From an uncultured Anaerolineae bacterium (GTDB lineage Bacteria; Chloroflexota; Anaerolineae; Anaerolineales; Villigracilaceae), in assembly GCA_903846015.1 (NCBI GenBank), contig CAIMZS010000501.1, forward strand, positions 1-52,309: 52,309 bases of DNA, given 5' to 3'. Numbering within the stretch: position 1 is the first letter of the stretch; every line of letters starts with the position of its first letter. Below are positions 1-52,309 of this stretch, piece by piece. The notes under the pieces were generated by a model. That model was not told the origin of the DNA, did no database searches, and saw only the letters and a program-made list of their open reading frames with translations. Position numbers and translations under genes: made by a program.

Positions 1-839
1 CGCGGCGATCGCGGTCGCGGCTGCGCCCATACCCTGCATGTAATTGATAAGTTGATCGAAGGCCTTGCCGATCTCTCCGATCTCATCCTTGCGCAGACGT
101 ACCTTGTCCTTTTCCTGCTCGCTGGTATCGCGCACCAGGTCGCCGACTGAAAGCGATTTGGCCATTTTTGTGACCAGTCCGAGCGGTGTGGCGATGCTGG
201 TGGAGATGACCACCCCTAACACGGTTGAGAGAACAACTACTACAACCACTATAATGATTGTCAGCGTCATTGTCTGGTTGGCAGTTGCCGTGTTGGCATC
301 CGAAAGAGCCTTGGCCTGTGATTCTTTCATGAGCTGCATCGCATCGATTTTGGCATTGACGTCGGTGGCATTGGCGAATACATCCGCCCGCCGCATCAGC
401 GCCAGAGCTTCATCATTTTTATCCGCCAGTGCAAGCGCCACGATCTGGTCGCGATTGCTAACGAATATTTTGTATAAGCTGCTGAACTCGTCGAAGAGCG
501 CCCTCATCTCGGGCGAAACGATCAATTTTTCATAATCAGCCATTGTCTGACCGATCTGCGTATCGAGTTCCTTGATGGTGTTGGCATATTTCTGTTTATC
601 TTCCGCAGTGGTCGCAAGCAGGATATCGCGATAGTTGATGCGGGTGCGTTGAAAGGCTACCCCCAGATCTGCGAGCTGGCCAAGCGGAATGGTTTGGTTT
701 TGATACAGTTTTGTATCGTTGTCATCCGCTGATTTCAAGCTGACCATTGAATACACCCCCATCAGCGCCGTAATGGCCGCGACGATCAAAAACTGCCGAT
801 CAGTTTTACGCTGGTCTTCATGTTATTGAGAACATTCAT
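1..839 (-). pseudogene. Methyl-accepting chemotaxis protein, N-terminal part, frameshifted
   Basis: Reading on the minus strand from ATG 839 (preceded by GGAGGAG at about 847-853), the protein starts MNVLNNMKTSVKLIGSF and then meets TGA at 786-788. One extra T in the T5 run (A5 at 788-792 on the plus strand) would restore a long frame to the window edge. That frame gives a first membrane segment, a helical periplasmic region of four-helix-bundle type, a second membrane segment rich in I/V (around 225-285) and a HAMP domain (around 60-190). It would be a receptor signalling to the CheA/CheW encoded further right. The signalling domain lies outside the window. The single-base lesion may be a real mutation, a slippage (phase-variable) site or a sequence error; I cannot tell which. 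Confidence 0.8.
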
Positions 840-1045
840 GTCTTACTCCTCCGGGTTTTAATAAAAAAAATTGTTTTGTTACCATACTGGCACGGCCATG
901 CCTGATGAAAATTGAGCGGCCGCGGCTCAGTTCAGGCTTATTTTAATAATCGACCGTTTTATAAAATTTATTATAAGAAATACCCACTTGATATAGAATA
1001 AATATAAAGAGAAGAACTCGTTAATATTGCGTGAAAAATAATTAA
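840..1045. other. AT-rich divergent intergenic region
   Basis: This region separates the chemoreceptor (minus) from the island gene starting near 1129 (plus). It is much more AT-rich than its surroundings between about 930 and 1080. I see a sigma-28-like site for the receptor and a housekeeping-like promoter for the plus gene, and no credible reading frame. Confidence 0.5.
947..973 (-). promoter_or_regulatory. Sigma-28-like promoter for the chemoreceptor
   Basis: On the minus strand, TAAT (970-973), 15 bases and GTCGATTA (947-954) fit the sigma-28 pattern TAAA-N15-GCCGATAA. The -10 differs by one base from the GTCGATAA found at two other sites in this window. The receptor ATG would lie about 100 bases downstream. 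This is the weakest of the three sites. Confidence 0.45.
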
Positions 1046-1073
1046 TTGGTATTCCAAATCTGAAATTTATGCT
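1046..1073 (+). promoter_or_regulatory. Candidate housekeeping promoter before the IS200-like gene
   Basis: TTGGTA (1046-1051), 16 bases and TATGCT (1068-1073) resemble a sigma-70-type promoter. The -10 overlaps the ATG at 1069, so that ATG would be upstream of the transcript. This favours the GTG start at 1129. Confidence 0.35.
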
Positions 1074-1128
1074 ATTATGGTATACATGCCAACCGTATTT
1101 GAGAAGTTTTTCATCTGCTGAGGTCTTC

Positions 1129-1698
1129 GTGAGCCAATTCGAAACATCCTCTGTTGAAACCAGACATATTCCGCACGAAATCGATGATGGGCAGCCGCAA
1201 GATATGCGGCGCATGACCCCTTCGTCAGCTTTTTCGCCCCTGCGCGGCGAGACGCCTGCCTTTGATTTGGCAGAAGATGAGGCTGCCGGGCTGGAGTCTT
1301 TCTCGCCAGTAGTGTGCAATTTATCTTTTGCATGTTTACTGATTCCGCGCTTTAGCGATCATTATTTGACAGGCGATATCACAGAATACTTAGCCCAATG
1401 GCTGAAAGAAATCTGTATTGCATACGGTTGGCGTTTGGACGAACTGGTTGTGCGTCCCGGCTATTTACAGTGGCTTCTAACAGTGCCGCCCGATGCCAAC
1501 CCGGCCCAATTCATGCGCATCATTCGCCAGCACACCTCCCTGAAAATTTTCAATGATTTTCCACGACTTAAACAAAAAAACATGTCCGGCGATTTCTGGG
1601 CCCCGGGTTATTATGTGATTTCTGGCGGCCAACTTCAGCCGCTCGAAAATATTAACACTTTTATCCTGCAGACCCGCCAGCACCAGGGAATTTATTAA
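1129..1698 (+). CDS. IS200-like (Y1 transposase fold) protein, catalytic residues lost
   Basis: A 189-residue protein whose second half follows the IS200/IS605 TnpA (Y1_Tnp) fold; for example, FWAPGYYVISGG matches the family's W(A/G)RGYFVSTVG strand. Every catalytic element looks replaced. The HUH pair reads Y-L-Q in the strand VVRPGYLQWLL. The helix that normally carries the nucleophilic tyrosine (family YI..Q) reads NTFILQ. The N-terminal 60 residues are low-complexity and unlike TnpA. I chose GTG 1129 because GAGG precedes it and a likely -10 overlaps the longer ATG start at 1069. The stop is 17 bases before the NACHT-FGE gene, so the two are probably co-translated. It is better read as a domesticated nucleic-acid-binding protein than an active transposase. 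Confidence 0.6.
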   Translation: MSQFETSSVETRHIPHEIDDGQPQDMRRMTPSSAFSPLRGETPAFDLAEDEAAGLESFSPVVCNLSFACLLIPRFSDHYLTGDITEYLAQWLKEICIAYGWRLDELVVRPGYLQWLLTVPPDANPAQFMRIIRQHTSLKIFNDFPRLKQKNMSGDFWAPGYYVISGGQLQPLENINTFILQTRQHQGIY

Positions 1699-1715
1699 AG
1701 AAACCGTCCCCCAGT

Positions 1716-4223
1716 ATGCCTGACAGCGCAAAAAAACAAACCATCAAACAGAGGGTCAGGCAAACTTTTGCGTTGCTGCGGGAAATGCTTTTAGAAACGC
1801 CTCTAAAACCGGTCAACACGCCGGTTTCGCATGCACCAGCCCCCTTTCAAATTTATCTCGATGATCTGATTGCCGCGCATGAATTGCTGCGTATGCCCGG
1901 CTTTGGCGTAGACGGTACCCCGGCGCAGGTGGCGTTGGATGAATTTTATTTTCCATTGGGTGTGATCGATAAGCGCCTGGGCAAAATATCCCCGGAAAGC
2001 GATGATGGTTTTTATGGGGGTGCGGGGATACTGACGCTTACCGGTATTTTGCAGCGCTACCAGCACCTGGTTCTGACCGGTGGCCCAGGTTCTGGCAAGA
2101 CCACCTTGCTGGCTTATCTTGCCATCAGCTATGCGCGTTCTTACCGGGTCAAATCTGCCGCGCCCGCATCCAGAAAACACTCCGCCTCAATACTCAAAAA
2201 CCGTCTTTTCCCCGACCTGGGGGATGCCCTGCCAATTCTGCTGCGCTTGAGTGATCTGGGCAGTTCCTTGAAATCGACTCATACCCAGGCTGACAGCCCC
2301 GCTTTGTTAATAGATTATCTGCGCACAAGCCATGCTGCGCGTAAATTAGCCCTGCCCACAGATTTTTTTGATTATGTTTTGATTTCCGGGCAGGCTGTGC
2401 TTCTATTGGATGGCCTGGACGAAGTGGCTGATCCGTTCTTGCGCCAGCGCGTTACCAACCTGATCCAAATGGCGGCTGAGTTGTACCCGGCTTGCCGCAT
2501 GATCATCACCTGTCGAAACCTGGATGATCAGCGCGCCGCGCTTGCGGGTCCTCAATTTGGCCTGGCCCAGGTTTGCCCGCTCAGCCCGGCCGAGGCGCGC
2601 CAATTTCTGAGCATTGCCAGCCTGGCAACCGCAGAAACGCCTCTGGCCAGGGATTGGGCAGAAAATTTGGTCAGTGCCCTGGACGAGAACCCACGCCTGG
2701 CTGGTCTGCCAATCACGCCGCTGCTGTTGAGTTTTTCGGCATTGGTCTTTCGAGCTCACCGGCATCTGCCCGCGCGCAGCGCCAGGTTATTGGCATCTGC
2801 TGTGCAGCTTTGGCTTGGTCATCATGGGACAGGTCAGGGCAGCGCACATCAGATCCCCTTCGATGAGCAGCGCCGCTTGTTGGGAAAAATCGCACTTTGG
2901 CTGCAAAGCCATCAGCAGCTTACACTTACCTATGCTGATTTTAGGGCGCTGGTCTTTCCGGAAATCCTGGAGCTTACTTCTGGAGACCCGGCGCACGCGA
3001 ATCAGATTCTGGCAGACTTTCTACTCTGGATTGAGCACCGAGGCATATTCAACGATCTCGGGGCTGGTACCTACGCATTTGCTCAGCGCAGCTTGCAGGA
3101 ATATCTGGCTGCGAGCGCATTAGCGCTGCAGGTTGAAGATGAAATAGGAGCGCGCCGGCCAGAAGGGTGGTGGCGGGAAGTCCTTCTTTTTGAATCTGGT
3201 TTTCCAAAGCATGGTGTCGAAGTAATTGACTCCCTTTTGAAGGCGAATGTTGACAATGGTCCATATTCTGATCAGGCTTTGCTGCTGGCATCGGAATGTT
3301 TCTTCATGTTGGGGGCCTCTTCTTTGCCAGCGGGTGTGCGTACTGAGTTAATCACGCGCTTGAAAAAAATGGCTAACTCGCCTGTTCTGTTATTGGATGA
3401 CGGCGGTCGCCAGCTGCTGCAGCGAAAATACGCGGCTCATCTGGCCCTGGCACGCCTGGGCCGTCCGAGCCTGATAAAACGTTTCTGGAAGCTGCCGTTT
3501 GGCGAACCGGATTGGGTCACCATTCCAGCCGGAGAGTTTTGGATGGGTGAAACGCATCAGCTGCGCAGGCAATTTCTGCCTGAATTCCAAATTGCGCGTG
3601 GCTTAGTGACCAACGCTCAATATGCCATCTATCTGGCTTCAAGCGCCGCGCCGAAGCCAGAATATTGGCGCGCTGGGCAGATACCCGCTGGTATTGAGAA
3701 CCATCCGGTGGTAAATGTAAGCTGGTATGAGGCTCTGGCATACTGCGCCTGGTTGGGGCAAAAGATCGGTAAGCCGGTCTGCCTTCCAAGTGAGGCTGAG
3801 TGGGAAAAAGCCGCTCGCGGTGACCAGGACCAACGTGAATACCCCTGGGGCGCGTGGGCCGATCTGTGTGCCAATACCAGTGAACTGGGCCTGGGTGGCA
3901 CCAGTCCGGTTGGATTATTTCCGCTCGGAGCCAGCCCGTTTGGGCTGCTGGATATGCTTGGAAATGTTCGTGAGTGGACCCGCAGCCTTTATCTTCCGGA
4001 TTATCCAGATGGGTACGATCCTGCGGATGTGAGCCAGGAGAATTTACAGGCCGGGGATGATCAGCCTCGCGTGCTGCGAGGGGGCTCGTTTTATTATCAC
4101 CGCGCCGCCGCTCGGTGTGCCTACCGTCAGCGCTATTATCCGGATTTCAAGTTTGATAATTTCGGTTTTCGCGTGGCGATTTCTTCAGCCCAGGTTTGGG
4201 AAGATATAAAAAAATCGGGCTAA
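1716..4223 (+). CDS. NACHT-type ATPase with C-terminal FGE/C-type-lectin-fold domain
   Basis: An 835-residue STAND-type protein. A NACHT core starts near residue 110: Walker A GGPGSGKTT at 122-130, Walker B LLLDGLDEV near 230, then sensor and helical regions to about 590. From about 597 (WVTIPAGEFWMG) to the end it is a formylglycine-generating-enzyme/sulfatase-modifying domain, with NVSWYEALAYCAW, LPSEAEWEKAARG, LLDMLGNVREW and RVLRGGSF...GFRVA. The first of the two catalytic cysteines of true FGE enzymes is not present, so this is probably a ligand-binding C-type-lectin fold, not an enzyme. The architecture fits signal-sensing ATPases of defence or regulated-death type, and FGE-fold domains are also common DGR targets. 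The final RGGSF...GFR stretch aligns without gaps to the template repeat near 50.8 kb (see findings). Confidence 0.88.
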   Translation: MPDSAKKQTIKQRVRQTFALLREMLLETPLKPVNTPVSHAPAPFQIYLDDLIAAHELLRMPGFGVDGTPAQVALDEFYFPLGVIDKRLGKISPESDDGFYGGAGILTLTGILQRYQHLVLTGGPGSGKTTLLAYLAISYARSYRVKSAAPASRKHSASILKNRLFPDLGDALPILLRLSDLGSSLKSTHTQADSPALLIDYLRTSHAARKLALPTDFFDYVLISGQAVLLLDGLDEVADPFLRQRVTNLIQMAAELYPACRMIITCRNLDDQRAALAGPQFGLAQVCPLSPAEARQFLSIASLATAETPLARDWAENLVSALDENPRLAGLPITPLLLSFSALVFRAHRHLPARSARLLASAVQLWLGHHGTGQGSAHQIPFDEQRRLLGKIALWLQSHQQLTLTYADFRALVFPEILELTSGDPAHANQILADFLLWIEHRGIFNDLGAGTYAFAQRSLQEYLAASALALQVEDEIGARRPEGWWREVLLFESGFPKHGVEVIDSLLKANVDNGPYSDQALLLASECFFMLGASSLPAGVRTELITRLKKMANSPVLLLDDGGRQLLQRKYAAHLALARLGRPSLIKRFWKLPFGEPDWVTIPAGEFWMGETHQLRRQFLPEFQIARGLVTNAQYAIYLASSAAPKPEYWRAGQIPAGIENHPVVNVSWYEALAYCAWLGQKIGKPVCLPSEAEWEKAARGDQDQREYPWGAWADLCANTSELGLGGTSPVGLFPLGASPFGLLDMLGNVREWTRSLYLPDYPDGYDPADVSQENLQAGDDQPRVLRGGSFYYHRAAARCAYRQRYYPDFKFDNFGFRVAISSAQVWEDIKKSG

Positions 4224-4812
4224 TCAGCGTGCAGAATGTATAAAGTGTAATCACAGTGTTATCCCGCAGCTTAGATTGTCTTGCGGAATGGCATCAGGCA
4301 ACCACGAACCAGATGAAAGCTGCGAAGAGGGGGTATTTTTATTCTGTGTTTCACCGGTAGTTTCCTGAGTTTTTGTGAGGGTGGTGAAATTTGTCCAATT
4401 CGCGCCCTTATGCGTGATTAATTTATCTATGTATTCCCAATCAAATCACATTCCATACCTGGTCTTAACCTTGATCTGCTTGATTACGGGATTAGGATGA
4501 TTTGTTGCCATAAACCTATCAGCCACAGGCCGACTTGCGTTCATGTCTTGAGCAGGCGCGATTCGAAATTATCAGAAATGGGGAGCATGGGTGTTTGTTT
4601 TAGCAGCGTGATTTCAGGGGGTGATGGGCAGTGAGACCCCCTCCGGCCTACGGCCACCTCCCCCATTTGAAGAGCACAAATGGGGGAGGAAAAAAGATGG
4701 CCTATGGCCACATCTTCCATTTGAAGGGCACAAATAGGGGCAGGGAAAGACATTTTTAACAGATTAGGCCTACTTAATGTGGATAGCAATATTTCATTCT
4801 CATTTCTTGCGG
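4224..4812. other. Repeat-rich intergenic region
   Basis: About 590 bases without a credible gene, between the NACHT-FGE gene and the DUF1521 gene. The first 390 bases show no clear homology I can name. The last 180 hold two related hairpin units (listed separately). A minus-strand frame of about 90 codons runs across them, but it repeats PICALQM because it translates the repeat, so I do not call it a gene. Confidence 0.6.
4636..4745. repeat. Two REP/MITE-like hairpin units in tandem
   Basis: Unit 1 contains a perfect 13-base inverted repeat, CCTCCCCCATTTG (4657-4669) and CAAATGGGGGAGG (4677-4689), preceded by the palindrome GGCCTACGGCC. Unit 2 (about 4691-4745) repeats the plan with changes: AAGATGGCCTATGGCCACATCTT, then CCATTTGAAGGGCACAAATAGGGG. 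The shared core is CCATTTGAAGRGCACAAAT. Such GC-rich palindromes are typical of dispersed REP- or MITE-type repeats. Whether they recur elsewhere in the genome cannot be seen here. Confidence 0.7.
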
Positions 4813-4839
4813 TCAAGTTTTTGGAAAGACGGTCGATAA
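4813..4839 (+). promoter_or_regulatory. Sigma-28 promoter for the DUF1521 gene
   Basis: TCAAGTTT (4813-4820), exactly 11 bases and GTCGATAA (4832-4839) match the flagellar sigma-28 consensus TAAAGTTT-N11-GCCGATAA at 14 of 16 positions. Transcription would start near 4846. This excludes the in-frame ATG at 4779 and leaves 4857 or 4890 as the start. The same -10 octamer occurs before flgM. Confidence 0.75.
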
Positions 4840-4856
4840 TATTGACAAATCCGAAG

Positions 4857-5807
4857 ATGAAAAGGCGCGATTATTTCGCACAGGCTTCCATGGAAATTGA
4901 TAATTTGACGATGACCCGCCAGTTGATGATTATTTCGGGGCAGCTCGTAATTTATCGAGATGGGAAGAAGTTAAAGATCCAGGATGCTCTCGATAGCTTA
5001 CAGGCGGACCAGCAGGATATTAGCAGTGAGGCACGTGAAGCGGCCAAGCTGGCTGCATTGCCGTCCCAGTCGCAAAATATTCCAAATGACCGGGTTCGCC
5101 TGGGGGATATTGCCCAACAAATACCAACCACCGCTGCTCAGCCAGCCCAGGCCAACCAGTCGGTTGTGATTGCCCAGCGTGAAACCATTTCGCTTGAGAT
5201 GGAATTCTTCAGCGCCTCGTCAACGCCCGTGCAAGGACTGGTGCGCCACAATCAGCAGCAAGCTGAAACTGACCGTTATCAGTTCCTGTTTAAGGATGGC
5301 GCATCCTTCACCATTCGCGATAAGTGGACGAATAGGAGCACCACCATTTGGGGTGATCCGCATGTGGATTTATCGGATGTGGAAGGCGACCGAAATGGCG
5401 AATTTTCTGATCTGAAAAAATCCAATAGTCATACCACCCTTATGTTGATGGATGGCACCCGGGTTACTTTTACCGCCAAGGATGACGGCATCATCGGCGC
5501 AGTGGATATCTTCAAGGGTAGTCAGCACTTGCAAGGAATGGGAGCAGCATCCGAACAATGGGGGAACGGTGAAAATGGCTTGTTTGCGGGGCCGGTCATG
5601 GAAAATGCTGCCAGTCAGGCCAGTGGTTTGCCGTCCGGTGATACGGTTTATGCCTCCGGGGATGGGAATGACTGGGTCGATACCAGCGGGCACTTGGTCT
5701 GGGGTGTAACCACAGGCCCTGGAGCTGTCTCACGCCCAACGGCATACCAGAGTATTAGTATTAAATATGCGGCGACCCGTGAAAGCATTGTGGAGGTCAG
5801 TGGTTAA
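4857..5807 (+). CDS. DUF1521 (metal-ion-inducible autocleavage) protein under sigma-28 control
   Basis: A roughly 316-residue protein with a low-complexity, Gln/Ala-rich N-terminal half and no signal peptide or membrane segment. The C-terminal half holds WGDPHVDLSD and a D/G/N-rich stretch. This is the hallmark of DUF1521, known from the Bradyrhizobium type III effector NopE1, which cuts itself between Asp and Pro of GDPHVD when calcium binds. Here the GD-P site is encoded at 5352-5360. The sigma-28 promoter just upstream and the adjoining flagellar operon suggest expression with late flagellar genes and possible export through the flagellar type III apparatus; that is inference. The start could also be ATG 4890. 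ATG 4779 precedes the promoter and is rejected. Only one GDPH site is present. Confidence 0.8.
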   Translation: MKRRDYFAQASMEIDNLTMTRQLMIISGQLVIYRDGKKLKIQDALDSLQADQQDISSEAREAAKLAALPSQSQNIPNDRVRLGDIAQQIPTTAAQPAQANQSVVIAQRETISLEMEFFSASSTPVQGLVRHNQQQAETDRYQFLFKDGASFTIRDKWTNRSTTIWGDPHVDLSDVEGDRNGEFSDLKKSNSHTTLMLMDGTRVTFTAKDDGIIGAVDIFKGSQHLQGMGAASEQWGNGENGLFAGPVMENAASQASGLPSGDTVYASGDGNDWVDTSGHLVWGVTTGPGAVSRPTAYQSISIKYAATRESIVEVSG

Positions 5808-5896
5808 CAGACGTTAGCGCAGGGATGCCGATCCGGGCAATATTGATAAATTTAGCACTCATCCTGGGGGAAATGTGCGCAAAAGCCGGCCTATTA

Positions 5897-5934
5897 CCGA
5901 AGACACCGTTGTTCATTTCAACGGGTGTTTTCGG
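5897..5934 (+). terminator. Terminator-like hairpin after the DUF1521 gene
   Basis: CCGAAGACACCGTTG (5897-5911) pairs with CAACGGGTGTTTTCGG (5919-5934) around a 7-base loop, with one bulge. A T/A-rich stretch follows from 5935. It lies between the DUF1521 stop and the promoter of the flagellar operon. Confidence 0.55.
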
Positions 5935-5989
5935 TTTCTGCGCCATATAAAAATTTTTTAGCCAATCTTTATATTCCTTTCACGGTCAA

Positions 5990-6017
5990 TTTACATAAAA
6001 ACTCAGGGCAGTATGCT
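5990..6017 (+). promoter_or_regulatory. Candidate promoter of the flbD-motAB operon
   Basis: TTTACA (5990-5995), 16 bases and TATGCT (6012-6017) fit a housekeeping-type promoter about 70 bases before the flbD start. No sigma-28 motif is visible here, consistent with an early-class flagellar operon. Confidence 0.4.
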
Positions 6018-6088
6018 AAAGTTATGCACGAACTAGACCTCCTGGTTTAGCTCTTCTGCAGCTCTGTGGCGTCAAAAGGAATACCAGT

Positions 6089-6295
6089 GTGATTTTTTTA
6101 ACTCGCACCAACGGCACAATAATTTATATCAATCCTGAGTTGATCCAAACCGTTGAAGCCACTCCTGATACGGTTGTCACCCTTATCAGCAACAAAAAGC
6201 TGATCGTCAGGGATACCCCTCAAGAAATTTCAGAGCGGTTTATAGAATACCGGCGTCAAACATTAGCGCCGTATTCTGAACGCAAATCTGACTAA
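6089..6295 (+). CDS. flbD: FlbD/SwrD family flagellar protein
   Basis: A 68-residue protein of the small FlbD family (SwrD in Bacillus), which lies beside motA/motB in many flagellar operons and is linked to stator function or motor power. Family traits are the opening IFLTRTNGTIIYINPELI, the central TVVTLISNKKLIV strand and the helix EISERFIEYRR. The start is GTG 6089, set by AAAAGGA 10-16 bases upstream. It heads the long flagellar run and precedes motA by 40 bases. Confidence 0.85.
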   Translation: MIFLTRTNGTIIYINPELIQTVEATPDTVVTLISNKKLIVRDTPQEISERFIEYRRQTLAPYSERKSD

Positions 6296-6335
6296 TTCCC
6301 ACCCTGGGAAGCCTTTGTAAGAGTAGGAGCAGTTT

Positions 6336-7157
6336 ATGGATATTGCAACCATTCTAGGCCTTGTCACTGCGATTACAGCGATTGTGGTCGTTTTGATCAT
6401 GGATGGCGGTTCACCAGCAGAATTATTCGCTCACCCGTCCGCGATTATCTTGATCTTTGGCGGTTCGTTGGGCGCCACTATCATCACGTCTTCATTAAAG
6501 ACAGTCTTGCTGCTCCCGAAATACCTGGTTCAGGCTTTTACCGTCAATAAATTTGACGCCAATGGCACCATTGATCTGCTCTCCAGGCTGGCTGATAAGG
6601 CCCGGCGCGAAGGTTTGCTCTCGCTTGAAGAAGATAGCAAAAAGATTGAAGATAAGTTTCTGCATAAAGGCATTGCCATGGTTGTCGATGGTATCGATCC
6701 AGAGCAAGTGGCTGCGATCATGGAAACCACCATCGAACAAATGCGCGCCCGCCATAAAATTGGGATCGGTTTTTTTACTGCCGCGGGTGGTTTTGCCCCA
6801 ACCTTTGGTATCATTGGTACTGTTATGGGTCTGATCAGTGTTTTGAAGCAGTTGGATAATCCGAGTGCCCTGGGTAAATCAATTGCTGCTGCTTTCCTTG
6901 CGACCCTGTGGGGCTTGCTCAGTTCAAACCTGATCTTTCTGCCAATCGCAGGCAAGCTAAAAGCAAAAAGTGAAGATGAAGTTCGCACCCGGTTCATGCA
7001 GTTGGAAGGAATTCTGGCCATTCAGGCCGGTGAAAACCCGCGTATTGTCCGTGACAAGTTGACTGCTTTCCTGGCTCCTGGGGATGTCAAGGGTGAAGAA
7101 GATGCGTCCAAGGCCAAGGCTCCTGCCGGTAAAGCGGCTGAGAAGGCGAAAGCTTAG
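6336..7157 (+). CDS. motA: Flagellar stator protein MotA
   Basis: A 273-residue inner-membrane stator subunit that forms the ion channel with MotB and drives rotation against FliG. It shows the four-helix MotA plan: TM1 ILGLVTAITAIVVVLI near the start, TM2 around IILIFGGSLGATII, a long cytoplasmic loop (residues about 65-150), and TM3/TM4 with PTFGIIGTVMGLI, which carries the functional proline. The C-terminus ends in an Ala/Lys-rich tail. RBS GAGTAGGAG lies upstream of ATG 6336. motB follows 2 bases later. Confidence 0.96.
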   Translation: MDIATILGLVTAITAIVVVLIMDGGSPAELFAHPSAIILIFGGSLGATIITSSLKTVLLLPKYLVQAFTVNKFDANGTIDLLSRLADKARREGLLSLEEDSKKIEDKFLHKGIAMVVDGIDPEQVAAIMETTIEQMRARHKIGIGFFTAAGGFAPTFGIIGTVMGLISVLKQLDNPSALGKSIAAAFLATLWGLLSSNLIFLPIAGKLKAKSEDEVRTRFMQLEGILAIQAGENPRIVRDKLTAFLAPGDVKGEEDASKAKAPAGKAAEKAKA

Positions 7158-7159
7158 CC

Positions 7160-7930
7160 ATGGCGCATAAAGAACCTGAACACGAAGAAGGACATGATGA
7201 GCGCTGGCTGGTCAGCTATGCCGACTTTATTACCCTGCTGATGGTTTTGTTCGTCATCCTTTATTCGATGGGCCAGGTCAATGTCGAAAAATACCGCCGC
7301 CTGGCCGATAGTATGCACTCTGCCTTTACATTGGGCGGGGCGGCCCAGGTGGTTGACAAGCAGATTAACTCTGCTGGCGGAGCCCTTGAAGATGGAAGCG
7401 CCAAACCGATTGTCATCCCGGGTATTCCCGAAGGTCCGACCAAATCGGAAGAAGTTGCTGGTCAGTTGACGAGTTTGCTTTCAACCCAAAATCTTGGCAA
7501 AGAAGTCAGCGTTCAAACCAATGTTGAAGGTGTATTGATTTCACTCAGCGAGAGGTTGGTCTTCAAGGCTGATCAGGCGGACCTGCCAGCCGAGTCTATG
7601 ACGGTGCTCGATACAATCGCCGGAATGTTAAAGCCAATTACCAACAAAATACGCCTGGTTGGTCACACTGACAATACGCCTTCCACCAACCCGCTCTACT
7701 CAACCAATTGGGAGTTATCATTGGCGCGAGCCACTTCTGTGGCTAAATACCTGATCCAGGCCGGCATCGATCCGCATCGCATCGTTATTGCAGGGCAAGG
7801 TGAGTATGCTCCGGTTTTCGCAAATGACTCGCCTGCTCATCGTGAATTAAATGCTCGTGTTGATATCATCATCATATACCAGGTTGAGAACAGTGTCATT
7901 AATCTGGGTGTACCTAGTATTGTTCCCTAA
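7160..7930 (+). CDS. motB: Flagellar stator protein MotB
   Basis: A 256-residue stator anchor. A short cytoplasmic tail is followed by one membrane helix, VSYADFITLLMVLFVILYSM, whose Asp22 is the proton/ion-carrying residue (Asp32 in E. coli). A linker with a plug-like helix follows, then an OmpA-type peptidoglycan-binding domain with LVGHTDNTPS and the NWELSLARATSVAKYL helix. It is coupled to motA by a 2-base gap. The ion used (H+ or Na+) cannot be read with certainty. Confidence 0.96.
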   Translation: MAHKEPEHEEGHDERWLVSYADFITLLMVLFVILYSMGQVNVEKYRRLADSMHSAFTLGGAAQVVDKQINSAGGALEDGSAKPIVIPGIPEGPTKSEEVAGQLTSLLSTQNLGKEVSVQTNVEGVLISLSERLVFKADQADLPAESMTVLDTIAGMLKPITNKIRLVGHTDNTPSTNPLYSTNWELSLARATSVAKYLIQAGIDPHRIVIAGQGEYAPVFANDSPAHRELNARVDIIIIYQVENSVINLGVPSIVP

Positions 7931-7945
7931 TGTGTGGAGATTTCC

Positions 7946-8539
7946 ATGCTCAACAAAGTCCTGAATACTGCTCTTAAAGTTGTCAATATCATTTCGCAGA
8001 TCGTGCTGCTGGTCACTGCGATTATTTCACTCATCACCGCTTATGTTGTCTTTGCGCCTGATGATATGCCCAAACCTTTCCGGCTGGTCTATGATAATTC
8101 ATCCGGTTCGCCGGTTGCATCACTTGGCGCTGTGGTGGTGGTAACAGCTACGCCCAGCCCGGAGCCGCACCAATATCTGCCCGGTGAAGGCATCATGCTT
8201 AACATGTCGACCAAGATTATCAACCTGGTTGACCCCGCCGGGCGTAAATACATTCGCCTGACAGTTGTGGTTGAATTTGCACCGGACAATCCCGAATATG
8301 TTTCGCTGCCCGCGGAAGAAAAAACGGCTTACCTGACCGAATTTCAGAACAATCTCAATTCGCGCCTGCCGATCATGGATGACACAGTGATCACACTGCT
8401 CTCCACAAAAACGTATGAAGATCTCTATAGCGCGGAAGGCAAGGAAAAGCTGCGTCATGAAATTATGAAAACCCTTGCCGAAAAGCTGCCCGATTCTCAA
8501 ATTATCTCAATCTATTTCACAGAATTCGTAGTGCAATAA
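7946..8539 (+). CDS. fliL: FliL-like basal-body-associated protein
   Basis: A 197-residue single-pass membrane protein in the usual fliL position between motB and fliM. A TM helix lies near residues 10-35 (IISQIVLLVTAIISLITAYVVF), followed by an extracytoplasmic domain with the FliL pattern: a strand RKYIRLTVVVEF, then EFQNNLNSRLPIMDDTVITLLSTKTYEDL and a final ISIYFTEFVVQ strand. FliL surrounds the stator and supports torque. I chose ATG 7946, six bases after GGAG, over an in-frame GTG at 7934. Confidence 0.88.
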   Translation: MLNKVLNTALKVVNIISQIVLLVTAIISLITAYVVFAPDDMPKPFRLVYDNSSGSPVASLGAVVVVTATPSPEPHQYLPGEGIMLNMSTKIINLVDPAGRKYIRLTVVVEFAPDNPEYVSLPAEEKTAYLTEFQNNLNSRLPIMDDTVITLLSTKTYEDLYSAEGKEKLRHEIMKTLAEKLPDSQIISIYFTEFVVQ

Positions 8540-8542
8540 ACT

Positions 8543-9586
8543 ATGCTTGCTCAATCCGAAATTGATGCTTTATTATCTGGCGCCATCGAGATGGATCAAA
8601 AAGATGGCGGGGACAGAGTCAACCTGGCTGACATGATGAATCAGTCAGGCGAGCACTCGAAAGTTGAGGGCGAAAATACCAAGTCGATTCAAAGTTATAA
8701 TTTTTGGTCGCCCGCCAGGTTTTCAAAAGAACAAATGCGCGCAGTGGAGTTGGTTCACGAGGATTTGAGTGAACGTCTTACCACATCGCTGCCCACTTTT
8801 TTAAGAACCAATGTGCGTCCGCACCTGGTGCATATGGAGCAGGGCCGCTTTCATGATTTCATCAAGGATTTCCCTCAAAACACCCTCTTTCATCTGATCA
8901 CCCTGGCGCCCTTGCCTGGTCACATGGTCCTGACCATGAGCCTGAATGTAAGTTATTTGATCTTGGAACAGCGCCTGGGTGGTAAAATCGAAGGTCGCTT
9001 CACTGAACGGCCTCTGACCGAAATCGATCAATCGCTACTGCGCGGGTTGGTTGAGCACATGCTCGGCGACATGAAAGGCGCCTGGAGCAAGGTTGTCTTG
9101 CTCGAACCCTCTCTTGAAGATAGCACGGTCAACCAGCATTGGGTCCAGATGCTGATGGGTAATGAGCGCGTTTTGCTGCTGACCATGGAAATTAACATCC
9201 AGGGTGTCACCGGTACAATGAGCATTTTTATCCCCTTCAACACCATGAAGCCCATTACCAACGTGCTAAACCCACATATCTGGATTGCGGGGCGTAAAGA
9301 ACACCAGCAGGACCCGATCGCGCGGCAAGCCGCCATCCAGGCGATGATGAAAGCGGTGCTGCCAATCAAGGTTATTTTGGGTAATGCCGATTTGACATTG
9401 GAGGAATTACTGAATCTCTCGGTTGGAGATGTGATCGAGTTGGATAAAAGTGTCGAGTCTCCCCTGGTGGTGGAAGTGGCCAGCAAGAAACAGTTTTATG
9501 CCCGGGTGGGCAGATCTCGCAAACACATTGGCATTCAAATTTCCGGTGTCTATCGTGAACAGGACGCACTTCAAACTGGTTATTAA
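8543..9586 (+). CDS. fliM: Flagellar motor switch protein FliM
   Basis: A 347-residue C-ring protein. The N-terminal LAQSEIDALLSG is the CheY-P binding motif. The CheC-like middle domain (from about FWSPARFSKEQMRAVE) contacts FliG and contains RLGGKIEGRFTERPLTEID. The C-terminal SpoA domain has LSVGDVIELDKSV and pairs with FliN. It links the chemotaxis phosphorelay encoded at 25-33 kb to motor direction. It starts 3 bases after fliL. Confidence 0.96.
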   Translation: MLAQSEIDALLSGAIEMDQKDGGDRVNLADMMNQSGEHSKVEGENTKSIQSYNFWSPARFSKEQMRAVELVHEDLSERLTTSLPTFLRTNVRPHLVHMEQGRFHDFIKDFPQNTLFHLITLAPLPGHMVLTMSLNVSYLILEQRLGGKIEGRFTERPLTEIDQSLLRGLVEHMLGDMKGAWSKVVLLEPSLEDSTVNQHWVQMLMGNERVLLLTMEINIQGVTGTMSIFIPFNTMKPITNVLNPHIWIAGRKEHQQDPIARQAAIQAMMKAVLPIKVILGNADLTLEELLNLSVGDVIELDKSVESPLVVEVASKKQFYARVGRSRKHIGIQISGVYREQDALQTGY

Positions 9587-9602
9587 AAAGGCTTAAATAA
9601 TT

Positions 9603-9956
9603 ATGGAAGATCTTCTGAACCCTAACGAAGGCATGACCTTTGGCAAAAAAAGCGAATCTGGGGCTGACAGGTTAGCCGGGAAATCCAAAATCGGTAATAA
9701 CAACAACATCGATTTATTGATGGATGTTTCGCTGCGCGTAACCGTCGAGCTGGGTCGTACCCGCATGCAATTGGCCCAAATTCTTGAATTACAGCATGGC
9801 TCGGTGGTAGAGTTGGATCGCCTTGCTGGCGACCCTGTCGATATTTTTGTAAACGATGTCATGGTGGCGCGCGGCGAAGTGGTTGTAGTGGATGATAAAT
9901 TTGGTGTGCGTATCACCGAAATGATTTCATCTAAAAGCGAGAAAGCGACAGGCTGA
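9603..9956 (+). CDS. fliN: Flagellar motor switch protein FliN
   Basis: A 117-residue C-ring protein made mostly of one SpoA domain: LLMDVSLRVTVELGRTRM, LAQILELQHGSVVELDRLAGDPVDIFVND and a closing VVVVDDKFGVRI strand. It forms the lower part of the C ring with FliM. It lacks the CheC-like domain of FliY. It overlaps the start of fliO by one base. Confidence 0.95.
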   Translation: MEDLLNPNEGMTFGKKSESGADRLAGKSKIGNNNNIDLLMDVSLRVTVELGRTRMQLAQILELQHGSVVELDRLAGDPVDIFVNDVMVARGEVVVVDDKFGVRITEMISSKSEKATG

Positions 9957-10498
9957 TGCTTAATCTCACGGTGCGGCTTCAAAAATGGCTTGCCAGTAGT
10001 ACTCCTCGGCAGAAATTGACCGCGGGCGTGCTGGCTTTTGGCTTACTGGCAGCAGGTGGGCTGCTGGTGTTAAGCGATTCAGCCGCATCGAGCAATGCTC
10101 CGGGTGCAACCCCGTTGTATTTTATAGGGGTTTTTATCAAGCTGATCGGGGTTTTGGTGTTGATTGTTGCCAGTTCGGTAATTTTTCGTCGCTGGCTGCA
10201 GTTTGGTCCAAATGGCAAGGCTGTTCGTAACCTGCGCCTGCTGGAAACGATCCGATTATCCCCCAGGCAAGCTGTTCACCTGATTGGTGTTGGTGATCAA
10301 CAGTTTTTAATCGGTGCCACTGATCAGAGTGTTTCCCTGATCGCACCAATCGAAGGCAGTCTTTTTCCCGCTTCAGCGCTAACGACTCTGGGAGAAATAG
10401 CCCAGCCCCAACCGGGACAGGATTTTGGCGCCTTGCTTCAATCGTTTGGCGCACCTCTTTCCGTCGAACCTATAAAGGGTGAGGCTCAGCATGATTGA
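9956..10498 (+). CDS. fliO: FliO-like export gate assembly protein
   Basis: A 180-residue protein in the fliO position between fliN and fliP. It has two hydrophobic segments (about residues 22-40 and 55-78) and a cytoplasmic domain whose RNLRLLETIRLSPRQAVHLIGVGDQQFLIGAT is the FliO signature. FliO helps assemble the FliP ring. It overlaps fliN by one base and fliP by eight. Confidence 0.88.
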   Translation: MLNLTVRLQKWLASSTPRQKLTAGVLAFGLLAAGGLLVLSDSAASSNAPGATPLYFIGVFIKLIGVLVLIVASSVIFRRWLQFGPNGKAVRNLRLLETIRLSPRQAVHLIGVGDQQFLIGATDQSVSLIAPIEGSLFPASALTTLGEIAQPQPGQDFGALLQSFGAPLSVEPIKGEAQHD

Positions 10499-11318
10499 AA
10501 ATAACATTTCCACATCTCTGGCAGGTCGGCTCCATCCATTCAGCCGCCGGATAGCCAGGTTACAGTCACAGCGCTTGTTGGGAGTAGCCGTGATTTTGTT
10601 AGCCAGCCTGCTTCTGAGCGGCTGCGCCACGGCTACTGCTCCGGGTGTCTCACTGACCGTTGATTCGCAATCGCCAAATCCGCAGCAGGTTACTTCGGGT
10701 GTGCAGTTACTGGTACTGATGACGGTGCTCTCCCTGGCGCCGGCGGTCTTGATCCTGGCAACCTCTTTCACTCGCATTGTGATCGTACTCTCGATGGTGC
10801 GCAGCGCCATTGGTACACCAGCCATTCCGCCCAACCAGGTTATCATTGGACTTTCCCTGTTGCTGACTTTTTTTGTCATGGCTCCTGTTTACAAGCAGAT
10901 GGATGAGAAGGCCATTCAGCCGTTTTTGAAAGAACAAATAGACCAGAAGACCGCGCTGAACGAGGCCGCAAAACCTGTGCGGGATTTTATGTTCAAGCAG
11001 ACCCGCGAAAAAGACATCAAGCTTTTTATGGATCTGGGGAATGAACCTCAGCCCGCCACCATCGATGATATCCCGATGGTTTCCTTATTCCCGGCTTTTG
11101 TCATTAGCGAGCTTCGCACGGCATTTACGATGGGTTTTGTAATTTACATTCCATTTTTAGTGATCGACCTGGTGGTAGGCAGTATCCTGCTTTCGATGGG
11201 CATGATGATGCTGCCACCTTCACTGGTTTCGTTGCCCTTCAAAATACTGCTATTTGTGATGGTGGATGGCTGGTATCTGATTGTCCGCAGCCTGGTGTTG
11301 AGTTTTTCTGGAAGTTAG
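10491..11318 (+). CDS. fliP: Flagellar export gate protein FliP, with lipobox-type signal peptide
   Basis: A 275-residue core subunit of the FliP-FliQ-FliR export gate. Typical motifs are ATSFTRIVIVLSMVRSAIGT, NQVIIGLSLLLTFFVMAP, FVISELRTAFTMGF and SILLSMGMMMLPP. I chose ATG 10491 (GGGTGAGG upstream, 8-base overlap with fliO) over 10479. The N-terminal signal peptide ends in LLLSGCATA, a textbook lipobox, where FliP normally carries an ordinary cleaved signal peptide. The mature chain after Cys is Ser/Thr-rich for about 25 residues before the first gate helix. Confidence 0.95.
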   Translation: MIENNISTSLAGRLHPFSRRIARLQSQRLLGVAVILLASLLLSGCATATAPGVSLTVDSQSPNPQQVTSGVQLLVLMTVLSLAPAVLILATSFTRIVIVLSMVRSAIGTPAIPPNQVIIGLSLLLTFFVMAPVYKQMDEKAIQPFLKEQIDQKTALNEAAKPVRDFMFKQTREKDIKLFMDLGNEPQPATIDDIPMVSLFPAFVISELRTAFTMGFVIYIPFLVIDLVVGSILLSMGMMMLPPSLVSLPFKILLFVMVDGWYLIVRSLVLSFSGS

Positions 11319-11328
11319 AGAGGCCAAA

Positions 11329-11598
11329 ATGTCTGAAGCCTATGTTCTTACCCTGGGTCAAAATTCAATCATGCTGGCGATCTTGCTGGCTGGACCGATT
11401 CTGGTCGTCAGCCTGGTGGTCGGCAGCCTGGTCAGCCTGGTGCAGGCCGCGACTCAAATTAATGAAACCACACTCACCTTTATTCCCAAATTGATTGGTG
11501 TGATTGTGGTCATTATTCTGCTCGGTTCGTGGATGCTTCAACAGATGCTGACTTTCACATATGGTCTGTTTACAAGTTTGCCTAATCTTGTCCACTAA
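11329..11598 (+). CDS. fliQ: Flagellar export gate protein FliQ
   Basis: An 89-residue two-helix membrane protein of the export gate: helix 1 MLAILLAGPILVVSLVVGSL, the conserved polar turn VQAATQINETTLTFIPKL, and helix 2 IGVIVVIILLGSWML. Length and motif fit the family exactly. It lies 10 bases after fliP. Its usual partner fliR does not follow directly: an HDOD gene and a receiver gene intervene. Confidence 0.96.
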   Translation: MSEAYVLTLGQNSIMLAILLAGPILVVSLVVGSLVSLVQAATQINETTLTFIPKLIGVIVVIILLGSWMLQQMLTFTYGLFTSLPNLVH

Positions 11599-11624
11599 TC
11601 GTATTTATCTCTGCGAATATCAAC

Positions 11625-12473
11625 ATGCTTGCGCAAAAAGTTGACGAAATTATTCGATCGGTTGCCAACCTGCGGCCCATGCCGGCCAATGTGACTCGGA
11701 TTTTGCGGGAAATTGAAAACCCGCATGTATCCATTGATATGCTTTCTCAATTGATTGGGCTGGATCAGGCTCTCGTGGCTTTGGTTCTGCAAATGTCGAA
11801 TTCAGCTTCGCTTGGTTATTCGCGCACCATTTCCACCACCTACGAAGCGGTTATGCATCTTGGCCTGTCTCGTTTAAAAAGCATCCTGTTAACATCTTCG
11901 GCTACTGGCCTGATGAACAGGAGTCTTGGCGGTTATCGATTGGGGGCTGGTGAGCTTTGGCATCATTCCCTGGTGACGGGCGTGGTTTCAGAATGGCTTG
12001 CCCAGGCGCTGCGTTATTCCAGTTCAGAGGAGGCCTATGTATCTGGCCTGCTCCACGATATTGGAAAACTGCTGCTTGATCAATTTGTTTTGAACAACTA
12101 TCAAACCATTGTTGCTCATGTTCAGCAATACAAACTCCCTTTGTGGCAGGTGGAAGAAAAGTTGATTGGTATTGACCACGCCAAAGTGGGTGGTTTGATC
12201 GCCGAGCGTTGGGATTTTCCGATTGTTTTGGTGGAGGCGATTCGTTGTCATCATGCCCCTTCCCTGGCAGTGAACAATCAGCGCCTTCCGGCGATTATCA
12301 ACCTGGCGAATTATTTTGCCGAGGACTATCAACTGCCAAATTCGGGGTTGTCCAGTTCTGACCTCCATCCGGATGCTTTGACTATCTTGAAAATTGATGC
12401 TGCCGGAGTTGAGAAGCTGCGCGCCGGATTGAAGACTTCGGGACGGCTCTCAAGTTTTTCAAATAGCGGCTAA
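11625..12473 (+). CDS. HDOD domain protein within the flagellar operon
   Basis: A 282-residue protein covering one HDOD domain (a non-enzymatic HD-fold regulator). It shows the N-terminal LRPMPANVTRILREIENP entry, NSASLGYSRTISTTYEAVMHLG, SGLLHDIGKLLLDQ and the IRCHHAP helix. HDOD proteins act as signalling scaffolds, often with response regulators. It is followed 4 bases later by a receiver-only gene, so the two probably form a signalling pair. It sits between fliQ and fliR. A second HDOD gene occurs in the che cluster (31094-31936). Its own role is not known. Confidence 0.9.
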   Translation: MLAQKVDEIIRSVANLRPMPANVTRILREIENPHVSIDMLSQLIGLDQALVALVLQMSNSASLGYSRTISTTYEAVMHLGLSRLKSILLTSSATGLMNRSLGGYRLGAGELWHHSLVTGVVSEWLAQALRYSSSEEAYVSGLLHDIGKLLLDQFVLNNYQTIVAHVQQYKLPLWQVEEKLIGIDHAKVGGLIAERWDFPIVLVEAIRCHHAPSLAVNNQRLPAIINLANYFAEDYQLPNSGLSSSDLHPDALTILKIDAAGVEKLRAGLKTSGRLSSFSNSG

Positions 12474-12477
12474 CTGG

Positions 12478-12873
12478 ATGCCCCCAAAAAAACTTTCGGT
12501 GCTTATCCTTGAACCAAACGCGCTGCAGTGTGACCTGATCAAGTTGACTTTGCTGCGCAATAACATGCTGCCGATCATTTGCGAACAACCGGATGCGCTG
12601 CGTGGACATTTAGTTCGGCATTCCCCAGACGTCTTGTTGATTGATACGTATCTGCCGGGTCAGAACGGCCTGGATTTGCTGGGTCAAATGCAGGCTGAAG
12701 CTTTGCTGAAAACCACCCGAATTTTTATCCTTTCTTCAATGGGGTTTCCTGAAATTGTTCAAAAAGCCGCCCGCATGGGTGCCAGTGGTTTTTTGGTCAA
12801 GCCCATCGATCCTGATTTTTTGGTGGCGCGTATCTTAAACAGCTTTGGTCAATCCGGCCAAAACCCTGAGTGA
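12478..12873 (+). CDS. Single-domain response regulator (receiver)
   Basis: A 131-residue CheY-like receiver. The phospho-acceptor is Asp56 (VLLIDTYLPGQNGLDLL), the conserved Thr/Ser lies in RIFILSSMG and the conserved Lys in GFLVKPIDPDF. The acidic pocket after strand 1 is degenerate: LILEPN has Glu in place of the usual Asp pair. There is no output domain. It is coupled to the HDOD gene upstream and is a candidate motor- or HDOD-binding regulator distinct from the CheY at 28801. Confidence 0.88.
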   Translation: MPPKKLSVLILEPNALQCDLIKLTLLRNNMLPIICEQPDALRGHLVRHSPDVLLIDTYLPGQNGLDLLGQMQAEALLKTTRIFILSSMGFPEIVQKAARMGASGFLVKPIDPDFLVARILNSFGQSGQNPE

Positions 12874-13108
12874 CCGAATAACGTCACACAAGCGCTGGCC
12901 TGTAAGGGGGATTGGAATTCTCATTTGTCACCAATGATTATCCGGTTATTTTCAATCAGTACCCGCAAGGTGGTTTGGCGGGGTAAGTTTTTCGCTCATG
13001 AAGCAGCAAAAACTTCACAAACACCAAAATATTGCCCGATTTATTGTTCCGTTAAGGGGCATAGCCCAGATTTAACGCCATCTTTAGATTTGCTTCACAC
13101 TCCCTTTA
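12874..13108. other. Intergenic region splitting the export-gate genes
   Basis: About 300 bases between the receiver gene and fliR. It contains a hairpin (12985-13015) and, near its end, a candidate promoter. A 66-codon frame at 12925 has no coding character or RBS and is not called. Confidence 0.5.
12985..13015 (+). terminator. Hairpin after the flbD-to-receiver operon
   Basis: AAGTTTTTCGCT (12985-12996) pairs with AGCAAAAACTT (13005-13015) with one bulged base. No U run follows, so it could be a weak terminator or a processing site. Confidence 0.35.
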
Positions 13109-13137
13109 CAGACAAATCTGGCTGAAACGGGTATCAT
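13109..13137 (+). promoter_or_regulatory. Candidate promoter before fliR
   Basis: CAGACA (13109-13114), 17 bases and TATCAT (13132-13137) give a plausible housekeeping promoter 35 bases before fliR. It suggests that fliR-flhB-flhA and the downstream genes form a second transcription unit. Confidence 0.35.
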
Positions 13138-13171
13138 TTCACTATGGAATTAAATAACCGGTAACCTTGCG

Positions 13172-13933
13172 ATGATTATTTCTGTTGCCCAAGCGCAGCT
13201 CTTTTTCCTGGTTTTTACCCGAATAATGGCCATCATTATTCATATACCAGTCTTTGGTGGGCAAAATATCCCCAACCAGGTCCGGATCGGTCTAGGGCTG
13301 GTGCTGGCATTGGTGTTGGTGCCCTGGCAGCCGCTGCCCGCCACCGCCGCCACGATTGGCGCGATCGCTTATAGTATCGCAGTTGCCAAAGAAATCGTGA
13401 TCGGTACCTTGGTTGGGTTTGCAGCTGACCTGGCATTTGGGGCCATCCAGCTGGCAGGTTCGGCCATGGGCACCGGCAGCGGTTTTGAATCGAGCCGTAT
13501 TTTCAATCCGGCATTGGGTGAGTCCGGTTCTTCGTTTGACCAGATCTTTGTGATGACTGCAACAATGATTTTTCTGGTCATCGACGGTCATCACCTCGTC
13601 CTGATTGCTCTTCAAAAGACTTTTGAGGTTCTTCCAGTCAACAGCGGCCTGCCTTTCAATGGGATTGAAGCCCTCATGCGCACAACCGTCACGCTTATTA
13701 CGGCGGGGCTTCACCTGGCATTACCGGTTATGGCTGCACTGATTTTAACAGATCTCGTCCTTGGTTTGCTGGCGCGAGTTGCTCCCCAGGTGCAGGTTTA
13801 CTTTTTGGGACTGCCGGTAAAAGTGGTGGTAGCTCTGATGGCATTAAGCTTGACTTTTACAGTCATTTCTCCATCCCTGGTGGCGATGTTTCAGTCGATA
13901 CCCAAGAACATGCTTTTGTTTGTGGAAAAATAA
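13172..13933 (+). CDS. fliR: Flagellar export gate protein FliR
   Basis: A 253-residue polytopic membrane protein with six or so hydrophobic segments. FliR marks are TRIMAIIIHIPVFGGQNIPNQ at the N-terminus, AGSAMGTGSGFESSRIFNPA, LALPVMAALILTDLVLGLLARVAPQVQVY and GLPVKVVVALMAL. It completes the FliPQR gate. flhB starts 6 bases later. Confidence 0.95.
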   Translation: MIISVAQAQLFFLVFTRIMAIIIHIPVFGGQNIPNQVRIGLGLVLALVLVPWQPLPATAATIGAIAYSIAVAKEIVIGTLVGFAADLAFGAIQLAGSAMGTGSGFESSRIFNPALGESGSSFDQIFVMTATMIFLVIDGHHLVLIALQKTFEVLPVNSGLPFNGIEALMRTTVTLITAGLHLALPVMAALILTDLVLGLLARVAPQVQVYFLGLPVKVVVALMALSLTFTVISPSLVAMFQSIPKNMLLFVEK

Positions 13934-13939
13934 GACCCA

Positions 13940-15028
13940 ATGGCAGATAAGAGTGAAGCCCCTACCAGTCACCGCGTCGAAGAAGCCCGAAATGATGGGC
14001 AGGTGGTGCGCAGCCAGGAATTAATTTCTGCCGGTGTGATCGTGATCAGCGCCTTTTTGTTGCGCAATTCTGGCGGCGAAATGATTATTGCCTTCAAGAA
14101 GATGATCACAAGCATGATCCTGGAAATTCCCCATGCTGAATTATCGGTGGAGTGGCTTAGAGGAACGTCTTTCACATTCGCAGCGCTGGTTTTACCGCCT
14201 TTTTCCATGATTCTGGTTGGTATCTTGATGACGGGTGTGGTATTGACCCTTGGGCAGACTCAATTTCTGTGGGCAGGTAAAAAGATTGGTTTTGATTTTA
14301 AACGTGTTAATCCGATTGATGGTTTCAAACGCATTTTCTCATCTCACGGGTTGATCGAATTATTGCGCTCATTGCTTAAGCTGGGCTGGGTTTCATGGGT
14401 GGCCTACAGTTTTATTCGCGACAATTTTCTTGATCTGATTGCTTTTACCCAATACGATTTCAGCACGGCTGTGAGCCATTTTATCGAAATTGCCGTTTCG
14501 CTGACCATCCGGGTTGGAAGCATGTACCTGGTGTTGGCCGTGGCAGATTATGCCTACCAGCGTTGGGATTTGTATAAAAATCTGCGTATGAGTAAGGAAG
14601 AAATCAAAGAAGAGAGTAAGCGTTCAGAAGGCGACCCGATGTTGAAGAGCCGCGTACGCAATATGCAGCGTCAGATGGCGCGTGGGCGCATGATGGCGAA
14701 TGTTCCCAAAGCCACCGTGGTTGTCGTCAACCCTACCCATCTTGCGATCGCGATTGAATATCAGGAAGGCATGCGCGCTCCTAAGGTGCTGGCAAAAGGG
14801 CCCTACCGCGTGGCTGAGCGAATTGTCAAACTTGCCAGGCAAAATAACATTCCGGTCGTCCAGAATATCCCACTGGCGCGCGCCATCTACAAAACAACCG
14901 ATGTTGGCCAGGAAATCTCCCCTGAACTTTACCTTGCGATGGCCGAAGTGTTGGCCTATGTGTACAAACTACGCGGGAAAACGCCTCCTAACCGGGCCAT
15001 TCCAGCCGCCGAACCTGCATCATCATAA
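13940..15028 (+). CDS. flhB: Flagellar export switch protein FlhB
   Basis: A 362-residue export-gate protein with four membrane segments and a cytoplasmic switch domain. The autocleavage motif NPTH is present (Asn264-Pro265-Thr266-His267). Cleavage before the proline switches substrate class from rod/hook to filament type. Other family motifs are DKSEAPTSHRVEEARNDGQVVRS and EIKEESKRSEGDPMLKSR. It abuts flhA. Confidence 0.97.
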   Translation: MADKSEAPTSHRVEEARNDGQVVRSQELISAGVIVISAFLLRNSGGEMIIAFKKMITSMILEIPHAELSVEWLRGTSFTFAALVLPPFSMILVGILMTGVVLTLGQTQFLWAGKKIGFDFKRVNPIDGFKRIFSSHGLIELLRSLLKLGWVSWVAYSFIRDNFLDLIAFTQYDFSTAVSHFIEIAVSLTIRVGSMYLVLAVADYAYQRWDLYKNLRMSKEEIKEESKRSEGDPMLKSRVRNMQRQMARGRMMANVPKATVVVVNPTHLAIAIEYQEGMRAPKVLAKGPYRVAERIVKLARQNNIPVVQNIPLARAIYKTTDVGQEISPELYLAMAEVLAYVYKLRGKTPPNRAIPAAEPASS

Positions 15029-15043
15029 TTGGAACCAGTAAAA

Positions 15044-17137
15044 ATGAATAACACAACCGCACCGACTATTCCAAACCCGATCGTGGTCGCATTGCAGAGT
15101 TTATTGCGCTCAACCGACATTGTCATGGCGCTTGCACTGGTGATTCTGGTTGGCATGCTGTTAATCCCGCTGTCCGCTTTTCTGGTGGATATGGCTGTAG
15201 CCTTAAGCATTGCAGCTTCGATTGGTATTGTGCTTTTGACGATGTTTATCAAGCAGCCGATGGAATTCTCAGTTTTCCCCACGGTTCTGCTGTTGATCAC
15301 CCTCTTCCGTCTCGGCATCAACGTATCTGTCAGCCGTCTTATTTTGCTCAGTGGTGATGCCGGGCAAATCATCACCACCTTTGGTAATCTGATTGTCGGC
15401 GGCAATTACGTCGTTGGCGTGGTCATCTTTATGATCTTGATGATTATCCAGTTTGTGGTAATCAACAGCGGTGCAGGACGTGTGGCCGAAGTCGCCGCTC
15501 GCTTCACCCTGGATGCCATGCCTGGTAAACAATTGGCCATTGACGCAGACCTCAACGCCGGGCTGATCGATGAAACTCAGGCTCGCCAGCGTCGCAAGGC
15601 CGTTGAAACCGAAGCCGATTTTTATGGCGCGATGGACGGCGCCAGCAAATTCGTTCGCGGCGACGCGATAGCCGCCATCATCATTATGCTGGTCAACATC
15701 ATTGGCGGGTTTGTGATCGGTGTGCTTCAGCGGGGTATGCCATTGGTGGATGCCCTGCAAACCTACGTTTTGCTTACCATCGGGGCGGGGTTGGCTGTTC
15801 AGGTTCCATCCCTGTTGGTGTCGGCTGCGGCTGGTTTGATTGTGACCCGCTCTACCTCGGAATCTTCCCTGGGTACTGAAGTCTCCATCCAACTCTCGAA
15901 TTTCAACGTTCTCGCCGTGGGCGCGGTAATCGTCGCGATGATGACGCTCGTCCCGGGTTTACCCACCATCCCCTTTATGTTGGTTGCAGTTGGTCTGGGT
16001 ACCGGGGCCTTCCTGGTCAACCGCACGCAAAACTCCCTCAGGGTGATTGAAGAAACCGCTGCCGCACCAGCGCTGACTACTGAAATGGAAACCCCTGAAC
16101 AAATGTTGGAGATGGTGGTGGTCGATCCGATTGAATTGGAAATCGGCTACAGTCTCATTCCGATTACCGATGAAGAAAATCAAGACAACCTGCTGCGCCG
16201 AATTACCGGTATTCGCCGCCAGATGATGAGTGAGATCGGCCTGATCCTGCCGGTTGTCCGCATTCGCGATAACCTGCGCCTGTTGCCGCAATCCTACCGC
16301 ATCAAAATTCGTGGGCAAGAAGTCGCCGCCAGTGAAATCATGTTAGACCGGCTGCTGGCAATTCCCGGAGCGGATATTGACGAGCCACTTCAGGGCATCC
16401 AAACTTCAGAACCGGCCTTCGGTCTGCCTGCCATTTGGATCAGCGAAACCGATCAAAACCCGGCTGAGTTGAAAGGCTACACAGTTGTCACTCCGCTTTC
16501 CGTTTTATGCACTCACCTGACCGAGGTTGTGCGCGCTTATGCTTCTGAACTTTTAAGCCGCCAACTCGTGCAAGAAATGCTTAACCAGCTTCGTCAAAAA
16601 GCCCCCGCCTCGGTGGAAGGAGTTGTGCCAGAGCTGCTTGGCCTGGGAGAAATCCAGAGCGTATTACGCAACCTGCTTCGAGAGCGCATTCCCATCCGTG
16701 ATTTGAGCGGCATTCTGGAAGTGCTCGCCAATAATGCCAGTATGACCCGTGACCCGCGTATCCTGGCGGAAGCTGTCCGGCAGAGTATGGCCAACACCAT
16801 CTCCAGCCAATATAAAGATGAAGCCAATACCCTGCATGTTTTTACACTTGCCCCACAGTTGGAAGCAACGCTGCGCTCTTCGCTGGTCTCGTCTGAGGGC
16901 AGCCCGGCGTTTCAGATCGACGCCAATCTTGCCCAGCGGGTGCTGCTAAAGATTGGTGAGCAAATGGAAGGTCTCGCACAGTTGGGACACATGCCCATCC
17001 TGCTCTCCCCGCGTGAGCTGCGCCTGGCTCTACGCCGACTGGTTGAACAATCACTTCCCAACCTGGTAGTGATGGCTTTCTCCGAAGTTGGGCAGGGAAC
17101 CAAAGTCAAAGCGCACGGCATGGTTAAATTGGATTAG
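15044..17137 (+). CDS. flhA: Flagellar export protein FlhA
   Basis: A 697-residue export-gate protein that forms the nonameric cytoplasmic ring. The N-terminal half has eight hydrophobic segments with the FHIPEP signature region (FSVFPTVLLLITLFRLGINV, GRVAEVAARFTLDAMPGKQ, AIDADLNAGLIDE). The C-terminal half is the cytoplasmic chaperone-docking domain (VRIRDNLRLLPQSYRIKIRG, MPILLSPRELRLALRRL). ATG 15044 follows GGAACC at 7 bases and is preferred over the in-frame TTG at 15029. Confidence 0.97.
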   Translation: MNNTTAPTIPNPIVVALQSLLRSTDIVMALALVILVGMLLIPLSAFLVDMAVALSIAASIGIVLLTMFIKQPMEFSVFPTVLLLITLFRLGINVSVSRLILLSGDAGQIITTFGNLIVGGNYVVGVVIFMILMIIQFVVINSGAGRVAEVAARFTLDAMPGKQLAIDADLNAGLIDETQARQRRKAVETEADFYGAMDGASKFVRGDAIAAIIIMLVNIIGGFVIGVLQRGMPLVDALQTYVLLTIGAGLAVQVPSLLVSAAAGLIVTRSTSESSLGTEVSIQLSNFNVLAVGAVIVAMMTLVPGLPTIPFMLVAVGLGTGAFLVNRTQNSLRVIEETAAAPALTTEMETPEQMLEMVVVDPIELEIGYSLIPITDEENQDNLLRRITGIRRQMMSEIGLILPVVRIRDNLRLLPQSYRIKIRGQEVAASEIMLDRLLAIPGADIDEPLQGIQTSEPAFGLPAIWISETDQNPAELKGYTVVTPLSVLCTHLTEVVRAYASELLSRQLVQEMLNQLRQKAPASVEGVVPELLGLGEIQSVLRNLLRERIPIRDLSGILEVLANNASMTRDPRILAEAVRQSMANTISSQYKDEANTLHVFTLAPQLEATLRSSLVSSEGSPAFQIDANLAQRVLLKIGEQMEGLAQLGHMPILLSPRELRLALRRLVEQSLPNLVVMAFSEVGQGTKVKAHGMVKLD

Positions 17138-17145
17138 AGACGAAC

Positions 17146-18384
17146 ATGGCCACAAAAACCTTCAAAGCCGATTCGATGCTGCAAGCTCTGCAACTGATCC
17201 AGGAAGAAATGGGTGATAGTGCCATTGTCATCTCAACGCGTGACGTGCCGGCCGGCCCAGCCTGGAACCGTTGGAAAAAAATAGCGGTCGAAATTGTAGC
17301 AGCATCCCCTGATTCGGTATCTGAATTGAAAGGTGCCCCTTCGCGTGATATTTCCGTGGCACCGGGTTTAAAACCGGCTGCCAGCCAGCTTATTATTGAA
17401 AAGGAAGAGGAAATCCCGGATATTGAATGGGTTACTGCCCCCGAACCGGTTGCAAAGCCCGCTGTGCGTGTTCTTGCCCCAAAAGCGTCACCGGCTCCGA
17501 TTGCTCCCGCGCCGGAGATCCCTGAACCGCTTCCGCCGGAAGTCTTGAGAAAACCGGCTGCCCCGCAAACCATAGGTACTGACCAGCAGATTTCTCCGGC
17601 GCTAAAAAAAATCCAACAGCAGTTATCCAATCAGGGTATTGACAGTACCTTGATCTCCGGCCTGGTGAATGTTGCCCTTGAAACTCTCAGCGCCAGTACC
17701 CTGGCGGATGAGGAAACATCCAAAAAATACCTGCTCCAACTGCTTGGGGCCGAGCTGCGTGTGCAGCCGGGACTGGGCAGCTACCGGGAAGGCCAGGTCA
17801 TCTGTCTAATTGGTTCCAGCGGATCTGGAAAAACCGCCACCCTTGCCAAACTGGCGCTCTTTTTGGGCGAAAAACTTAAGAAAAAGATTCTCTGGGTTTG
17901 TGCCGATACCGTTCGCGTTGGCGCAATCACCGAAGCCCGCGCTTTTACCGATGCCCTGGGAATTCCCTTGAAATTGGCGTACTCTCCGGCTGATTTGAAA
18001 GCGATTCTTTCAAACCCAGCGCCAGAAACCATCATCTTGGTGGATACACCCGGCTACAACCCGTGTAGTGAGAGCCAGGTCGTTGAATTGGGTGCTCTGC
18101 TGGCAGAAGCTCCCAGGCGCTGTACTTACCTGGTTGCCCCGGCTACCACGAAAGAAGCTGATTTATTCCAGCTTTCGGCAGCGTTTGGTATTTTCAACCT
18201 TGACGGTCTGATCGTTACCAAATTGGACGAGACCAACAGCTTTGGAAGTGTCTATAACTTCGCGCGCAAGAGCCAGGTTCCACTCGGTTACTTTACCACC
18301 GGAAAAGAAGTGGCCCGCAACCTGGAACAGGTTGATCCAGCCCGCCTGGTGGCGGCATTGTTTGGAAAAGGCTGGGCAAAATGA
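17146..18384 (+). CDS. flhF: Flagellar biosynthesis GTPase FlhF
   Basis: A 412-residue SRP-type GTPase that sets flagellar position and number. The N-terminal MATKTFKADSMLQALQLI is the basic-domain start. A Pro/Ala-rich linker (about 60-150) leads to the NG domain: P-loop GSSGSGKTATLAKL near residue 224, ILWVCADTVRVGA, LVDTPGYNP and VTKLDETNSFG (the TKxD-type guanine motif). The usual partner FlhG (MinD-like) does not follow. The next gene overlaps by 4 bases (ATGA) and encodes a small membrane protein. Confidence 0.94.
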   Translation: MATKTFKADSMLQALQLIQEEMGDSAIVISTRDVPAGPAWNRWKKIAVEIVAASPDSVSELKGAPSRDISVAPGLKPAASQLIIEKEEEIPDIEWVTAPEPVAKPAVRVLAPKASPAPIAPAPEIPEPLPPEVLRKPAAPQTIGTDQQISPALKKIQQQLSNQGIDSTLISGLVNVALETLSASTLADEETSKKYLLQLLGAELRVQPGLGSYREGQVICLIGSSGSGKTATLAKLALFLGEKLKKKILWVCADTVRVGAITEARAFTDALGIPLKLAYSPADLKAILSNPAPETIILVDTPGYNPCSESQVVELGALLAEAPRRCTYLVAPATTKEADLFQLSAAFGIFNLDGLIVTKLDETNSFGSVYNFARKSQVPLGYFTTGKEVARNLEQVDPARLVAALFGKGWAK

Positions 18385-18785
18385 AAAAGGATCCTGCTGA
18401 TCAACTGGAGAAGTTCGAAGCTCCGGTTGTAAAACCGGCGGTGCAAAAGCCCGCCAAGCTTCCCAAGAAGAAAAAGGAAACCGACAATATTCACCTGCCG
18501 GTTTTGGTGGAGTTTGCCTTTTCATTTTCCATTATTATCCTGATTATTTTCTCGCTGTCGATCATCGGAATCTCTTTCTTGATGGGTTCAAGCCTGCTTG
18601 ATCTGGTTGTGCGAACAAGTGTTGCCACGCTGGCTCTGGGCGGCTTGTTGATGGTGATTGCCTGGCAAATCTCCTCCGGGGTGTTGAAGTCCAGCCAGGT
18701 GGAGCAAGAAGAACCTTCCAAGAAAAAAACTGATGATTCAAAGCCTGCTGTTAGCTCTGAAAACGATAACAAGGCTGAGGTGTAA
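18381..18785 (+). CDS. Small two-helix membrane protein between flhF and fliA
   Basis: A 134-residue protein I do not recognise. It has a Lys/Pro-rich N-terminus (about 40 residues), two hydrophobic segments (about 47-72 and 80-100) and a charged Glu/Lys/Ser tail. It starts in an ATGA overlap with flhF and is followed by fliA 6 bases later, so translation is coupled. It occupies the site where many flagellar clusters hold flhG. It may be a membrane partner of FlhF, but nothing in the sequence proves this. Confidence 0.75.
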   Translation: MKKDPADQLEKFEAPVVKPAVQKPAKLPKKKKETDNIHLPVLVEFAFSFSIIILIIFSLSIIGISFLMGSSLLDLVVRTSVATLALGGLLMVIAWQISSGVLKSSQVEQEEPSKKKTDDSKPAVSSENDNKAEV

Positions 18786-18791
18786 TAGAAC

Positions 18792-19547
18792 ATGCTCATT
18801 CAAGCCGAAGCTGCCGATTTGTTGGAAGAATTTCTTGCTACTCGAACCCCTGAGCTGCGAGAAAAAATGGTTTTGAATGCAGTGCCACTGGTACACTACT
18901 TGTTGGCGCGTATGGGTTTGACCCAGGCTTTGGGCAGCGACTACGAAGATCTGGCGCATCAGGGTTTGCTTGGCTTAATCGAGGCGGTTGACCGTTATAA
19001 TCCAAAATTCGGTGCGCGTTTTAGCACGTACGCCAGTTTGAGGATTCGAGGTAAAATTCTTGACTATATGCGGGTTTCAGATTGGATGCCGCGCGCGGCG
19101 CGAAAGCGCACACGCCTCATCCAAAAAGCCATTTCATCTTTCTGGTCTGAGAATCTGCGCGAACCCACCGAAGATGAGATTGCCGCTGTGATGGGACTGA
19201 AGGTCGAAGAGATTCAACAGGGCCTGGCCGATTCGAGCCGTGTTCTGGTTTCGCTTGATATGATGATGGATGTAGACGATGCCAAAGATGGTTCCATGTA
19301 TGAGCGTCTCCATGATGAAAATCAGGTCAATCCTGAGGATACATTCGAAAACGAAAGTATTATTAAAGCCACGGCAGGCGCTTTGCAGAATCTTTCTGAG
19401 CGAGAGCAGATGATCTTATCCTTATATTATAAGGATGAGTTGACTTTCAAAGAGATTGGCAAAGTATTGGAAATTACCGAATCGCGGGTTTGCCAGTTGC
19501 ATGCTCGTGCGATCCTTTCAATGAAAGCGATGTTGCAAAATGAATAA
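18792..19547 (+). CDS. fliA: Flagellar sigma factor FliA (sigma-28)
   Basis: A 251-residue sigma-70 family factor of the FliA/WhiG group. Region 2 reads DYEDLAHQGLLGLIEAVDRYN and FSTYASLRIRGKILDYMR; a FliA-type DWMPRAARKR follows. Region 4 has LSEREQMILSLYYKDELTFKEIG and ITESRVCQLHARA. It drives late flagellar and chemotaxis genes and is held by FlgM (21606). Sigma-28-type promoters are visible before flgM, the DUF1521 gene and the chemoreceptor. It overlaps the next gene by 8 bases. Confidence 0.96.
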   Translation: MLIQAEAADLLEEFLATRTPELREKMVLNAVPLVHYLLARMGLTQALGSDYEDLAHQGLLGLIEAVDRYNPKFGARFSTYASLRIRGKILDYMRVSDWMPRAARKRTRLIQKAISSFWSENLREPTEDEIAAVMGLKVEEIQQGLADSSRVLVSLDMMMDVDDAKDGSMYERLHDENQVNPEDTFENESIIKATAGALQNLSEREQMILSLYYKDELTFKEIGKVLEITESRVCQLHARAILSMKAMLQNE

Positions 19548-20010
19548 TATACCGCGAGTTTCTCTTGAAGATTCTTTGTACGTGCTGCAGCTGGCGCGTG
19601 AAACTGCCCTGGCACAAAACAAGCCGGCTCAGGCCAAGCGTATGGGTCCGGTCGTCGAACAAATGCGCGGCCTGGTTTCCAGCAAGTCCCCAGCCCCCGG
19701 TTTGACGTCTTCCAATGGGGTAATGGGCCAGTCCGATTTTAAAGCACTGCTGGAAGTATCTCAGTCTCGCTTGAATCAGCCTGCGACCAGCGGCACGGAT
19801 AGTGCCAGCTCGTCCGCTACTTCGGCGATGGATCGCAACCGTCTGATTGGCGCGATGTCTGAAGCCAGTATGTCAGATATGGATATTGCCCGCCAGTTCA
19901 GCATGACCCGTGAAGAAGTACAACTGGTGTTGAACGTTCAGCGAAAAAATAATTCTTCAGCCTCCCGCCTTGACACCGGGACAGCGACCGCTTCGTATTT
20001 ACCGAGATAA
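19540..20010 (+). CDS. Small HTH-like protein overlapping fliA
   Basis: A 156-residue protein of unknown function, translationally coupled to fliA (8-base overlap). The first 45 residues are helical and basic, and the middle is Ser/Thr/Ala-rich and probably disordered. Near residues 105-135 the stretch SMSDMDIARQFSMTREEVQLVL looks like a short helix-turn-helix of the kind found at the end of DUF2802-like flagellar-cluster proteins. Position suggests a role in regulating the rod genes that follow or in tuning FliA. Both ideas are inference. Confidence 0.75.
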   Translation: MNNIPRVSLEDSLYVLQLARETALAQNKPAQAKRMGPVVEQMRGLVSSKSPAPGLTSSNGVMGQSDFKALLEVSQSRLNQPATSGTDSASSSATSAMDRNRLIGAMSEASMSDMDIARQFSMTREEVQLVLNVQRKNNSSASRLDTGTATASYLPR

Positions 20011-20023
20011 TGGAGTAAATCAG

Positions 20024-20782
20024 ATGATCAAAGGTCTCTATTCTGCCGCTTCTGCCATGGTGATGAATGCTGCCCGCCAGCAAGTCCTCAGCCATAATAT
20101 CGCCAACCTTGAAACCCCGGGTTTCAAGCAAATACTCACATCGGTTGAAGATTTTATGCAGAATCAATCCGTGTATAGTACTGCTCAGAATTTGACCGGC
20201 CCGGTGGACTATATTGGGCAAATGGGACTGGGTTCACAGCTTGGGCCGGAATTTATTGATTATTCACAAGGCCCGCTGATGAATACTGGCAACCTGCTTG
20301 ATTTTGCCATACAGGGCGATGGCATGTTTCAAGTCAAGACCCCCAACGGCAATTTATATACCCGTGATGGGCGCTTTACGCGGGATGCCAATAATACTCT
20401 CGTGACGGTGGAAGGGTACCAGGTCTTGAACAGCACCGGGCAAGTGATCCAACTCCCAACCGGGGATGTCGGGCTTGCCCCGGATGGCACCATCACTGTA
20501 AATGGCACCACCGTCACCAAGCTGGGTTTTGGTGTCTTTACCAACCCTGAGCTTGAATTGGTGCATTCGCAGGGTAATTTCTTTACGGGTCCGGCAGCCT
20601 CCACTTCTAAAACTGTGCCGCAGGTGGTGCAGGGTTATTTGGAAAGTTCGAATGCCAACCCAACCCAACTGATGACCCAATTGGTGGAAGTTTCTCGTTC
20701 GTATGAAGCCGCCCAAAAGATGGTTCAAAACAATGATGAATTGCTGGGTAAAACGATCGCCTCGCTGGGTCGGATTGGTTAG
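20024..20782 (+). CDS. flgF: Flagellar rod protein, FlgF/FlgG type (first copy)
   Basis: A 252-residue axial protein. It has the N-terminal rod-family motif LSHNIANLETPGFK, a central DFAIQGDGMFQVKTPNG and YTRDGRFTRDANNTLVT, and a C-terminal helix ESSNANPTQLMTQLVEVSR and YEAAQK. Both termini form the coiled coil of the rod. ATG 20024 follows TGGAG, and the longer in-frame start at 19970 lies inside the upstream gene. Order and length fit FlgF (proximal rod) before FlgG, but the two are hard to tell apart by sequence alone. Confidence 0.85.
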   Translation: MIKGLYSAASAMVMNAARQQVLSHNIANLETPGFKQILTSVEDFMQNQSVYSTAQNLTGPVDYIGQMGLGSQLGPEFIDYSQGPLMNTGNLLDFAIQGDGMFQVKTPNGNLYTRDGRFTRDANNTLVTVEGYQVLNSTGQVIQLPTGDVGLAPDGTITVNGTTVTKLGFGVFTNPELELVHSQGNFFTGPAASTSKTVPQVVQGYLESSNANPTQLMTQLVEVSRSYEAAQKMVQNNDELLGKTIASLGRIG

Positions 20783-20796
20783 TTAAAGGAGTAAAA

Positions 20797-21540
20797 ATGT
20801 ATACATCACTATTCCACACTCTGAATATTTCCCGCCAGGACATGATCAGCCGTCTGGTGGATTTGGATGTGACCAGCAATAACCTGGCCAATTTCAATAC
20901 TGCCGGGTACAAAGCCAGCCGCTCCAACTTCCAGGAAATTCTCCAGCAGCAGTCTAAGGAAGGCACTCAGTTGGTCAGCACCCAAATGCTGAATACCCAG
21001 GGCGCCATGCGCGATTCAACCAACCCCTACGATTTGGCCATTCAGGGTGAAGGTTTTTTTAGTGTGACTATGCCAGACGGCAAGGTCGGCTATACCCGTG
21101 ATGGTCAGTTTGGCCTGGATGCCAGCAACAATCTGGTCAGTGCCAGCGGGTATCCCCTGGTTTGGTCAGGGAAAATTTTACCGGGAATGACTAATTTCGC
21201 CATCAGTCCGGAGGGGAATGCGACTGCCACGGATGCAACTGGCAAGAATGTGGTTTTGGGCCAGGTATCGTTGACCATTTTCCCTAATCCGACGGCGCTG
21301 ACCAATAAGGGTGACAACATCTGGCTGGAATCGGTGCCATCCGGTAAGGCCCAGGTGGGCATCCCTGGCGCCCAAAACTTTGGAACGATTGCGTCATACC
21401 GGGTGGAACAATCCAACATCGAGCTTTCCCAGGAGATGACGCGTGTCATTTCCCTGCAGCGTTCCTTTAGTATGTCGCTTAAGGCTTTTCAACAGACGGA
21501 TAATATGATTTCCCAGGCGATTAACATGCGTAAGGCATAA
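20797..21540 (+). CDS. flgG: Flagellar rod protein, FlgG type (second copy)
   Basis: A 247-residue rod/hook basal-body protein. The N-terminal motif is VTSNNLANFNTAGYKASRSNF, the middle has YDLAIQGEGFFSVTMPDG and YTRDGQFGLDASNNLV, and the C-terminal helix is QSNIELSQEMTRVISLQR. It is diverged at the N-terminus (MYTSLFHTLNISRQDM) from the first copy. RBS AAAGGAG is upstream. No P-ring or L-ring genes (flgI, flgH) follow, as expected in an organism without a classical outer membrane. Confidence 0.88.
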   Translation: MYTSLFHTLNISRQDMISRLVDLDVTSNNLANFNTAGYKASRSNFQEILQQQSKEGTQLVSTQMLNTQGAMRDSTNPYDLAIQGEGFFSVTMPDGKVGYTRDGQFGLDASNNLVSASGYPLVWSGKILPGMTNFAISPEGNATATDATGKNVVLGQVSLTIFPNPTALTNKGDNIWLESVPSGKAQVGIPGAQNFGTIASYRVEQSNIELSQEMTRVISLQRSFSMSLKAFQQTDNMISQAINMRKA

Positions 21541-21564
21541 TGTTTTCACAGAATCGGTCGATAA
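21538..21564 (+). promoter_or_regulatory. Sigma-28 promoter for flgM-flgN-flgK-flgL
   Basis: TAATGTTT (21538-21545), exactly 11 bases and GTCGATAA (21557-21564) match TAAAGTTT-N11-GCCGATAA at 14 of 16 positions. The -35 overlaps the end of flgG. It lies about 40 bases before the flgM start and places flgM and the hook-filament junction genes in the late class, with FlgM feedback on its own promoter. Confidence 0.75.
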
Positions 21565-21605
21565 TAGTATTGTGAATTCATTTACCCTACAGGAGTAACT
21601 ATCCC

Positions 21606-21902
21606 ATGAAAATCGAAAATAGTGGCGTTTCATCCATCCTTCCAAAGTTGACCGAAGCCGCAGTCCGGGTTGAAAAGAAAGACGAGCGCCCTGAAGTTCG
21701 TTCCGTGCGCCCCAGCCAGGACAAGGCCGAAATGTCTGATCAGGCTCGCTTGCTGGCGAAAGCCCGCGTAGCGCTGGGGAACGTCGAAGACACCAATCCT
21801 GAACGCCTGGGTGCCCTTCGCAACCAAATTGCGAGCGGCGATTACACAATCCAGGTCAACGATCTCGCCCGTAAACTGGCGGCGAAATTCTATCCTAAAT
21901 AA
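21606..21902 (+). CDS. flgM: Anti-sigma-28 factor FlgM
   Basis: A 98-residue FlgM-family protein. It has a disordered basic/acidic N-terminal half and the conserved C-terminal helices: DQARLLAKARVALGNVEDTN, then ERLGALRNQIASGDYTI, and ARKLAAKF. It binds FliA until the hook is complete and is then exported. ATG 21606 follows CAGGAGTAAC. Its sigma-28 promoter just upstream provides feedback. Confidence 0.92.
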   Translation: MKIENSGVSSILPKLTEAAVRVEKKDERPEVRSVRPSQDKAEMSDQARLLAKARVALGNVEDTNPERLGALRNQIASGDYTIQVNDLARKLAAKFYPK

Positions 21903-21922
21903 CACTTCTCCGAGGTACCGCA

Positions 21923-22438
21923 ATGCTAGACGATGAATTCACAAATAATCGATTAGAGCTTGAACAAGTTTTGGTAAGGCAATTCAGGGTTTTACAAGAA
22001 ATGAATACCCTGACCCGCACGGAACGGGATGCATTATTGAGTGACCCCGAGCAAGTTTTGCGGATTGTGGAGGATAAAGAGGCCATGTTGGACAGCCTGG
22101 GCCTGCTTGAAGATCAATGCCGCAATATTGTCCAGGAACTTTCATTGGGATTAGGGCTGCGGACGGAAAATACTTCCATCCGGCAGCTTTTGCCGTTCTT
22201 GAAACCTGAAGATGCCAGTCGGATTAAAAATTTATCCGAAGGGGTTTCGGGTCTGGCCAGCCAGACGCGCGAATTAAATCGCGCCAATCAGGCCCTGGCT
22301 ATCACCAAGCTGGATTGGCTCAAAGCCACCCAGGATTTCCTGATCAGCATTTTCCTGCCGGATGCGGGCTATCGGTCGCCCAAGGGCGGGGTGCGGCACA
22401 CGGAATCAACTGGTTTGGGTGTTGAGTTTCGCGCTTAA
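21923..22438 (+). CDS. flgN: FlgN-like export chaperone
   Basis: A 171-residue helical protein in the usual flgN position between flgM and flgK. FlgN-type features are the N-terminal helix LELEQVLVRQFRVLQEMNTL, the LRIVEDKEAMLDSLGLLE segment and the late QTRELNRANQALAITKLDWL helix that binds the FlgK/FlgL tail. The last 30 residues are unstructured. RBS GAGGTA is upstream. Confidence 0.88.
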   Translation: MLDDEFTNNRLELEQVLVRQFRVLQEMNTLTRTERDALLSDPEQVLRIVEDKEAMLDSLGLLEDQCRNIVQELSLGLGLRTENTSIRQLLPFLKPEDASRIKNLSEGVSGLASQTRELNRANQALAITKLDWLKATQDFLISIFLPDAGYRSPKGGVRHTESTGLGVEFRA

Positions 22439-22449
22439 GGAACCTGACC

Positions 22450-23856
22450 ATGCCTACCATTTCCTCCGGTATTTCCATCGCGTTACAGGCAGTTCTGACA
22501 CAGTCTCAGGTGTTGGAAGTTACCCAGCACAATATCGCCAATGCCAGTACACCTGGTTACCGGCGCCAGGCAGCTATTTTGACTGCCGCGACGGCCTCTT
22601 CGGTGAACGCGGGTGAATATGTCCTGGGTGCCGGGCAGCGCGGCTCCGGGGTGACAGTTCAGCGCATCCAGCGTTTCAATCTTGATTTTTTTGATGGGCG
22701 TTACCGTTCGGTGACGGCTGAATCCAATAATTGGCAGGCCCAGAGTGAGATTCTTTCCCAGCTTGAACCGATGCTGGCTGAAACAACGGATGCTGGGCTG
22801 CTCCCCAAGCTGGACCAATTCTGGGCGGGATGGCAAACTCTTTCTAATGACCCGACCAATACCAGTTTGCGCGCGACTTTATTGAATGATGCCGGTATGC
22901 TTGCAAGTGCCTTCAATCAGCGCTCCAGCACCATCAAGCAGTTCAAAAACGACCAGAACCTGGCCGTCACCAGCCAGGTGGATCAGATTAATAACCTGGC
23001 CGGGCAGGTGGCCCAATTAAATGGCGAAATTTCCCGCGTGATTTCAGTAGGTGAACAGCCTAACGATCTGCTTGACAAGCGCGACCTGGCCCTGGACCAG
23101 CTCTCCCAGTTGACCGGATCTGCCTCTTTTGAACAAAAAAATGGCGAGACGATGGTATCCATCGGTGGGCATGTCCTGGTGGTGGGGCACGACGCCATCA
23201 AAGTGGAAGCGCGGACTTCTCTTGATCCTCAAGGTATGAATGTGGTGAATGCATATTGGTCAGATAATGCCAAATTGGCCCCGCCCAGCGGTAAGTTGAA
23301 AGGCATATTGGAAGCGCGCGATACCGTCCTGTCAGGTCAATTAGACTCGTTGAATACCATGGCGTCGAATTTGATGACGGCTGTCAATACGATCCATTCA
23401 GGTGGTTATGGTTTGGACAATACCACTGGAATGAGTTTCTTTTTGAGCACCGATCCATCCAATGTCGCTGGCACGATGGCTGTCAATTCAAACCTGACTA
23501 TTGATAATCTGGCAACTTCATCAGCGGCGAATCAGCCCGGCAATAATGAAATTGCCATGCAGCTTGCAAACTTAAAAACCAGCAAAGTACCCGGGCCGCT
23601 TAGCCTGAACGACCAGTACTCCGCCCAGATAACGAAAATGGCGATATTAACCCAACAGGCTTCGGATAATTCCTACCAGCATGGCCTGGTTGAAAAGGCG
23701 CTGGCAGACCAGCGTGAATCGGTTGTGGGCGTTTCTTTGGATGAAGAAGCTGCCAACATGGCCAAAGCCCAAAAGGCTTACCAGGCCGCGGCGCGGGTGA
23801 TGACCACCTATAATGACCTGCTCGATACGATTATTAATCGTATGGGAGTTGGATAA
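22450..23856 (+). CDS. flgK: Hook-filament junction protein FlgK (HAP1)
   Basis: A 468-residue junction protein. N-terminal ALQAVLTQSQVLEVTQHNIA and NASTPGYRRQ are the rod/hook-family start, GAGQRGSGVTVQRIQRFNLDF follows, then a variable domain. The C-terminal EEAANMAKAQKAYQAAARVM and TYNDLLDTIINRM form the matching coiled-coil half. Length is typical. It lies 11 bases after flgN and 9 before flgL. Confidence 0.95.
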   Translation: MPTISSGISIALQAVLTQSQVLEVTQHNIANASTPGYRRQAAILTAATASSVNAGEYVLGAGQRGSGVTVQRIQRFNLDFFDGRYRSVTAESNNWQAQSEILSQLEPMLAETTDAGLLPKLDQFWAGWQTLSNDPTNTSLRATLLNDAGMLASAFNQRSSTIKQFKNDQNLAVTSQVDQINNLAGQVAQLNGEISRVISVGEQPNDLLDKRDLALDQLSQLTGSASFEQKNGETMVSIGGHVLVVGHDAIKVEARTSLDPQGMNVVNAYWSDNAKLAPPSGKLKGILEARDTVLSGQLDSLNTMASNLMTAVNTIHSGGYGLDNTTGMSFFLSTDPSNVAGTMAVNSNLTIDNLATSSAANQPGNNEIAMQLANLKTSKVPGPLSLNDQYSAQITKMAILTQQASDNSYQHGLVEKALADQRESVVGVSLDEEAANMAKAQKAYQAAARVMTTYNDLLDTIINRMGVG

Positions 23857-23865
23857 GGAGCAGCG

Positions 23866-24828
23866 ATGCGTATCACAAATAAGATGATGATGGATAATGC
23901 GGTGCAATCTATGTCGGAAAACCTGGACAAGATGAGCAAACTTCAGACCAAGATCTCATCCACCAAGGACTTCCAATATGCATCGGAGGACCCTGCTCGC
24001 GCGTCAGCCAGCCTGAGCCTGCGTTCTAATTTGCGTTCGCTGGAATCTTATTCCGCTACAGCCTCCAATACCCAGGATTGGATGACTGCCACAGATATGG
24101 CTTTTGAAAAGCTGGATCAGATTGCGGTCCAGGCTCAAAATTTAATCTTGGGCGGTTTGAATGACACCATGACCGACAGTGAGCGTGCCAATTCGATTGG
24201 CAGCCAACTGCAGACTCTGGTTAACCAGGCCCTCGAGCTTGGGAATTCAACCGATAATGGACAATATATTTTCTCGGGCGTAAACATCAATCAGAAAGCT
24301 TTCGTTCTGACCGACAGCACCGGTATCCCGACGGTACCTCCGACTGCAAACCCCACCCTGGTCAAATTTCAGGGCGATACAACTACGCCCACCACCGGCC
24401 TTATCCAGCGCAGCCTGGGACCAGACCAGACCGTAACCCTGAATGTGCGTGGTGATCAGGCGATACAGGCCTTCTTGCAAAGTTTATTGGATGCCAATAA
24501 TGCTGTGAAGCAGAACCAAATTCATGATCCAGGCACACTGCCGGGCACTCCCACTTTGCAGACAAGCCTGGCTGGGTTACAATCATCTCTTATCACGATG
24601 GATCAATTTCGCGCTTCCAATGGTGCGCGCATGCGTCAAGTCGAGTCGGCGTCAAATTTTCTGGATACGGTCAAGATCGAGACGAGCAGTCTGCTATCTC
24701 AAAAAGAGGATACCAATATGGCAGAAGCAATTGCCATGTTGGAGAACCAAAAAACGAGCTACCAGGCCGTTTTAGAGGTCAGCAAACGTGCAATTTCTGC
24801 TCTCACCCTTTTTGATTACTTGCAGTAA
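23866..24828 (+). CDS. flgL: Hook-filament junction protein FlgL (HAP3)
   Basis: A 320-residue flagellin-fold junction protein. N-terminal MRITNKMMMDNAVQSMSENL and the SEDPARASASLSLRSNLRSL segment match the flagellin/FlgL D0-D1 helix. The C-terminal DTNMAEAIAMLENQKTSYQA and ISALTLFDYL give the returning helix. RBS AAGGAG precedes ATG 23866. No flagellin gene is present in the window. Confidence 0.94.
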   Translation: MRITNKMMMDNAVQSMSENLDKMSKLQTKISSTKDFQYASEDPARASASLSLRSNLRSLESYSATASNTQDWMTATDMAFEKLDQIAVQAQNLILGGLNDTMTDSERANSIGSQLQTLVNQALELGNSTDNGQYIFSGVNINQKAFVLTDSTGIPTVPPTANPTLVKFQGDTTTPTTGLIQRSLGPDQTVTLNVRGDQAIQAFLQSLLDANNAVKQNQIHDPGTLPGTPTLQTSLAGLQSSLITMDQFRASNGARMRQVESASNFLDTVKIETSSLLSQKEDTNMAEAIAMLENQKTSYQAVLEVSKRAISALTLFDYLQ

Positions 24829-24903
24829 GTATTCAAGCCAGTGATGCGACCCACTCAGCGCCAATTCTGATCCTGAAATCCTGGCAGTGTGGAGTGTGTC
24901 GAA

Positions 24904-25191
24904 ATGTTGGTCTTAACCCGTAAGGTGGATGAAAGTATTACCATTGGCGACTCTATTGTCATCACTGTGTTGGCTGTCGAAGGTGAGCGGGTCAAACTGG
25001 GCATCAATGCCCCCCGCGACATGCTTATTTTACGTCAGGAGGTATTTCAGGCCGTTCAAGACCAGGTCAAAATACAGCATTTGTTGGCTGAAGATACCGA
25101 ACCTGATACCTTTAGTGAATTGCGTAAACTGCTTGCTTCAGAGAGTGAACAGGAAGCCAGCGAACCCGAAAAGAAAGCTGACGATTCGTGA
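24904..25191 (+). CDS. csrA: Carbon storage regulator CsrA
   Basis: A 95-residue RNA-binding regulator that represses translation by binding GGA in leader hairpins. The core MLVLTRKVDESITIGDSIVI, VKLGINAPRDMLILRQEV is canonical. The C-terminal 35 residues after the core are an acidic extension. In flagellar clusters CsrA usually regulates flagellin together with FliW; no fliW is visible here. ATG 24904 follows TGGAG. A strong terminator follows the gene. Confidence 0.95.
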   Translation: MLVLTRKVDESITIGDSIVITVLAVEGERVKLGINAPRDMLILRQEVFQAVQDQVKIQHLLAEDTEPDTFSELRKLLASESEQEASEPEKKADDS

Positions 25192-25216
25192 GTTTTTGCC
25201 CGACCATGTTCGTGTG

Positions 25217-25254
25217 ATACGCTTTTTTCAATTTGAAAAAAGCGTATTTTTTTT
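25217..25254 (+). terminator. Rho-independent terminator after csrA
   Basis: ATACGCTTTTTTC (25217-25229) and GAAAAAAGCGTAT (25235-25247) form a perfect 13-base stem with a 5-base loop, followed by a run of eight T. It closes the flagellar transcription unit before cheA. Confidence 0.9.
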
Positions 25255-25391
25255 CCCCATAAAAATTATTTACCTGATTTTTGGCTTCTCTTTACGGATG
25301 ATTTACACGATAAATGCCCGTCTTGTGCTATCTTTTAAGGGTGAGAACTTGCAAAGTTGCAATAAGATCGACAACCGGGACCTGACACTTT

Positions 25392-27551
25392 ATGGAAATT
25401 AATTTCGACATCAGTGAAGACGAACTGCCGATTTTCCTGGCAGAAGTGGACGAGCACTTACAGGTACTGGATGATATTTTGATGCGTCTGGAACGCGAAG
25501 AAACCGATTCGGAGCTTGTCCAGACTGTTTTTCGCTCGGCACACACCATAAAGGGCATGGCTGGAATGATCGGCCATCGCCGTATGACCGATTTGACCCA
25601 CACCGTGGAAACGGCGCTGGATGGTGTGCGAAAAAAGAGTTTGCAAATCTCCACCGAACTGATCAATCTTTGCCTTGAGGCGGTCGATTACCTGCGCCAG
25701 CTGCGTGATGAGGTTGTGACTTCACAGGTGTGTGATGTCAATACTGAGGGATTGATCACTGCCTTGAAGGAATTTATGGATGGCAAAGCCCTCGGTACGC
25801 AGCCGGCAATACCGGTCGAAGCATCTGTGCGCGTTGGGGCATCAGAACAATCCATAAGTGAACAGAAAAGCGAAGTCGCCAGCGCGCCCAAAACAGAAGT
25901 GGTTGATGCGTCAGCGCCAGGAACGAGAACCATCCAGGTGCTTGCCAAAATCGATTTAAACAGCATCGCCCCGGCAGCCCGCGCTTTTCAATTGATGCAA
26001 GCCCTTCAGGACATGGGCGATATTATTGCGATGATTCCAACCCTGGAACAGATCGACAGCATGGTGGCAGTCGCGGATTTTTCAGCCACAGTGCGCAGTT
26101 CTGTTTCACTTGAAATAATCGCTTCCAACCTGTTACAAATTTCTGGGGTGGATGAAATATCAATTGATGGCGTTCGCATCCTGGAGCCAGAAGCCACCGC
26201 AGCTAAACCCCAGACTCAAGCTGCACCTGTCGCACAGCCAGACCGGACATCCCAGTCCAATTCGGGCAGCGCAATCTCACCCACCCCGGTCAATGGTGAT
26301 ACCTTAGGCAGGCGCACCAGCGATGCCAACGGTCGCAAACCCACCGAAGTGGGAGGCCGGCGCGGCACCGATATGACTGTTCGAACCAATGTCGAGCGCC
26401 TCGATAACTTGATGAACCTGGTTGGCGAATTGATCACGGACCGCAATCATTTGCAAAAAATTCGCGGTCGTCTGGTGGCTCAGTCTCGCCAGGATGGCAA
26501 TGTGGATGAGCTGGTGGAAACTGTTACCCACCTGGGGCGCATCACCGATCAGCTTCAGGAAGAAGTCATGCGTATTCGCATGCTTCCGATTGGCAGCGTC
26601 TTTAACCGCTTCCCACGGACTGTGCGTGATCTTTCACAGAAGATTGGCAAACTGATTGACGTGGTCATCCACGGCGAAGATACCGAGATGGATCGCTCTA
26701 TGATCGAAGAGATCAACGACCCGTTGATCCATTTGATCCGCAACTCGGTCGATCACGGTGTCGAAACGCCGCAGGAACGCTTGGCTGCCGGCAAACCCGA
26801 ACGCGGTACCATCACTCTGACGGCCCGCCATGAACAAGGCCGCATTATCCTGACGGTCTCTGATGATGGTGGTGGTATTGATGGTGAAAGATTGCGCAGA
26901 AGTGCTGTTCAAAAGGGGTTGATCACACCCGAAGAAGCGGCTGCCCTGACGGAAGAACAGTCAATCGATCTGATGTTCATGGCTGGACTTTCCACTGCCC
27001 AGAAAATCAGCGATATCTCTGGCCGCGGTGTGGGGCTTGATATTGTCAATACCAATATTCAACGGGTCAACGGCACCATTCAGGTCGAGACCAAGCTCGG
27101 ACAGGGCACCACGTTCCAGATTGCGCTGCCCCTCACCCTGGCGATTGTTCCATCGCTGCTCGTTACTGTCCAACAGGCCACCTTTGCCATCCCATTGGTG
27201 ATGATTTCAGAGACCCTGCGCCTGGAACGATCTGAAGTGAAGAATATTTACCGCAAGCCAGTCACCTTGCTGCGCGGAAATGTGCTCTCCCTGGTTCGCC
27301 TGGCTGATATCTATCACTTTGAACCAGTCGAAGAGCAAAAGAAATACCTTTATGCTGTGGTGGTGCATTCTGGCAAGCAGCGTGTGGGTCTGTTGGTCGA
27401 CTCACTTTTGGGAGAGGAAGAAGTGGTTGTAAAACCGCTTGGATCCTTCATCGGCGATATTCCCGGGGTCTCCAGCGCCACCATTTTGGGCGACGGCATG
27501 GTTGCATTGATTGTCGATGTTTTCGGCCTGTTCAAAATGGTCGGAATTTAA
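25392..27551 (+). CDS. cheA: Chemotaxis histidine kinase CheA
   Basis: A 719-residue kinase. P1 (HPt) has the phosphorylated His51 in FRSAHTIKGMAGMIG. A linker contains a P2-like or vestigial domain (about 175-265). P3 dimerisation begins at NVERLDNLMNLVGEL. The P4 ATPase has HLIRNSVDHGVE (N box), DDGGGID and GRGVGLDIV. P5 is a CheW-like domain to the end (VVKPLGSFIGDIPGVSSATI). It phosphorylates CheY and CheB. It opens the che cluster, and the 140 bases upstream after the csrA terminator contain TTTACA at 25302-25307 but no convincing matching -10, so I list no promoter. The RBS is weak. Confidence 0.96.
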   Translation: MEINFDISEDELPIFLAEVDEHLQVLDDILMRLEREETDSELVQTVFRSAHTIKGMAGMIGHRRMTDLTHTVETALDGVRKKSLQISTELINLCLEAVDYLRQLRDEVVTSQVCDVNTEGLITALKEFMDGKALGTQPAIPVEASVRVGASEQSISEQKSEVASAPKTEVVDASAPGTRTIQVLAKIDLNSIAPAARAFQLMQALQDMGDIIAMIPTLEQIDSMVAVADFSATVRSSVSLEIIASNLLQISGVDEISIDGVRILEPEATAAKPQTQAAPVAQPDRTSQSNSGSAISPTPVNGDTLGRRTSDANGRKPTEVGGRRGTDMTVRTNVERLDNLMNLVGELITDRNHLQKIRGRLVAQSRQDGNVDELVETVTHLGRITDQLQEEVMRIRMLPIGSVFNRFPRTVRDLSQKIGKLIDVVIHGEDTEMDRSMIEEINDPLIHLIRNSVDHGVETPQERLAAGKPERGTITLTARHEQGRIILTVSDDGGGIDGERLRRSAVQKGLITPEEAAALTEEQSIDLMFMAGLSTAQKISDISGRGVGLDIVNTNIQRVNGTIQVETKLGQGTTFQIALPLTLAIVPSLLVTVQQATFAIPLVMISETLRLERSEVKNIYRKPVTLLRGNVLSLVRLADIYHFEPVEEQKKYLYAVVVHSGKQRVGLLVDSLLGEEEVVVKPLGSFIGDIPGVSSATILGDGMVALIVDVFGLFKMVGI

Positions 27552-27586
27552 GTTAAATATCTCAGTACCAACAATCGAGCTTATGA

Positions 27587-27610
27587 TCCCGAATCTCTGA
27601 CGAGACGGGA
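27587..27610 (+). promoter_or_regulatory. Leader hairpin before cheC (copy 1 of a duplicated element)
   Basis: ATCCCGAATCTC followed by TGAC and GAGACGGGA folds with TCCCG/CGGGA and TCTC/GAGA stems and a two-base bulge. The element abuts the ribosome-binding region of cheC (GGGAAAGG). The 12-base core ATCCCGAATCTC recurs at 28763-28774 before cheY. It could control translation of the two genes; the mechanism is inferred. Confidence 0.45.
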
Positions 27611-27625
27611 AAGGTGGTAACCAGT

Positions 27626-28240
27626 ATGCAAGAGATCGCTCCATTTGACCAGGAATTGATGGAAATGTTGAAGCAGATTGCCGGGGATGGCATCCGAAAT
27701 GCCGCCAAGGGCTTTTCTGGCATGATTGGCCGCAAGATCGAGGTCAGCAAGCCCGTCGCCCGCTTGGTGCCGGTTTTATCGATCGCCAAGATCATCGGTG
27801 GACCGGAAGATGACGCCGTTGGAATTTACTTGCGTTTCAATGGTGACCTTGACGGACAGATCATGATGATCCTGCCATATGAAAAAGCCATGGAATTGGT
27901 TGATCTCTTGATGGATCAGCCCCTGGGTACCACTTCGCAACTCGGTTCACTCGAAAGATCGGCCCTGGGCGAACTGGGCAACCTGTGCGGAACCTTTTTC
28001 CTGAATTCCATGGCGAAAATGATCAGTGCCGATATTCGGCCTTCGCCCCCGGCTGTTATGGTTGATATGGTAGGGGCCATTTTAGATATTGTGGTTGCCA
28101 CAACGGGAGGCGTTACGGAACATGTCTTGTTGATCCAGGCCAATTTTATCGATGGTGATCGCATTGTTGAAGCCAACTTCTGGGTCATCCCGGATTTGAA
28201 TACTTTGCAAGTGTTGATGAAGAAAAATTCTGGCATATGA
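27626..28240 (+). CDS. cheC: CheY-P phosphatase CheC
   Basis: A 204-residue CheC-family protein. The second active-site helix is intact: SALGELGNLCGTFFLNSMAKM has the E-x2-N pair. In the first helix the usual E-x2-N is replaced (LKQIAGDGIRNAAKGFS), so only one catalytic site seems complete. CheC hydrolyses CheY-P and partners with CheD, whose gene overlaps by 4 bases (ATGA). I use ATG 27626; GTG 27614 is possible. Confidence 0.88.
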   Translation: MQEIAPFDQELMEMLKQIAGDGIRNAAKGFSGMIGRKIEVSKPVARLVPVLSIAKIIGGPEDDAVGIYLRFNGDLDGQIMMILPYEKAMELVDLLMDQPLGTTSQLGSLERSALGELGNLCGTFFLNSMAKMISADIRPSPPAVMVDMVGAILDIVVATTGGVTEHVLLIQANFIDGDRIVEANFWVIPDLNTLQVLMKKNSGI

Positions 28241-28734
28241 AAGATTCTACGAGCGTAGGGTTGGGCGAGTGTGCTATCAGCCGAAACCCGGATGATGTTT
28301 TGGTGGCTTATGGGCTGGGATCCTGCCTGGGGATTGCCATGATCGATCCTGTCTTGCGGATTTGTGGATTGATGCATGCTGTTCTGCCCTTACCATCTAA
28401 CGGGACGAATTCTGCGGATGGAAATCCTTATAAATTCGTTGAAGGCGGAATTCAGGCTATGATAGATAATCTGGCCAAAGAAGGTGCCAACCGCAACCGC
28501 CTGGTGGTGCGGATTGCCGGAGGCGCCAACATGTTGATGTCTTCCGGTCTGTCACAGTCCTTTGACATTGGAACGCGCAATACCACCACCGCCCGGGCTG
28601 TGTTTCAACGTTTGCGGTTGACAGTCTCGGCGGAAGAAGTGGGTGGGCATACCGGGCGCACTGTTCGTGTTTATGTGGCTGACAAACGGGTCACTGTCAG
28701 GGTTGTTGGTGAGAAGGAACATGATTTACAGTAA
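28237..28734 (+). CDS. cheD: Receptor glutamine deamidase CheD
   Basis: A 165-residue CheD. The catalytic Cys is in AYGLGSCLGIAMID and the His in GLMHAVLP. The later IAGGANM and FDIGTRNTTTARAVF segments are characteristic. CheD deamidates receptor glutamines and binds CheC. It starts inside the cheC stop (ATGA), which fits the CheC-CheD pair. Confidence 0.95.
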   Translation: MKDSTSVGLGECAISRNPDDVLVAYGLGSCLGIAMIDPVLRICGLMHAVLPLPSNGTNSADGNPYKFVEGGIQAMIDNLAKEGANRNRLVVRIAGGANMLMSSGLSQSFDIGTRNTTTARAVFQRLRLTVSAEEVGGHTGRTVRVYVADKRVTVRVVGEKEHDLQ

Positions 28735-28763
28735 TTAAACGATTATCCCGGCTCAAGTTATTA

Positions 28764-28787
28764 TCCCGAATCTCGAATGAGTCGGGA
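28764..28787 (+). promoter_or_regulatory. Leader hairpin before cheY (copy 2 of a duplicated element)
   Basis: TCCCGA and TCGGGA close a hairpin with an inner CTC/GAG pair around GAAT. The right arm runs straight into the cheY ribosome-binding site (GGGAGAGGAG). It shares the core ATCCCGAATCTC with the element before cheC and lies 13 bases before ATG 28801. GGA at the stem edge would also suit CsrA, whose gene is 3.6 kb away. Confidence 0.5.
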
Positions 28788-28800
28788 GAGGAGAAATTGC

Positions 28801-29157
28801 ATGTCGAAAATATTAGTTGTTGATGATGCCGAGTTTTTACGGGTGCGTCTGACCAAAATGCTCACTGCTGATGGTCACGATGTTCACCAGGCTGAGAATG
28901 GCCTCAAAGCCGTAGCCACCTATAAGGACATCCATCCCGATCTGGTTTTGATGGATGTCACCATGCCAGAAATGGATGGTCTGACCGCGTTGAAAGAAAT
29001 TGTCAAGTTTGACCCCAAGGCGCGTGTTATGATGCTGACCGCCCTCGGGCAAGAATCGGTCGTACTTGAAGCGATCAAATCAGGCGCGCGTGATTTTGTG
29101 GTCAAGCCTTTTGAGCACGACCGTGTGATGAAGGCCATTGCCAAGCTGCTCGGATAA
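28801..29157 (+). CDS. cheY: Chemotaxis response regulator CheY
   Basis: A 118-residue receiver with all key residues: acidic pair VVDDAEF, phospho-acceptor Asp52 in VLMDVTMPEMDGL, Thr in MLTALGQ and Lys in FVVKPFEHD. It carries CheA phosphate to FliM. ATG 28801 follows GGAGAGGAG; the in-frame ATG at 28777 lies inside the leader hairpin and is rejected. Confidence 0.95.
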   Translation: MSKILVVDDAEFLRVRLTKMLTADGHDVHQAENGLKAVATYKDIHPDLVLMDVTMPEMDGLTALKEIVKFDPKARVMMLTALGQESVVLEAIKSGARDFVVKPFEHDRVMKAIAKLLG

Positions 29158-29166
29158 CCCCCCAAA

Positions 29167-30264
29167 ATGACTTTTCCTGAAGGAACCTCAGCCAATCTAA
29201 AATCACCTACCCCTGTCCGGGTGTTGGTAGTGGACGATTCGGCTTTTATGCGCTTTGCCATTACCCAACAACTCAACGATGATCCACAGATCCAGGTAGT
29301 TGGACAGGCTAGCGATGGCAGGGAAGCTCTGCGGATGATCCCCGAGCTTCAACCGGACGTGATTACGTTGGATGTGGAGATGCCCCATCTGGATGGGCTT
29401 TCAACACTGCGCGAGATTATGAAAAGCTACCCGCGCCCGGTGATTATGTTCAGCAGCTTGACCAAGGAAGGCACTGCTGAAACTATCCAGGCGCTTATGC
29501 TGGGCGCGATCGATTTTATCGCCAAACCGTCCAACCGGTTGGATATTCGCGCCGCTATGGGCGATATGGCGCTCAAGATCAAGATGGCGGCCAAGGCCAA
29601 GGTAAAATCGCTCAACAGTCGTCAATTGCTTTCGATTACGCCACCATCGCGGGCCAATACCCCCGAGAAACCCGTGCGGGCCTATACCAAGCACACCCCC
29701 ATTATTATGATCGGCTCCTCTACAGGCGGCCCGGGTGCACTAAATGAAATTATTCCGGCTCTTCCGGCCAGCTTACCATCGCCGGTGTTGATAGTTCAGC
29801 ACATGCCGGCTGGTTTTACCCGCTCGCTTTCTGAGCGTCTTAACTCGATATCTCCACTTAAAGTCAAAGAGGCCGAGCCTGGTGATCAGTTGTTGGTTGG
29901 CCAGGTTCTGATTGCGCCGGGTGGTTTTCATTTGATCATCGACGAGAATGAACGCGTTGCTCTGAACCAGAAACCGACAGTTCATGGCGTTCGTCCGGCT
30001 GTGGATGTGACCCTCAATTCGCTCAATCAGCGCTTCGGTAAGAATATTGTTGCCGTCATCCTCACCGGGATGGGCAGTGACGGCACCCTGGGGGCCTCCA
30101 TATTGCACAGCGCTGGCGGGTATGTGATTGCGGAGCACGAGAGTACCTGTGTTGTGTGGGGCATGCCTCGCAGCGTGGCCGAGGCTGGTGCCGCCAACGC
30201 CATCCTGCCTCGTAACCAGATTGCCAGGGCGATTGAACGCGCCATTCGTGATGCAAATAACTGA
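29167..30264 (+). CDS. cheB: Protein-glutamate methylesterase CheB
   Basis: A 365-residue response regulator with two domains. The receiver has Asp69 in VITLDVEMPHLDGL and Lys in FIAKPS. The C-terminal methylesterase has the catalytic Ser in IGSSTGGPGAL, His in VQHMPAGFTRSL and Asp in LTGMGSDGTLGA. It removes receptor methyl groups or deamidates glutamine. It lies 9 bases after cheY and pairs with the following cheR. Confidence 0.97.
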   Translation: MTFPEGTSANLKSPTPVRVLVVDDSAFMRFAITQQLNDDPQIQVVGQASDGREALRMIPELQPDVITLDVEMPHLDGLSTLREIMKSYPRPVIMFSSLTKEGTAETIQALMLGAIDFIAKPSNRLDIRAAMGDMALKIKMAAKAKVKSLNSRQLLSITPPSRANTPEKPVRAYTKHTPIIMIGSSTGGPGALNEIIPALPASLPSPVLIVQHMPAGFTRSLSERLNSISPLKVKEAEPGDQLLVGQVLIAPGGFHLIIDENERVALNQKPTVHGVRPAVDVTLNSLNQRFGKNIVAVILTGMGSDGTLGASILHSAGGYVIAEHESTCVVWGMPRSVAEAGAANAILPRNQIARAIERAIRDANN

Positions 30265-30289
30265 GCCTGTTCGATAAGGATGGAAAAGT

Positions 30290-31084
30290 ATGGAACCTGA
30301 AGTATATACACAGGTAAAGACTTCGATCAAGCGCAAGCTGGGCATTGATCTTACCAACTATAAAGATGAACAGATGAAGCGCCGTCTGGATTCCTGGTTG
30401 GTGCGTGCCCGCGTCGAAAATTGGAACGATTACTTCACCTTGTGCACCGAAGATGCCACCGAATTGGAGCGTTTCCGCAATTATTTGACGATCAATGTGA
30501 CTGAATTTTTTCGCGACCCCAACCGTTGGTCGATGTTGAGTCATGATATCATTCCTTACCTGATCAAGAATGTTGCAGACAGCCATTCTGTTGGTGGGCT
30601 AAAACTGTGGAGCGCAGGCTGTTCGATAGGCACTGAGCCATATACCATGGCCATTATGATGGGTGAAGAATTCCAAAATCAAAAATATTCCCTGCTGGCT
30701 ACCGACCTGGATCGCGGTGCGCTGCTCAAAGCCCGTAACCGTGGCCCGTACTCTTCAGATGATGTCCGCAACCTGTCTGCCGCGCAGAAGCAGAAATACA
30801 TCACTCCCAAAGCCCCGTTCCATGTTAACGATGGTTTGCAGCGTAATATTCGCTTCCAGGAACAGGATTTATTCGCCGATCGCTTTGACACCGGTTTTGA
30901 CCTGATCGTTTGCCGGAATGTGGTTATTTATTTTACAGCCGAAGCGAAGGATGTTCTGTATGCCAAGTTTACAGCAGCCTTGCGCCCTGGGGGTGTCTTG
31001 TTCTTGGGCGGTACAGAGATCATTTCTGGACCAATCAAATTTGGTCTTCAATCTTTCGGTATTTCTTTCTATAAAAAACTATAA
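30290..31084 (+). CDS. cheR: Chemoreceptor methyltransferase CheR
   Basis: A 264-residue SAM-dependent methyltransferase. The N-terminal helical domain has ITINVTEFFRDPNRW. The catalytic domain has LKLWSAGCSIGTEPYTMA (usually GCSTGEEPYS, so slightly varied), LATDLDRGALLKAR and LIVCRNVVIYF. It methylates receptor glutamates. RBS AAGGATGGAAAAG precedes ATG 30290. Confidence 0.96.
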   Translation: MEPEVYTQVKTSIKRKLGIDLTNYKDEQMKRRLDSWLVRARVENWNDYFTLCTEDATELERFRNYLTINVTEFFRDPNRWSMLSHDIIPYLIKNVADSHSVGGLKLWSAGCSIGTEPYTMAIMMGEEFQNQKYSLLATDLDRGALLKARNRGPYSSDDVRNLSAAQKQKYITPKAPFHVNDGLQRNIRFQEQDLFADRFDTGFDLIVCRNVVIYFTAEAKDVLYAKFTAALRPGGVLFLGGTEIISGPIKFGLQSFGISFYKKL

Positions 31085-31093
31085 TAGGGCATA

Positions 31094-31936
31094 ATGAAAT
31101 ATTCGATTGAAGAACTGATTCAGGAAGCCGATAAACTGCCTCCGCTCCCCCAGGCGGCCCAAAAGGCCCTTGCGATTCTGCGCCGCCCGGAATCGAACGC
31201 GGCCGGCCTGGCGCGCGTTTTGGGGACAGATCAGGTTCTCACAACCCGGGTACTGCGCTGGGCGAACTCGGCCTATTATGGCATGGGAAATCGCATTGTG
31301 ACTGTTCAGCAGGCTGTCGTCGTGCTGGGGTTGAATACTGTTCAAGAATTGATCACTACCTACATGGTTTCGGACTACCTTAATCGGCCGCTGCCCGGTT
31401 ATGATTTACAGCGCGGCGAACTCTGGCAGCACTCACTCGGTACCGCCATTGGCGCCAAACTGATTTCAAAACAGCATCACCTGAATTTTGATGAAGAGGC
31501 CTATTTCGCCGGTCTGCTGTGCGATATTGGCAAGCTGGTCTTTGAAAAATTGCTGCGCACGACCGATTTAAGGCAAGCACCGGATGATCCTTCCTCTTTT
31601 CTGGCGATGGAATTCGCCACTTTCGGGATTGATCACGCCATATTGGGTGCTGAAATGGCTCGCCGTTGGCAGCTGCCGGATAACCTGGTGGCAGTTATTG
31701 CCTTTCATCATCAGCCAGAGGCAGCCCCACAGCACCAGATGCTTGTTTCAGCCATCCACGTTGCCGATGCGGCCATGATGATGCTTGGCGTTGGTATTGG
31801 TATTGACGGTCTGCATTACCCGTTTGATCAGGATGCCCTCAAGCGTTTGGGCATGAATGAAGAAGATTTGCTGCGTGTAGTTAGTCAGATAGCCGATGAA
31901 ATGGAACATGCAAAAGAACTGATCTCTAACGCTTGA
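31094..31936 (+). CDS. HDOD domain protein in the che cluster
   Basis: A 280-residue HDOD protein similar in plan to the one at 11625: LPPLPQAAQKALAILRRPES, WANSAYYGMGNRIVTVQQAV, then the HD-site position reads LLCDIGKLVFEK, with Cys in place of the usual His of HD. The later VIAFHHQPEAAP helix is retained. Loss of the His supports a purely scaffolding role. It lies 9 bases after cheR and is presumably co-transcribed with the chemotaxis genes. Confidence 0.9.
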   Translation: MKYSIEELIQEADKLPPLPQAAQKALAILRRPESNAAGLARVLGTDQVLTTRVLRWANSAYYGMGNRIVTVQQAVVVLGLNTVQELITTYMVSDYLNRPLPGYDLQRGELWQHSLGTAIGAKLISKQHHLNFDEEAYFAGLLCDIGKLVFEKLLRTTDLRQAPDDPSSFLAMEFATFGIDHAILGAEMARRWQLPDNLVAVIAFHHQPEAAPQHQMLVSAIHVADAAMMMLGVGIGIDGLHYPFDQDALKRLGMNEEDLLRVVSQIADEMEHAKELISNA

Positions 31937-31981
31937 GATCTGGCCTGGTTGAAACCAGAGACCAAGGAGATAAGAAAATAA

Positions 31982-32506
31982 ATGGACGCGAAATTGTTAA
32001 ACCCGTTTATTCAAGCTGCTGTTGATGTATTGCGCGCCGAAGTCGGCGCAAAGGTGACGCGTGGAGGTCTGTCTATTCAAAAATCTGCGTTGACATCTGA
32101 TGACATCACCGTTTTAATCAACCTGGTGGGTGATGTGTATGGCGTGGTAATGTATGGTATGCACAAGACTACCGGGTTGGGGATGGTATCCAAGATCATG
32201 GATCAGGAATTTTCCGAACTGAATTCACTGGCCCAGAGTGGCGTGGCTGAGCTTGGCAATGTTATCACCGGGCAGGCCACCATCCACTTTTCGGAAGCTG
32301 GCTATCATTCCAATATTTCGACCCCCATGATTTTAACTGGAAATGGCATCGAAATCTCAACCCTCGATTTTCCCCGTATCGTAGTGCCGCTGGAAACGCA
32401 ATTTGGTGTCTTTACTGTCCATCTGGCTCTTCGGGAAAAAGCCCCGGGCTCATCGCAAAAACCCGAAGATTTTATTTCGCTGATCAAAGCCCCGGCTGCC
32501 AAGTAA
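31982..32506 (+). CDS. cheX: CheX-type CheY-P phosphatase (first of two)
   Basis: A 174-residue CheX-like protein. It starts LNPFIQAAVDVL and carries the active-site helix LAQSGVAELGNVITGQAT with the E-x2-N pair. CheX is a dimeric CheY-P phosphatase. RBS CAAGGAG precedes ATG 31982 by 12 bases. It is about half identical to the next gene, so the pair arose by tandem duplication. Confidence 0.9.
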   Translation: MDAKLLNPFIQAAVDVLRAEVGAKVTRGGLSIQKSALTSDDITVLINLVGDVYGVVMYGMHKTTGLGMVSKIMDQEFSELNSLAQSGVAELGNVITGQATIHFSEAGYHSNISTPMILTGNGIEISTLDFPRIVVPLETQFGVFTVHLALREKAPGSSQKPEDFISLIKAPAAK

Positions 32507-32557
32507 TTGAGCATTATGTCTGGGACTCAGGCCATTTCGTATGAATTGGAGGACGAA

Positions 32558-33082
32558 ATGAACGTGAAGTTTCTTAACCCATTTGTGAGCGCAGCTCACG
32601 AGATACTAAGTCTCGAAATGCATGAAACGATCGAACGCGGTGATCTGCACCTCGAGAATTCATCATACGTGACCGATGATGTCACTGTGATCATCTCGCT
32701 GATTGGCGCTGTTGATGGAACAGTATTTTTTAGCATGTCAAAACAAGCTGCCATGCAGTTGGCCTCGGTGTTGATGGATGATAAGTTCGAGAGCCTCGAC
32801 AAACTCGCCCAGAGCGGGATCGCTGAATTGGCAAATGTCATTACCGGGCGCGCCAGCATGAAGTTGGCCGAGGCCGGTTTCGAGGCCAATATATCCACCC
32901 CTTCCCTGATCATCGGTAAGGGCGCCACCATCTCTACGCTGGACTATCCTCGTCTGGTTGTCCCGCTCAAGACCTCCATTGGATCCCTGCTGATCCATCT
33001 GGCCCTGCGCGAAGGTCAACAGCCGAATTTAAAAACGCCCCAATTGGCCGTTCCAAAGGCCTTTGGAACATCCGACGTATGA
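32558..33082 (+). CDS. cheX: CheX-type CheY-P phosphatase (second of two)
   Basis: A 174-residue paralogue of the preceding gene. It starts MNVKFLNPFVSAAHEIL and has LAQSGIAELANVITGRAS, again with E-x2-N. ATG 32558 directly follows GGAGGACGAA and aligns with the start of the first CheX. An in-frame ATG at 32516 would add residues without family support. With CheC, this makes three CheC/CheX-family genes in one cluster. Confidence 0.9.
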   Translation: MNVKFLNPFVSAAHEILSLEMHETIERGDLHLENSSYVTDDVTVIISLIGAVDGTVFFSMSKQAAMQLASVLMDDKFESLDKLAQSGIAELANVITGRASMKLAEAGFEANISTPSLIIGKGATISTLDYPRLVVPLKTSIGSLLIHLALREGQQPNLKTPQLAVPKAFGTSDV

Positions 33083-33109
33083 GAACATCTTAGCGAGGAG
33101 ACCCCCATC

Positions 33110-33565
33110 ATGGAACATCAACTGGTTGTTTTTGATCTCGAACATGAACGTTATGGCGTTGATATTGCCAGTGTGGAAAGCATTATCAAAATGCAGGAAA
33201 TTACCAGGCTGCCTTATGCCCCTGAATTTATGGAGGGTATCACCCGGCTGCGTGGTTCGATCGTGCCAGTCATTGATTTGCGCAAACGCTTTGCCCTGCC
33301 GGTTCAAGCGTCAACCCGCAATACCCGCATCGTCATCGCCAACATGAATAACTTTAAAGTCGGCCTGGTGGTCGATGCCGTCACCCAGGTTATTCCGATC
33401 CCGGAAGAAGCTATCGAGCCGCCTCCTCAAATGTCCATCTCGGCCAGTTCGGCCTTTATCCGTGGAATCGCTAAAATTGGAAGCGAATTGATCATCCTGC
33501 TGGACCTGAGCCGGGTATTATCTGTAGAAGAAAACTCGGCACTGGCAGGGGCGCTGGTGGCCTGA
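33110..33565 (+). CDS. cheW: Chemotaxis coupling protein CheW
   Basis: A 151-residue CheW that links receptors to CheA. Typical segments are LVVFDLEHERYGVDIASVESIIKM, LPYAPEFMEGITRLRGSIVPVIDLR and IRGIAKIGSELIILLDLSRVL. It is the last gene of the che run and is followed by a large hairpin. Confidence 0.96.
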   Translation: MEHQLVVFDLEHERYGVDIASVESIIKMQEITRLPYAPEFMEGITRLRGSIVPVIDLRKRFALPVQASTRNTRIVIANMNNFKVGLVVDAVTQVIPIPEEAIEPPPQMSISASSAFIRGIAKIGSELIILLDLSRVLSVEENSALAGALVA

Positions 33566-33609
33566 CCCAGGCAAAATGGTTTGGTTACGGGGTGGGGAAG
33601 TGAGAAAAA

Positions 33610-33683
33610 TTACCGCCGGGAGTGATGAGTGCGCAGAGCATTGAAATTGGTCTTCTCTGTGAACTCCGCACTTCCGGCGGTAA
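33610..33683. terminator. Long bidirectional hairpin between cheW and the MmpS-like gene
   Basis: TTACCGCCGGGAGTG (33610-33624) and CACTTCCGGCGGTAA (33669-33683) pair over 15 bases with one G-U, and the inside adds a CAGAG/CTCTG stem. It separates convergent genes and has A-rich and T-containing flanks, so it can act on both strands. Confidence 0.7.
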
Positions 33684-33722
33684 ATTGTTAAAACGAATGA
33701 TCACTGCTTTGTTCAGCTGCCC

Positions 33723-34118
33723 CTACGGTACAATCCCTGCGCAAGCTACGCCATCTTTGGGCGCATCGGTCGATTCGTTTTTCCAGGCTTCGGTATCCAG
33801 CGTGATGCTGCAGGTTAGCTTCCCGGTCTGGGTCGGGTTGGAGGCCGTCAGGAAGACAGTTGTGCCGCGGTTGACCTGAATGGTCTTGATCCATGGGGCA
33901 GTAACAGTCGTCAGCTTGGGGATTTTGACAGTGCCAGCTTCCAGGGTGATAAACGCCACGCCTCCCGAAGCATCCACCCGAAAGGTGACATTACGGCTTT
34001 TATTGGCTGGTTTGCCTGCGCCCATCCACAGGACGAGCCCCAACGCAATAGCGCAAACCAGCACTACAAAACCCAACTGCACAGCGGTTCGTGATCCGCT
34101 TGAAAGACGAGAAAACAT
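33723..34118 (-). CDS. Membrane-anchored MmpS-like protein
   Basis: A 131-residue protein with one N-terminal membrane helix (about residues 15-33, VQLGFVVLVCAIALGLVLWM) and an exported beta-rich domain. The domain resembles the MmpS/transport-accessory fold: V.F.V..SGG, APWIKTIQVNRGTTVFLTAS, then KLTCSITLD and a final VACAG, with two cysteines that could form a disulfide. I chose ATG 34118 after CCGGAGGAATACT; a longer start at 34154 lacks an RBS. It is convergent with cheW. The function is unknown. Confidence 0.7.
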   Translation of the reverse strand: MFSRLSSGSRTAVQLGFVVLVCAIALGLVLWMGAGKPANKSRNVTFRVDASGGVAFITLEAGTVKIPKLTTVTAPWIKTIQVNRGTTVFLTASNPTQTGKLTCSITLDTEAWKNESTDAPKDGVACAGIVP

Positions 34119-34461
34119 AGTATTCCTCCGGTCAATATTATGGGTTTTGCCCAATGATCAATTACATGAATACAAATATACCATTACCCGTGGATTAGTT
34201 TATAAAATCAGCATAAATAAGTTCCGGCAATACCTTACGCAACAGTCCCCCCTTTCCGGATGCCGCACTTGCGGACAGGATAATAATATTATAGCTTAAA
34301 TCGCAGCAGCGCATAACTTGCTTTTCGAAATTCTTTCGGGACGCGGACGAGCGCGGAAAAAGCGCTTGTATTCATGCGGATATTTTGGGGTGACGGGAGC
34401 AGCAACGGGTCTTTTCTTATTGATGTGCGAACCGAGAAAAGACAAAAACGGGTTGAGTTTA
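34119..34461. other. Intergenic region between divergent genes
   Basis: About 490 bases (to 34605) lie between the MmpS-like gene and moxR. I see no credible gene. Minus-strand frames here extend into moxR and have no coding character. A candidate moxR promoter lies near the right end. Confidence 0.5.
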
Positions 34462-34489
34462 TTGCTGACCGGGTAACCAGTGTTATCAT
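34462..34489 (+). promoter_or_regulatory. Candidate promoter of the moxR operon
   Basis: TTGCTG (34462-34467), 16 bases and TATCAT (34484-34489) form a plausible promoter about 115 bases before ATG 34606. Confidence 0.3.
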
Positions 34490-34605
34490 GTAGCTTAAAT
34501 GGCGTTTTCGGTTGGCTGATTTTACCCCCTCCAGAGGCTGTGCTTGCATTTGGAGCGGGGTCGTGATCCGATTGCCTTCCATGTTTGTTGATGATAGGAG
34601 GTACG

Positions 34606-35556
34606 ATGGGCGCTGTGCAGGATTTTGCAAACCAGGTAATTTTAAATGTTGAAAAGGTCATCATCGGGAAGCGGTCCGCGATTGAACTGGTGATGGTGGC
34701 GCTGCTTTGTGAAGGGCATGTGCTGCTGGAAGATGTGCCCGGCTCAGGAAAAACGATGCTGGCTCGTTCGGTGGCGGCAAGTTTGGGGATCGATTTCAAA
34801 CGAGTCCAATGTACTCCGGACTTGATGCCCAACGATGTCACCGGAGTATCGATCTTCAACCAAAAAAATGGCGAATTCGAATTTCGCGCCGGACCGATTT
34901 TTGCCAATGTTCTGCTGGCGGATGAAATCAACCGGGCCACTCCCCGCACCCAATCCGCCCTGCTGGAGGCGATGCAGGAACAACAGGTGACGGTGGATGG
35001 CATAACGCGCAAACTCCCGCGACCATTTCTGGTGCTTGCTACTCAGAATCCAATTGAATTTGAAGGCACATTTCCGTTGCCGGAAGCCCAGTTAGACCGT
35101 TTCTTGATGCGGCTTTCATTGGGTTATCCCGCCGCCCAGGACGAGCGCCAGATCCTTGTCAACTTGTGGCGCGAGCATCCCATCACCCACCTGGAAAAAG
35201 TGGTGGACGGCAATCAACTGCTGACCCTGCAGAGAGAAGTGTGGGATGTACATGTCGATGAGACCCTGCAGGAATACATCGTGGCACTTGCAACCGCCAC
35301 GCGCATTTCGCCAGATCTGGCGCTTGGGATCAGCCCGCGCGGCAGCCTGGCGTTATTCAAGGCTGCCCAGGCGCTCGCGGCTGTGCGAGGCCGTAATCAT
35401 GTCACCCCGGATGACATCAAATACCTTGCGCCCGTGACGCTTGCCCACCGTCTGATCGTCAAGCCAGAGGTGGAACTGCGTGGGCGCAGCGCCCAGACAG
35501 CTCTGCAGGATGTGCTTGAGAATACCCCGCTCAATCTGGGAAGCGTGCAGCGGTAG
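34606..35556 (+). CDS. MoxR-family AAA+ ATPase
   Basis: A 316-residue MoxR ATPase. Walker A is DVPGSGKTMLAR, Walker B is VLLADEINRATPRTQSALLEA, sensor 1 is LATQNPIEFEGTFPLPEAQLDRF, and the C-terminal lid has GISPRGSLALFKAAQALA. MoxR proteins act as chaperones for partner proteins with DUF58/VWA domains, as encoded just downstream. ATG 34606 follows TAGGAGG. Confidence 0.95.
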   Translation: MGAVQDFANQVILNVEKVIIGKRSAIELVMVALLCEGHVLLEDVPGSGKTMLARSVAASLGIDFKRVQCTPDLMPNDVTGVSIFNQKNGEFEFRAGPIFANVLLADEINRATPRTQSALLEAMQEQQVTVDGITRKLPRPFLVLATQNPIEFEGTFPLPEAQLDRFLMRLSLGYPAAQDERQILVNLWREHPITHLEKVVDGNQLLTLQREVWDVHVDETLQEYIVALATATRISPDLALGISPRGSLALFKAAQALAAVRGRNHVTPDDIKYLAPVTLAHRLIVKPEVELRGRSAQTALQDVLENTPLNLGSVQR

Positions 35557-35563
35557 ATTTATT

Positions 35564-36748
35564 ATGCCAAAATATTTGCCTTTCCTCTTTCTGCTCTTTA
35601 TCATTGCGGTGGTGATGCGCGATGATTTTGTCTTTACCCTGATCTATCTATTTGCGGGTGCTTTTGCTGCCGGGATTTGGTGGAGCAGCCGGGCTCTCGG
35701 GCAGATTGAGCACAATCGGAAATTTTGCAACCATATTTTCCTGGGCGAAAAAGTGGAGATTATGCTCCAGTTTCGTAACACAGGTTGGCTGCCGGTGCCC
35801 TGGCTGAAAATCCAGGATGATCTTCCGGTGGGGCTGAGCTCATCCCCATTTTTTTCTGCCGTCACCAGCCTGGGGTCAAAGGATAAGGCCGCTTTTTCTT
35901 ATGTGTTGGAAGGCAGCAAGCGAGGTTTATACCAAATTGGACCGCTGCTCATTTCTACCGGCGACATCCTCGGGTTGAATAAAGCGCAGTATGCCCAACG
36001 GCCCAATCAAACTCTGACGGTCTATCCCAAAATCATCGCGCTCAGATCGGTGACCATACCATCCCTTTCGCCGCAGGGAACCCTGCGCTACCACCGCCCG
36101 ATTTTTGAGGATCCTACTCGTATTTTCAGCAAACGAGAATATGTTCCAGGCGATTCGCTGCGCCGTGTCGATTGGAAAGCAACGGCTGTAACCGGGCAGA
36201 TGCAGGTCAGGGTGTTTGAGCCTACCATTGCATTGGAATGTCTGATCGTGCTCGATCTTAATACCCGTGATTATCCATACCGCAGCCAGATCGATTCGAC
36301 CGAACTGGCGATCGTGATTGCCGCCTCGCTGGCAGCCTGGATCAGCGCGAAAAAACAATCTATCGGTTTAATGGTCAACGGCAAGGATCCGCTGGCGGAT
36401 GACGGAAAGCCTCAAAGCATCCCCGCGCGCAAGGGCCAGGCGCATTTGATGCGTATCCTGGAAATACTGGCGCGAGCTGAAATGACCGAGACCACGGACC
36501 TATCCAATTTTATCCAGCATGAACGTGTTCGCCTGGCATGGGGCACATCCCTGATCGTGATCACAGGGCAGGTCAATGCTGCCCTGTTGGATGAGTTGTA
36601 CCTGGCGCGCCGGGCCGGTTTGGAGGTACTCGTTATTTTAGCTGGCAGGGTTGGTTACGCGGAAGATATCATCCATCGCGCAGCGCATTTCGGTATTTCG
36701 GTTTTAAGCATTGCCAGTGAACGTGATCTGGATATGTGGCGAAAGTGA
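35564..36748 (+). CDS. DUF58 membrane protein
   Basis: A 394-residue protein with an N-terminal pair of membrane helices (about residues 4-45) and the DUF58 signature DSLRRVDWKATAVTGQMQVRVFEP, followed by a VWA-like fold (LIVLDLNTRDY). It is the usual partner of MoxR ATPases and DUF4129/transglutaminase-like proteins, a set linked to cell-envelope or protein maturation tasks that are poorly defined. ATG 35564 lies 7 bases after the moxR stop; the longer in-frame start at 35480 overlaps moxR and is rejected. Confidence 0.9.
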   Translation: MPKYLPFLFLLFIIAVVMRDDFVFTLIYLFAGAFAAGIWWSSRALGQIEHNRKFCNHIFLGEKVEIMLQFRNTGWLPVPWLKIQDDLPVGLSSSPFFSAVTSLGSKDKAAFSYVLEGSKRGLYQIGPLLISTGDILGLNKAQYAQRPNQTLTVYPKIIALRSVTIPSLSPQGTLRYHRPIFEDPTRIFSKREYVPGDSLRRVDWKATAVTGQMQVRVFEPTIALECLIVLDLNTRDYPYRSQIDSTELAIVIAASLAAWISAKKQSIGLMVNGKDPLADDGKPQSIPARKGQAHLMRILEILARAEMTETTDLSNFIQHERVRLAWGTSLIVITGQVNAALLDELYLARRAGLEVLVILAGRVGYAEDIIHRAAHFGISVLSIASERDLDMWRK

Positions 36749-36782
36749 TCAGGCCATCCTGAACACCAACCAGGATTATTCC

Positions 36783-38498
36783 ATGAGCGAAAAACAGGCG
36801 CAGTTTCAAAATAACGAAAACACATTCCGGCTGGTCAGCCAGGCGTTGGTAATTCTCATGATGACCTGCGCTGCAGTTACGCTGCTTAATCTGGTCAACA
36901 GGCTGATACCTGTATGGCAGCCGTGGTATCTGGCCGGGTTAAGTTTTTTTGCGGCCTTCGAACGGTTGGTGACCTATCGTAAATTCCGAATGTTTAGCCT
37001 TTTTTCAAGAGAATGGGCGACGGCCCTTTTGGCTGAATGGGTTGTGATGATCTTGTTGGCAAAAGGGGTGGTGGGGCTTTCGCATGGCGGGCAGGCCTTT
37101 GTTGATGAGTTATTCTTATGGCTAAAGAACTTTGTCCGTGCAGAACCGGGTACCATTCCGGGGTCTTTTTTTAGCAGCGATTTTCTGTTTGCATTGGCAG
37201 TGTTGGCAGCGACCTGGTGGGTGAGTGGGTATTTTGCAGAGGTGTTGGATGAAATGGGGTTGGAAAAGGCCCGCAAGTCGGGTCATTTCCCGCTGCCAGC
37301 CTCGGATCAGCAGATTGTCAGAAATAATCCGTTTGGTCAAAGCCCTTATCTAGAGCAAATTCCGATATCTGCTGACGAAAAACCACCTGCGCGTGAACGC
37401 TTATTAAGCCTGGTATTCGGAACGGGGAGCGTTCTGGTGCTGATGACTGCCATCATGCGGGTGGATTTTCGCGCGGGAGCCGGACTGCCCGTCTTTCTGC
37501 CCGTCCCGGCTTTGCAGTCCGGCGGCGCAAGCACCTTGCTGTACTTTATGTTTGGGTTGGCACTGCTCAGCCAGACCCAGTTTATGGATCTGCACACCAC
37601 CTGGGGTCTCCAGGGTATTTCGGTCAGCCGGAAGCTGGCGGGGCGCTGGACTTTTTACAGCAGCATCTTATTGGGTATTGTGGCCGTCATCACCAGCATT
37701 TTACCTACCAGCTTCAGCCTGGGTGCGCTCGCAACCATTCAATTTGTGTTTGGTTCTATTTTTAGATTTTTATTTTTTATTATACAAATTTTTTCCACCC
37801 TGCTGCTGTTTATTTTGGGATTGGTTTTCAACTTGTTCGGGGGTACGCCGCCTTCAGAGAACCCGCTGGCACTGCCACAAGCGCCCCAGGTTTTCCCAAA
37901 GACGCTTTCATCTGTTCCACCAGGCAATAATGTCTGGGTGGAAGGTATCAAAAACATACTGTTCTGGAGTTTCTTTATCGCCATCGTGATCTTCTCGTTC
38001 CGGCAGTATTTGCGGCAGCACCAGGAAGGTTTGGCGTATTTCCGTAAATTGCGTGCCGCGGGCTGGCTGGCAAAGCTTTGGAATTGGTTAAGCGGGCTGG
38101 CGCGGGCAGCACAACAGGGTATTTCCAGGGCGATCGAAGTCAGTCGGGCCCGTTCGCAAAACTGGAAGGTGGCTGCCGGGGATGTTTTGGGAAGGGAATT
38201 TTTCAATCCCAGGCGGCTGACCGCCCGCCAGAAAGTGATTTTTTACTACCTGGCCTTGATCCGGCGCGCAGGTGAGCGCGGGCTGGCGCGCAGTAAATCG
38301 CAGACCCCCACTGAGTTTGCTGCCCGGTTGGATGCTGCCATGCCAGGGGTGGAAGGTGAGATCGATGCGCTGACCGATGCATTTGTGCAGGCGCGCTACA
38401 GCCAGGTTACGGTGGAAAAGGAGAGCGCCCGGTTGGTAAACACCTATTGGGATCGGATCAAGAAGGCCCTCAGGGCTCGAGGCGGAAAAGTGCGTTGA
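36783..38498 (+). CDS. Multi-pass membrane protein with C-terminal DUF4129
   Basis: A 571-residue protein with about eight membrane segments: two near the N-terminus, one around 75-95, others around 130-150, 210-230, 245-265, 290-375 and 400-420. A cytoplasmic or extracytoplasmic tail ends in the DUF4129 motif (KSQTPTEFAARLDAAMPG, then DAFVQARYSQ). In related operons this is the third member of the MoxR-DUF58 set and often carries a transglutaminase core; none is visible here. ATG 36783 lies 34 bases after DUF58. Confidence 0.8.
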   Translation: MSEKQAQFQNNENTFRLVSQALVILMMTCAAVTLLNLVNRLIPVWQPWYLAGLSFFAAFERLVTYRKFRMFSLFSREWATALLAEWVVMILLAKGVVGLSHGGQAFVDELFLWLKNFVRAEPGTIPGSFFSSDFLFALAVLAATWWVSGYFAEVLDEMGLEKARKSGHFPLPASDQQIVRNNPFGQSPYLEQIPISADEKPPARERLLSLVFGTGSVLVLMTAIMRVDFRAGAGLPVFLPVPALQSGGASTLLYFMFGLALLSQTQFMDLHTTWGLQGISVSRKLAGRWTFYSSILLGIVAVITSILPTSFSLGALATIQFVFGSIFRFLFFIIQIFSTLLLFILGLVFNLFGGTPPSENPLALPQAPQVFPKTLSSVPPGNNVWVEGIKNILFWSFFIAIVIFSFRQYLRQHQEGLAYFRKLRAAGWLAKLWNWLSGLARAAQQGISRAIEVSRARSQNWKVAAGDVLGREFFNPRRLTARQKVIFYYLALIRRAGERGLARSKSQTPTEFAARLDAAMPGVEGEIDALTDAFVQARYSQVTVEKESARLVNTYWDRIKKALRARGGKVR

Positions 38499-38543
38499 TA
38501 TTTTTGGGCAAGGTCTGGATTGCTGATGCATGCTGCTCCAGGT

Positions 38544-39596
38544 TCAGCAGCCAAATTTTCGCAGGAACTTACGAATGTTTCCGGCAGTCTCATTCCAGCT
38601 GGGCTGCTGCTGATAGCGCTGCACAGCATTGAGCGAAACGCGTGCCAACAATTCCCGGTCGGCCTGTAATTCTGTCAGCCTGGCCGAGAGGGAAAGATGG
38701 TCACCGGGAGGTATCAGCCAGCCATTTTCACCAGAGCTGATAATTTCAGCCGCGGCTCCGGCAGTGGTTCCGATGGCAGGCAGTCCAAAGGCCATCGCCT
38801 CCAGGTAAACAATTCCGAAACCCTCATAGGAAGATGGCACTGCCAGCAAATCGGCACTGCCCAGCTTTTGAGCCAGCGCACCGTTATCCAGCGGGCCGAG
38901 AAAATGGGTAAGCGATTCTATTTCCAATTTGATGCTGAGCTGCTGCATGGCCCTGGCGTAAACGTTATCGCTGTTGAGCGACCCGATTACATCCAATTCC
39001 AGCGGCGTTTTTTGCAGGGCAATGGCTTGCAGCAGGGTCTCCAAACCCTTGCGTGGGATGACGTTGCCCAGGAACACCACCCGCAGTGGGCCAGGGTGGC
39101 GCGCGCGGGCTGCCACAACTTCAGGCGAGAGCGCCGCTCCAAACCGGTCAGTCGGTGGATAAGCAATCTGAACGGGCAGGGTATCCCCAACCAGCCCGGC
39201 GACGACTGCGCGGGTGGTGTGTGAATTGATGATAAAACCATCGACTGAGCGCAGATACTGCCTTTCGACCAGCCGGTAAAAGCTATTTTGCCATCCTGGG
39301 CGCTGTTCCGAACAGCGCAGGTGATGCACAAGGCTGATGACCGGGTAGGCGTGTTGGCGCGCGTTGGCTAGAAGCAGCGAAGGGTGGTTAAGCTCATCTT
39401 CGATTAACAGATCGAGACCGGGCGGCAGGCGAAAGGATAGGTTATCCCCCAGATGGGCCGCGTACGAGCGCCAGGGCAGCGAAATAACCTGGACACTATC
39501 CCCCTGGGTGCGCAAATATTCCACCAGCTTGCGATCATAAAGGTAACCGCCGCTCAGCGTATCCAGCGAACCATAAATGACCAGTCCAAGGTTCAT
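38544..39596 (-). CDS. Glycosyltransferase family 4 protein
   Basis: A 350-residue GT-B glycosyltransferase. The N-terminal domain starts MNLGLVIYGSLDTLSGGYLYD, the inter-domain region has VVFLGNVIPRKGLETLLQAI, and the nucleotide-sugar site has PSSYEGFGIVYLEAMAFGLP with the E-x7-E pair. Donor and acceptor are not readable. It is the last gene of a minus-strand trio with a pterin-synthase-like protein and a dehydrogenase, with gaps of 36 and 41 bases. Confidence 0.9.
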   Translation of the reverse strand: MNLGLVIYGSLDTLSGGYLYDRKLVEYLRTQGDSVQVISLPWRSYAAHLGDNLSFRLPPGLDLLIEDELNHPSLLLANARQHAYPVISLVHHLRCSEQRPGWQNSFYRLVERQYLRSVDGFIINSHTTRAVVAGLVGDTLPVQIAYPPTDRFGAALSPEVVAARARHPGPLRVVFLGNVIPRKGLETLLQAIALQKTPLELDVIGSLNSDNVYARAMQQLSIKLEIESLTHFLGPLDNGALAQKLGSADLLAVPSSYEGFGIVYLEAMAFGLPAIGTTAGAAAEIISSGENGWLIPPGDHLSLSARLTELQADRELLARVSLNAVQRYQQQPSWNETAGNIRKFLRKFGC

Positions 39597-39632
39597 GGCA
39601 GTTTGATCGATGATTTCAATGAAATTTGGGGG

Positions 39633-40010
39633 CTACCGCTTGATCTTGTACGCGACCCAGGCATATTCATTTTCCCATAACACCACTTTGACTTGCTTGA
39701 TGTTGTCGGCCTGAATGCGTTCGTTCAAAGCAGTACACAGGATACGCGAAAAATGCTCGATCGATGGGTTCAGACCGGCAAATGCGGGCAGGTCGTTAAG
39801 CATTTGTTCGCGGTGGCGCGCCGTCATCTCATCCAGATGCTTCTCGACTTCCAGCAGGTCGACCAGGTAACCATGCTGGTTCAGGTTTTCACCGCCCAAC
39901 TGCAGCTCAAGCACGTAATGATGTGAATGGGGCTTGTTTTCTGCCCCCCAATCACCGCCGGTCAGGTAATGCCGGGCTATGAAATCGCGTCGAAGGGCCA
40001 GGGTATACAT
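39633..40010 (-). CDS. 6-pyruvoyl-tetrahydropterin synthase/QueD-like protein without catalytic Cys
   Basis: A 125-residue T-fold protein. The zinc-binding His set is visible (ARHYLTGG, and HSHHYVLELQL), as are HGYLVDLLEVE, NPSIEHFSRIL and the closing WENEYAWVAY. The loop that carries the catalytic cysteine in QueD/PTPS reads GGDWGAENKPHSHH, without Cys. It is therefore unlikely to make 6-carboxytetrahydropterin in the standard way. Its place between a glycosyltransferase and a dehydrogenase suggests a variant pterin or pterin-like step. It is not assigned to queuosine synthesis. Confidence 0.8.
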   Translation of the reverse strand: MYTLALRRDFIARHYLTGGDWGAENKPHSHHYVLELQLGGENLNQHGYLVDLLEVEKHLDEMTARHREQMLNDLPAFAGLNPSIEHFSRILCTALNERIQADNIKQVKVVLWENEYAWVAYKIKR

Positions 40011-40051
40011 GCATGCTCCATGGAAGGATATTTTTTACGGACGAGCCCGGG

Positions 40052-41071
40052 TTACAGGCTGGAATAATCAAAAATGATCTGGATCGTTTCGCCCGGATTC
40101 TCGTCGATCAAGCGGTAGACCAACGGAGCCTGTTCAATCGAGAAGCGCTGGGTAATCCACTTTTCGGGTTGGATGCGCCGCAGGGCGTTCCAGGCCACCT
40201 CAAAACGGCGGGGCTTATCCCAGCGCGAGGCCAATTCAGGCGCAATTGTGCTGACCTGGGACGAGATTAAGCGGATGCGTGAACGGTGGAATGCGCCTCC
40301 CAGGTTGACCTGTACTTGTTTTTCGCCATACCACGATCCGACCACGATGCGCCCGCTGAAGGTGGTCAGGCGGATGGCAGCGTTCAAAGCCTCTGAAGCG
40401 CCGGAAAGTTCGAGGGCCAGGTCGGCGCCGGTTCCCAGCATCCCGGCAGCCTGGGCGGCGAAATCGGGCCCGGTCGGGTCAAGTGCGGCGCTGACGCCCA
40501 GAGCCAGGGCTGCCTCCCTGCGCAGGTCGAAAGCATCCACGCACACCAACTTTTCGAGGGGAAATTCTGCCAGCAGCGCGGAAGTGAGCAGCCCGATGAT
40601 GCCCTGCCCAAACACGATCACGCGTTCGCCCAGGATCGGCGCGGCATCCTGCACCAGGTTAACGGCCGTCTCGGTGTTGGGAAGAAAACAGGCAGTTTCG
40701 GCCCAGATATCCGCCGGAACGGGGATCAGCAGATCCGGCCAGGCGATGAAATGCGAGGCATGTGGTTGGAATGCAAATACCAGCCGGTCCAGCCATTCGC
40801 GTTTTACATCCTTACCTGTCTCGATCACGCGCCCCACACAGGCATAACCATAAGCCAGTGGATAGGCAAACCTGCCGCCGAGAGCCTGGATGTTGGCATC
40901 GACCGGCACATTGGGGAACTGCCCGCGGTACGCCAGCATCTCGGTGCCAGCGCTGATGGCAGAAACGATGGTTTGAACCAATACCTGGTCGTTTGGCAGG
41001 TCTGGCAGTTTATCCTCGCACACCTCCAAGCGCTTCGGGGCAGTGAAAAACAATGTTTTTCGATTTGTCAT
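40052..41071 (-). CDS. Medium-chain (MDR) dehydrogenase
   Basis: A 339-residue protein of the zinc-type alcohol dehydrogenase superfamily. An N-terminal GroES-like fold (VSAISAGTEMLAYRGQFP, YPLAYGYACVGRVIETG) precedes a Rossmann domain with VIVFGQGIIGLLTSALLAEFP. The structural-zinc cysteine cluster is absent and the usual catalytic Cys after the first strand is replaced by Ser-Ala, so zinc dependence is doubtful. It resembles the bacteriochlorophyllide/sorbitol-type MDR group. It is first in the minus-strand trio with the PTPS-like and GT4 genes. Confidence 0.82.
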   Translation of the reverse strand: MTNRKTLFFTAPKRLEVCEDKLPDLPNDQVLVQTIVSAISAGTEMLAYRGQFPNVPVDANIQALGGRFAYPLAYGYACVGRVIETGKDVKREWLDRLVFAFQPHASHFIAWPDLLIPVPADIWAETACFLPNTETAVNLVQDAAPILGERVIVFGQGIIGLLTSALLAEFPLEKLVCVDAFDLRREAALALGVSAALDPTGPDFAAQAAGMLGTGADLALELSGASEALNAAIRLTTFSGRIVVGSWYGEKQVQVNLGGAFHRSRIRLISSQVSTIAPELASRWDKPRRFEVAWNALRRIQPEKWITQRFSIEQAPLVYRLIDENPGETIQIIFDYSSL

Positions 41072-41419
41072 GCTTTATTTTACCCCCGCATCCGATAAAA
41101 ATACCGGCTTCTGCCGGGCATTCTTTTGTCTTTCCATCTGGTCAATCGCTGAATGTAGGAGAAATACAGGCGAAAAAGTTTGTGCTATTAGGCACAACTT
41201 ACAAATGTTTCATAATTTCGAAATTTTTTCAGAGAATTTATTTCCCGAAAATTCGTTAAAATCAACGCTCAAATTATTTGAACGTCACATTTTCTTCAGA
41301 AGAATTGTTGCCAGGTTCCCGATTGGCAGGAGATCATCCTCAAAAGGTCCGGCATATCAATAGAGGCATAACATATATTCATCGGGATCCAGCAATCCAA
41401 AATCAATAAGAGGAACTTA
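41072..41419. other. AT-rich intergenic region left of the IS remnant
   Basis: About 350 bases with no credible gene. A short hairpin (CCGGC, TTCT, GCCGG at 41104-41117) lies before the dehydrogenase start. The remainder is AT-rich, and I see no 5' part of the GAF gene that lies on the other side of the IS remnant. Confidence 0.5.
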
Positions 41420-42550
41420 GGGATGGTTCAATAGGTTGTGAACTGGAAGAAGATATTTGAAAAAAAGGCCAAGCTGCGATAGGATAAAGTTTGCACACCA
41501 AACCAAAGCAGCGAGGCCCAATGAATAGAGTACTTCCTCTTGAAACGAAAGTCAATATCATGAAAGAAAGTCTTCACTTATCCCGAGTTGAAGAAATTGC
41601 ATCAAGTTACGGTGTCAGCTCGGAAGCAGTCTATTATTGGTTCAACCACAAAGTGAAGCCCGCCTTGGGTGAAATATTGAAGAATGATCCACCGGGACCG
41701 GAACGTAAACCCGACACTGAAGTCGAAAAGGAAGTAAAAGGTTCCATCGCAATTGAAGAGCGGCCAAAAGTCTGCGAAAAATGTGGTGCCACGCATATTC
41801 GGAAAAATGACACATACGAAATAATCAACTGGATCTGGTTGTTAACCATTGGTTGGCTGGTAGGCATACAAAAAGCGAGCATTCAGCGTTGGCGATGTGC
41901 CAAATGTGGGCACGAAATGGTTTCAGCAGAACGACAAAGACAAAAAGAAGCCAGGAACGCTTGGTGGCAACAGGTAAAACGTATGATTGGTTTGAGCCGT
42001 TTCAAGTTGAATTTGACAGTGCTTAAAACACAGATCTTGGTAGCTTTTGCCTATGGTCGCCAGGTATCAATTGGTTTGATCCAACAGCAGACACAGCAAG
42101 TTGGTCACCAAGCGAACGCAATTCTGGACCGCTTGAGCGCCTGTCGCCAGAAAGCCGCGCATTTCTTGCTGTATGATGAAACTTTTCCGAAACTAGGCAA
42201 ACGGGCGTATAGTTTGGGCGTAGCCATTTGCGAAAATGGACTGATCCGCAGCGTGCGCACGATCAGAAGCAAGGCAAAAGATATTCCCAAGCAATTGAAC
42301 AAAGTAGTTGGTGAGCACTTCAATCCCAAATACTTTCTTACCGATTTGGATGTTACTTATGGCGAATACCTGACACGCGCCAAACTAACCATGAACCACT
42401 TGCGTGACACCGTGCATTTGATGCGCCAGATTGCACGAATGTTTGAGGACGCAGTGAAGGAAGTCACACTGGATGTGCCCAAGCGTTTGTCTCACAAAGA
42501 GCGTCAAAAACAGCGTCACATCAAACAACATTTGCTGAGCAAACAAGGAA
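41420..42550 (+). mobile_element. IS element remnant, right end missing
   Basis: The left boundary is tentatively GGGATGGTTCAAT at 41420-41432, about 100 bases before a transposase gene. No inverted copy of this end occurs to the right: the transposase frame runs straight into GAF-domain sequence near 42550. The right part of the element is therefore lost by deletion or recombination. The left boundary is a guess from position and the terminal GGG. Confidence 0.5.
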
Positions 42551-42618
42551 GATGCTCACTTTTTAAGCCTTTTGGCCGGACAGGCCGCGAGCGCAATTTA
42601 TCATGCCCGCCTGCTTGA
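41521..42618 (+). pseudogene. Truncated DDE-type transposase
   Basis: The N-terminal part has a helix-turn-helix (RVEEIASSYGVSSEAVYYWF). A zinc-ribbon follows (CEKCGATHI, then RWRCAKCGHEM). A catalytic core then has LLYDETFPK and FLTDLDVTYGEYL as likely acidic positions. I cannot name the IS family. Real transposase sequence ends near codon 340 (about 42550). The last 20 or so codons are read out of frame from a GAF gene (CSLFKPFGRTGRERN). Start ATG 41521 follows GCGAGG. The third catalytic acid expected after the insertion site is not identifiable, so the protein is presumed inactive. Confidence 0.75.
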
Positions 42619-43663
42619 AGAGACTCGCCATCGCCTTGTCGAACTTGAAGCAGTCAATAAAATCTCCATCGCTTTGCGCGTTGCGCGGACTATCGATATC
42701 GACGAAATACTGCCGCTTCTCATCGAAGAAACCCTGGCGGTATTTGGTTGCGAGGCTGGCATTCTGTGGCTGTATGATTCTGACAGTGATGAAATACGGC
42801 AGGTGGTTGCGCGCGGATGGTTCAAGCAAGTCATGCTTGAGCATCCCATAAAAATGAACGGGATTCCAAAGCAGGTGTTTATCACTGGCGAGGCTTACCG
42901 GTCTTCTGAGTTTAAGCGCGGTCCGGGCACCCTTTCCGAAGAATCCTTTGGGATTGGAGATTTCTGCTCGCATTTCCCCGCAAACTGGGGCGGTGCTTGC
43001 ATCCCAATCCAAAGCAGTGAGGGCAGCATCGGTGTCTTGTTTGTCGCGGTACCTCATCCGCGTGAACTAACCACCTCTGACGTGCGCCTTCTGACGACGC
43101 TCGCGGGCATCGCTGGGAATGCAATCCACCGCATGCGCTTGCATTTTCAGACTGAGCAGCACCTGCAGCGCTTGACTGCCCTGCATGTAGTGGAGCTGGC
43201 CCTCGGCGCCAGTCTCGATTTACGGGTCATTCTCGGCGCACTTTTACACGACATGGGTAAGATGGGGGTGCCAGACAGTATATTGCTCAAACCCGATAAA
43301 CTGAGCGAATCCGAATGGGCGATTATGCGTCAGCACCCTCAATTCGCTTACGATATGTTTTCAAAGATTAGCTACCTGAAAGCAGCGTTGGATATCCCCT
43401 ACTGCCATCACGAGAAGTGGGATGGTTCAGGCTACCCACAGGGACTCAAAAACGAACAAATACCCCTGGCAGCGCGCTTGTTTGCGGTTGTCGATATTTG
43501 GGACGCCCTGCGCTCTGACCGGCCTTACCGCAAAGCCTGGCCTGAAGAAAAAGTGTTGAACCACATCCGCTCACTGGCTGGAACTCATCTTGATCCAAAG
43601 GCGGTTGATCTGTTTTGCCAGGTGGCGGCTGAAAACAGTACAGACAACCCGGTTTTGTCTTGA
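42551..43663 (+). pseudogene. Decayed GAF / HD-GYP signalling protein
   Basis: The frame from about 42551 reads DAHFLSLLAGQAASAIYHARL, the end of one GAF domain, then a second GAF domain (about 42640-43140), then LGASLDLRVILG. At that point it jumps directly to ALLHDMGKMGVPDSILLKP in the middle of an HD-GYP domain, and continues through the HHEKWDGSGYPQGL signature to the end. The 5' part is lost at the IS junction. An apparent in-frame internal deletion near 43230 has removed a further GAF domain and the first part of the HD domain, including its first metal-binding His. Cyclic-di-GMP hydrolysis is therefore unlikely. No start codon with RBS is visible. Confidence 0.75.
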
Positions 43664-43738
43664 CCTGAACAGGCTGGAAAATAAATATTTTGCCAACCCG
43701 CTGAACCACTGGTAAAATGGTGTCCAGGAGGACTGTCT

Positions 43739-44821
43739 ATGACACCAAAACCGCGCGCACGTGATCTGGGTATCCCTTTTGAGGGTACCCCTGGAAAATT
43801 TAACGCGATTACCGATGTGGATGGCATAGAAGTGGGTTATGCCACCGTGATAAAGGGCCACTCGGCCCGCACCGGCGTAACCATCATCCATCCACGTGGC
43901 AAGCACTCGTATGACCCGGTCTTTGCAGGTTGGTTCCCTCTCAACGGCAACGGGGAAATGACCGGCACCGCCTGGATCGACGAAGGCGGTTTTCTCGAAG
44001 GTCCCATCGGCATCACCAATACCCACAATGTCGGCATTGTTCGCGACGCCATCATCCATTGGCAGGCTCGCAACAACGCCTTGTTTCAGATGTGGTCTTG
44101 CCCGGTTGTGGCCGAAACAGCCGATGGTTGGCTGAACGACATGAATGGCTTCCACGTCAAACCTGGTCACGTTGTTACCGCTTTGGAAACAGCCCAAACT
44201 GGCGCGCTGGCCGAAGGTAATGTCGGCGGCGGCACCGGCATGATCTGTTATGAATACAAGGGCGGCACGGGCACGTCTTCCCGGCTTCTGCCCGATAAGT
44301 TTGGCGCATACACCATCGGCGTACTCGTCCAGGCCAATTTTGGGCGTCGTTCTCAATTGACCGTGGCGGGTGTTCCCATCGGCCAGCACCTGACTGAAGA
44401 CTCGGTTTGGACCCATGGCGAGAACCCATTCCGCGAACAGGGTTCCATCATTATCATCATTGCCACGGATGCACCGCTTTTGCCCCACCAACTGAAACGC
44501 CTTGCCAAACGCGCCTCTCTCGGGCTGGCGCGCACCGGCGGCATGGCCGGCAACGGTTCCGGTGATATTTTCCTGGCGTTTTCAACTGCCAACCCGGGCG
44601 TCGCCCGACCTTCGACCCCCCAGGCCGATATTAAAATGCTGCCCAACGAATCGATGGATGCACTATTTTGGGCCACGACGTATGCCACCGAGGAAGCCAT
44701 CATCAACGCCCTGGTTGCCGCCGAAACCATGACTGGCCGCAACAAGCTCACTGTTAAATCCATGCCCCACGAGCCTCTGCGCCAGGTTTTGAAACAATAC
44801 AACCGTTTATTGGAAAAATAA
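43739..44821 (+). CDS. P1 family (S58, DmpA-type) aminopeptidase
   Basis: A 360-residue Ntn-type hydrolase of the DmpA/BapA family. The N-terminus has the family DVDGIEVGYATV and GVTIIHPRG. EGPIGITNTHNVGIVRDA and GNVGGGTGMICYEYKGGTG follow. The precursor cuts itself before the nucleophile Ser274 in GNGSGDIFLAFST, giving alpha and beta chains. It releases N-terminal residues or beta-amino acids from peptides. RBS CCAGGAGGAC precedes ATG 43739. It is monocistronic and convergent with folD. Confidence 0.93.
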   Translation: MTPKPRARDLGIPFEGTPGKFNAITDVDGIEVGYATVIKGHSARTGVTIIHPRGKHSYDPVFAGWFPLNGNGEMTGTAWIDEGGFLEGPIGITNTHNVGIVRDAIIHWQARNNALFQMWSCPVVAETADGWLNDMNGFHVKPGHVVTALETAQTGALAEGNVGGGTGMICYEYKGGTGTSSRLLPDKFGAYTIGVLVQANFGRRSQLTVAGVPIGQHLTEDSVWTHGENPFREQGSIIIIIATDAPLLPHQLKRLAKRASLGLARTGGMAGNGSGDIFLAFSTANPGVARPSTPQADIKMLPNESMDALFWATTYATEEAIINALVAAETMTGRNKLTVKSMPHEPLRQVLKQYNRLLEK

Positions 44822-44905
44822 AAAGGGTTTACCGCATTAAAAGCTTTCAAGTTCAAGCCGCGTGTGTAGCCGTTTTTTCCCCCAGCCGGTTTCTTATTTT
44901 GTTTG

Positions 44906-44944
44906 CCCGTGCTCCTGATGACAAAACGCCATCAGGAGCACGGG
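44906..44944. terminator. Bidirectional terminator between the P1 peptidase and folD
   Basis: CCCGTGCTCCTGATG (44906-44920) and CATCAGGAGCACGGG (44930-44944) form a perfect 15-base stem with a 9-base loop. It separates two convergent genes. U runs are weak on both sides. Confidence 0.75.
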
Positions 44945-44983
44945 TCGAGGGTTGAGTCCAACCCCTCGTAAAATCAGACCGAA

Positions 44984-45865
44984 CTATTCACCCTGCTGAA
45001 TCTGCGCTGCGCGCAGCGTGTTCTTCATCAGCATGGCAATGGTCATTGGACCAACGCCGCCGGGTACAGGGGTGATGAAACCGGCCACTTCCCTGGCTTC
45101 GTCAAAATTGACATCGCCCACCAGCCGGTAACCACTCTTCTTGCTGGCGTCCGGTTTGGAATTGATCCCCACGTCGATGACCGCGGCGCCGGGCTTGATC
45201 CAATCCCCGCGCACCATCTCGGTTCTACCGATCGCGGCGATCAGGATATCGGCCTGGCGGATCACGGCCGGCAGATCCTTGGTGCGAGAATGGCACACTG
45301 TTACAGTGGCATTCTTGCCGATCAGCAGCAGCGCCGCTGGCATACCGACAATATTGGAGCGTCCGAGTACGACCGCATTGGCGCCCTCGATTTTCACACC
45401 GGCTTGCTCCAGCAGGTAGATGCAGCCAAACGGCGTGCAGGGCACGAACAGCGGCTCACGGCCTTTCTGCGCCAGGCGTCCGATGTTGATTGGAGAGAAC
45501 CCATCCACGTCTTTTTCGATGCTGATGAGCTGCAGCACCCTTTCTTCATTCAGGTGCGACGGCAGGGGCAGCTGCACCAGGATGCCGCTGACTTCCACAT
45601 CCGCGTTCAGTTCGCTGATGACTTTTTCCAGGTCGGCCTGATTGATATCAGCCGGCAGGTGGTGGTTGACGGATCCCATGCCCAGTTCCTGGCAGGCTTT
45701 GCCCTTGGCGGACACATAGGTGGCCGAGTCGACACGGTCGCCGACCAGGACGGTCGCCAGGACAGGTTTTGGCTTGCCAGCAGCGGTGCGTTTCGTCACT
45801 TCGGCTGCCACGGAATCGCGCACTTGCTGGGCGATCAATTTTCCATCGATTAGTTGAGCGGTCAT
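44984..45865 (-). CDS. folD: Methylene-tetrahydrofolate dehydrogenase/cyclohydrolase FolD
   Basis: A 293-residue bifunctional enzyme that interconverts 5,10-methylene-THF and 10-formyl-THF. Visible are the catalytic Lys in SATYVSAKGKACQELGM, the GILVQLPLPSHL motif, VDGFSPINIGRL and the NADP-binding VVLGRSNIVGMPAALLL. The end has GFITPVPGGVGPMTIAMLM. ATG 45865 follows TCGGAGAAAACT; the upstream in-frame start at 45907 has no RBS. Confidence 0.97.
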   Translation of the reverse strand: MTAQLIDGKLIAQQVRDSVAAEVTKRTAAGKPKPVLATVLVGDRVDSATYVSAKGKACQELGMGSVNHHLPADINQADLEKVISELNADVEVSGILVQLPLPSHLNEERVLQLISIEKDVDGFSPINIGRLAQKGREPLFVPCTPFGCIYLLEQAGVKIEGANAVVLGRSNIVGMPAALLLIGKNATVTVCHSRTKDLPAVIRQADILIAAIGRTEMVRGDWIKPGAAVIDVGINSKPDASKKSGYRLVGDVNFDEAREVAGFITPVPGGVGPMTIAMLMKNTLRAAQIQQGE

Positions 45866-45945
45866 AGTTTTCTCCGATTGAGGGTTGTGAAAAGAGTAAC
45901 AAAGCAATTATAGTACAATGGCGCTTCCTGCCATAGTGACAAATG

Positions 45946-46986
45946 TCAATTAACCTTCAACACTGCTTCCCCATTAAAGCGGCTGTTCTTTAGATCTTGC
46001 AAGGCCTGGTTTGCTTGTCTGAGTGGGTACAGGCTGATTGTGGAATGGATGCCAGCCGAGACCGCCAGCGCAAGAAAGTCCTCGCCATCTTGATAGGTGG
46101 CATTGGCTACCGACCGCAGCGTGCGTTCTCCGTACAGCTTTTCATAGGGAAAAGCCGGGATGTCGCTCATGTGAATGGCGTTGATGGCTACCGTGCCGCC
46201 GGGGCGGATGGTTTCCAGCGCGCGTATCACCAGGTTGCCGCTCGGGGCAAAGATCACTGCCCGGTCAAGCGCCTGCTCGGGGCTTTGACCGGCGCTGCCA
46301 GCCCAAATTGCGCCCAGTTCGCGGGCATGTGCCTGGTGAGCGATGGCGCGTGTGAATACCGATACCTGGCAGCCCCAATAATGCAGCACCTGGATGCACA
46401 GGTGCGCGCTTGCCCCAAAACCATAAAGACCGACATGTTCGCCCGGCAGGATATCGGCCTTCTTTAATGCCCGGTAGCCGACGATGCCCGCGCATAATAA
46501 AGGCGCTGCTTGTTCATCACTCAGTTCCGGCGGTAACGGCAAAACATAAGCAGCCTCCGCCAGCATATACTCGGCATACCCGCCATCGACATGAAAACCG
46601 GTAAACCTTGCTTTCGGACACAAGTTTTCTTTGTTGCGCAGGCAAAACTCACACTTGCCACACGCCGAATACAACCACGGCACCCCCACGCGCTGACCAA
46701 CCTGCAGGCTTGATCCGATCTGACGGGAAGCCAGACCTGCCAGGCTGCGCGCCGGCATGGGCGGCGAGATGGCATCGATGATGCCCACCACCTGGTGTCC
46801 CAGCGTAATCGGCATGTGTGCCGGGTGGATTTCCCCTTCGGCGGCGTGCAGATCGGTATGGCACACCCCGCACATCGTTACCTTGATACGCACCTGTCCT
46901 GGGGAAGGCAGTGGCAAAGGAAGTTCCTCCCGAATAATCGGGTTGTTTTCAACCGGGGCTGGGGCTGCAAGGCGATAAGCGTTCAT
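45946..46986 (-). CDS. Zinc-dependent alcohol dehydrogenase
   Basis: A 346-residue MDR enzyme. Catalytic zinc ligands are in CGVCHTDLHAAEGEI and TLGHQVVG. The structural zinc site has four cysteines in CGKCEFCLRNKENLC. The cofactor loop GLYGFGASAHLCIQVLHYWG suggests NAD(P). It resembles the AdhP/zinc-binding alcohol dehydrogenase group. ATG 46986 is preceded by a palindrome at 46993-47016. It lies 22 bases after mtaB on the same strand. Confidence 0.93.
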   Translation of the reverse strand: MNAYRLAAPAPVENNPIIREELPLPLPSPGQVRIKVTMCGVCHTDLHAAEGEIHPAHMPITLGHQVVGIIDAISPPMPARSLAGLASRQIGSSLQVGQRVGVPWLYSACGKCEFCLRNKENLCPKARFTGFHVDGGYAEYMLAEAAYVLPLPPELSDEQAAPLLCAGIVGYRALKKADILPGEHVGLYGFGASAHLCIQVLHYWGCQVSVFTRAIAHQAHARELGAIWAGSAGQSPEQALDRAVIFAPSGNLVIRALETIRPGGTVAINAIHMSDIPAFPYEKLYGERTLRSVANATYQDGEDFLALAVSAGIHSTISLYPLRQANQALQDLKNSRFNGEAVLKVN

Positions 46987-46992
46987 ACCAAT

Positions 46993-47016
46993 ATTGTATA
47001 ACAATTCTTATACGAT
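46993..47016. promoter_or_regulatory. Palindrome at the mtaB-alcohol dehydrogenase junction
   Basis: ATTGTATAACAA and its near-complement TTCTTATACGAT match at 10 of 12 positions. On the minus strand it contains TTATACAAT, which could be a -10 just before the dehydrogenase ATG. It overlaps the mtaB stop. It could be an operator with an internal promoter or a simple AT hairpin. Confidence 0.4.
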
Positions 47017-48288
47017 TACACCGTTCAATCCTGTGCTGGTAAGCGCGGTCAGGTGAACCTGGTCCAGCTTGTTCCACCTCGGTTCCGGGGCGTTGGCGCT
47101 GACCGGAATGTAGTTGCCGGTCAGGCCCTCGATCTGCCAGCCATCGGCGCTGCGTACCGCGGAGGCTTCCCACAGCACAGACAGCGTCTGCCCGATAAAT
47201 TGTTTGCGATAGGCGCTGCTCATTTCATCAAAAACTGCGCGCAGCTGCTGGCTGCGATGTTTGCGCAGCTCAGAAGGAACCTGCTCGCGGATGCGTGCCG
47301 CCGCGGTGCCTGGGCGCGCCGAATAGTGAAAGACATGCCCGCCCGCAAATTCCATCTCGCGCACAAAGTCGAGCGTTTCGGCAAACTCGGCCTGGCTCTC
47401 GGCGGGGAACCCGGCGATCACATCCGTGGTGATGGCAGCCCCGGGGATGCTGGCGCGGGCTGAACGCACCAGGCTGCGGAATGCCTGTGGGCTGGTCTTG
47501 CGCAGCATGCGTTTCAGAACCGCGGCGCTGCCGGATTGGAGCGGCAGGTGCAGGTGTGCGCACAGCCGCGCATCGCTCCACAGCGAGAAGAACTCCTCAT
47601 CCAAATCCCAGGGTTCCAGCGATGAAAGCCGCAGGCGCGGCGTGTCGGTTTCTTTCAGGATCATTTCGATCAGGTGGCGCAGGCGCAGGTTGAAATCCTG
47701 CCCCCACGAGCCGAGGTGCACCCCCGTTAACACAATTTCGCGCGTTCCACCGCTCAAGGCTGCATGGATATCCGCGATGACCTGGGCTGCCGGGCGTGAT
47801 CTGCTGGCGCCGCGCGCCACAGTCGTGATGCAAAACGTGCAGGCGTTGTCACAGCCATCCTGCGCCTTGATGAAGGCGCGCGTGCGCTGGCGCAGGCCCG
47901 GCAAAGGCGCGCGCGCGATGGGTTCAAGCTCGAAGATGTGCGGCTCGGGCGCTTCAACCGATTCCAGCACATTTCTTACCAGGTTATCTTTGTCTTGATT
48001 GGGGATGACGCGCAGGACGTTGGGGAGGCTGGCTGCCTGGGCGGGCTGCAGGGTGGCCCAACAGCCGGTCACCACGATCTGCCCGGCGCTGGCGCGCGCC
48101 GCCTGGCGGATCTTCTGGCGTGAATCAGATGCGGCTTCACCCGTCACCGAACAGGTATTGACCACCACCAGTTCCGCCTCGCTGGCAGAGCCAACGAGGC
48201 TATGCCCCTGGGCGCGGAACTGCCCGGCCATTTGCTCGATCTCGGCCTGGTTTAACCGGCAGCCGACCATATCCAGGTGAATTTTCAT
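47008..48288 (-). CDS. mtaB: tRNA N6-threonylcarbamoyladenosine methylthiotransferase MtaB
   Basis: A 426-residue radical-SAM methylthiotransferase that converts t6A to ms2t6A at position 37 of tRNA. The N-terminal MTTase domain has three cluster cysteines (Cys10 in DMVGCRLN, Cys46 in NTCSVT, Cys76 in TGCWAT). The radical-SAM site is CDNACTFC (Cys146, 150, 153). GTREIVLTGVHLGSWG and LPLQSGSAAVLKRMLR are family hallmarks. A short TRAM-like end follows. The DMVGC and CSVT forms favour MtaB over MiaB. Confidence 0.94.
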   Translation of the reverse strand: MKIHLDMVGCRLNQAEIEQMAGQFRAQGHSLVGSASEAELVVVNTCSVTGEAASDSRQKIRQAARASAGQIVVTGCWATLQPAQAASLPNVLRVIPNQDKDNLVRNVLESVEAPEPHIFELEPIARAPLPGLRQRTRAFIKAQDGCDNACTFCITTVARGASRSRPAAQVIADIHAALSGGTREIVLTGVHLGSWGQDFNLRLRHLIEMILKETDTPRLRLSSLEPWDLDEEFFSLWSDARLCAHLHLPLQSGSAAVLKRMLRKTSPQAFRSLVRSARASIPGAAITTDVIAGFPAESQAEFAETLDFVREMEFAGGHVFHYSARPGTAAARIREQVPSELRKHRSQQLRAVFDEMSSAYRKQFIGQTLSVLWEASAVRSADGWQIEGLTGNYIPVSANAPEPRWNKLDQVHLTALTSTGLNGVIV

Positions 48289-48312
48289 CGCGCGGCGCTG
48301 ACAGGGACAGGC

Positions 48313-48361
48313 TGGGGAACTGGGTCAAAACGCGCCTTCAGGCTGCCGGCCCAGTTCCCCA
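48313..48361 (-). terminator. Hairpin after the lipoprotein gene
   Basis: TGGGGAACTGGG (48313-48324) and CCCAGTTCCCCA (48350-48361) pair perfectly over 12 bases with a 25-base loop. It lies just downstream of the lipoprotein stop and upstream of mtaB on the minus strand. There is no U run. Confidence 0.45.
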
Positions 48362-48372
48362 CGCCCTCTTCA

Positions 48373-49014
48373 TCAGGGTTTGTAAACCACAAAATTATCG
48401 AAATAAACATCGGCGCCGGGTTGGTCAAATGAGCCAGCCAGGACGCCCACATCGCCGCTGGAGAAATCAGCATCCAAAACCGATGAAATCTTGCCGCCGT
48501 TTACGTACAGGGCCAGTTCATTCCCGATGCAGTCGGCTCCGATGCGGTTGATCTGGTTGCCAGTCAGGATGGCATCATTGGCTTCCATTGTCTGGCTGGA
48601 AAGCAGGCTGGATTGCCCGTCCTTCATCTTTCCGATCCCATAAAACCCATCGGCGCTGATGGTGAAAAAGTAATAGTTTTTATCATCCTGCAGCCGGCAG
48701 ATCAATGCCATGCGGTTTTCCAGCGGTCCCGAAACAGGCATAATACTGACTTCTTCGTGGACATTCGTAAAGATCATCCCGGGGTGCGACCACAAGTTGA
48801 TATTGGGCTGATTGACGAGGATATGGTAAGCGCCATTGATGTAACCGGCAGTTCCGGCGGTTTCATTCAATTCGCCCCAGCCGCTCTGGGAATTGCTGAA
48901 AATATCCTGGTACAGCACACTGCCTGAAGGCACCAGGCTTTCCGCAATGCTGGTGGTGCTGCACGCCAGCGCGGGGATAAGGAGAAAGACAAGGAGCAGG
49001 GAGAGTGTTTTCAC
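48373..49014 (-). CDS. Exported lipoprotein with LamG/DUF1080-like domain
   Basis: A 213-residue protein with a lipoprotein signal MKTLSLLLVFLLIPALAC (lipobox PALAC, Cys18). The mature part is beta-rich: YQDIFSNSQSGWGE, GAYHILV, ALICRLQDDKNYYFFTISADG, FYGIGKMKDG, IGNELALYVNGG and VYFDNFVVYKP. This is the pattern of concanavalin/LamG-type domains common in Chloroflexota lipoproteins, probably binding carbohydrate or surface ligands. No catalytic residues are recognisable. Confidence 0.8.
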   Translation of the reverse strand: MKTLSLLLVFLLIPALACSTTSIAESLVPSGSVLYQDIFSNSQSGWGELNETAGTAGYINGAYHILVNQPNINLWSHPGMIFTNVHEEVSIMPVSGPLENRMALICRLQDDKNYYFFTISADGFYGIGKMKDGQSSLLSSQTMEANDAILTGNQINRIGADCIGNELALYVNGGKISSVLDADFSSGDVGVLAGSFDQPGADVYFDNFVVYKP

Positions 49015-49040
49015 AGTAGTTTAATTGTACTCAAAAATAG

Positions 49041-50444
49041 CTAATTTTGCGGAAAATAACGCTGAATTAGTAGGTTTGCCTGTACGCCCGGCGTTCCGGA
49101 TGGATCCAAGCGCAGGGTTTGTTCAAACTCATCCTTTGCCTGGGCTTTGCGTTCCGTCTGAAAGTAGAGCAGCCCCAGGTGAAAGTGATACAAAGCCAGT
49201 TGGGATGGAGCTGCCAGGTTGATGGCTGTGTTGAACGACACTTCGGCGGCCTGCCATTGTCCAATCGCCAACTGCGCGCGCCCGAGCATATCGATATAAT
49301 CCGGGTTCTTAGGTTCCAGCGCAAAGGCTCTCAGGGCGGCATTCAGACCATAATCTTCAATGAAGGCATCCTTTTCCACGCAGAAGGCTGCCAGCGCGTA
49401 CCAGTAACCGGCCTGGTCAGGGGCGATGTTGACAGCTTTTATATAGGCGTTCAATGCGGCTGCGAGATCGGTTTGGGCCCCGGCCAACGCCAGCCACCAG
49501 GCCGGGTTGGATGGTTCGATCTGTACTGCCGACTGGAATTCGGGCACTGCCTTTTTGAGTTCGCCCTCATTTTGCCAGTAATTCCCCAACATGGCATGGA
49601 TGGCGGCTGAATTCCCATCCAGCCTGATGGCGTTTTCCAGGGCGGAAAGTGACCCGACGCTGTGGTTGTGTTGGCGCGCGCTGCCCAGCCAGGCCCAGGC
49701 GCTGGCATACTGCGGATTGGCTTGAGCGGCGCGCTCAAAGGCTTGTTCTGCCAGCCGCCATTCACCCATGCCCGCCAGCGCCTGCCCACACAGGGCCAGA
49801 AGGTAGGCCGGCTCATCGGTTGGAGCCGGGGTCTGCAGCGCAGTGATCAACTGTTCCAGCCGCGCGGCCGCCTGCGGGGATTGGGTGGCCGCGTTTTGCA
49901 GCAGACTCAGCGCAGCAGGTGAGGCTTCTGCCGCCAGCAAGCGCCCCATCCATTCACTGGCTTGCGGGTTGGTTGGGTCAGAATCCAGCCACAGGTTTAA
50001 TACGCGCCGTTCAGCGCTGTATTTCTGAGCGGCATGGTACTGCTGTGCCAGGCGCGGGTAGACCTGCGCGGGGATTGTTTTGTATTGCAGGATGGTTTCC
50101 CATTCGGTCACGGCCCTGGTAGTATCGCCCGTGGCGAGATAGGCATCCCCGAGCGCGACCAGGCCTGCCGGGCTGAGCGCCTGGTTTGCGCGCGCGCTTT
50201 CCAGCAGCCGCATCGCCCGGGATGGCTCAGCGCCGGCGCGCAGCCCGGCTTTTTCAAACAAGTCCGCGCGCCAGAACAGCAGCCTGGCGGCTGTCTCAAA
50301 ATCTGCGGAGGCTTCGGCATCGGTGGCAGCCCTGGCGGCTCTTTCAAGGCAGGCGTAGCCGTAGGCGAGGGGCGGCAAGACAGCCAGCCCGGCCAAAAGC
50401 AGCAATATCAACAGTCGTTCGCGCCATTTCTTCACGGGCTTCAT
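49041..50444 (-). CDS. Membrane-anchored TPR protein
   Basis: A 467-residue protein with an N-terminal membrane helix (RLLILLLLAGLAVLPPLAY) and then about ten tetratricopeptide-like repeats. Examples are ALGDAYLATGDTTRAVTEWE, MGEWRLAEQAFERAAQANPQYASAWAWLG, EGELKKAVPEFQSAVQIEPSNPAWW and HLGLLYFQTERKAQAKDEFE. TPR arrays bind partner proteins; no partner is evident. It lies 26 bases upstream of the lipoprotein gene on the minus strand and may be co-transcribed with it. Confidence 0.88.
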   Translation of the reverse strand: MKPVKKWRERLLILLLLAGLAVLPPLAYGYACLERAARAATDAEASADFETAARLLFWRADLFEKAGLRAGAEPSRAMRLLESARANQALSPAGLVALGDAYLATGDTTRAVTEWETILQYKTIPAQVYPRLAQQYHAAQKYSAERRVLNLWLDSDPTNPQASEWMGRLLAAEASPAALSLLQNAATQSPQAAARLEQLITALQTPAPTDEPAYLLALCGQALAGMGEWRLAEQAFERAAQANPQYASAWAWLGSARQHNHSVGSLSALENAIRLDGNSAAIHAMLGNYWQNEGELKKAVPEFQSAVQIEPSNPAWWLALAGAQTDLAAALNAYIKAVNIAPDQAGYWYALAAFCVEKDAFIEDYGLNAALRAFALEPKNPDYIDMLGRAQLAIGQWQAAEVSFNTAINLAAPSQLALYHFHLGLLYFQTERKAQAKDEFEQTLRLDPSGTPGVQANLLIQRYFPQN

Positions 50445-50605
50445 TATAAGGGAGCCTGACCAATCTGGTTGGAACTGATTTGGGCTGGGGCGGGTAATTT
50501 TTTGGGGGAAATTAAGGCATTGGATGGGCTGTGTAATGCCGGCTGGAACCGGGACCAGCGCGGATTGAGGTTGATTGTGATGATGAAGGTCTGGGTAAAT
50601 GGGCA
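50445..50605. other. Intergenic region between the TPR gene and the DGR
   Basis: About 160 bases with no gene I can support. A plus-strand frame of 64 codons crosses it without RBS or coding character. It ends in a strong plus-oriented terminator. Confidence 0.5.
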
Positions 50606-50643
50606 GGCGGCTTCAGGAAATTACCGGGAAGCCGCCTTTTTTT
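50606..50643 (+). terminator. Rho-independent-type hairpin downstream of the DGR template
   Basis: GGCGGCTTC (50606-50614) and GAAGCCGCC (50628-50636) form a perfect stem with a 13-base loop, followed on the plus strand by seven T. No plus-strand gene precedes it. For the minus-strand DGR transcript it would be a stable hairpin about 105 bases after the template, without a U run. Confidence 0.75.
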
Positions 50644-50746
50644 GTATTTGCCCGGTCTGTTGAGAACCGGCCAGGAAGGAACCGCGCTAACTTTCTCCGG
50701 CGCGCCGCTGTCCGTGGACAAGGGGCATCCTGCCATTTAATAAAAG

Positions 50747-50851
50747 TTATCGGGCGCAACGAAATCCGTTGTTGTTGTTCCTGTTGTCGGGGGTGTTCCT
50801 GTTGCGATTAGACACACGCGAGTTGTTCTCATTGTTGTTCCAGGACCCGCC
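50747..50851 (-). repeat. DGR template repeat (TR), adenine-rich
   Basis: Read on the minus strand, these 105 bases contain 35 adenines and encode, in one frame, GGSWNNNENNSRVSNRNR, then NTPDNRNNNNGFRCAR and TAA. Thirteen of 35 codons are AAC or AAT. Such codons are the classic DGR choice because adenine mutagenesis can yield many amino acids but no stop codon. The encoded pattern is the end of an FGE/C-type-lectin-fold domain, the usual DGR target fold. The frame is not preceded by a start and is not itself a gene. The true left boundary of TR may extend somewhat past 50851. The avd stop codon (50829-50831) lies inside it. Confidence 0.9.
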
Positions 50852-51236
50852 CCGCTGGTGGTTCCTCCCCGCAAACGGCAGATGGATCTGCCGGGGTTGC
50901 TTCTTTTAGCCTGTTCAGCCAACTACCCAGAATTTTGCCAATTTCATTGACTTTCTCGGAGGCAGCCTGGTATTGTTGAAAGCTCATCGTTTTGGTATCT
51001 TTGGCCGCTCGAATCAGCATTCGCAGGCGTTCCAGTTCAAGGTCGGCTTCTTGAAGCAAAAAACGGCGGTTTTGGGCCCGCGCAGCGTGCAGAATATGAT
51101 CATAGAACCGCATCACGCTTTCTTCGATGCGAGCTGCCAGCCGAAAACGCTGTTCTTTGGGAAATTTAGCCAGGGTCTGCTCCAACCAGACCAGCAGATC
51201 ATAGGTCTTAACAAAGATGGGCGATGATCCACTCAT
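50829..51236 (-). CDS. avd: DGR accessory variability determinant (Avd), four-helix bundle
   Basis: A 135-residue protein of the Avd family that binds the DGR reverse transcriptase and template RNA. The core is typical: IFVKTYDLLVWLEQTLAKFP, QRFRLAARIEESVMRFYDHI, ADLELERLRMLIRAAKDTKT and YQAASEKVNEIGKILGSWL, four amphipathic basic helices. The last 20 residues are a tail read through the upstream part of the template repeat, so its stop TGA falls inside the TR. ATG 51236 overlaps the reverse transcriptase stop (ATGA at 51233-51236); a longer in-frame start at 51275 is less likely. Confidence 0.92.
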   Translation of the reverse strand: MSGSSPIFVKTYDLLVWLEQTLAKFPKEQRFRLAARIEESVMRFYDHILHAARAQNRRFLLQEADLELERLRMLIRAAKDTKTMSFQQYQAASEKVNEIGKILGSWLNRLKEATPADPSAVCGEEPPAGRVLEQQ

Positions 51237-52276
51237 AGAGATTTTCCCGATAAGACTGCCCGGCGCAGTCCCCATGTGTCACCATGCCCGGCATGTGCCA
51301 CCCAACCCTGCACGGATAAAGTCACTTTTTCTCGTTCCAATTTTCCCGCGGCGCAGGCCCGCAGGTTTTGCCAGAATTTCCGACGGAAGGCATAGCCACG
51401 CGCCGGTTTCAGGCGGCGATGATCCGGGTAAACGATGAAACCAAGAAATGGCAGGCCTTCGTTTGCCGGGCGTATGGGTGTGGCTTCTTCGTGAATGGTA
51501 ATCCGCAGGGATGCCAAAAACTGGATGATGGCATCCTTCCATGCGTGCAGAATGGTTTTGTTGTCATCAAAAAGCAAACTATCATCCACGTAGCGGATAT
51601 AACAATGGCATTTCAACTGGCGTTTGACAAACTGGTCGAGTTCGTTCAGGTAGACATTTGCCCAAAATTGACTGGTCAGGTTGCCAATCGGCAGCCCTCT
51701 GGGTCGATTGGCAGAAAAAAGGTCATCACCAGTGAACCAGCGCATATCATACTCTTCATCCAAGACCCCCACCCCGGTATCAACGATTTGCCCGGCCAGC
51801 CACAGCACTTTTTCATCCGGGATGACTTTTGCCAGTAGGGTTTTCAGAATGGCATGGTCAATACTAGGAAAAAACTGGCGCACATCACATTGCAGGGAAT
51901 AGGCATTACGGCGCAAATAGCAGGTGCACCGGTCGAGCGCGCGGTGGGTACCTTTGCCTTTGCGGTTGGCATAACTGTCAAAAATAAACCGCCGCTCGAA
52001 AAATGGCTCCATAACACCCACCAGGGCATGATGCACCACGCGATCCCGGAAGGGCGCGGCGGAAATCAACCTGCGTTTGGCTTCGGTGCGGTAAAAGCTG
52101 TAATACCCGCCGGGTTGATAGCTGTGGTTGAGCAAGCTTTCCTGAATTTGGAACAATTCTGGCTCCAGGTTGCGCTCAAAAATTGCTATTTCTTCCTGAC
52201 CGCGTTTGCCTTTTCGGGCGCGCAGAAAAGCGTTATAGAGATTTTCGAAACTACACAACTGCTCATAAAGTGTCAT
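51233..52276 (-). CDS. DGR-type reverse transcriptase
   Basis: A 347-residue reverse transcriptase. Motifs in order: AEAKRRLISAAPFRDRVVHHAL (RT1-2 region), the catalytic Asp131 in LQCDVRQFFPSIDH, RGLPIGNLTSQFWANVYLNE (residues 194-212; the IGxxxSQ form of motif 4 is the DGR hallmark), YIRYVDDSLLF (YVDD at 229-232) and LPFLGFIVYPDHRRLKPA. No maturase or endonuclease domain is present, as expected for DGR RTs. It copies template RNA into cDNA with errors at adenines. avd is coupled by ATGA. No Shine-Dalgarno is evident before ATG 52276, and only 33 bases upstream are in the window. Confidence 0.95.
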   Translation of the reverse strand: MTLYEQLCSFENLYNAFLRARKGKRGQEEIAIFERNLEPELFQIQESLLNHSYQPGGYYSFYRTEAKRRLISAAPFRDRVVHHALVGVMEPFFERRFIFDSYANRKGKGTHRALDRCTCYLRRNAYSLQCDVRQFFPSIDHAILKTLLAKVIPDEKVLWLAGQIVDTGVGVLDEEYDMRWFTGDDLFSANRPRGLPIGNLTSQFWANVYLNELDQFVKRQLKCHCYIRYVDDSLLFDDNKTILHAWKDAIIQFLASLRITIHEEATPIRPANEGLPFLGFIVYPDHRRLKPARGYAFRRKFWQNLRACAAGKLEREKVTLSVQGWVAHAGHGDTWGLRRAVLSGKSL

Positions 52277-52292
52277 TTTAAATTTTTCTCGA

Positions 52293-52305
52293 CCGCCTAC
52301 GGCGG
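52293..52305. repeat. Small palindrome upstream of the DGR reverse transcriptase
   Basis: CCGCC, TAC, GGCGG at the window edge. The motif GCCTACGGC is shared with the palindrome in the repeat region at 4646-4656, suggesting a dispersed short repeat family. It sits in the leader of the reverse transcriptase. Confidence 0.4.
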
Positions 52306-52309
52306 ATAA

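What the first reader, a model, noticed from the sequence alone, without database searches (positions are those of the whole stretch)
50747..52276. A diversity-generating retroelement with its target outside the recognisable window
The minus strand carries, in order, a DGR-type reverse transcriptase (IGNLTSQ, YVDD), an Avd protein and a 105-base template repeat with 35 adenines and 13 AAC/AAT codons. All three core parts are seen directly. RT-avd-TR with the template at the 3' end differs from the better-known target-avd-TR-RT order. No near-identical variable repeat occurs anywhere else in this window, so the target probably lies beyond the right edge or elsewhere in the genome (remote targeting).
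Basis: partly seen in the sequence, partly recalled or inferred. Interest (0 to 1): 0.92.

Follow-up and report, generated by a model that had tools for sequence, protein, structure and literature searches.

The report
Targeted-mutation retroelement with a distant target
This bacterial DNA carries the machinery of a diversity-generating retroelement, a known kind of targeted mutator; the gene it most likely mutates was found on another piece of the same genome, and beside its template lies a folded RNA shared by related elements.

Summary
In detail: the minus strand carries a DGR-type reverse transcriptase (RT), Avd and a 113-base template repeat (TR). Contig C659 of the same assembly holds a variable repeat (VR) identical at 78 of 78 non-adenine positions and changed at 20 of 35 adenines. 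It ends a 703-aa CHAT-FGE gene and is followed by a truncated RT copy, so the likeliest reading is diversification in trans of a degenerate locus, as published for Thiohalocapsa PB-PSB1. The gene order is not unusual: of 80 named RT relatives 57 have Avd behind RT, and 41 of these also a VR within 400 bp in front of RT; a second, local target is therefore expected just past the window's edge but was not found. Beyond the finding, the stretch behind the TR is a structured RNA with strong covariation in relatives and no Rfam match. Its strand pairs with the TR end, but at one site fits VR (16 of 16 pairs) and not TR (0 of 16). The DGR is a new member of a known kind; the RNA pattern is the more interesting part.

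The parts
51233..52276 (-). DGR-type reverse transcriptase, 347 aa (IGNLTSQ, YVDD); the contig ends 33 bases in front of it
50829..51236 (-). avd, 135 codons; its ATG overlaps the RT stop codon
50743..50855 (-). Template repeat, 113 bases, 35 A; overlaps the last 27 bases of avd; its VR is at contig C659:2273-2385(+) (L011)
50602..50767 (-). Stretch matched by RNA model R1: TR 3' end plus structured spacer RNA (this sequence is one of the 14 the model was built from)
50743..50752 (-). P1, 5' strand = last ten bases of the TR; the third base (A) is the fixed TR-A/VR-C site
50685..50694 (-). P1, 3' strand in the spacer; its G opposite the fixed site pairs with the VR base, not with the TR base
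50709..50720 (-). P2, small hairpin with a CACG loop
50650..50672 (-). P3 hairpin, followed by the conserved CAAATA
50606..50636 (-). P4, terminal hairpin behind an A-run; not part of the modelled pairs
   Evidence: (region folds better than mononucleotide shuffles, z below -2 in 39 of 44 loci)

Best explanation
A chromosomal diversity-generating retroelement of a bacterium that is most likely an Anaerolineales (Chloroflexota), with RT, Avd and TR in one cluster. Inferred mechanism: an RNA holding the end of avd, the TR and the structured spacer is bound by RT-Avd; cDNA starts at the 3' end of the TR, is copied with errors at adenines, and replaces the VR at the 3' end of target genes. Shown here: the parts, an adenine-restricted TR-VR pair, and the RNA structure by covariation. 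Inferred: activity, and that the VR on contig C659, in a CHAT-FGE protein beside a truncated RT, is diversified in trans by this element. A local target just past the right edge is predicted. The CHAT-FGE product is probably a hypervariable sensor joined to a caspase-like effector, as proposed for similar proteins in multicellular bacteria.
For: TR-VR pair with 78 of 78 non-A positions equal and 20 of 35 A positions changed; Avd over curated cut-offs; RT closest in the PDB to an RT-Avd complex and, in a tree of 84 RTs, grouped with L062 and L064 (support 1.0), which have TR/VR pairs of their own. Trans reading: DNA of the two RT copies is 75.6% identical over 254 bases, yet TR and VR agree at all non-A positions, so the VR looks rewritten from this TR more recently than the loci parted. 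Target domains: CHAT and FGE-sulfatase, next but one gene Trypco1. Local target: order in relatives.
Against: No reads or strains could be compared, so activity is not shown. The assembly is a bin with 5.85% contamination; C659 is a 7.3 kb contig and could be misbinned. No contig was found that joins the right end of C501. Two of the 20 A changes lie in the last ten bases and are better read as a fixed difference than as mutagenesis.
Confidence: 0.88

Rival explanations
1. The C659 VR was diversified by its own RT and TR before these were lost; the C501 element never acted on it, and the match reflects common descent of two TRs.
For: C659 has an RT fragment behind its VR (first 76 aa), so it once had machinery of its own. 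In PB-PSB1 some degenerate loci are explained this way (PMC10907252).
Against: RT DNA of the two loci differs at about a quarter of positions (75.6% identity over 254 bases), whereas 0 of 78 non-A positions of TR and VR differ.
Confidence: 0.2
2. The whole element is a relic: parts are preserved but it no longer mutagenises anything.
For: No activity data. Decayed relatives are seen: cut RTs in C659, L142 and L159, a remnant on C271, Avd with a stop on C414.
Against: RT and Avd of C501 are open over full length, and the spacer still forms the conserved pairs.
Confidence: 0.15
3. The RT is a group II intron, retron or antiviral RT and the A-rich repeat is chance.
For: The best NCBIfam hit is the group II RT model (121 bits, cut-off 300, so not accepted), and the Pfam hit is the general RVT_1.
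Against: PDB best match is the RT of an RT-Avd complex; (I/V/L)GxxxSQ is the published DGR mark (PMC3521204, passage); Avd over cut-offs; adenine-only TR-VR differences.
Confidence: 0.01

Closest known systems
[quoted passage not shown] parts 1-3 of 9 and passages seen)
   Same: Several DGR loci in one genome, degenerate loci whose VR matches a TR elsewhere at all non-A sites, targets with CHAT or NACHT domains, a Trypco gene at the locus of the CHAT target
   Different: Here the target joins CHAT to FGE without TIR, the neighbour is Trypco1 and not Trypco2, and the host is an uncultured Chloroflexota lineage; clade membership was not tested
Bordetella phage BPP-1 DGR (PMC3240598 and PMC12875486, passages seen)
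   Same: RT, Avd, TR, VR; TR followed by a spacer that folds, and an IMH/IMH* difference between VR and TR
   Different: There avd and TR precede RT; here they follow it. I did not compare the spacer sequences
FGS/FGE-linked conflict systems with DGRs (PMC7159879, passages seen)
   Same: FGE-type variable domains in proteins linked to conflict systems and DGRs
   Different: A MoxR-vWA ternary system was not looked for here
DUSEL4 archaeal DGRs (PMC4372165, passages seen)
   Same: A fixed difference between IMH (VR) and IMH* (TR) with A in the TR copy
   Different: Another motif and lineage; no spacer pairing is described in the passages seen

Membership tests
Diversity-generating retroelement | RT of the DGR type with (I/V/L)GxxxSQ | tested here: met
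   IGNLTSQ in the ORF; motif as published (PMC3521204, passage); PDB best match 8ub7_A, E 2.5e-36
Diversity-generating retroelement | TR and VR that differ only at TR adenines | tested here: met
   0 of 78 non-A and 20 of 35 A positions differ
Diversity-generating retroelement | Accessory protein Avd | tested here: met
   Over the cut-offs of NF033474 and PF22296
Diversity-generating retroelement | VR in a C-type-lectin-like or FGE fold of the target | tested here: met
   FGE-sulfatase E 1.9e-67, residues 447-703 of 703; Treponema denticola variable protein 1 among PDB matches. By sequence, not by structure
Diversity-generating retroelement | Hairpin-forming repeat behind the VR | tested here: inconclusive
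   Looked at by eye only: C271 shows an inverted repeat there, C659 no clear one
Diversity-generating retroelement | Adenine mutagenesis and homing in cells | not testable with these tools
   No reads, no bench
DGR RT clade 5 (Roux et al.) | RT falls in clade 5 of the published tree | not tested
   The published tree sequences were not at hand; my tree holds 82 related RTs and two non-DGR RTs of the same genome as outgroups
Conflict (immune) system with CHAT effector | CHAT domain in the target and a Trypco gene nearby | tested here: met
   CHAT E 1.9e-30 and Trypco1 E 1.7e-18 on C659
Conflict (immune) system with CHAT effector | Protection against invaders | not testable with these tools
   Only domain homology

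The most novel reading that the evidence does not exclude
The TR-spacer RNA of this DGR lineage is a conserved RNA family whose spacer strand pairs with the TR end but is built to fit the VR at one discriminating site: the VR base (C) pairs with an invariant spacer G in 16 of 16 pairs, the TR base (A in 15, G in 1) in 0 of 16. The RNA would mark where cDNA starts and also help to tell target from template, so that the TR is not overwritten. Free-standing copies of the RNA could work in trans.
Probability: 0.35. Interest if true: 0.75.

Novelty: new member of a known kind. Interest (0 to 1): 0.5.

Why it matters
It adds a DGR of an uncultured Chloroflexota lineage with a likely trans target that joins a hypervariable FGE domain to a caspase-like CHAT domain, in line with the idea of diversified sensors in bacterial immunity. 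More generally, the RNA model finds DGR templates where no VR is assembled, and a single fixed TR/VR site facing an invariant spacer G turns the question of how a DGR tells template from target into a one-base test.

Tried and rejected
Other FGE genes of the genome as VRs of this TR: C19, C271 and C181 have 8 to 15 non-A differences and are not accepted as its present targets (30 of the 32 FGE matches were scored, two of them being TRs). A search for the missing local target through the contig end found only C659 and a 56-base remnant on C271 worth mention.

Two attempts to test P1 with free duplex energies gave no signal (z -0.28, 44 loci; z +0.36, 32 loci, 19 of 51 left out). In both I cut the spacer segment badly (unequal lengths, the wrong place in many loci), so I do not hold them against P1, but they are negative results; the column-wise counts are the evidence for it. 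RNAalifold on 51 loci aligned automatically recovered only the terminal hairpin. Rfam gave no related family. The crude CAAATA pattern was absent from 21 of 72 loci, and at E up to 1 model R1 does not list the TR regions of C431 or C414 of this very genome, so the RNA is not universal in this form.

That RT fragments joined to the spacer are a purposeful minimal form was dropped: two cases (L142, L159) are too few, and simple deletion explains them.

Full report
What is there. The window is one whole contig (C501, 52,309 bases) of a 6.5 Mb assembly in 662 contigs, 97.4% complete, 5.85% contaminated. Its right end carries, on the minus strand, an RT of 347 aa, an avd gene whose ATG overlaps the RT stop, and a TR that begins inside the last 27 bases of avd. 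Avd passes the curated cut-offs of NCBIfam and Pfam. The RT's best match among solved structures is 8ub7_A (E 2.5e-36; next, a group II RT, 1.4e-16). In a tree of 84 RTs it groups with L062 and L064 (support 1.0), which have TR/VR pairs of their own. A genome of the same family, G012, has a contig of the same length (98,671 bases) as one of a named Anaerolineales bin, so the organism is most likely an Anaerolineales; this is inference.

The target. A search of the whole assembly with 101 bases of the TR, every A replaced by N and 3 mismatches allowed, gave two places, both with 0 mismatches: the TR and C659:2277-2377. Over 113 bases, 78 of 78 non-A positions agree and 20 of 35 A positions differ (Fisher p 4e-13). 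Two of the 20 lie in the last ten bases and are better read as an IMH/IMH* difference than as mutagenesis. The VR ends a 703-aa ORF with CHAT and FGE-sulfatase domains; behind it come an RT fragment (first 76 aa, 74%) and a Trypco1 gene. C659 is thus a degenerate DGR locus whose VR fits the TR of another locus. As RT DNA of the two loci is 75.6% identical over 254 bases but TR and VR agree at all non-A positions, copying in trans is the best reading. The same pattern is published for Thiohalocapsa PB-PSB1, where VRs of DGR 4 and 5 match the TR of DGR 2 at all non-A sites (PMC10907252).

Other DGR loci of the genome. C431 has, in order, NACHT-FGE, RT, Avd, TR, NACHT-FGE, with 1 and 2 non-A differences between TR and the two VRs; its TR also fits VRs on C118 (two) and C58 with one non-A difference each. 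C414 has NACHT-FGE, Avd with one stop and a TR (3 non-A differences of 82), and no RT match on its 3.6 kb. The genome has 32 FGE matches, among them these two TRs of C501 and C431 and some split genes; of 30 scored, the others fit none of the three TRs with fewer than 8 non-A differences over a full-length alignment.

Gene order. In 80 named RT relatives (one scan of genome contigs; best 80 of 171 kept), Avd lies behind RT on the same strand in 57, before it in 13, on the other strand in 4, and was not found in 6. In 43 of the 57 a TR/VR pair was found with the TR behind RT, in 41 of these with a VR within 400 bp in front of RT; in the other 14 no pair was found. Contig ends cluster at that place: of 47 loci with an upstream contig end within 8 kb, 11 end within 350 bp of RT (2.06 expected if uniform, p 4.5e-6; one of the 11 ends inside RT), against 3 of 65 downstream (2.84 expected). 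Hypervariable VRs or repeated target genes can both break assemblies, and a uniform expectation is simple, so this is only indirect evidence of activity.

The spacer RNA. Behind the TR many relatives share TTCC, a hairpin, CAAATA, an A-run and a terminal hairpin; the CAAATA pattern was seen in 51 of 72 loci with a located TR. On 14 hand-picked sequences, window included, a structure that I wrote by inspecting that alignment has 87.0% of cells paired, covariation 0.637 against 0.263 +/- 0.028 in shuffles (0 of 500 reach it), and at most 0.180 when slid. As the structure came from these sequences, the fairer test is 18 matches not used in building model R1: 89.1% paired, covariation 0.534 against 0.176 +/- 0.020, 0 of 500; slid at most 0.127. 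That alignment was fitted to the model, and 12 of its 30 sources were chosen because they had matched. In 88 sources (1.0 Mb) R1 has 22 matches below E 1e-4, 13 of them training sequences; of the other 9, 8 lie just behind Avd and one (L142) behind a cut RT. In its own genome R1 lists C501 (E 3e-25) and three weak matches, not the TR regions of C431 and C414. Rfam 15 has no such family at E up to 10 in window 50400-51300, nor at gathering threshold in 15 relatives' loci. P1 joins the last ten TR bases with the spacer. That the BPP-1 spacer folds, recruits RT-Avd and primes cDNA is published (PMC12875486, introduction passage).

The discriminating site. In 16 TR-VR pairs of 15 loci that fit R1, column 18 of the TR (A in 15, G in L084) is unpaired with the spacer G in 16 of 16, while the VR base, C, pairs in 16 of 16; column 19 is paired in 8 of 16 TRs and 16 of 16 VRs; columns 22 to 25 favour the TR (L105 could not be scored). 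Over all loci 88 TR-VR pairs were made and 73 could be scored (15 left out): the first TR adenine about 6 or more bases past the GG..TTTCG motif faces C in 64 VRs, A in 8, T in 1, whereas 541 adenines before the motif face A in 271, T in 120, G in 114 and C in 36. Related loci are not independent, so the p value of that call overstates the case, and some of the 8 may be the wrong adenine; still, a random outcome is excluded. L142, a close relative, is a case against: its VR has A at this site, but its own TR is lost. Fixed IMH/IMH* differences with A in the TR copy are known in DUSEL4 archaea (PMC4372165, passage). The fit of spacer to VR was not met in the listings and passages seen, a library without most subscription journals.

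Function. The CHAT-FGE product would be a sensor with a hypervariable surface joined to a caspase-like peptidase. This rests on domain homology and on the proposal in PMC10907252 that such targets are antigen sensors, which that paper itself calls untested.

Verdict. A real DGR, ordinary in kind, with a likely trans target. Its gene order is not unusual. The structured spacer and its fit to the VR are the part worth following.

Noticed in passing
window 1716-4223 (+): A NACHT-FGE ORF (835 aa) whose end, about 4075-4190, reads like a hypermutated VR (many Y, D, H, F at usual Asn places). It fits none of the three TRs found in this genome (best 44 of 69 non-A).
   Followed up: partly
L142 (G034:C147) 1-4603: AAA-FGE target with VR, then an RT cut after aa 113 (88% to the window's RT) and joined straight to a spacer block of 35 bases identical to the window's; RT end, Avd and TR are gone.
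   Followed up: partly
L159 (G052:C8) 954-1712: A second RT (aa 1-195) cut and joined to the very 3' end of a TR plus a complete spacer RNA (R1 E 8e-13).
   Followed up: partly
L201 (G164:C17:148501-148673): A free-standing shortened TR with complete spacer RNA; no RT or Avd within the 3.2 kb fetched. The only RT match in that genome is on another contig, C19.
   Followed up: partly
L013 (G000:C271) 10858-11109 (-): A solo fragment of FGE end, VR-like stretch and the first codons of an RT, 2.5 kb from a full FGE lipoprotein gene whose end is 93% identical over 166 bases.
   Followed up: partly
L021 (G000:C499:49127-49372): An RT C-terminal remnant (aa 263-345, 44%) close to an FGE gene at C499:47906-48670, perhaps another decayed DGR locus.
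   Followed up: no
L062-L141, upstream of RT: Contig ends of public assemblies pile up at the VR: 11 of 47 upstream ends within 350 bp of RT, 2.06 expected if uniform.
   Followed up: partly
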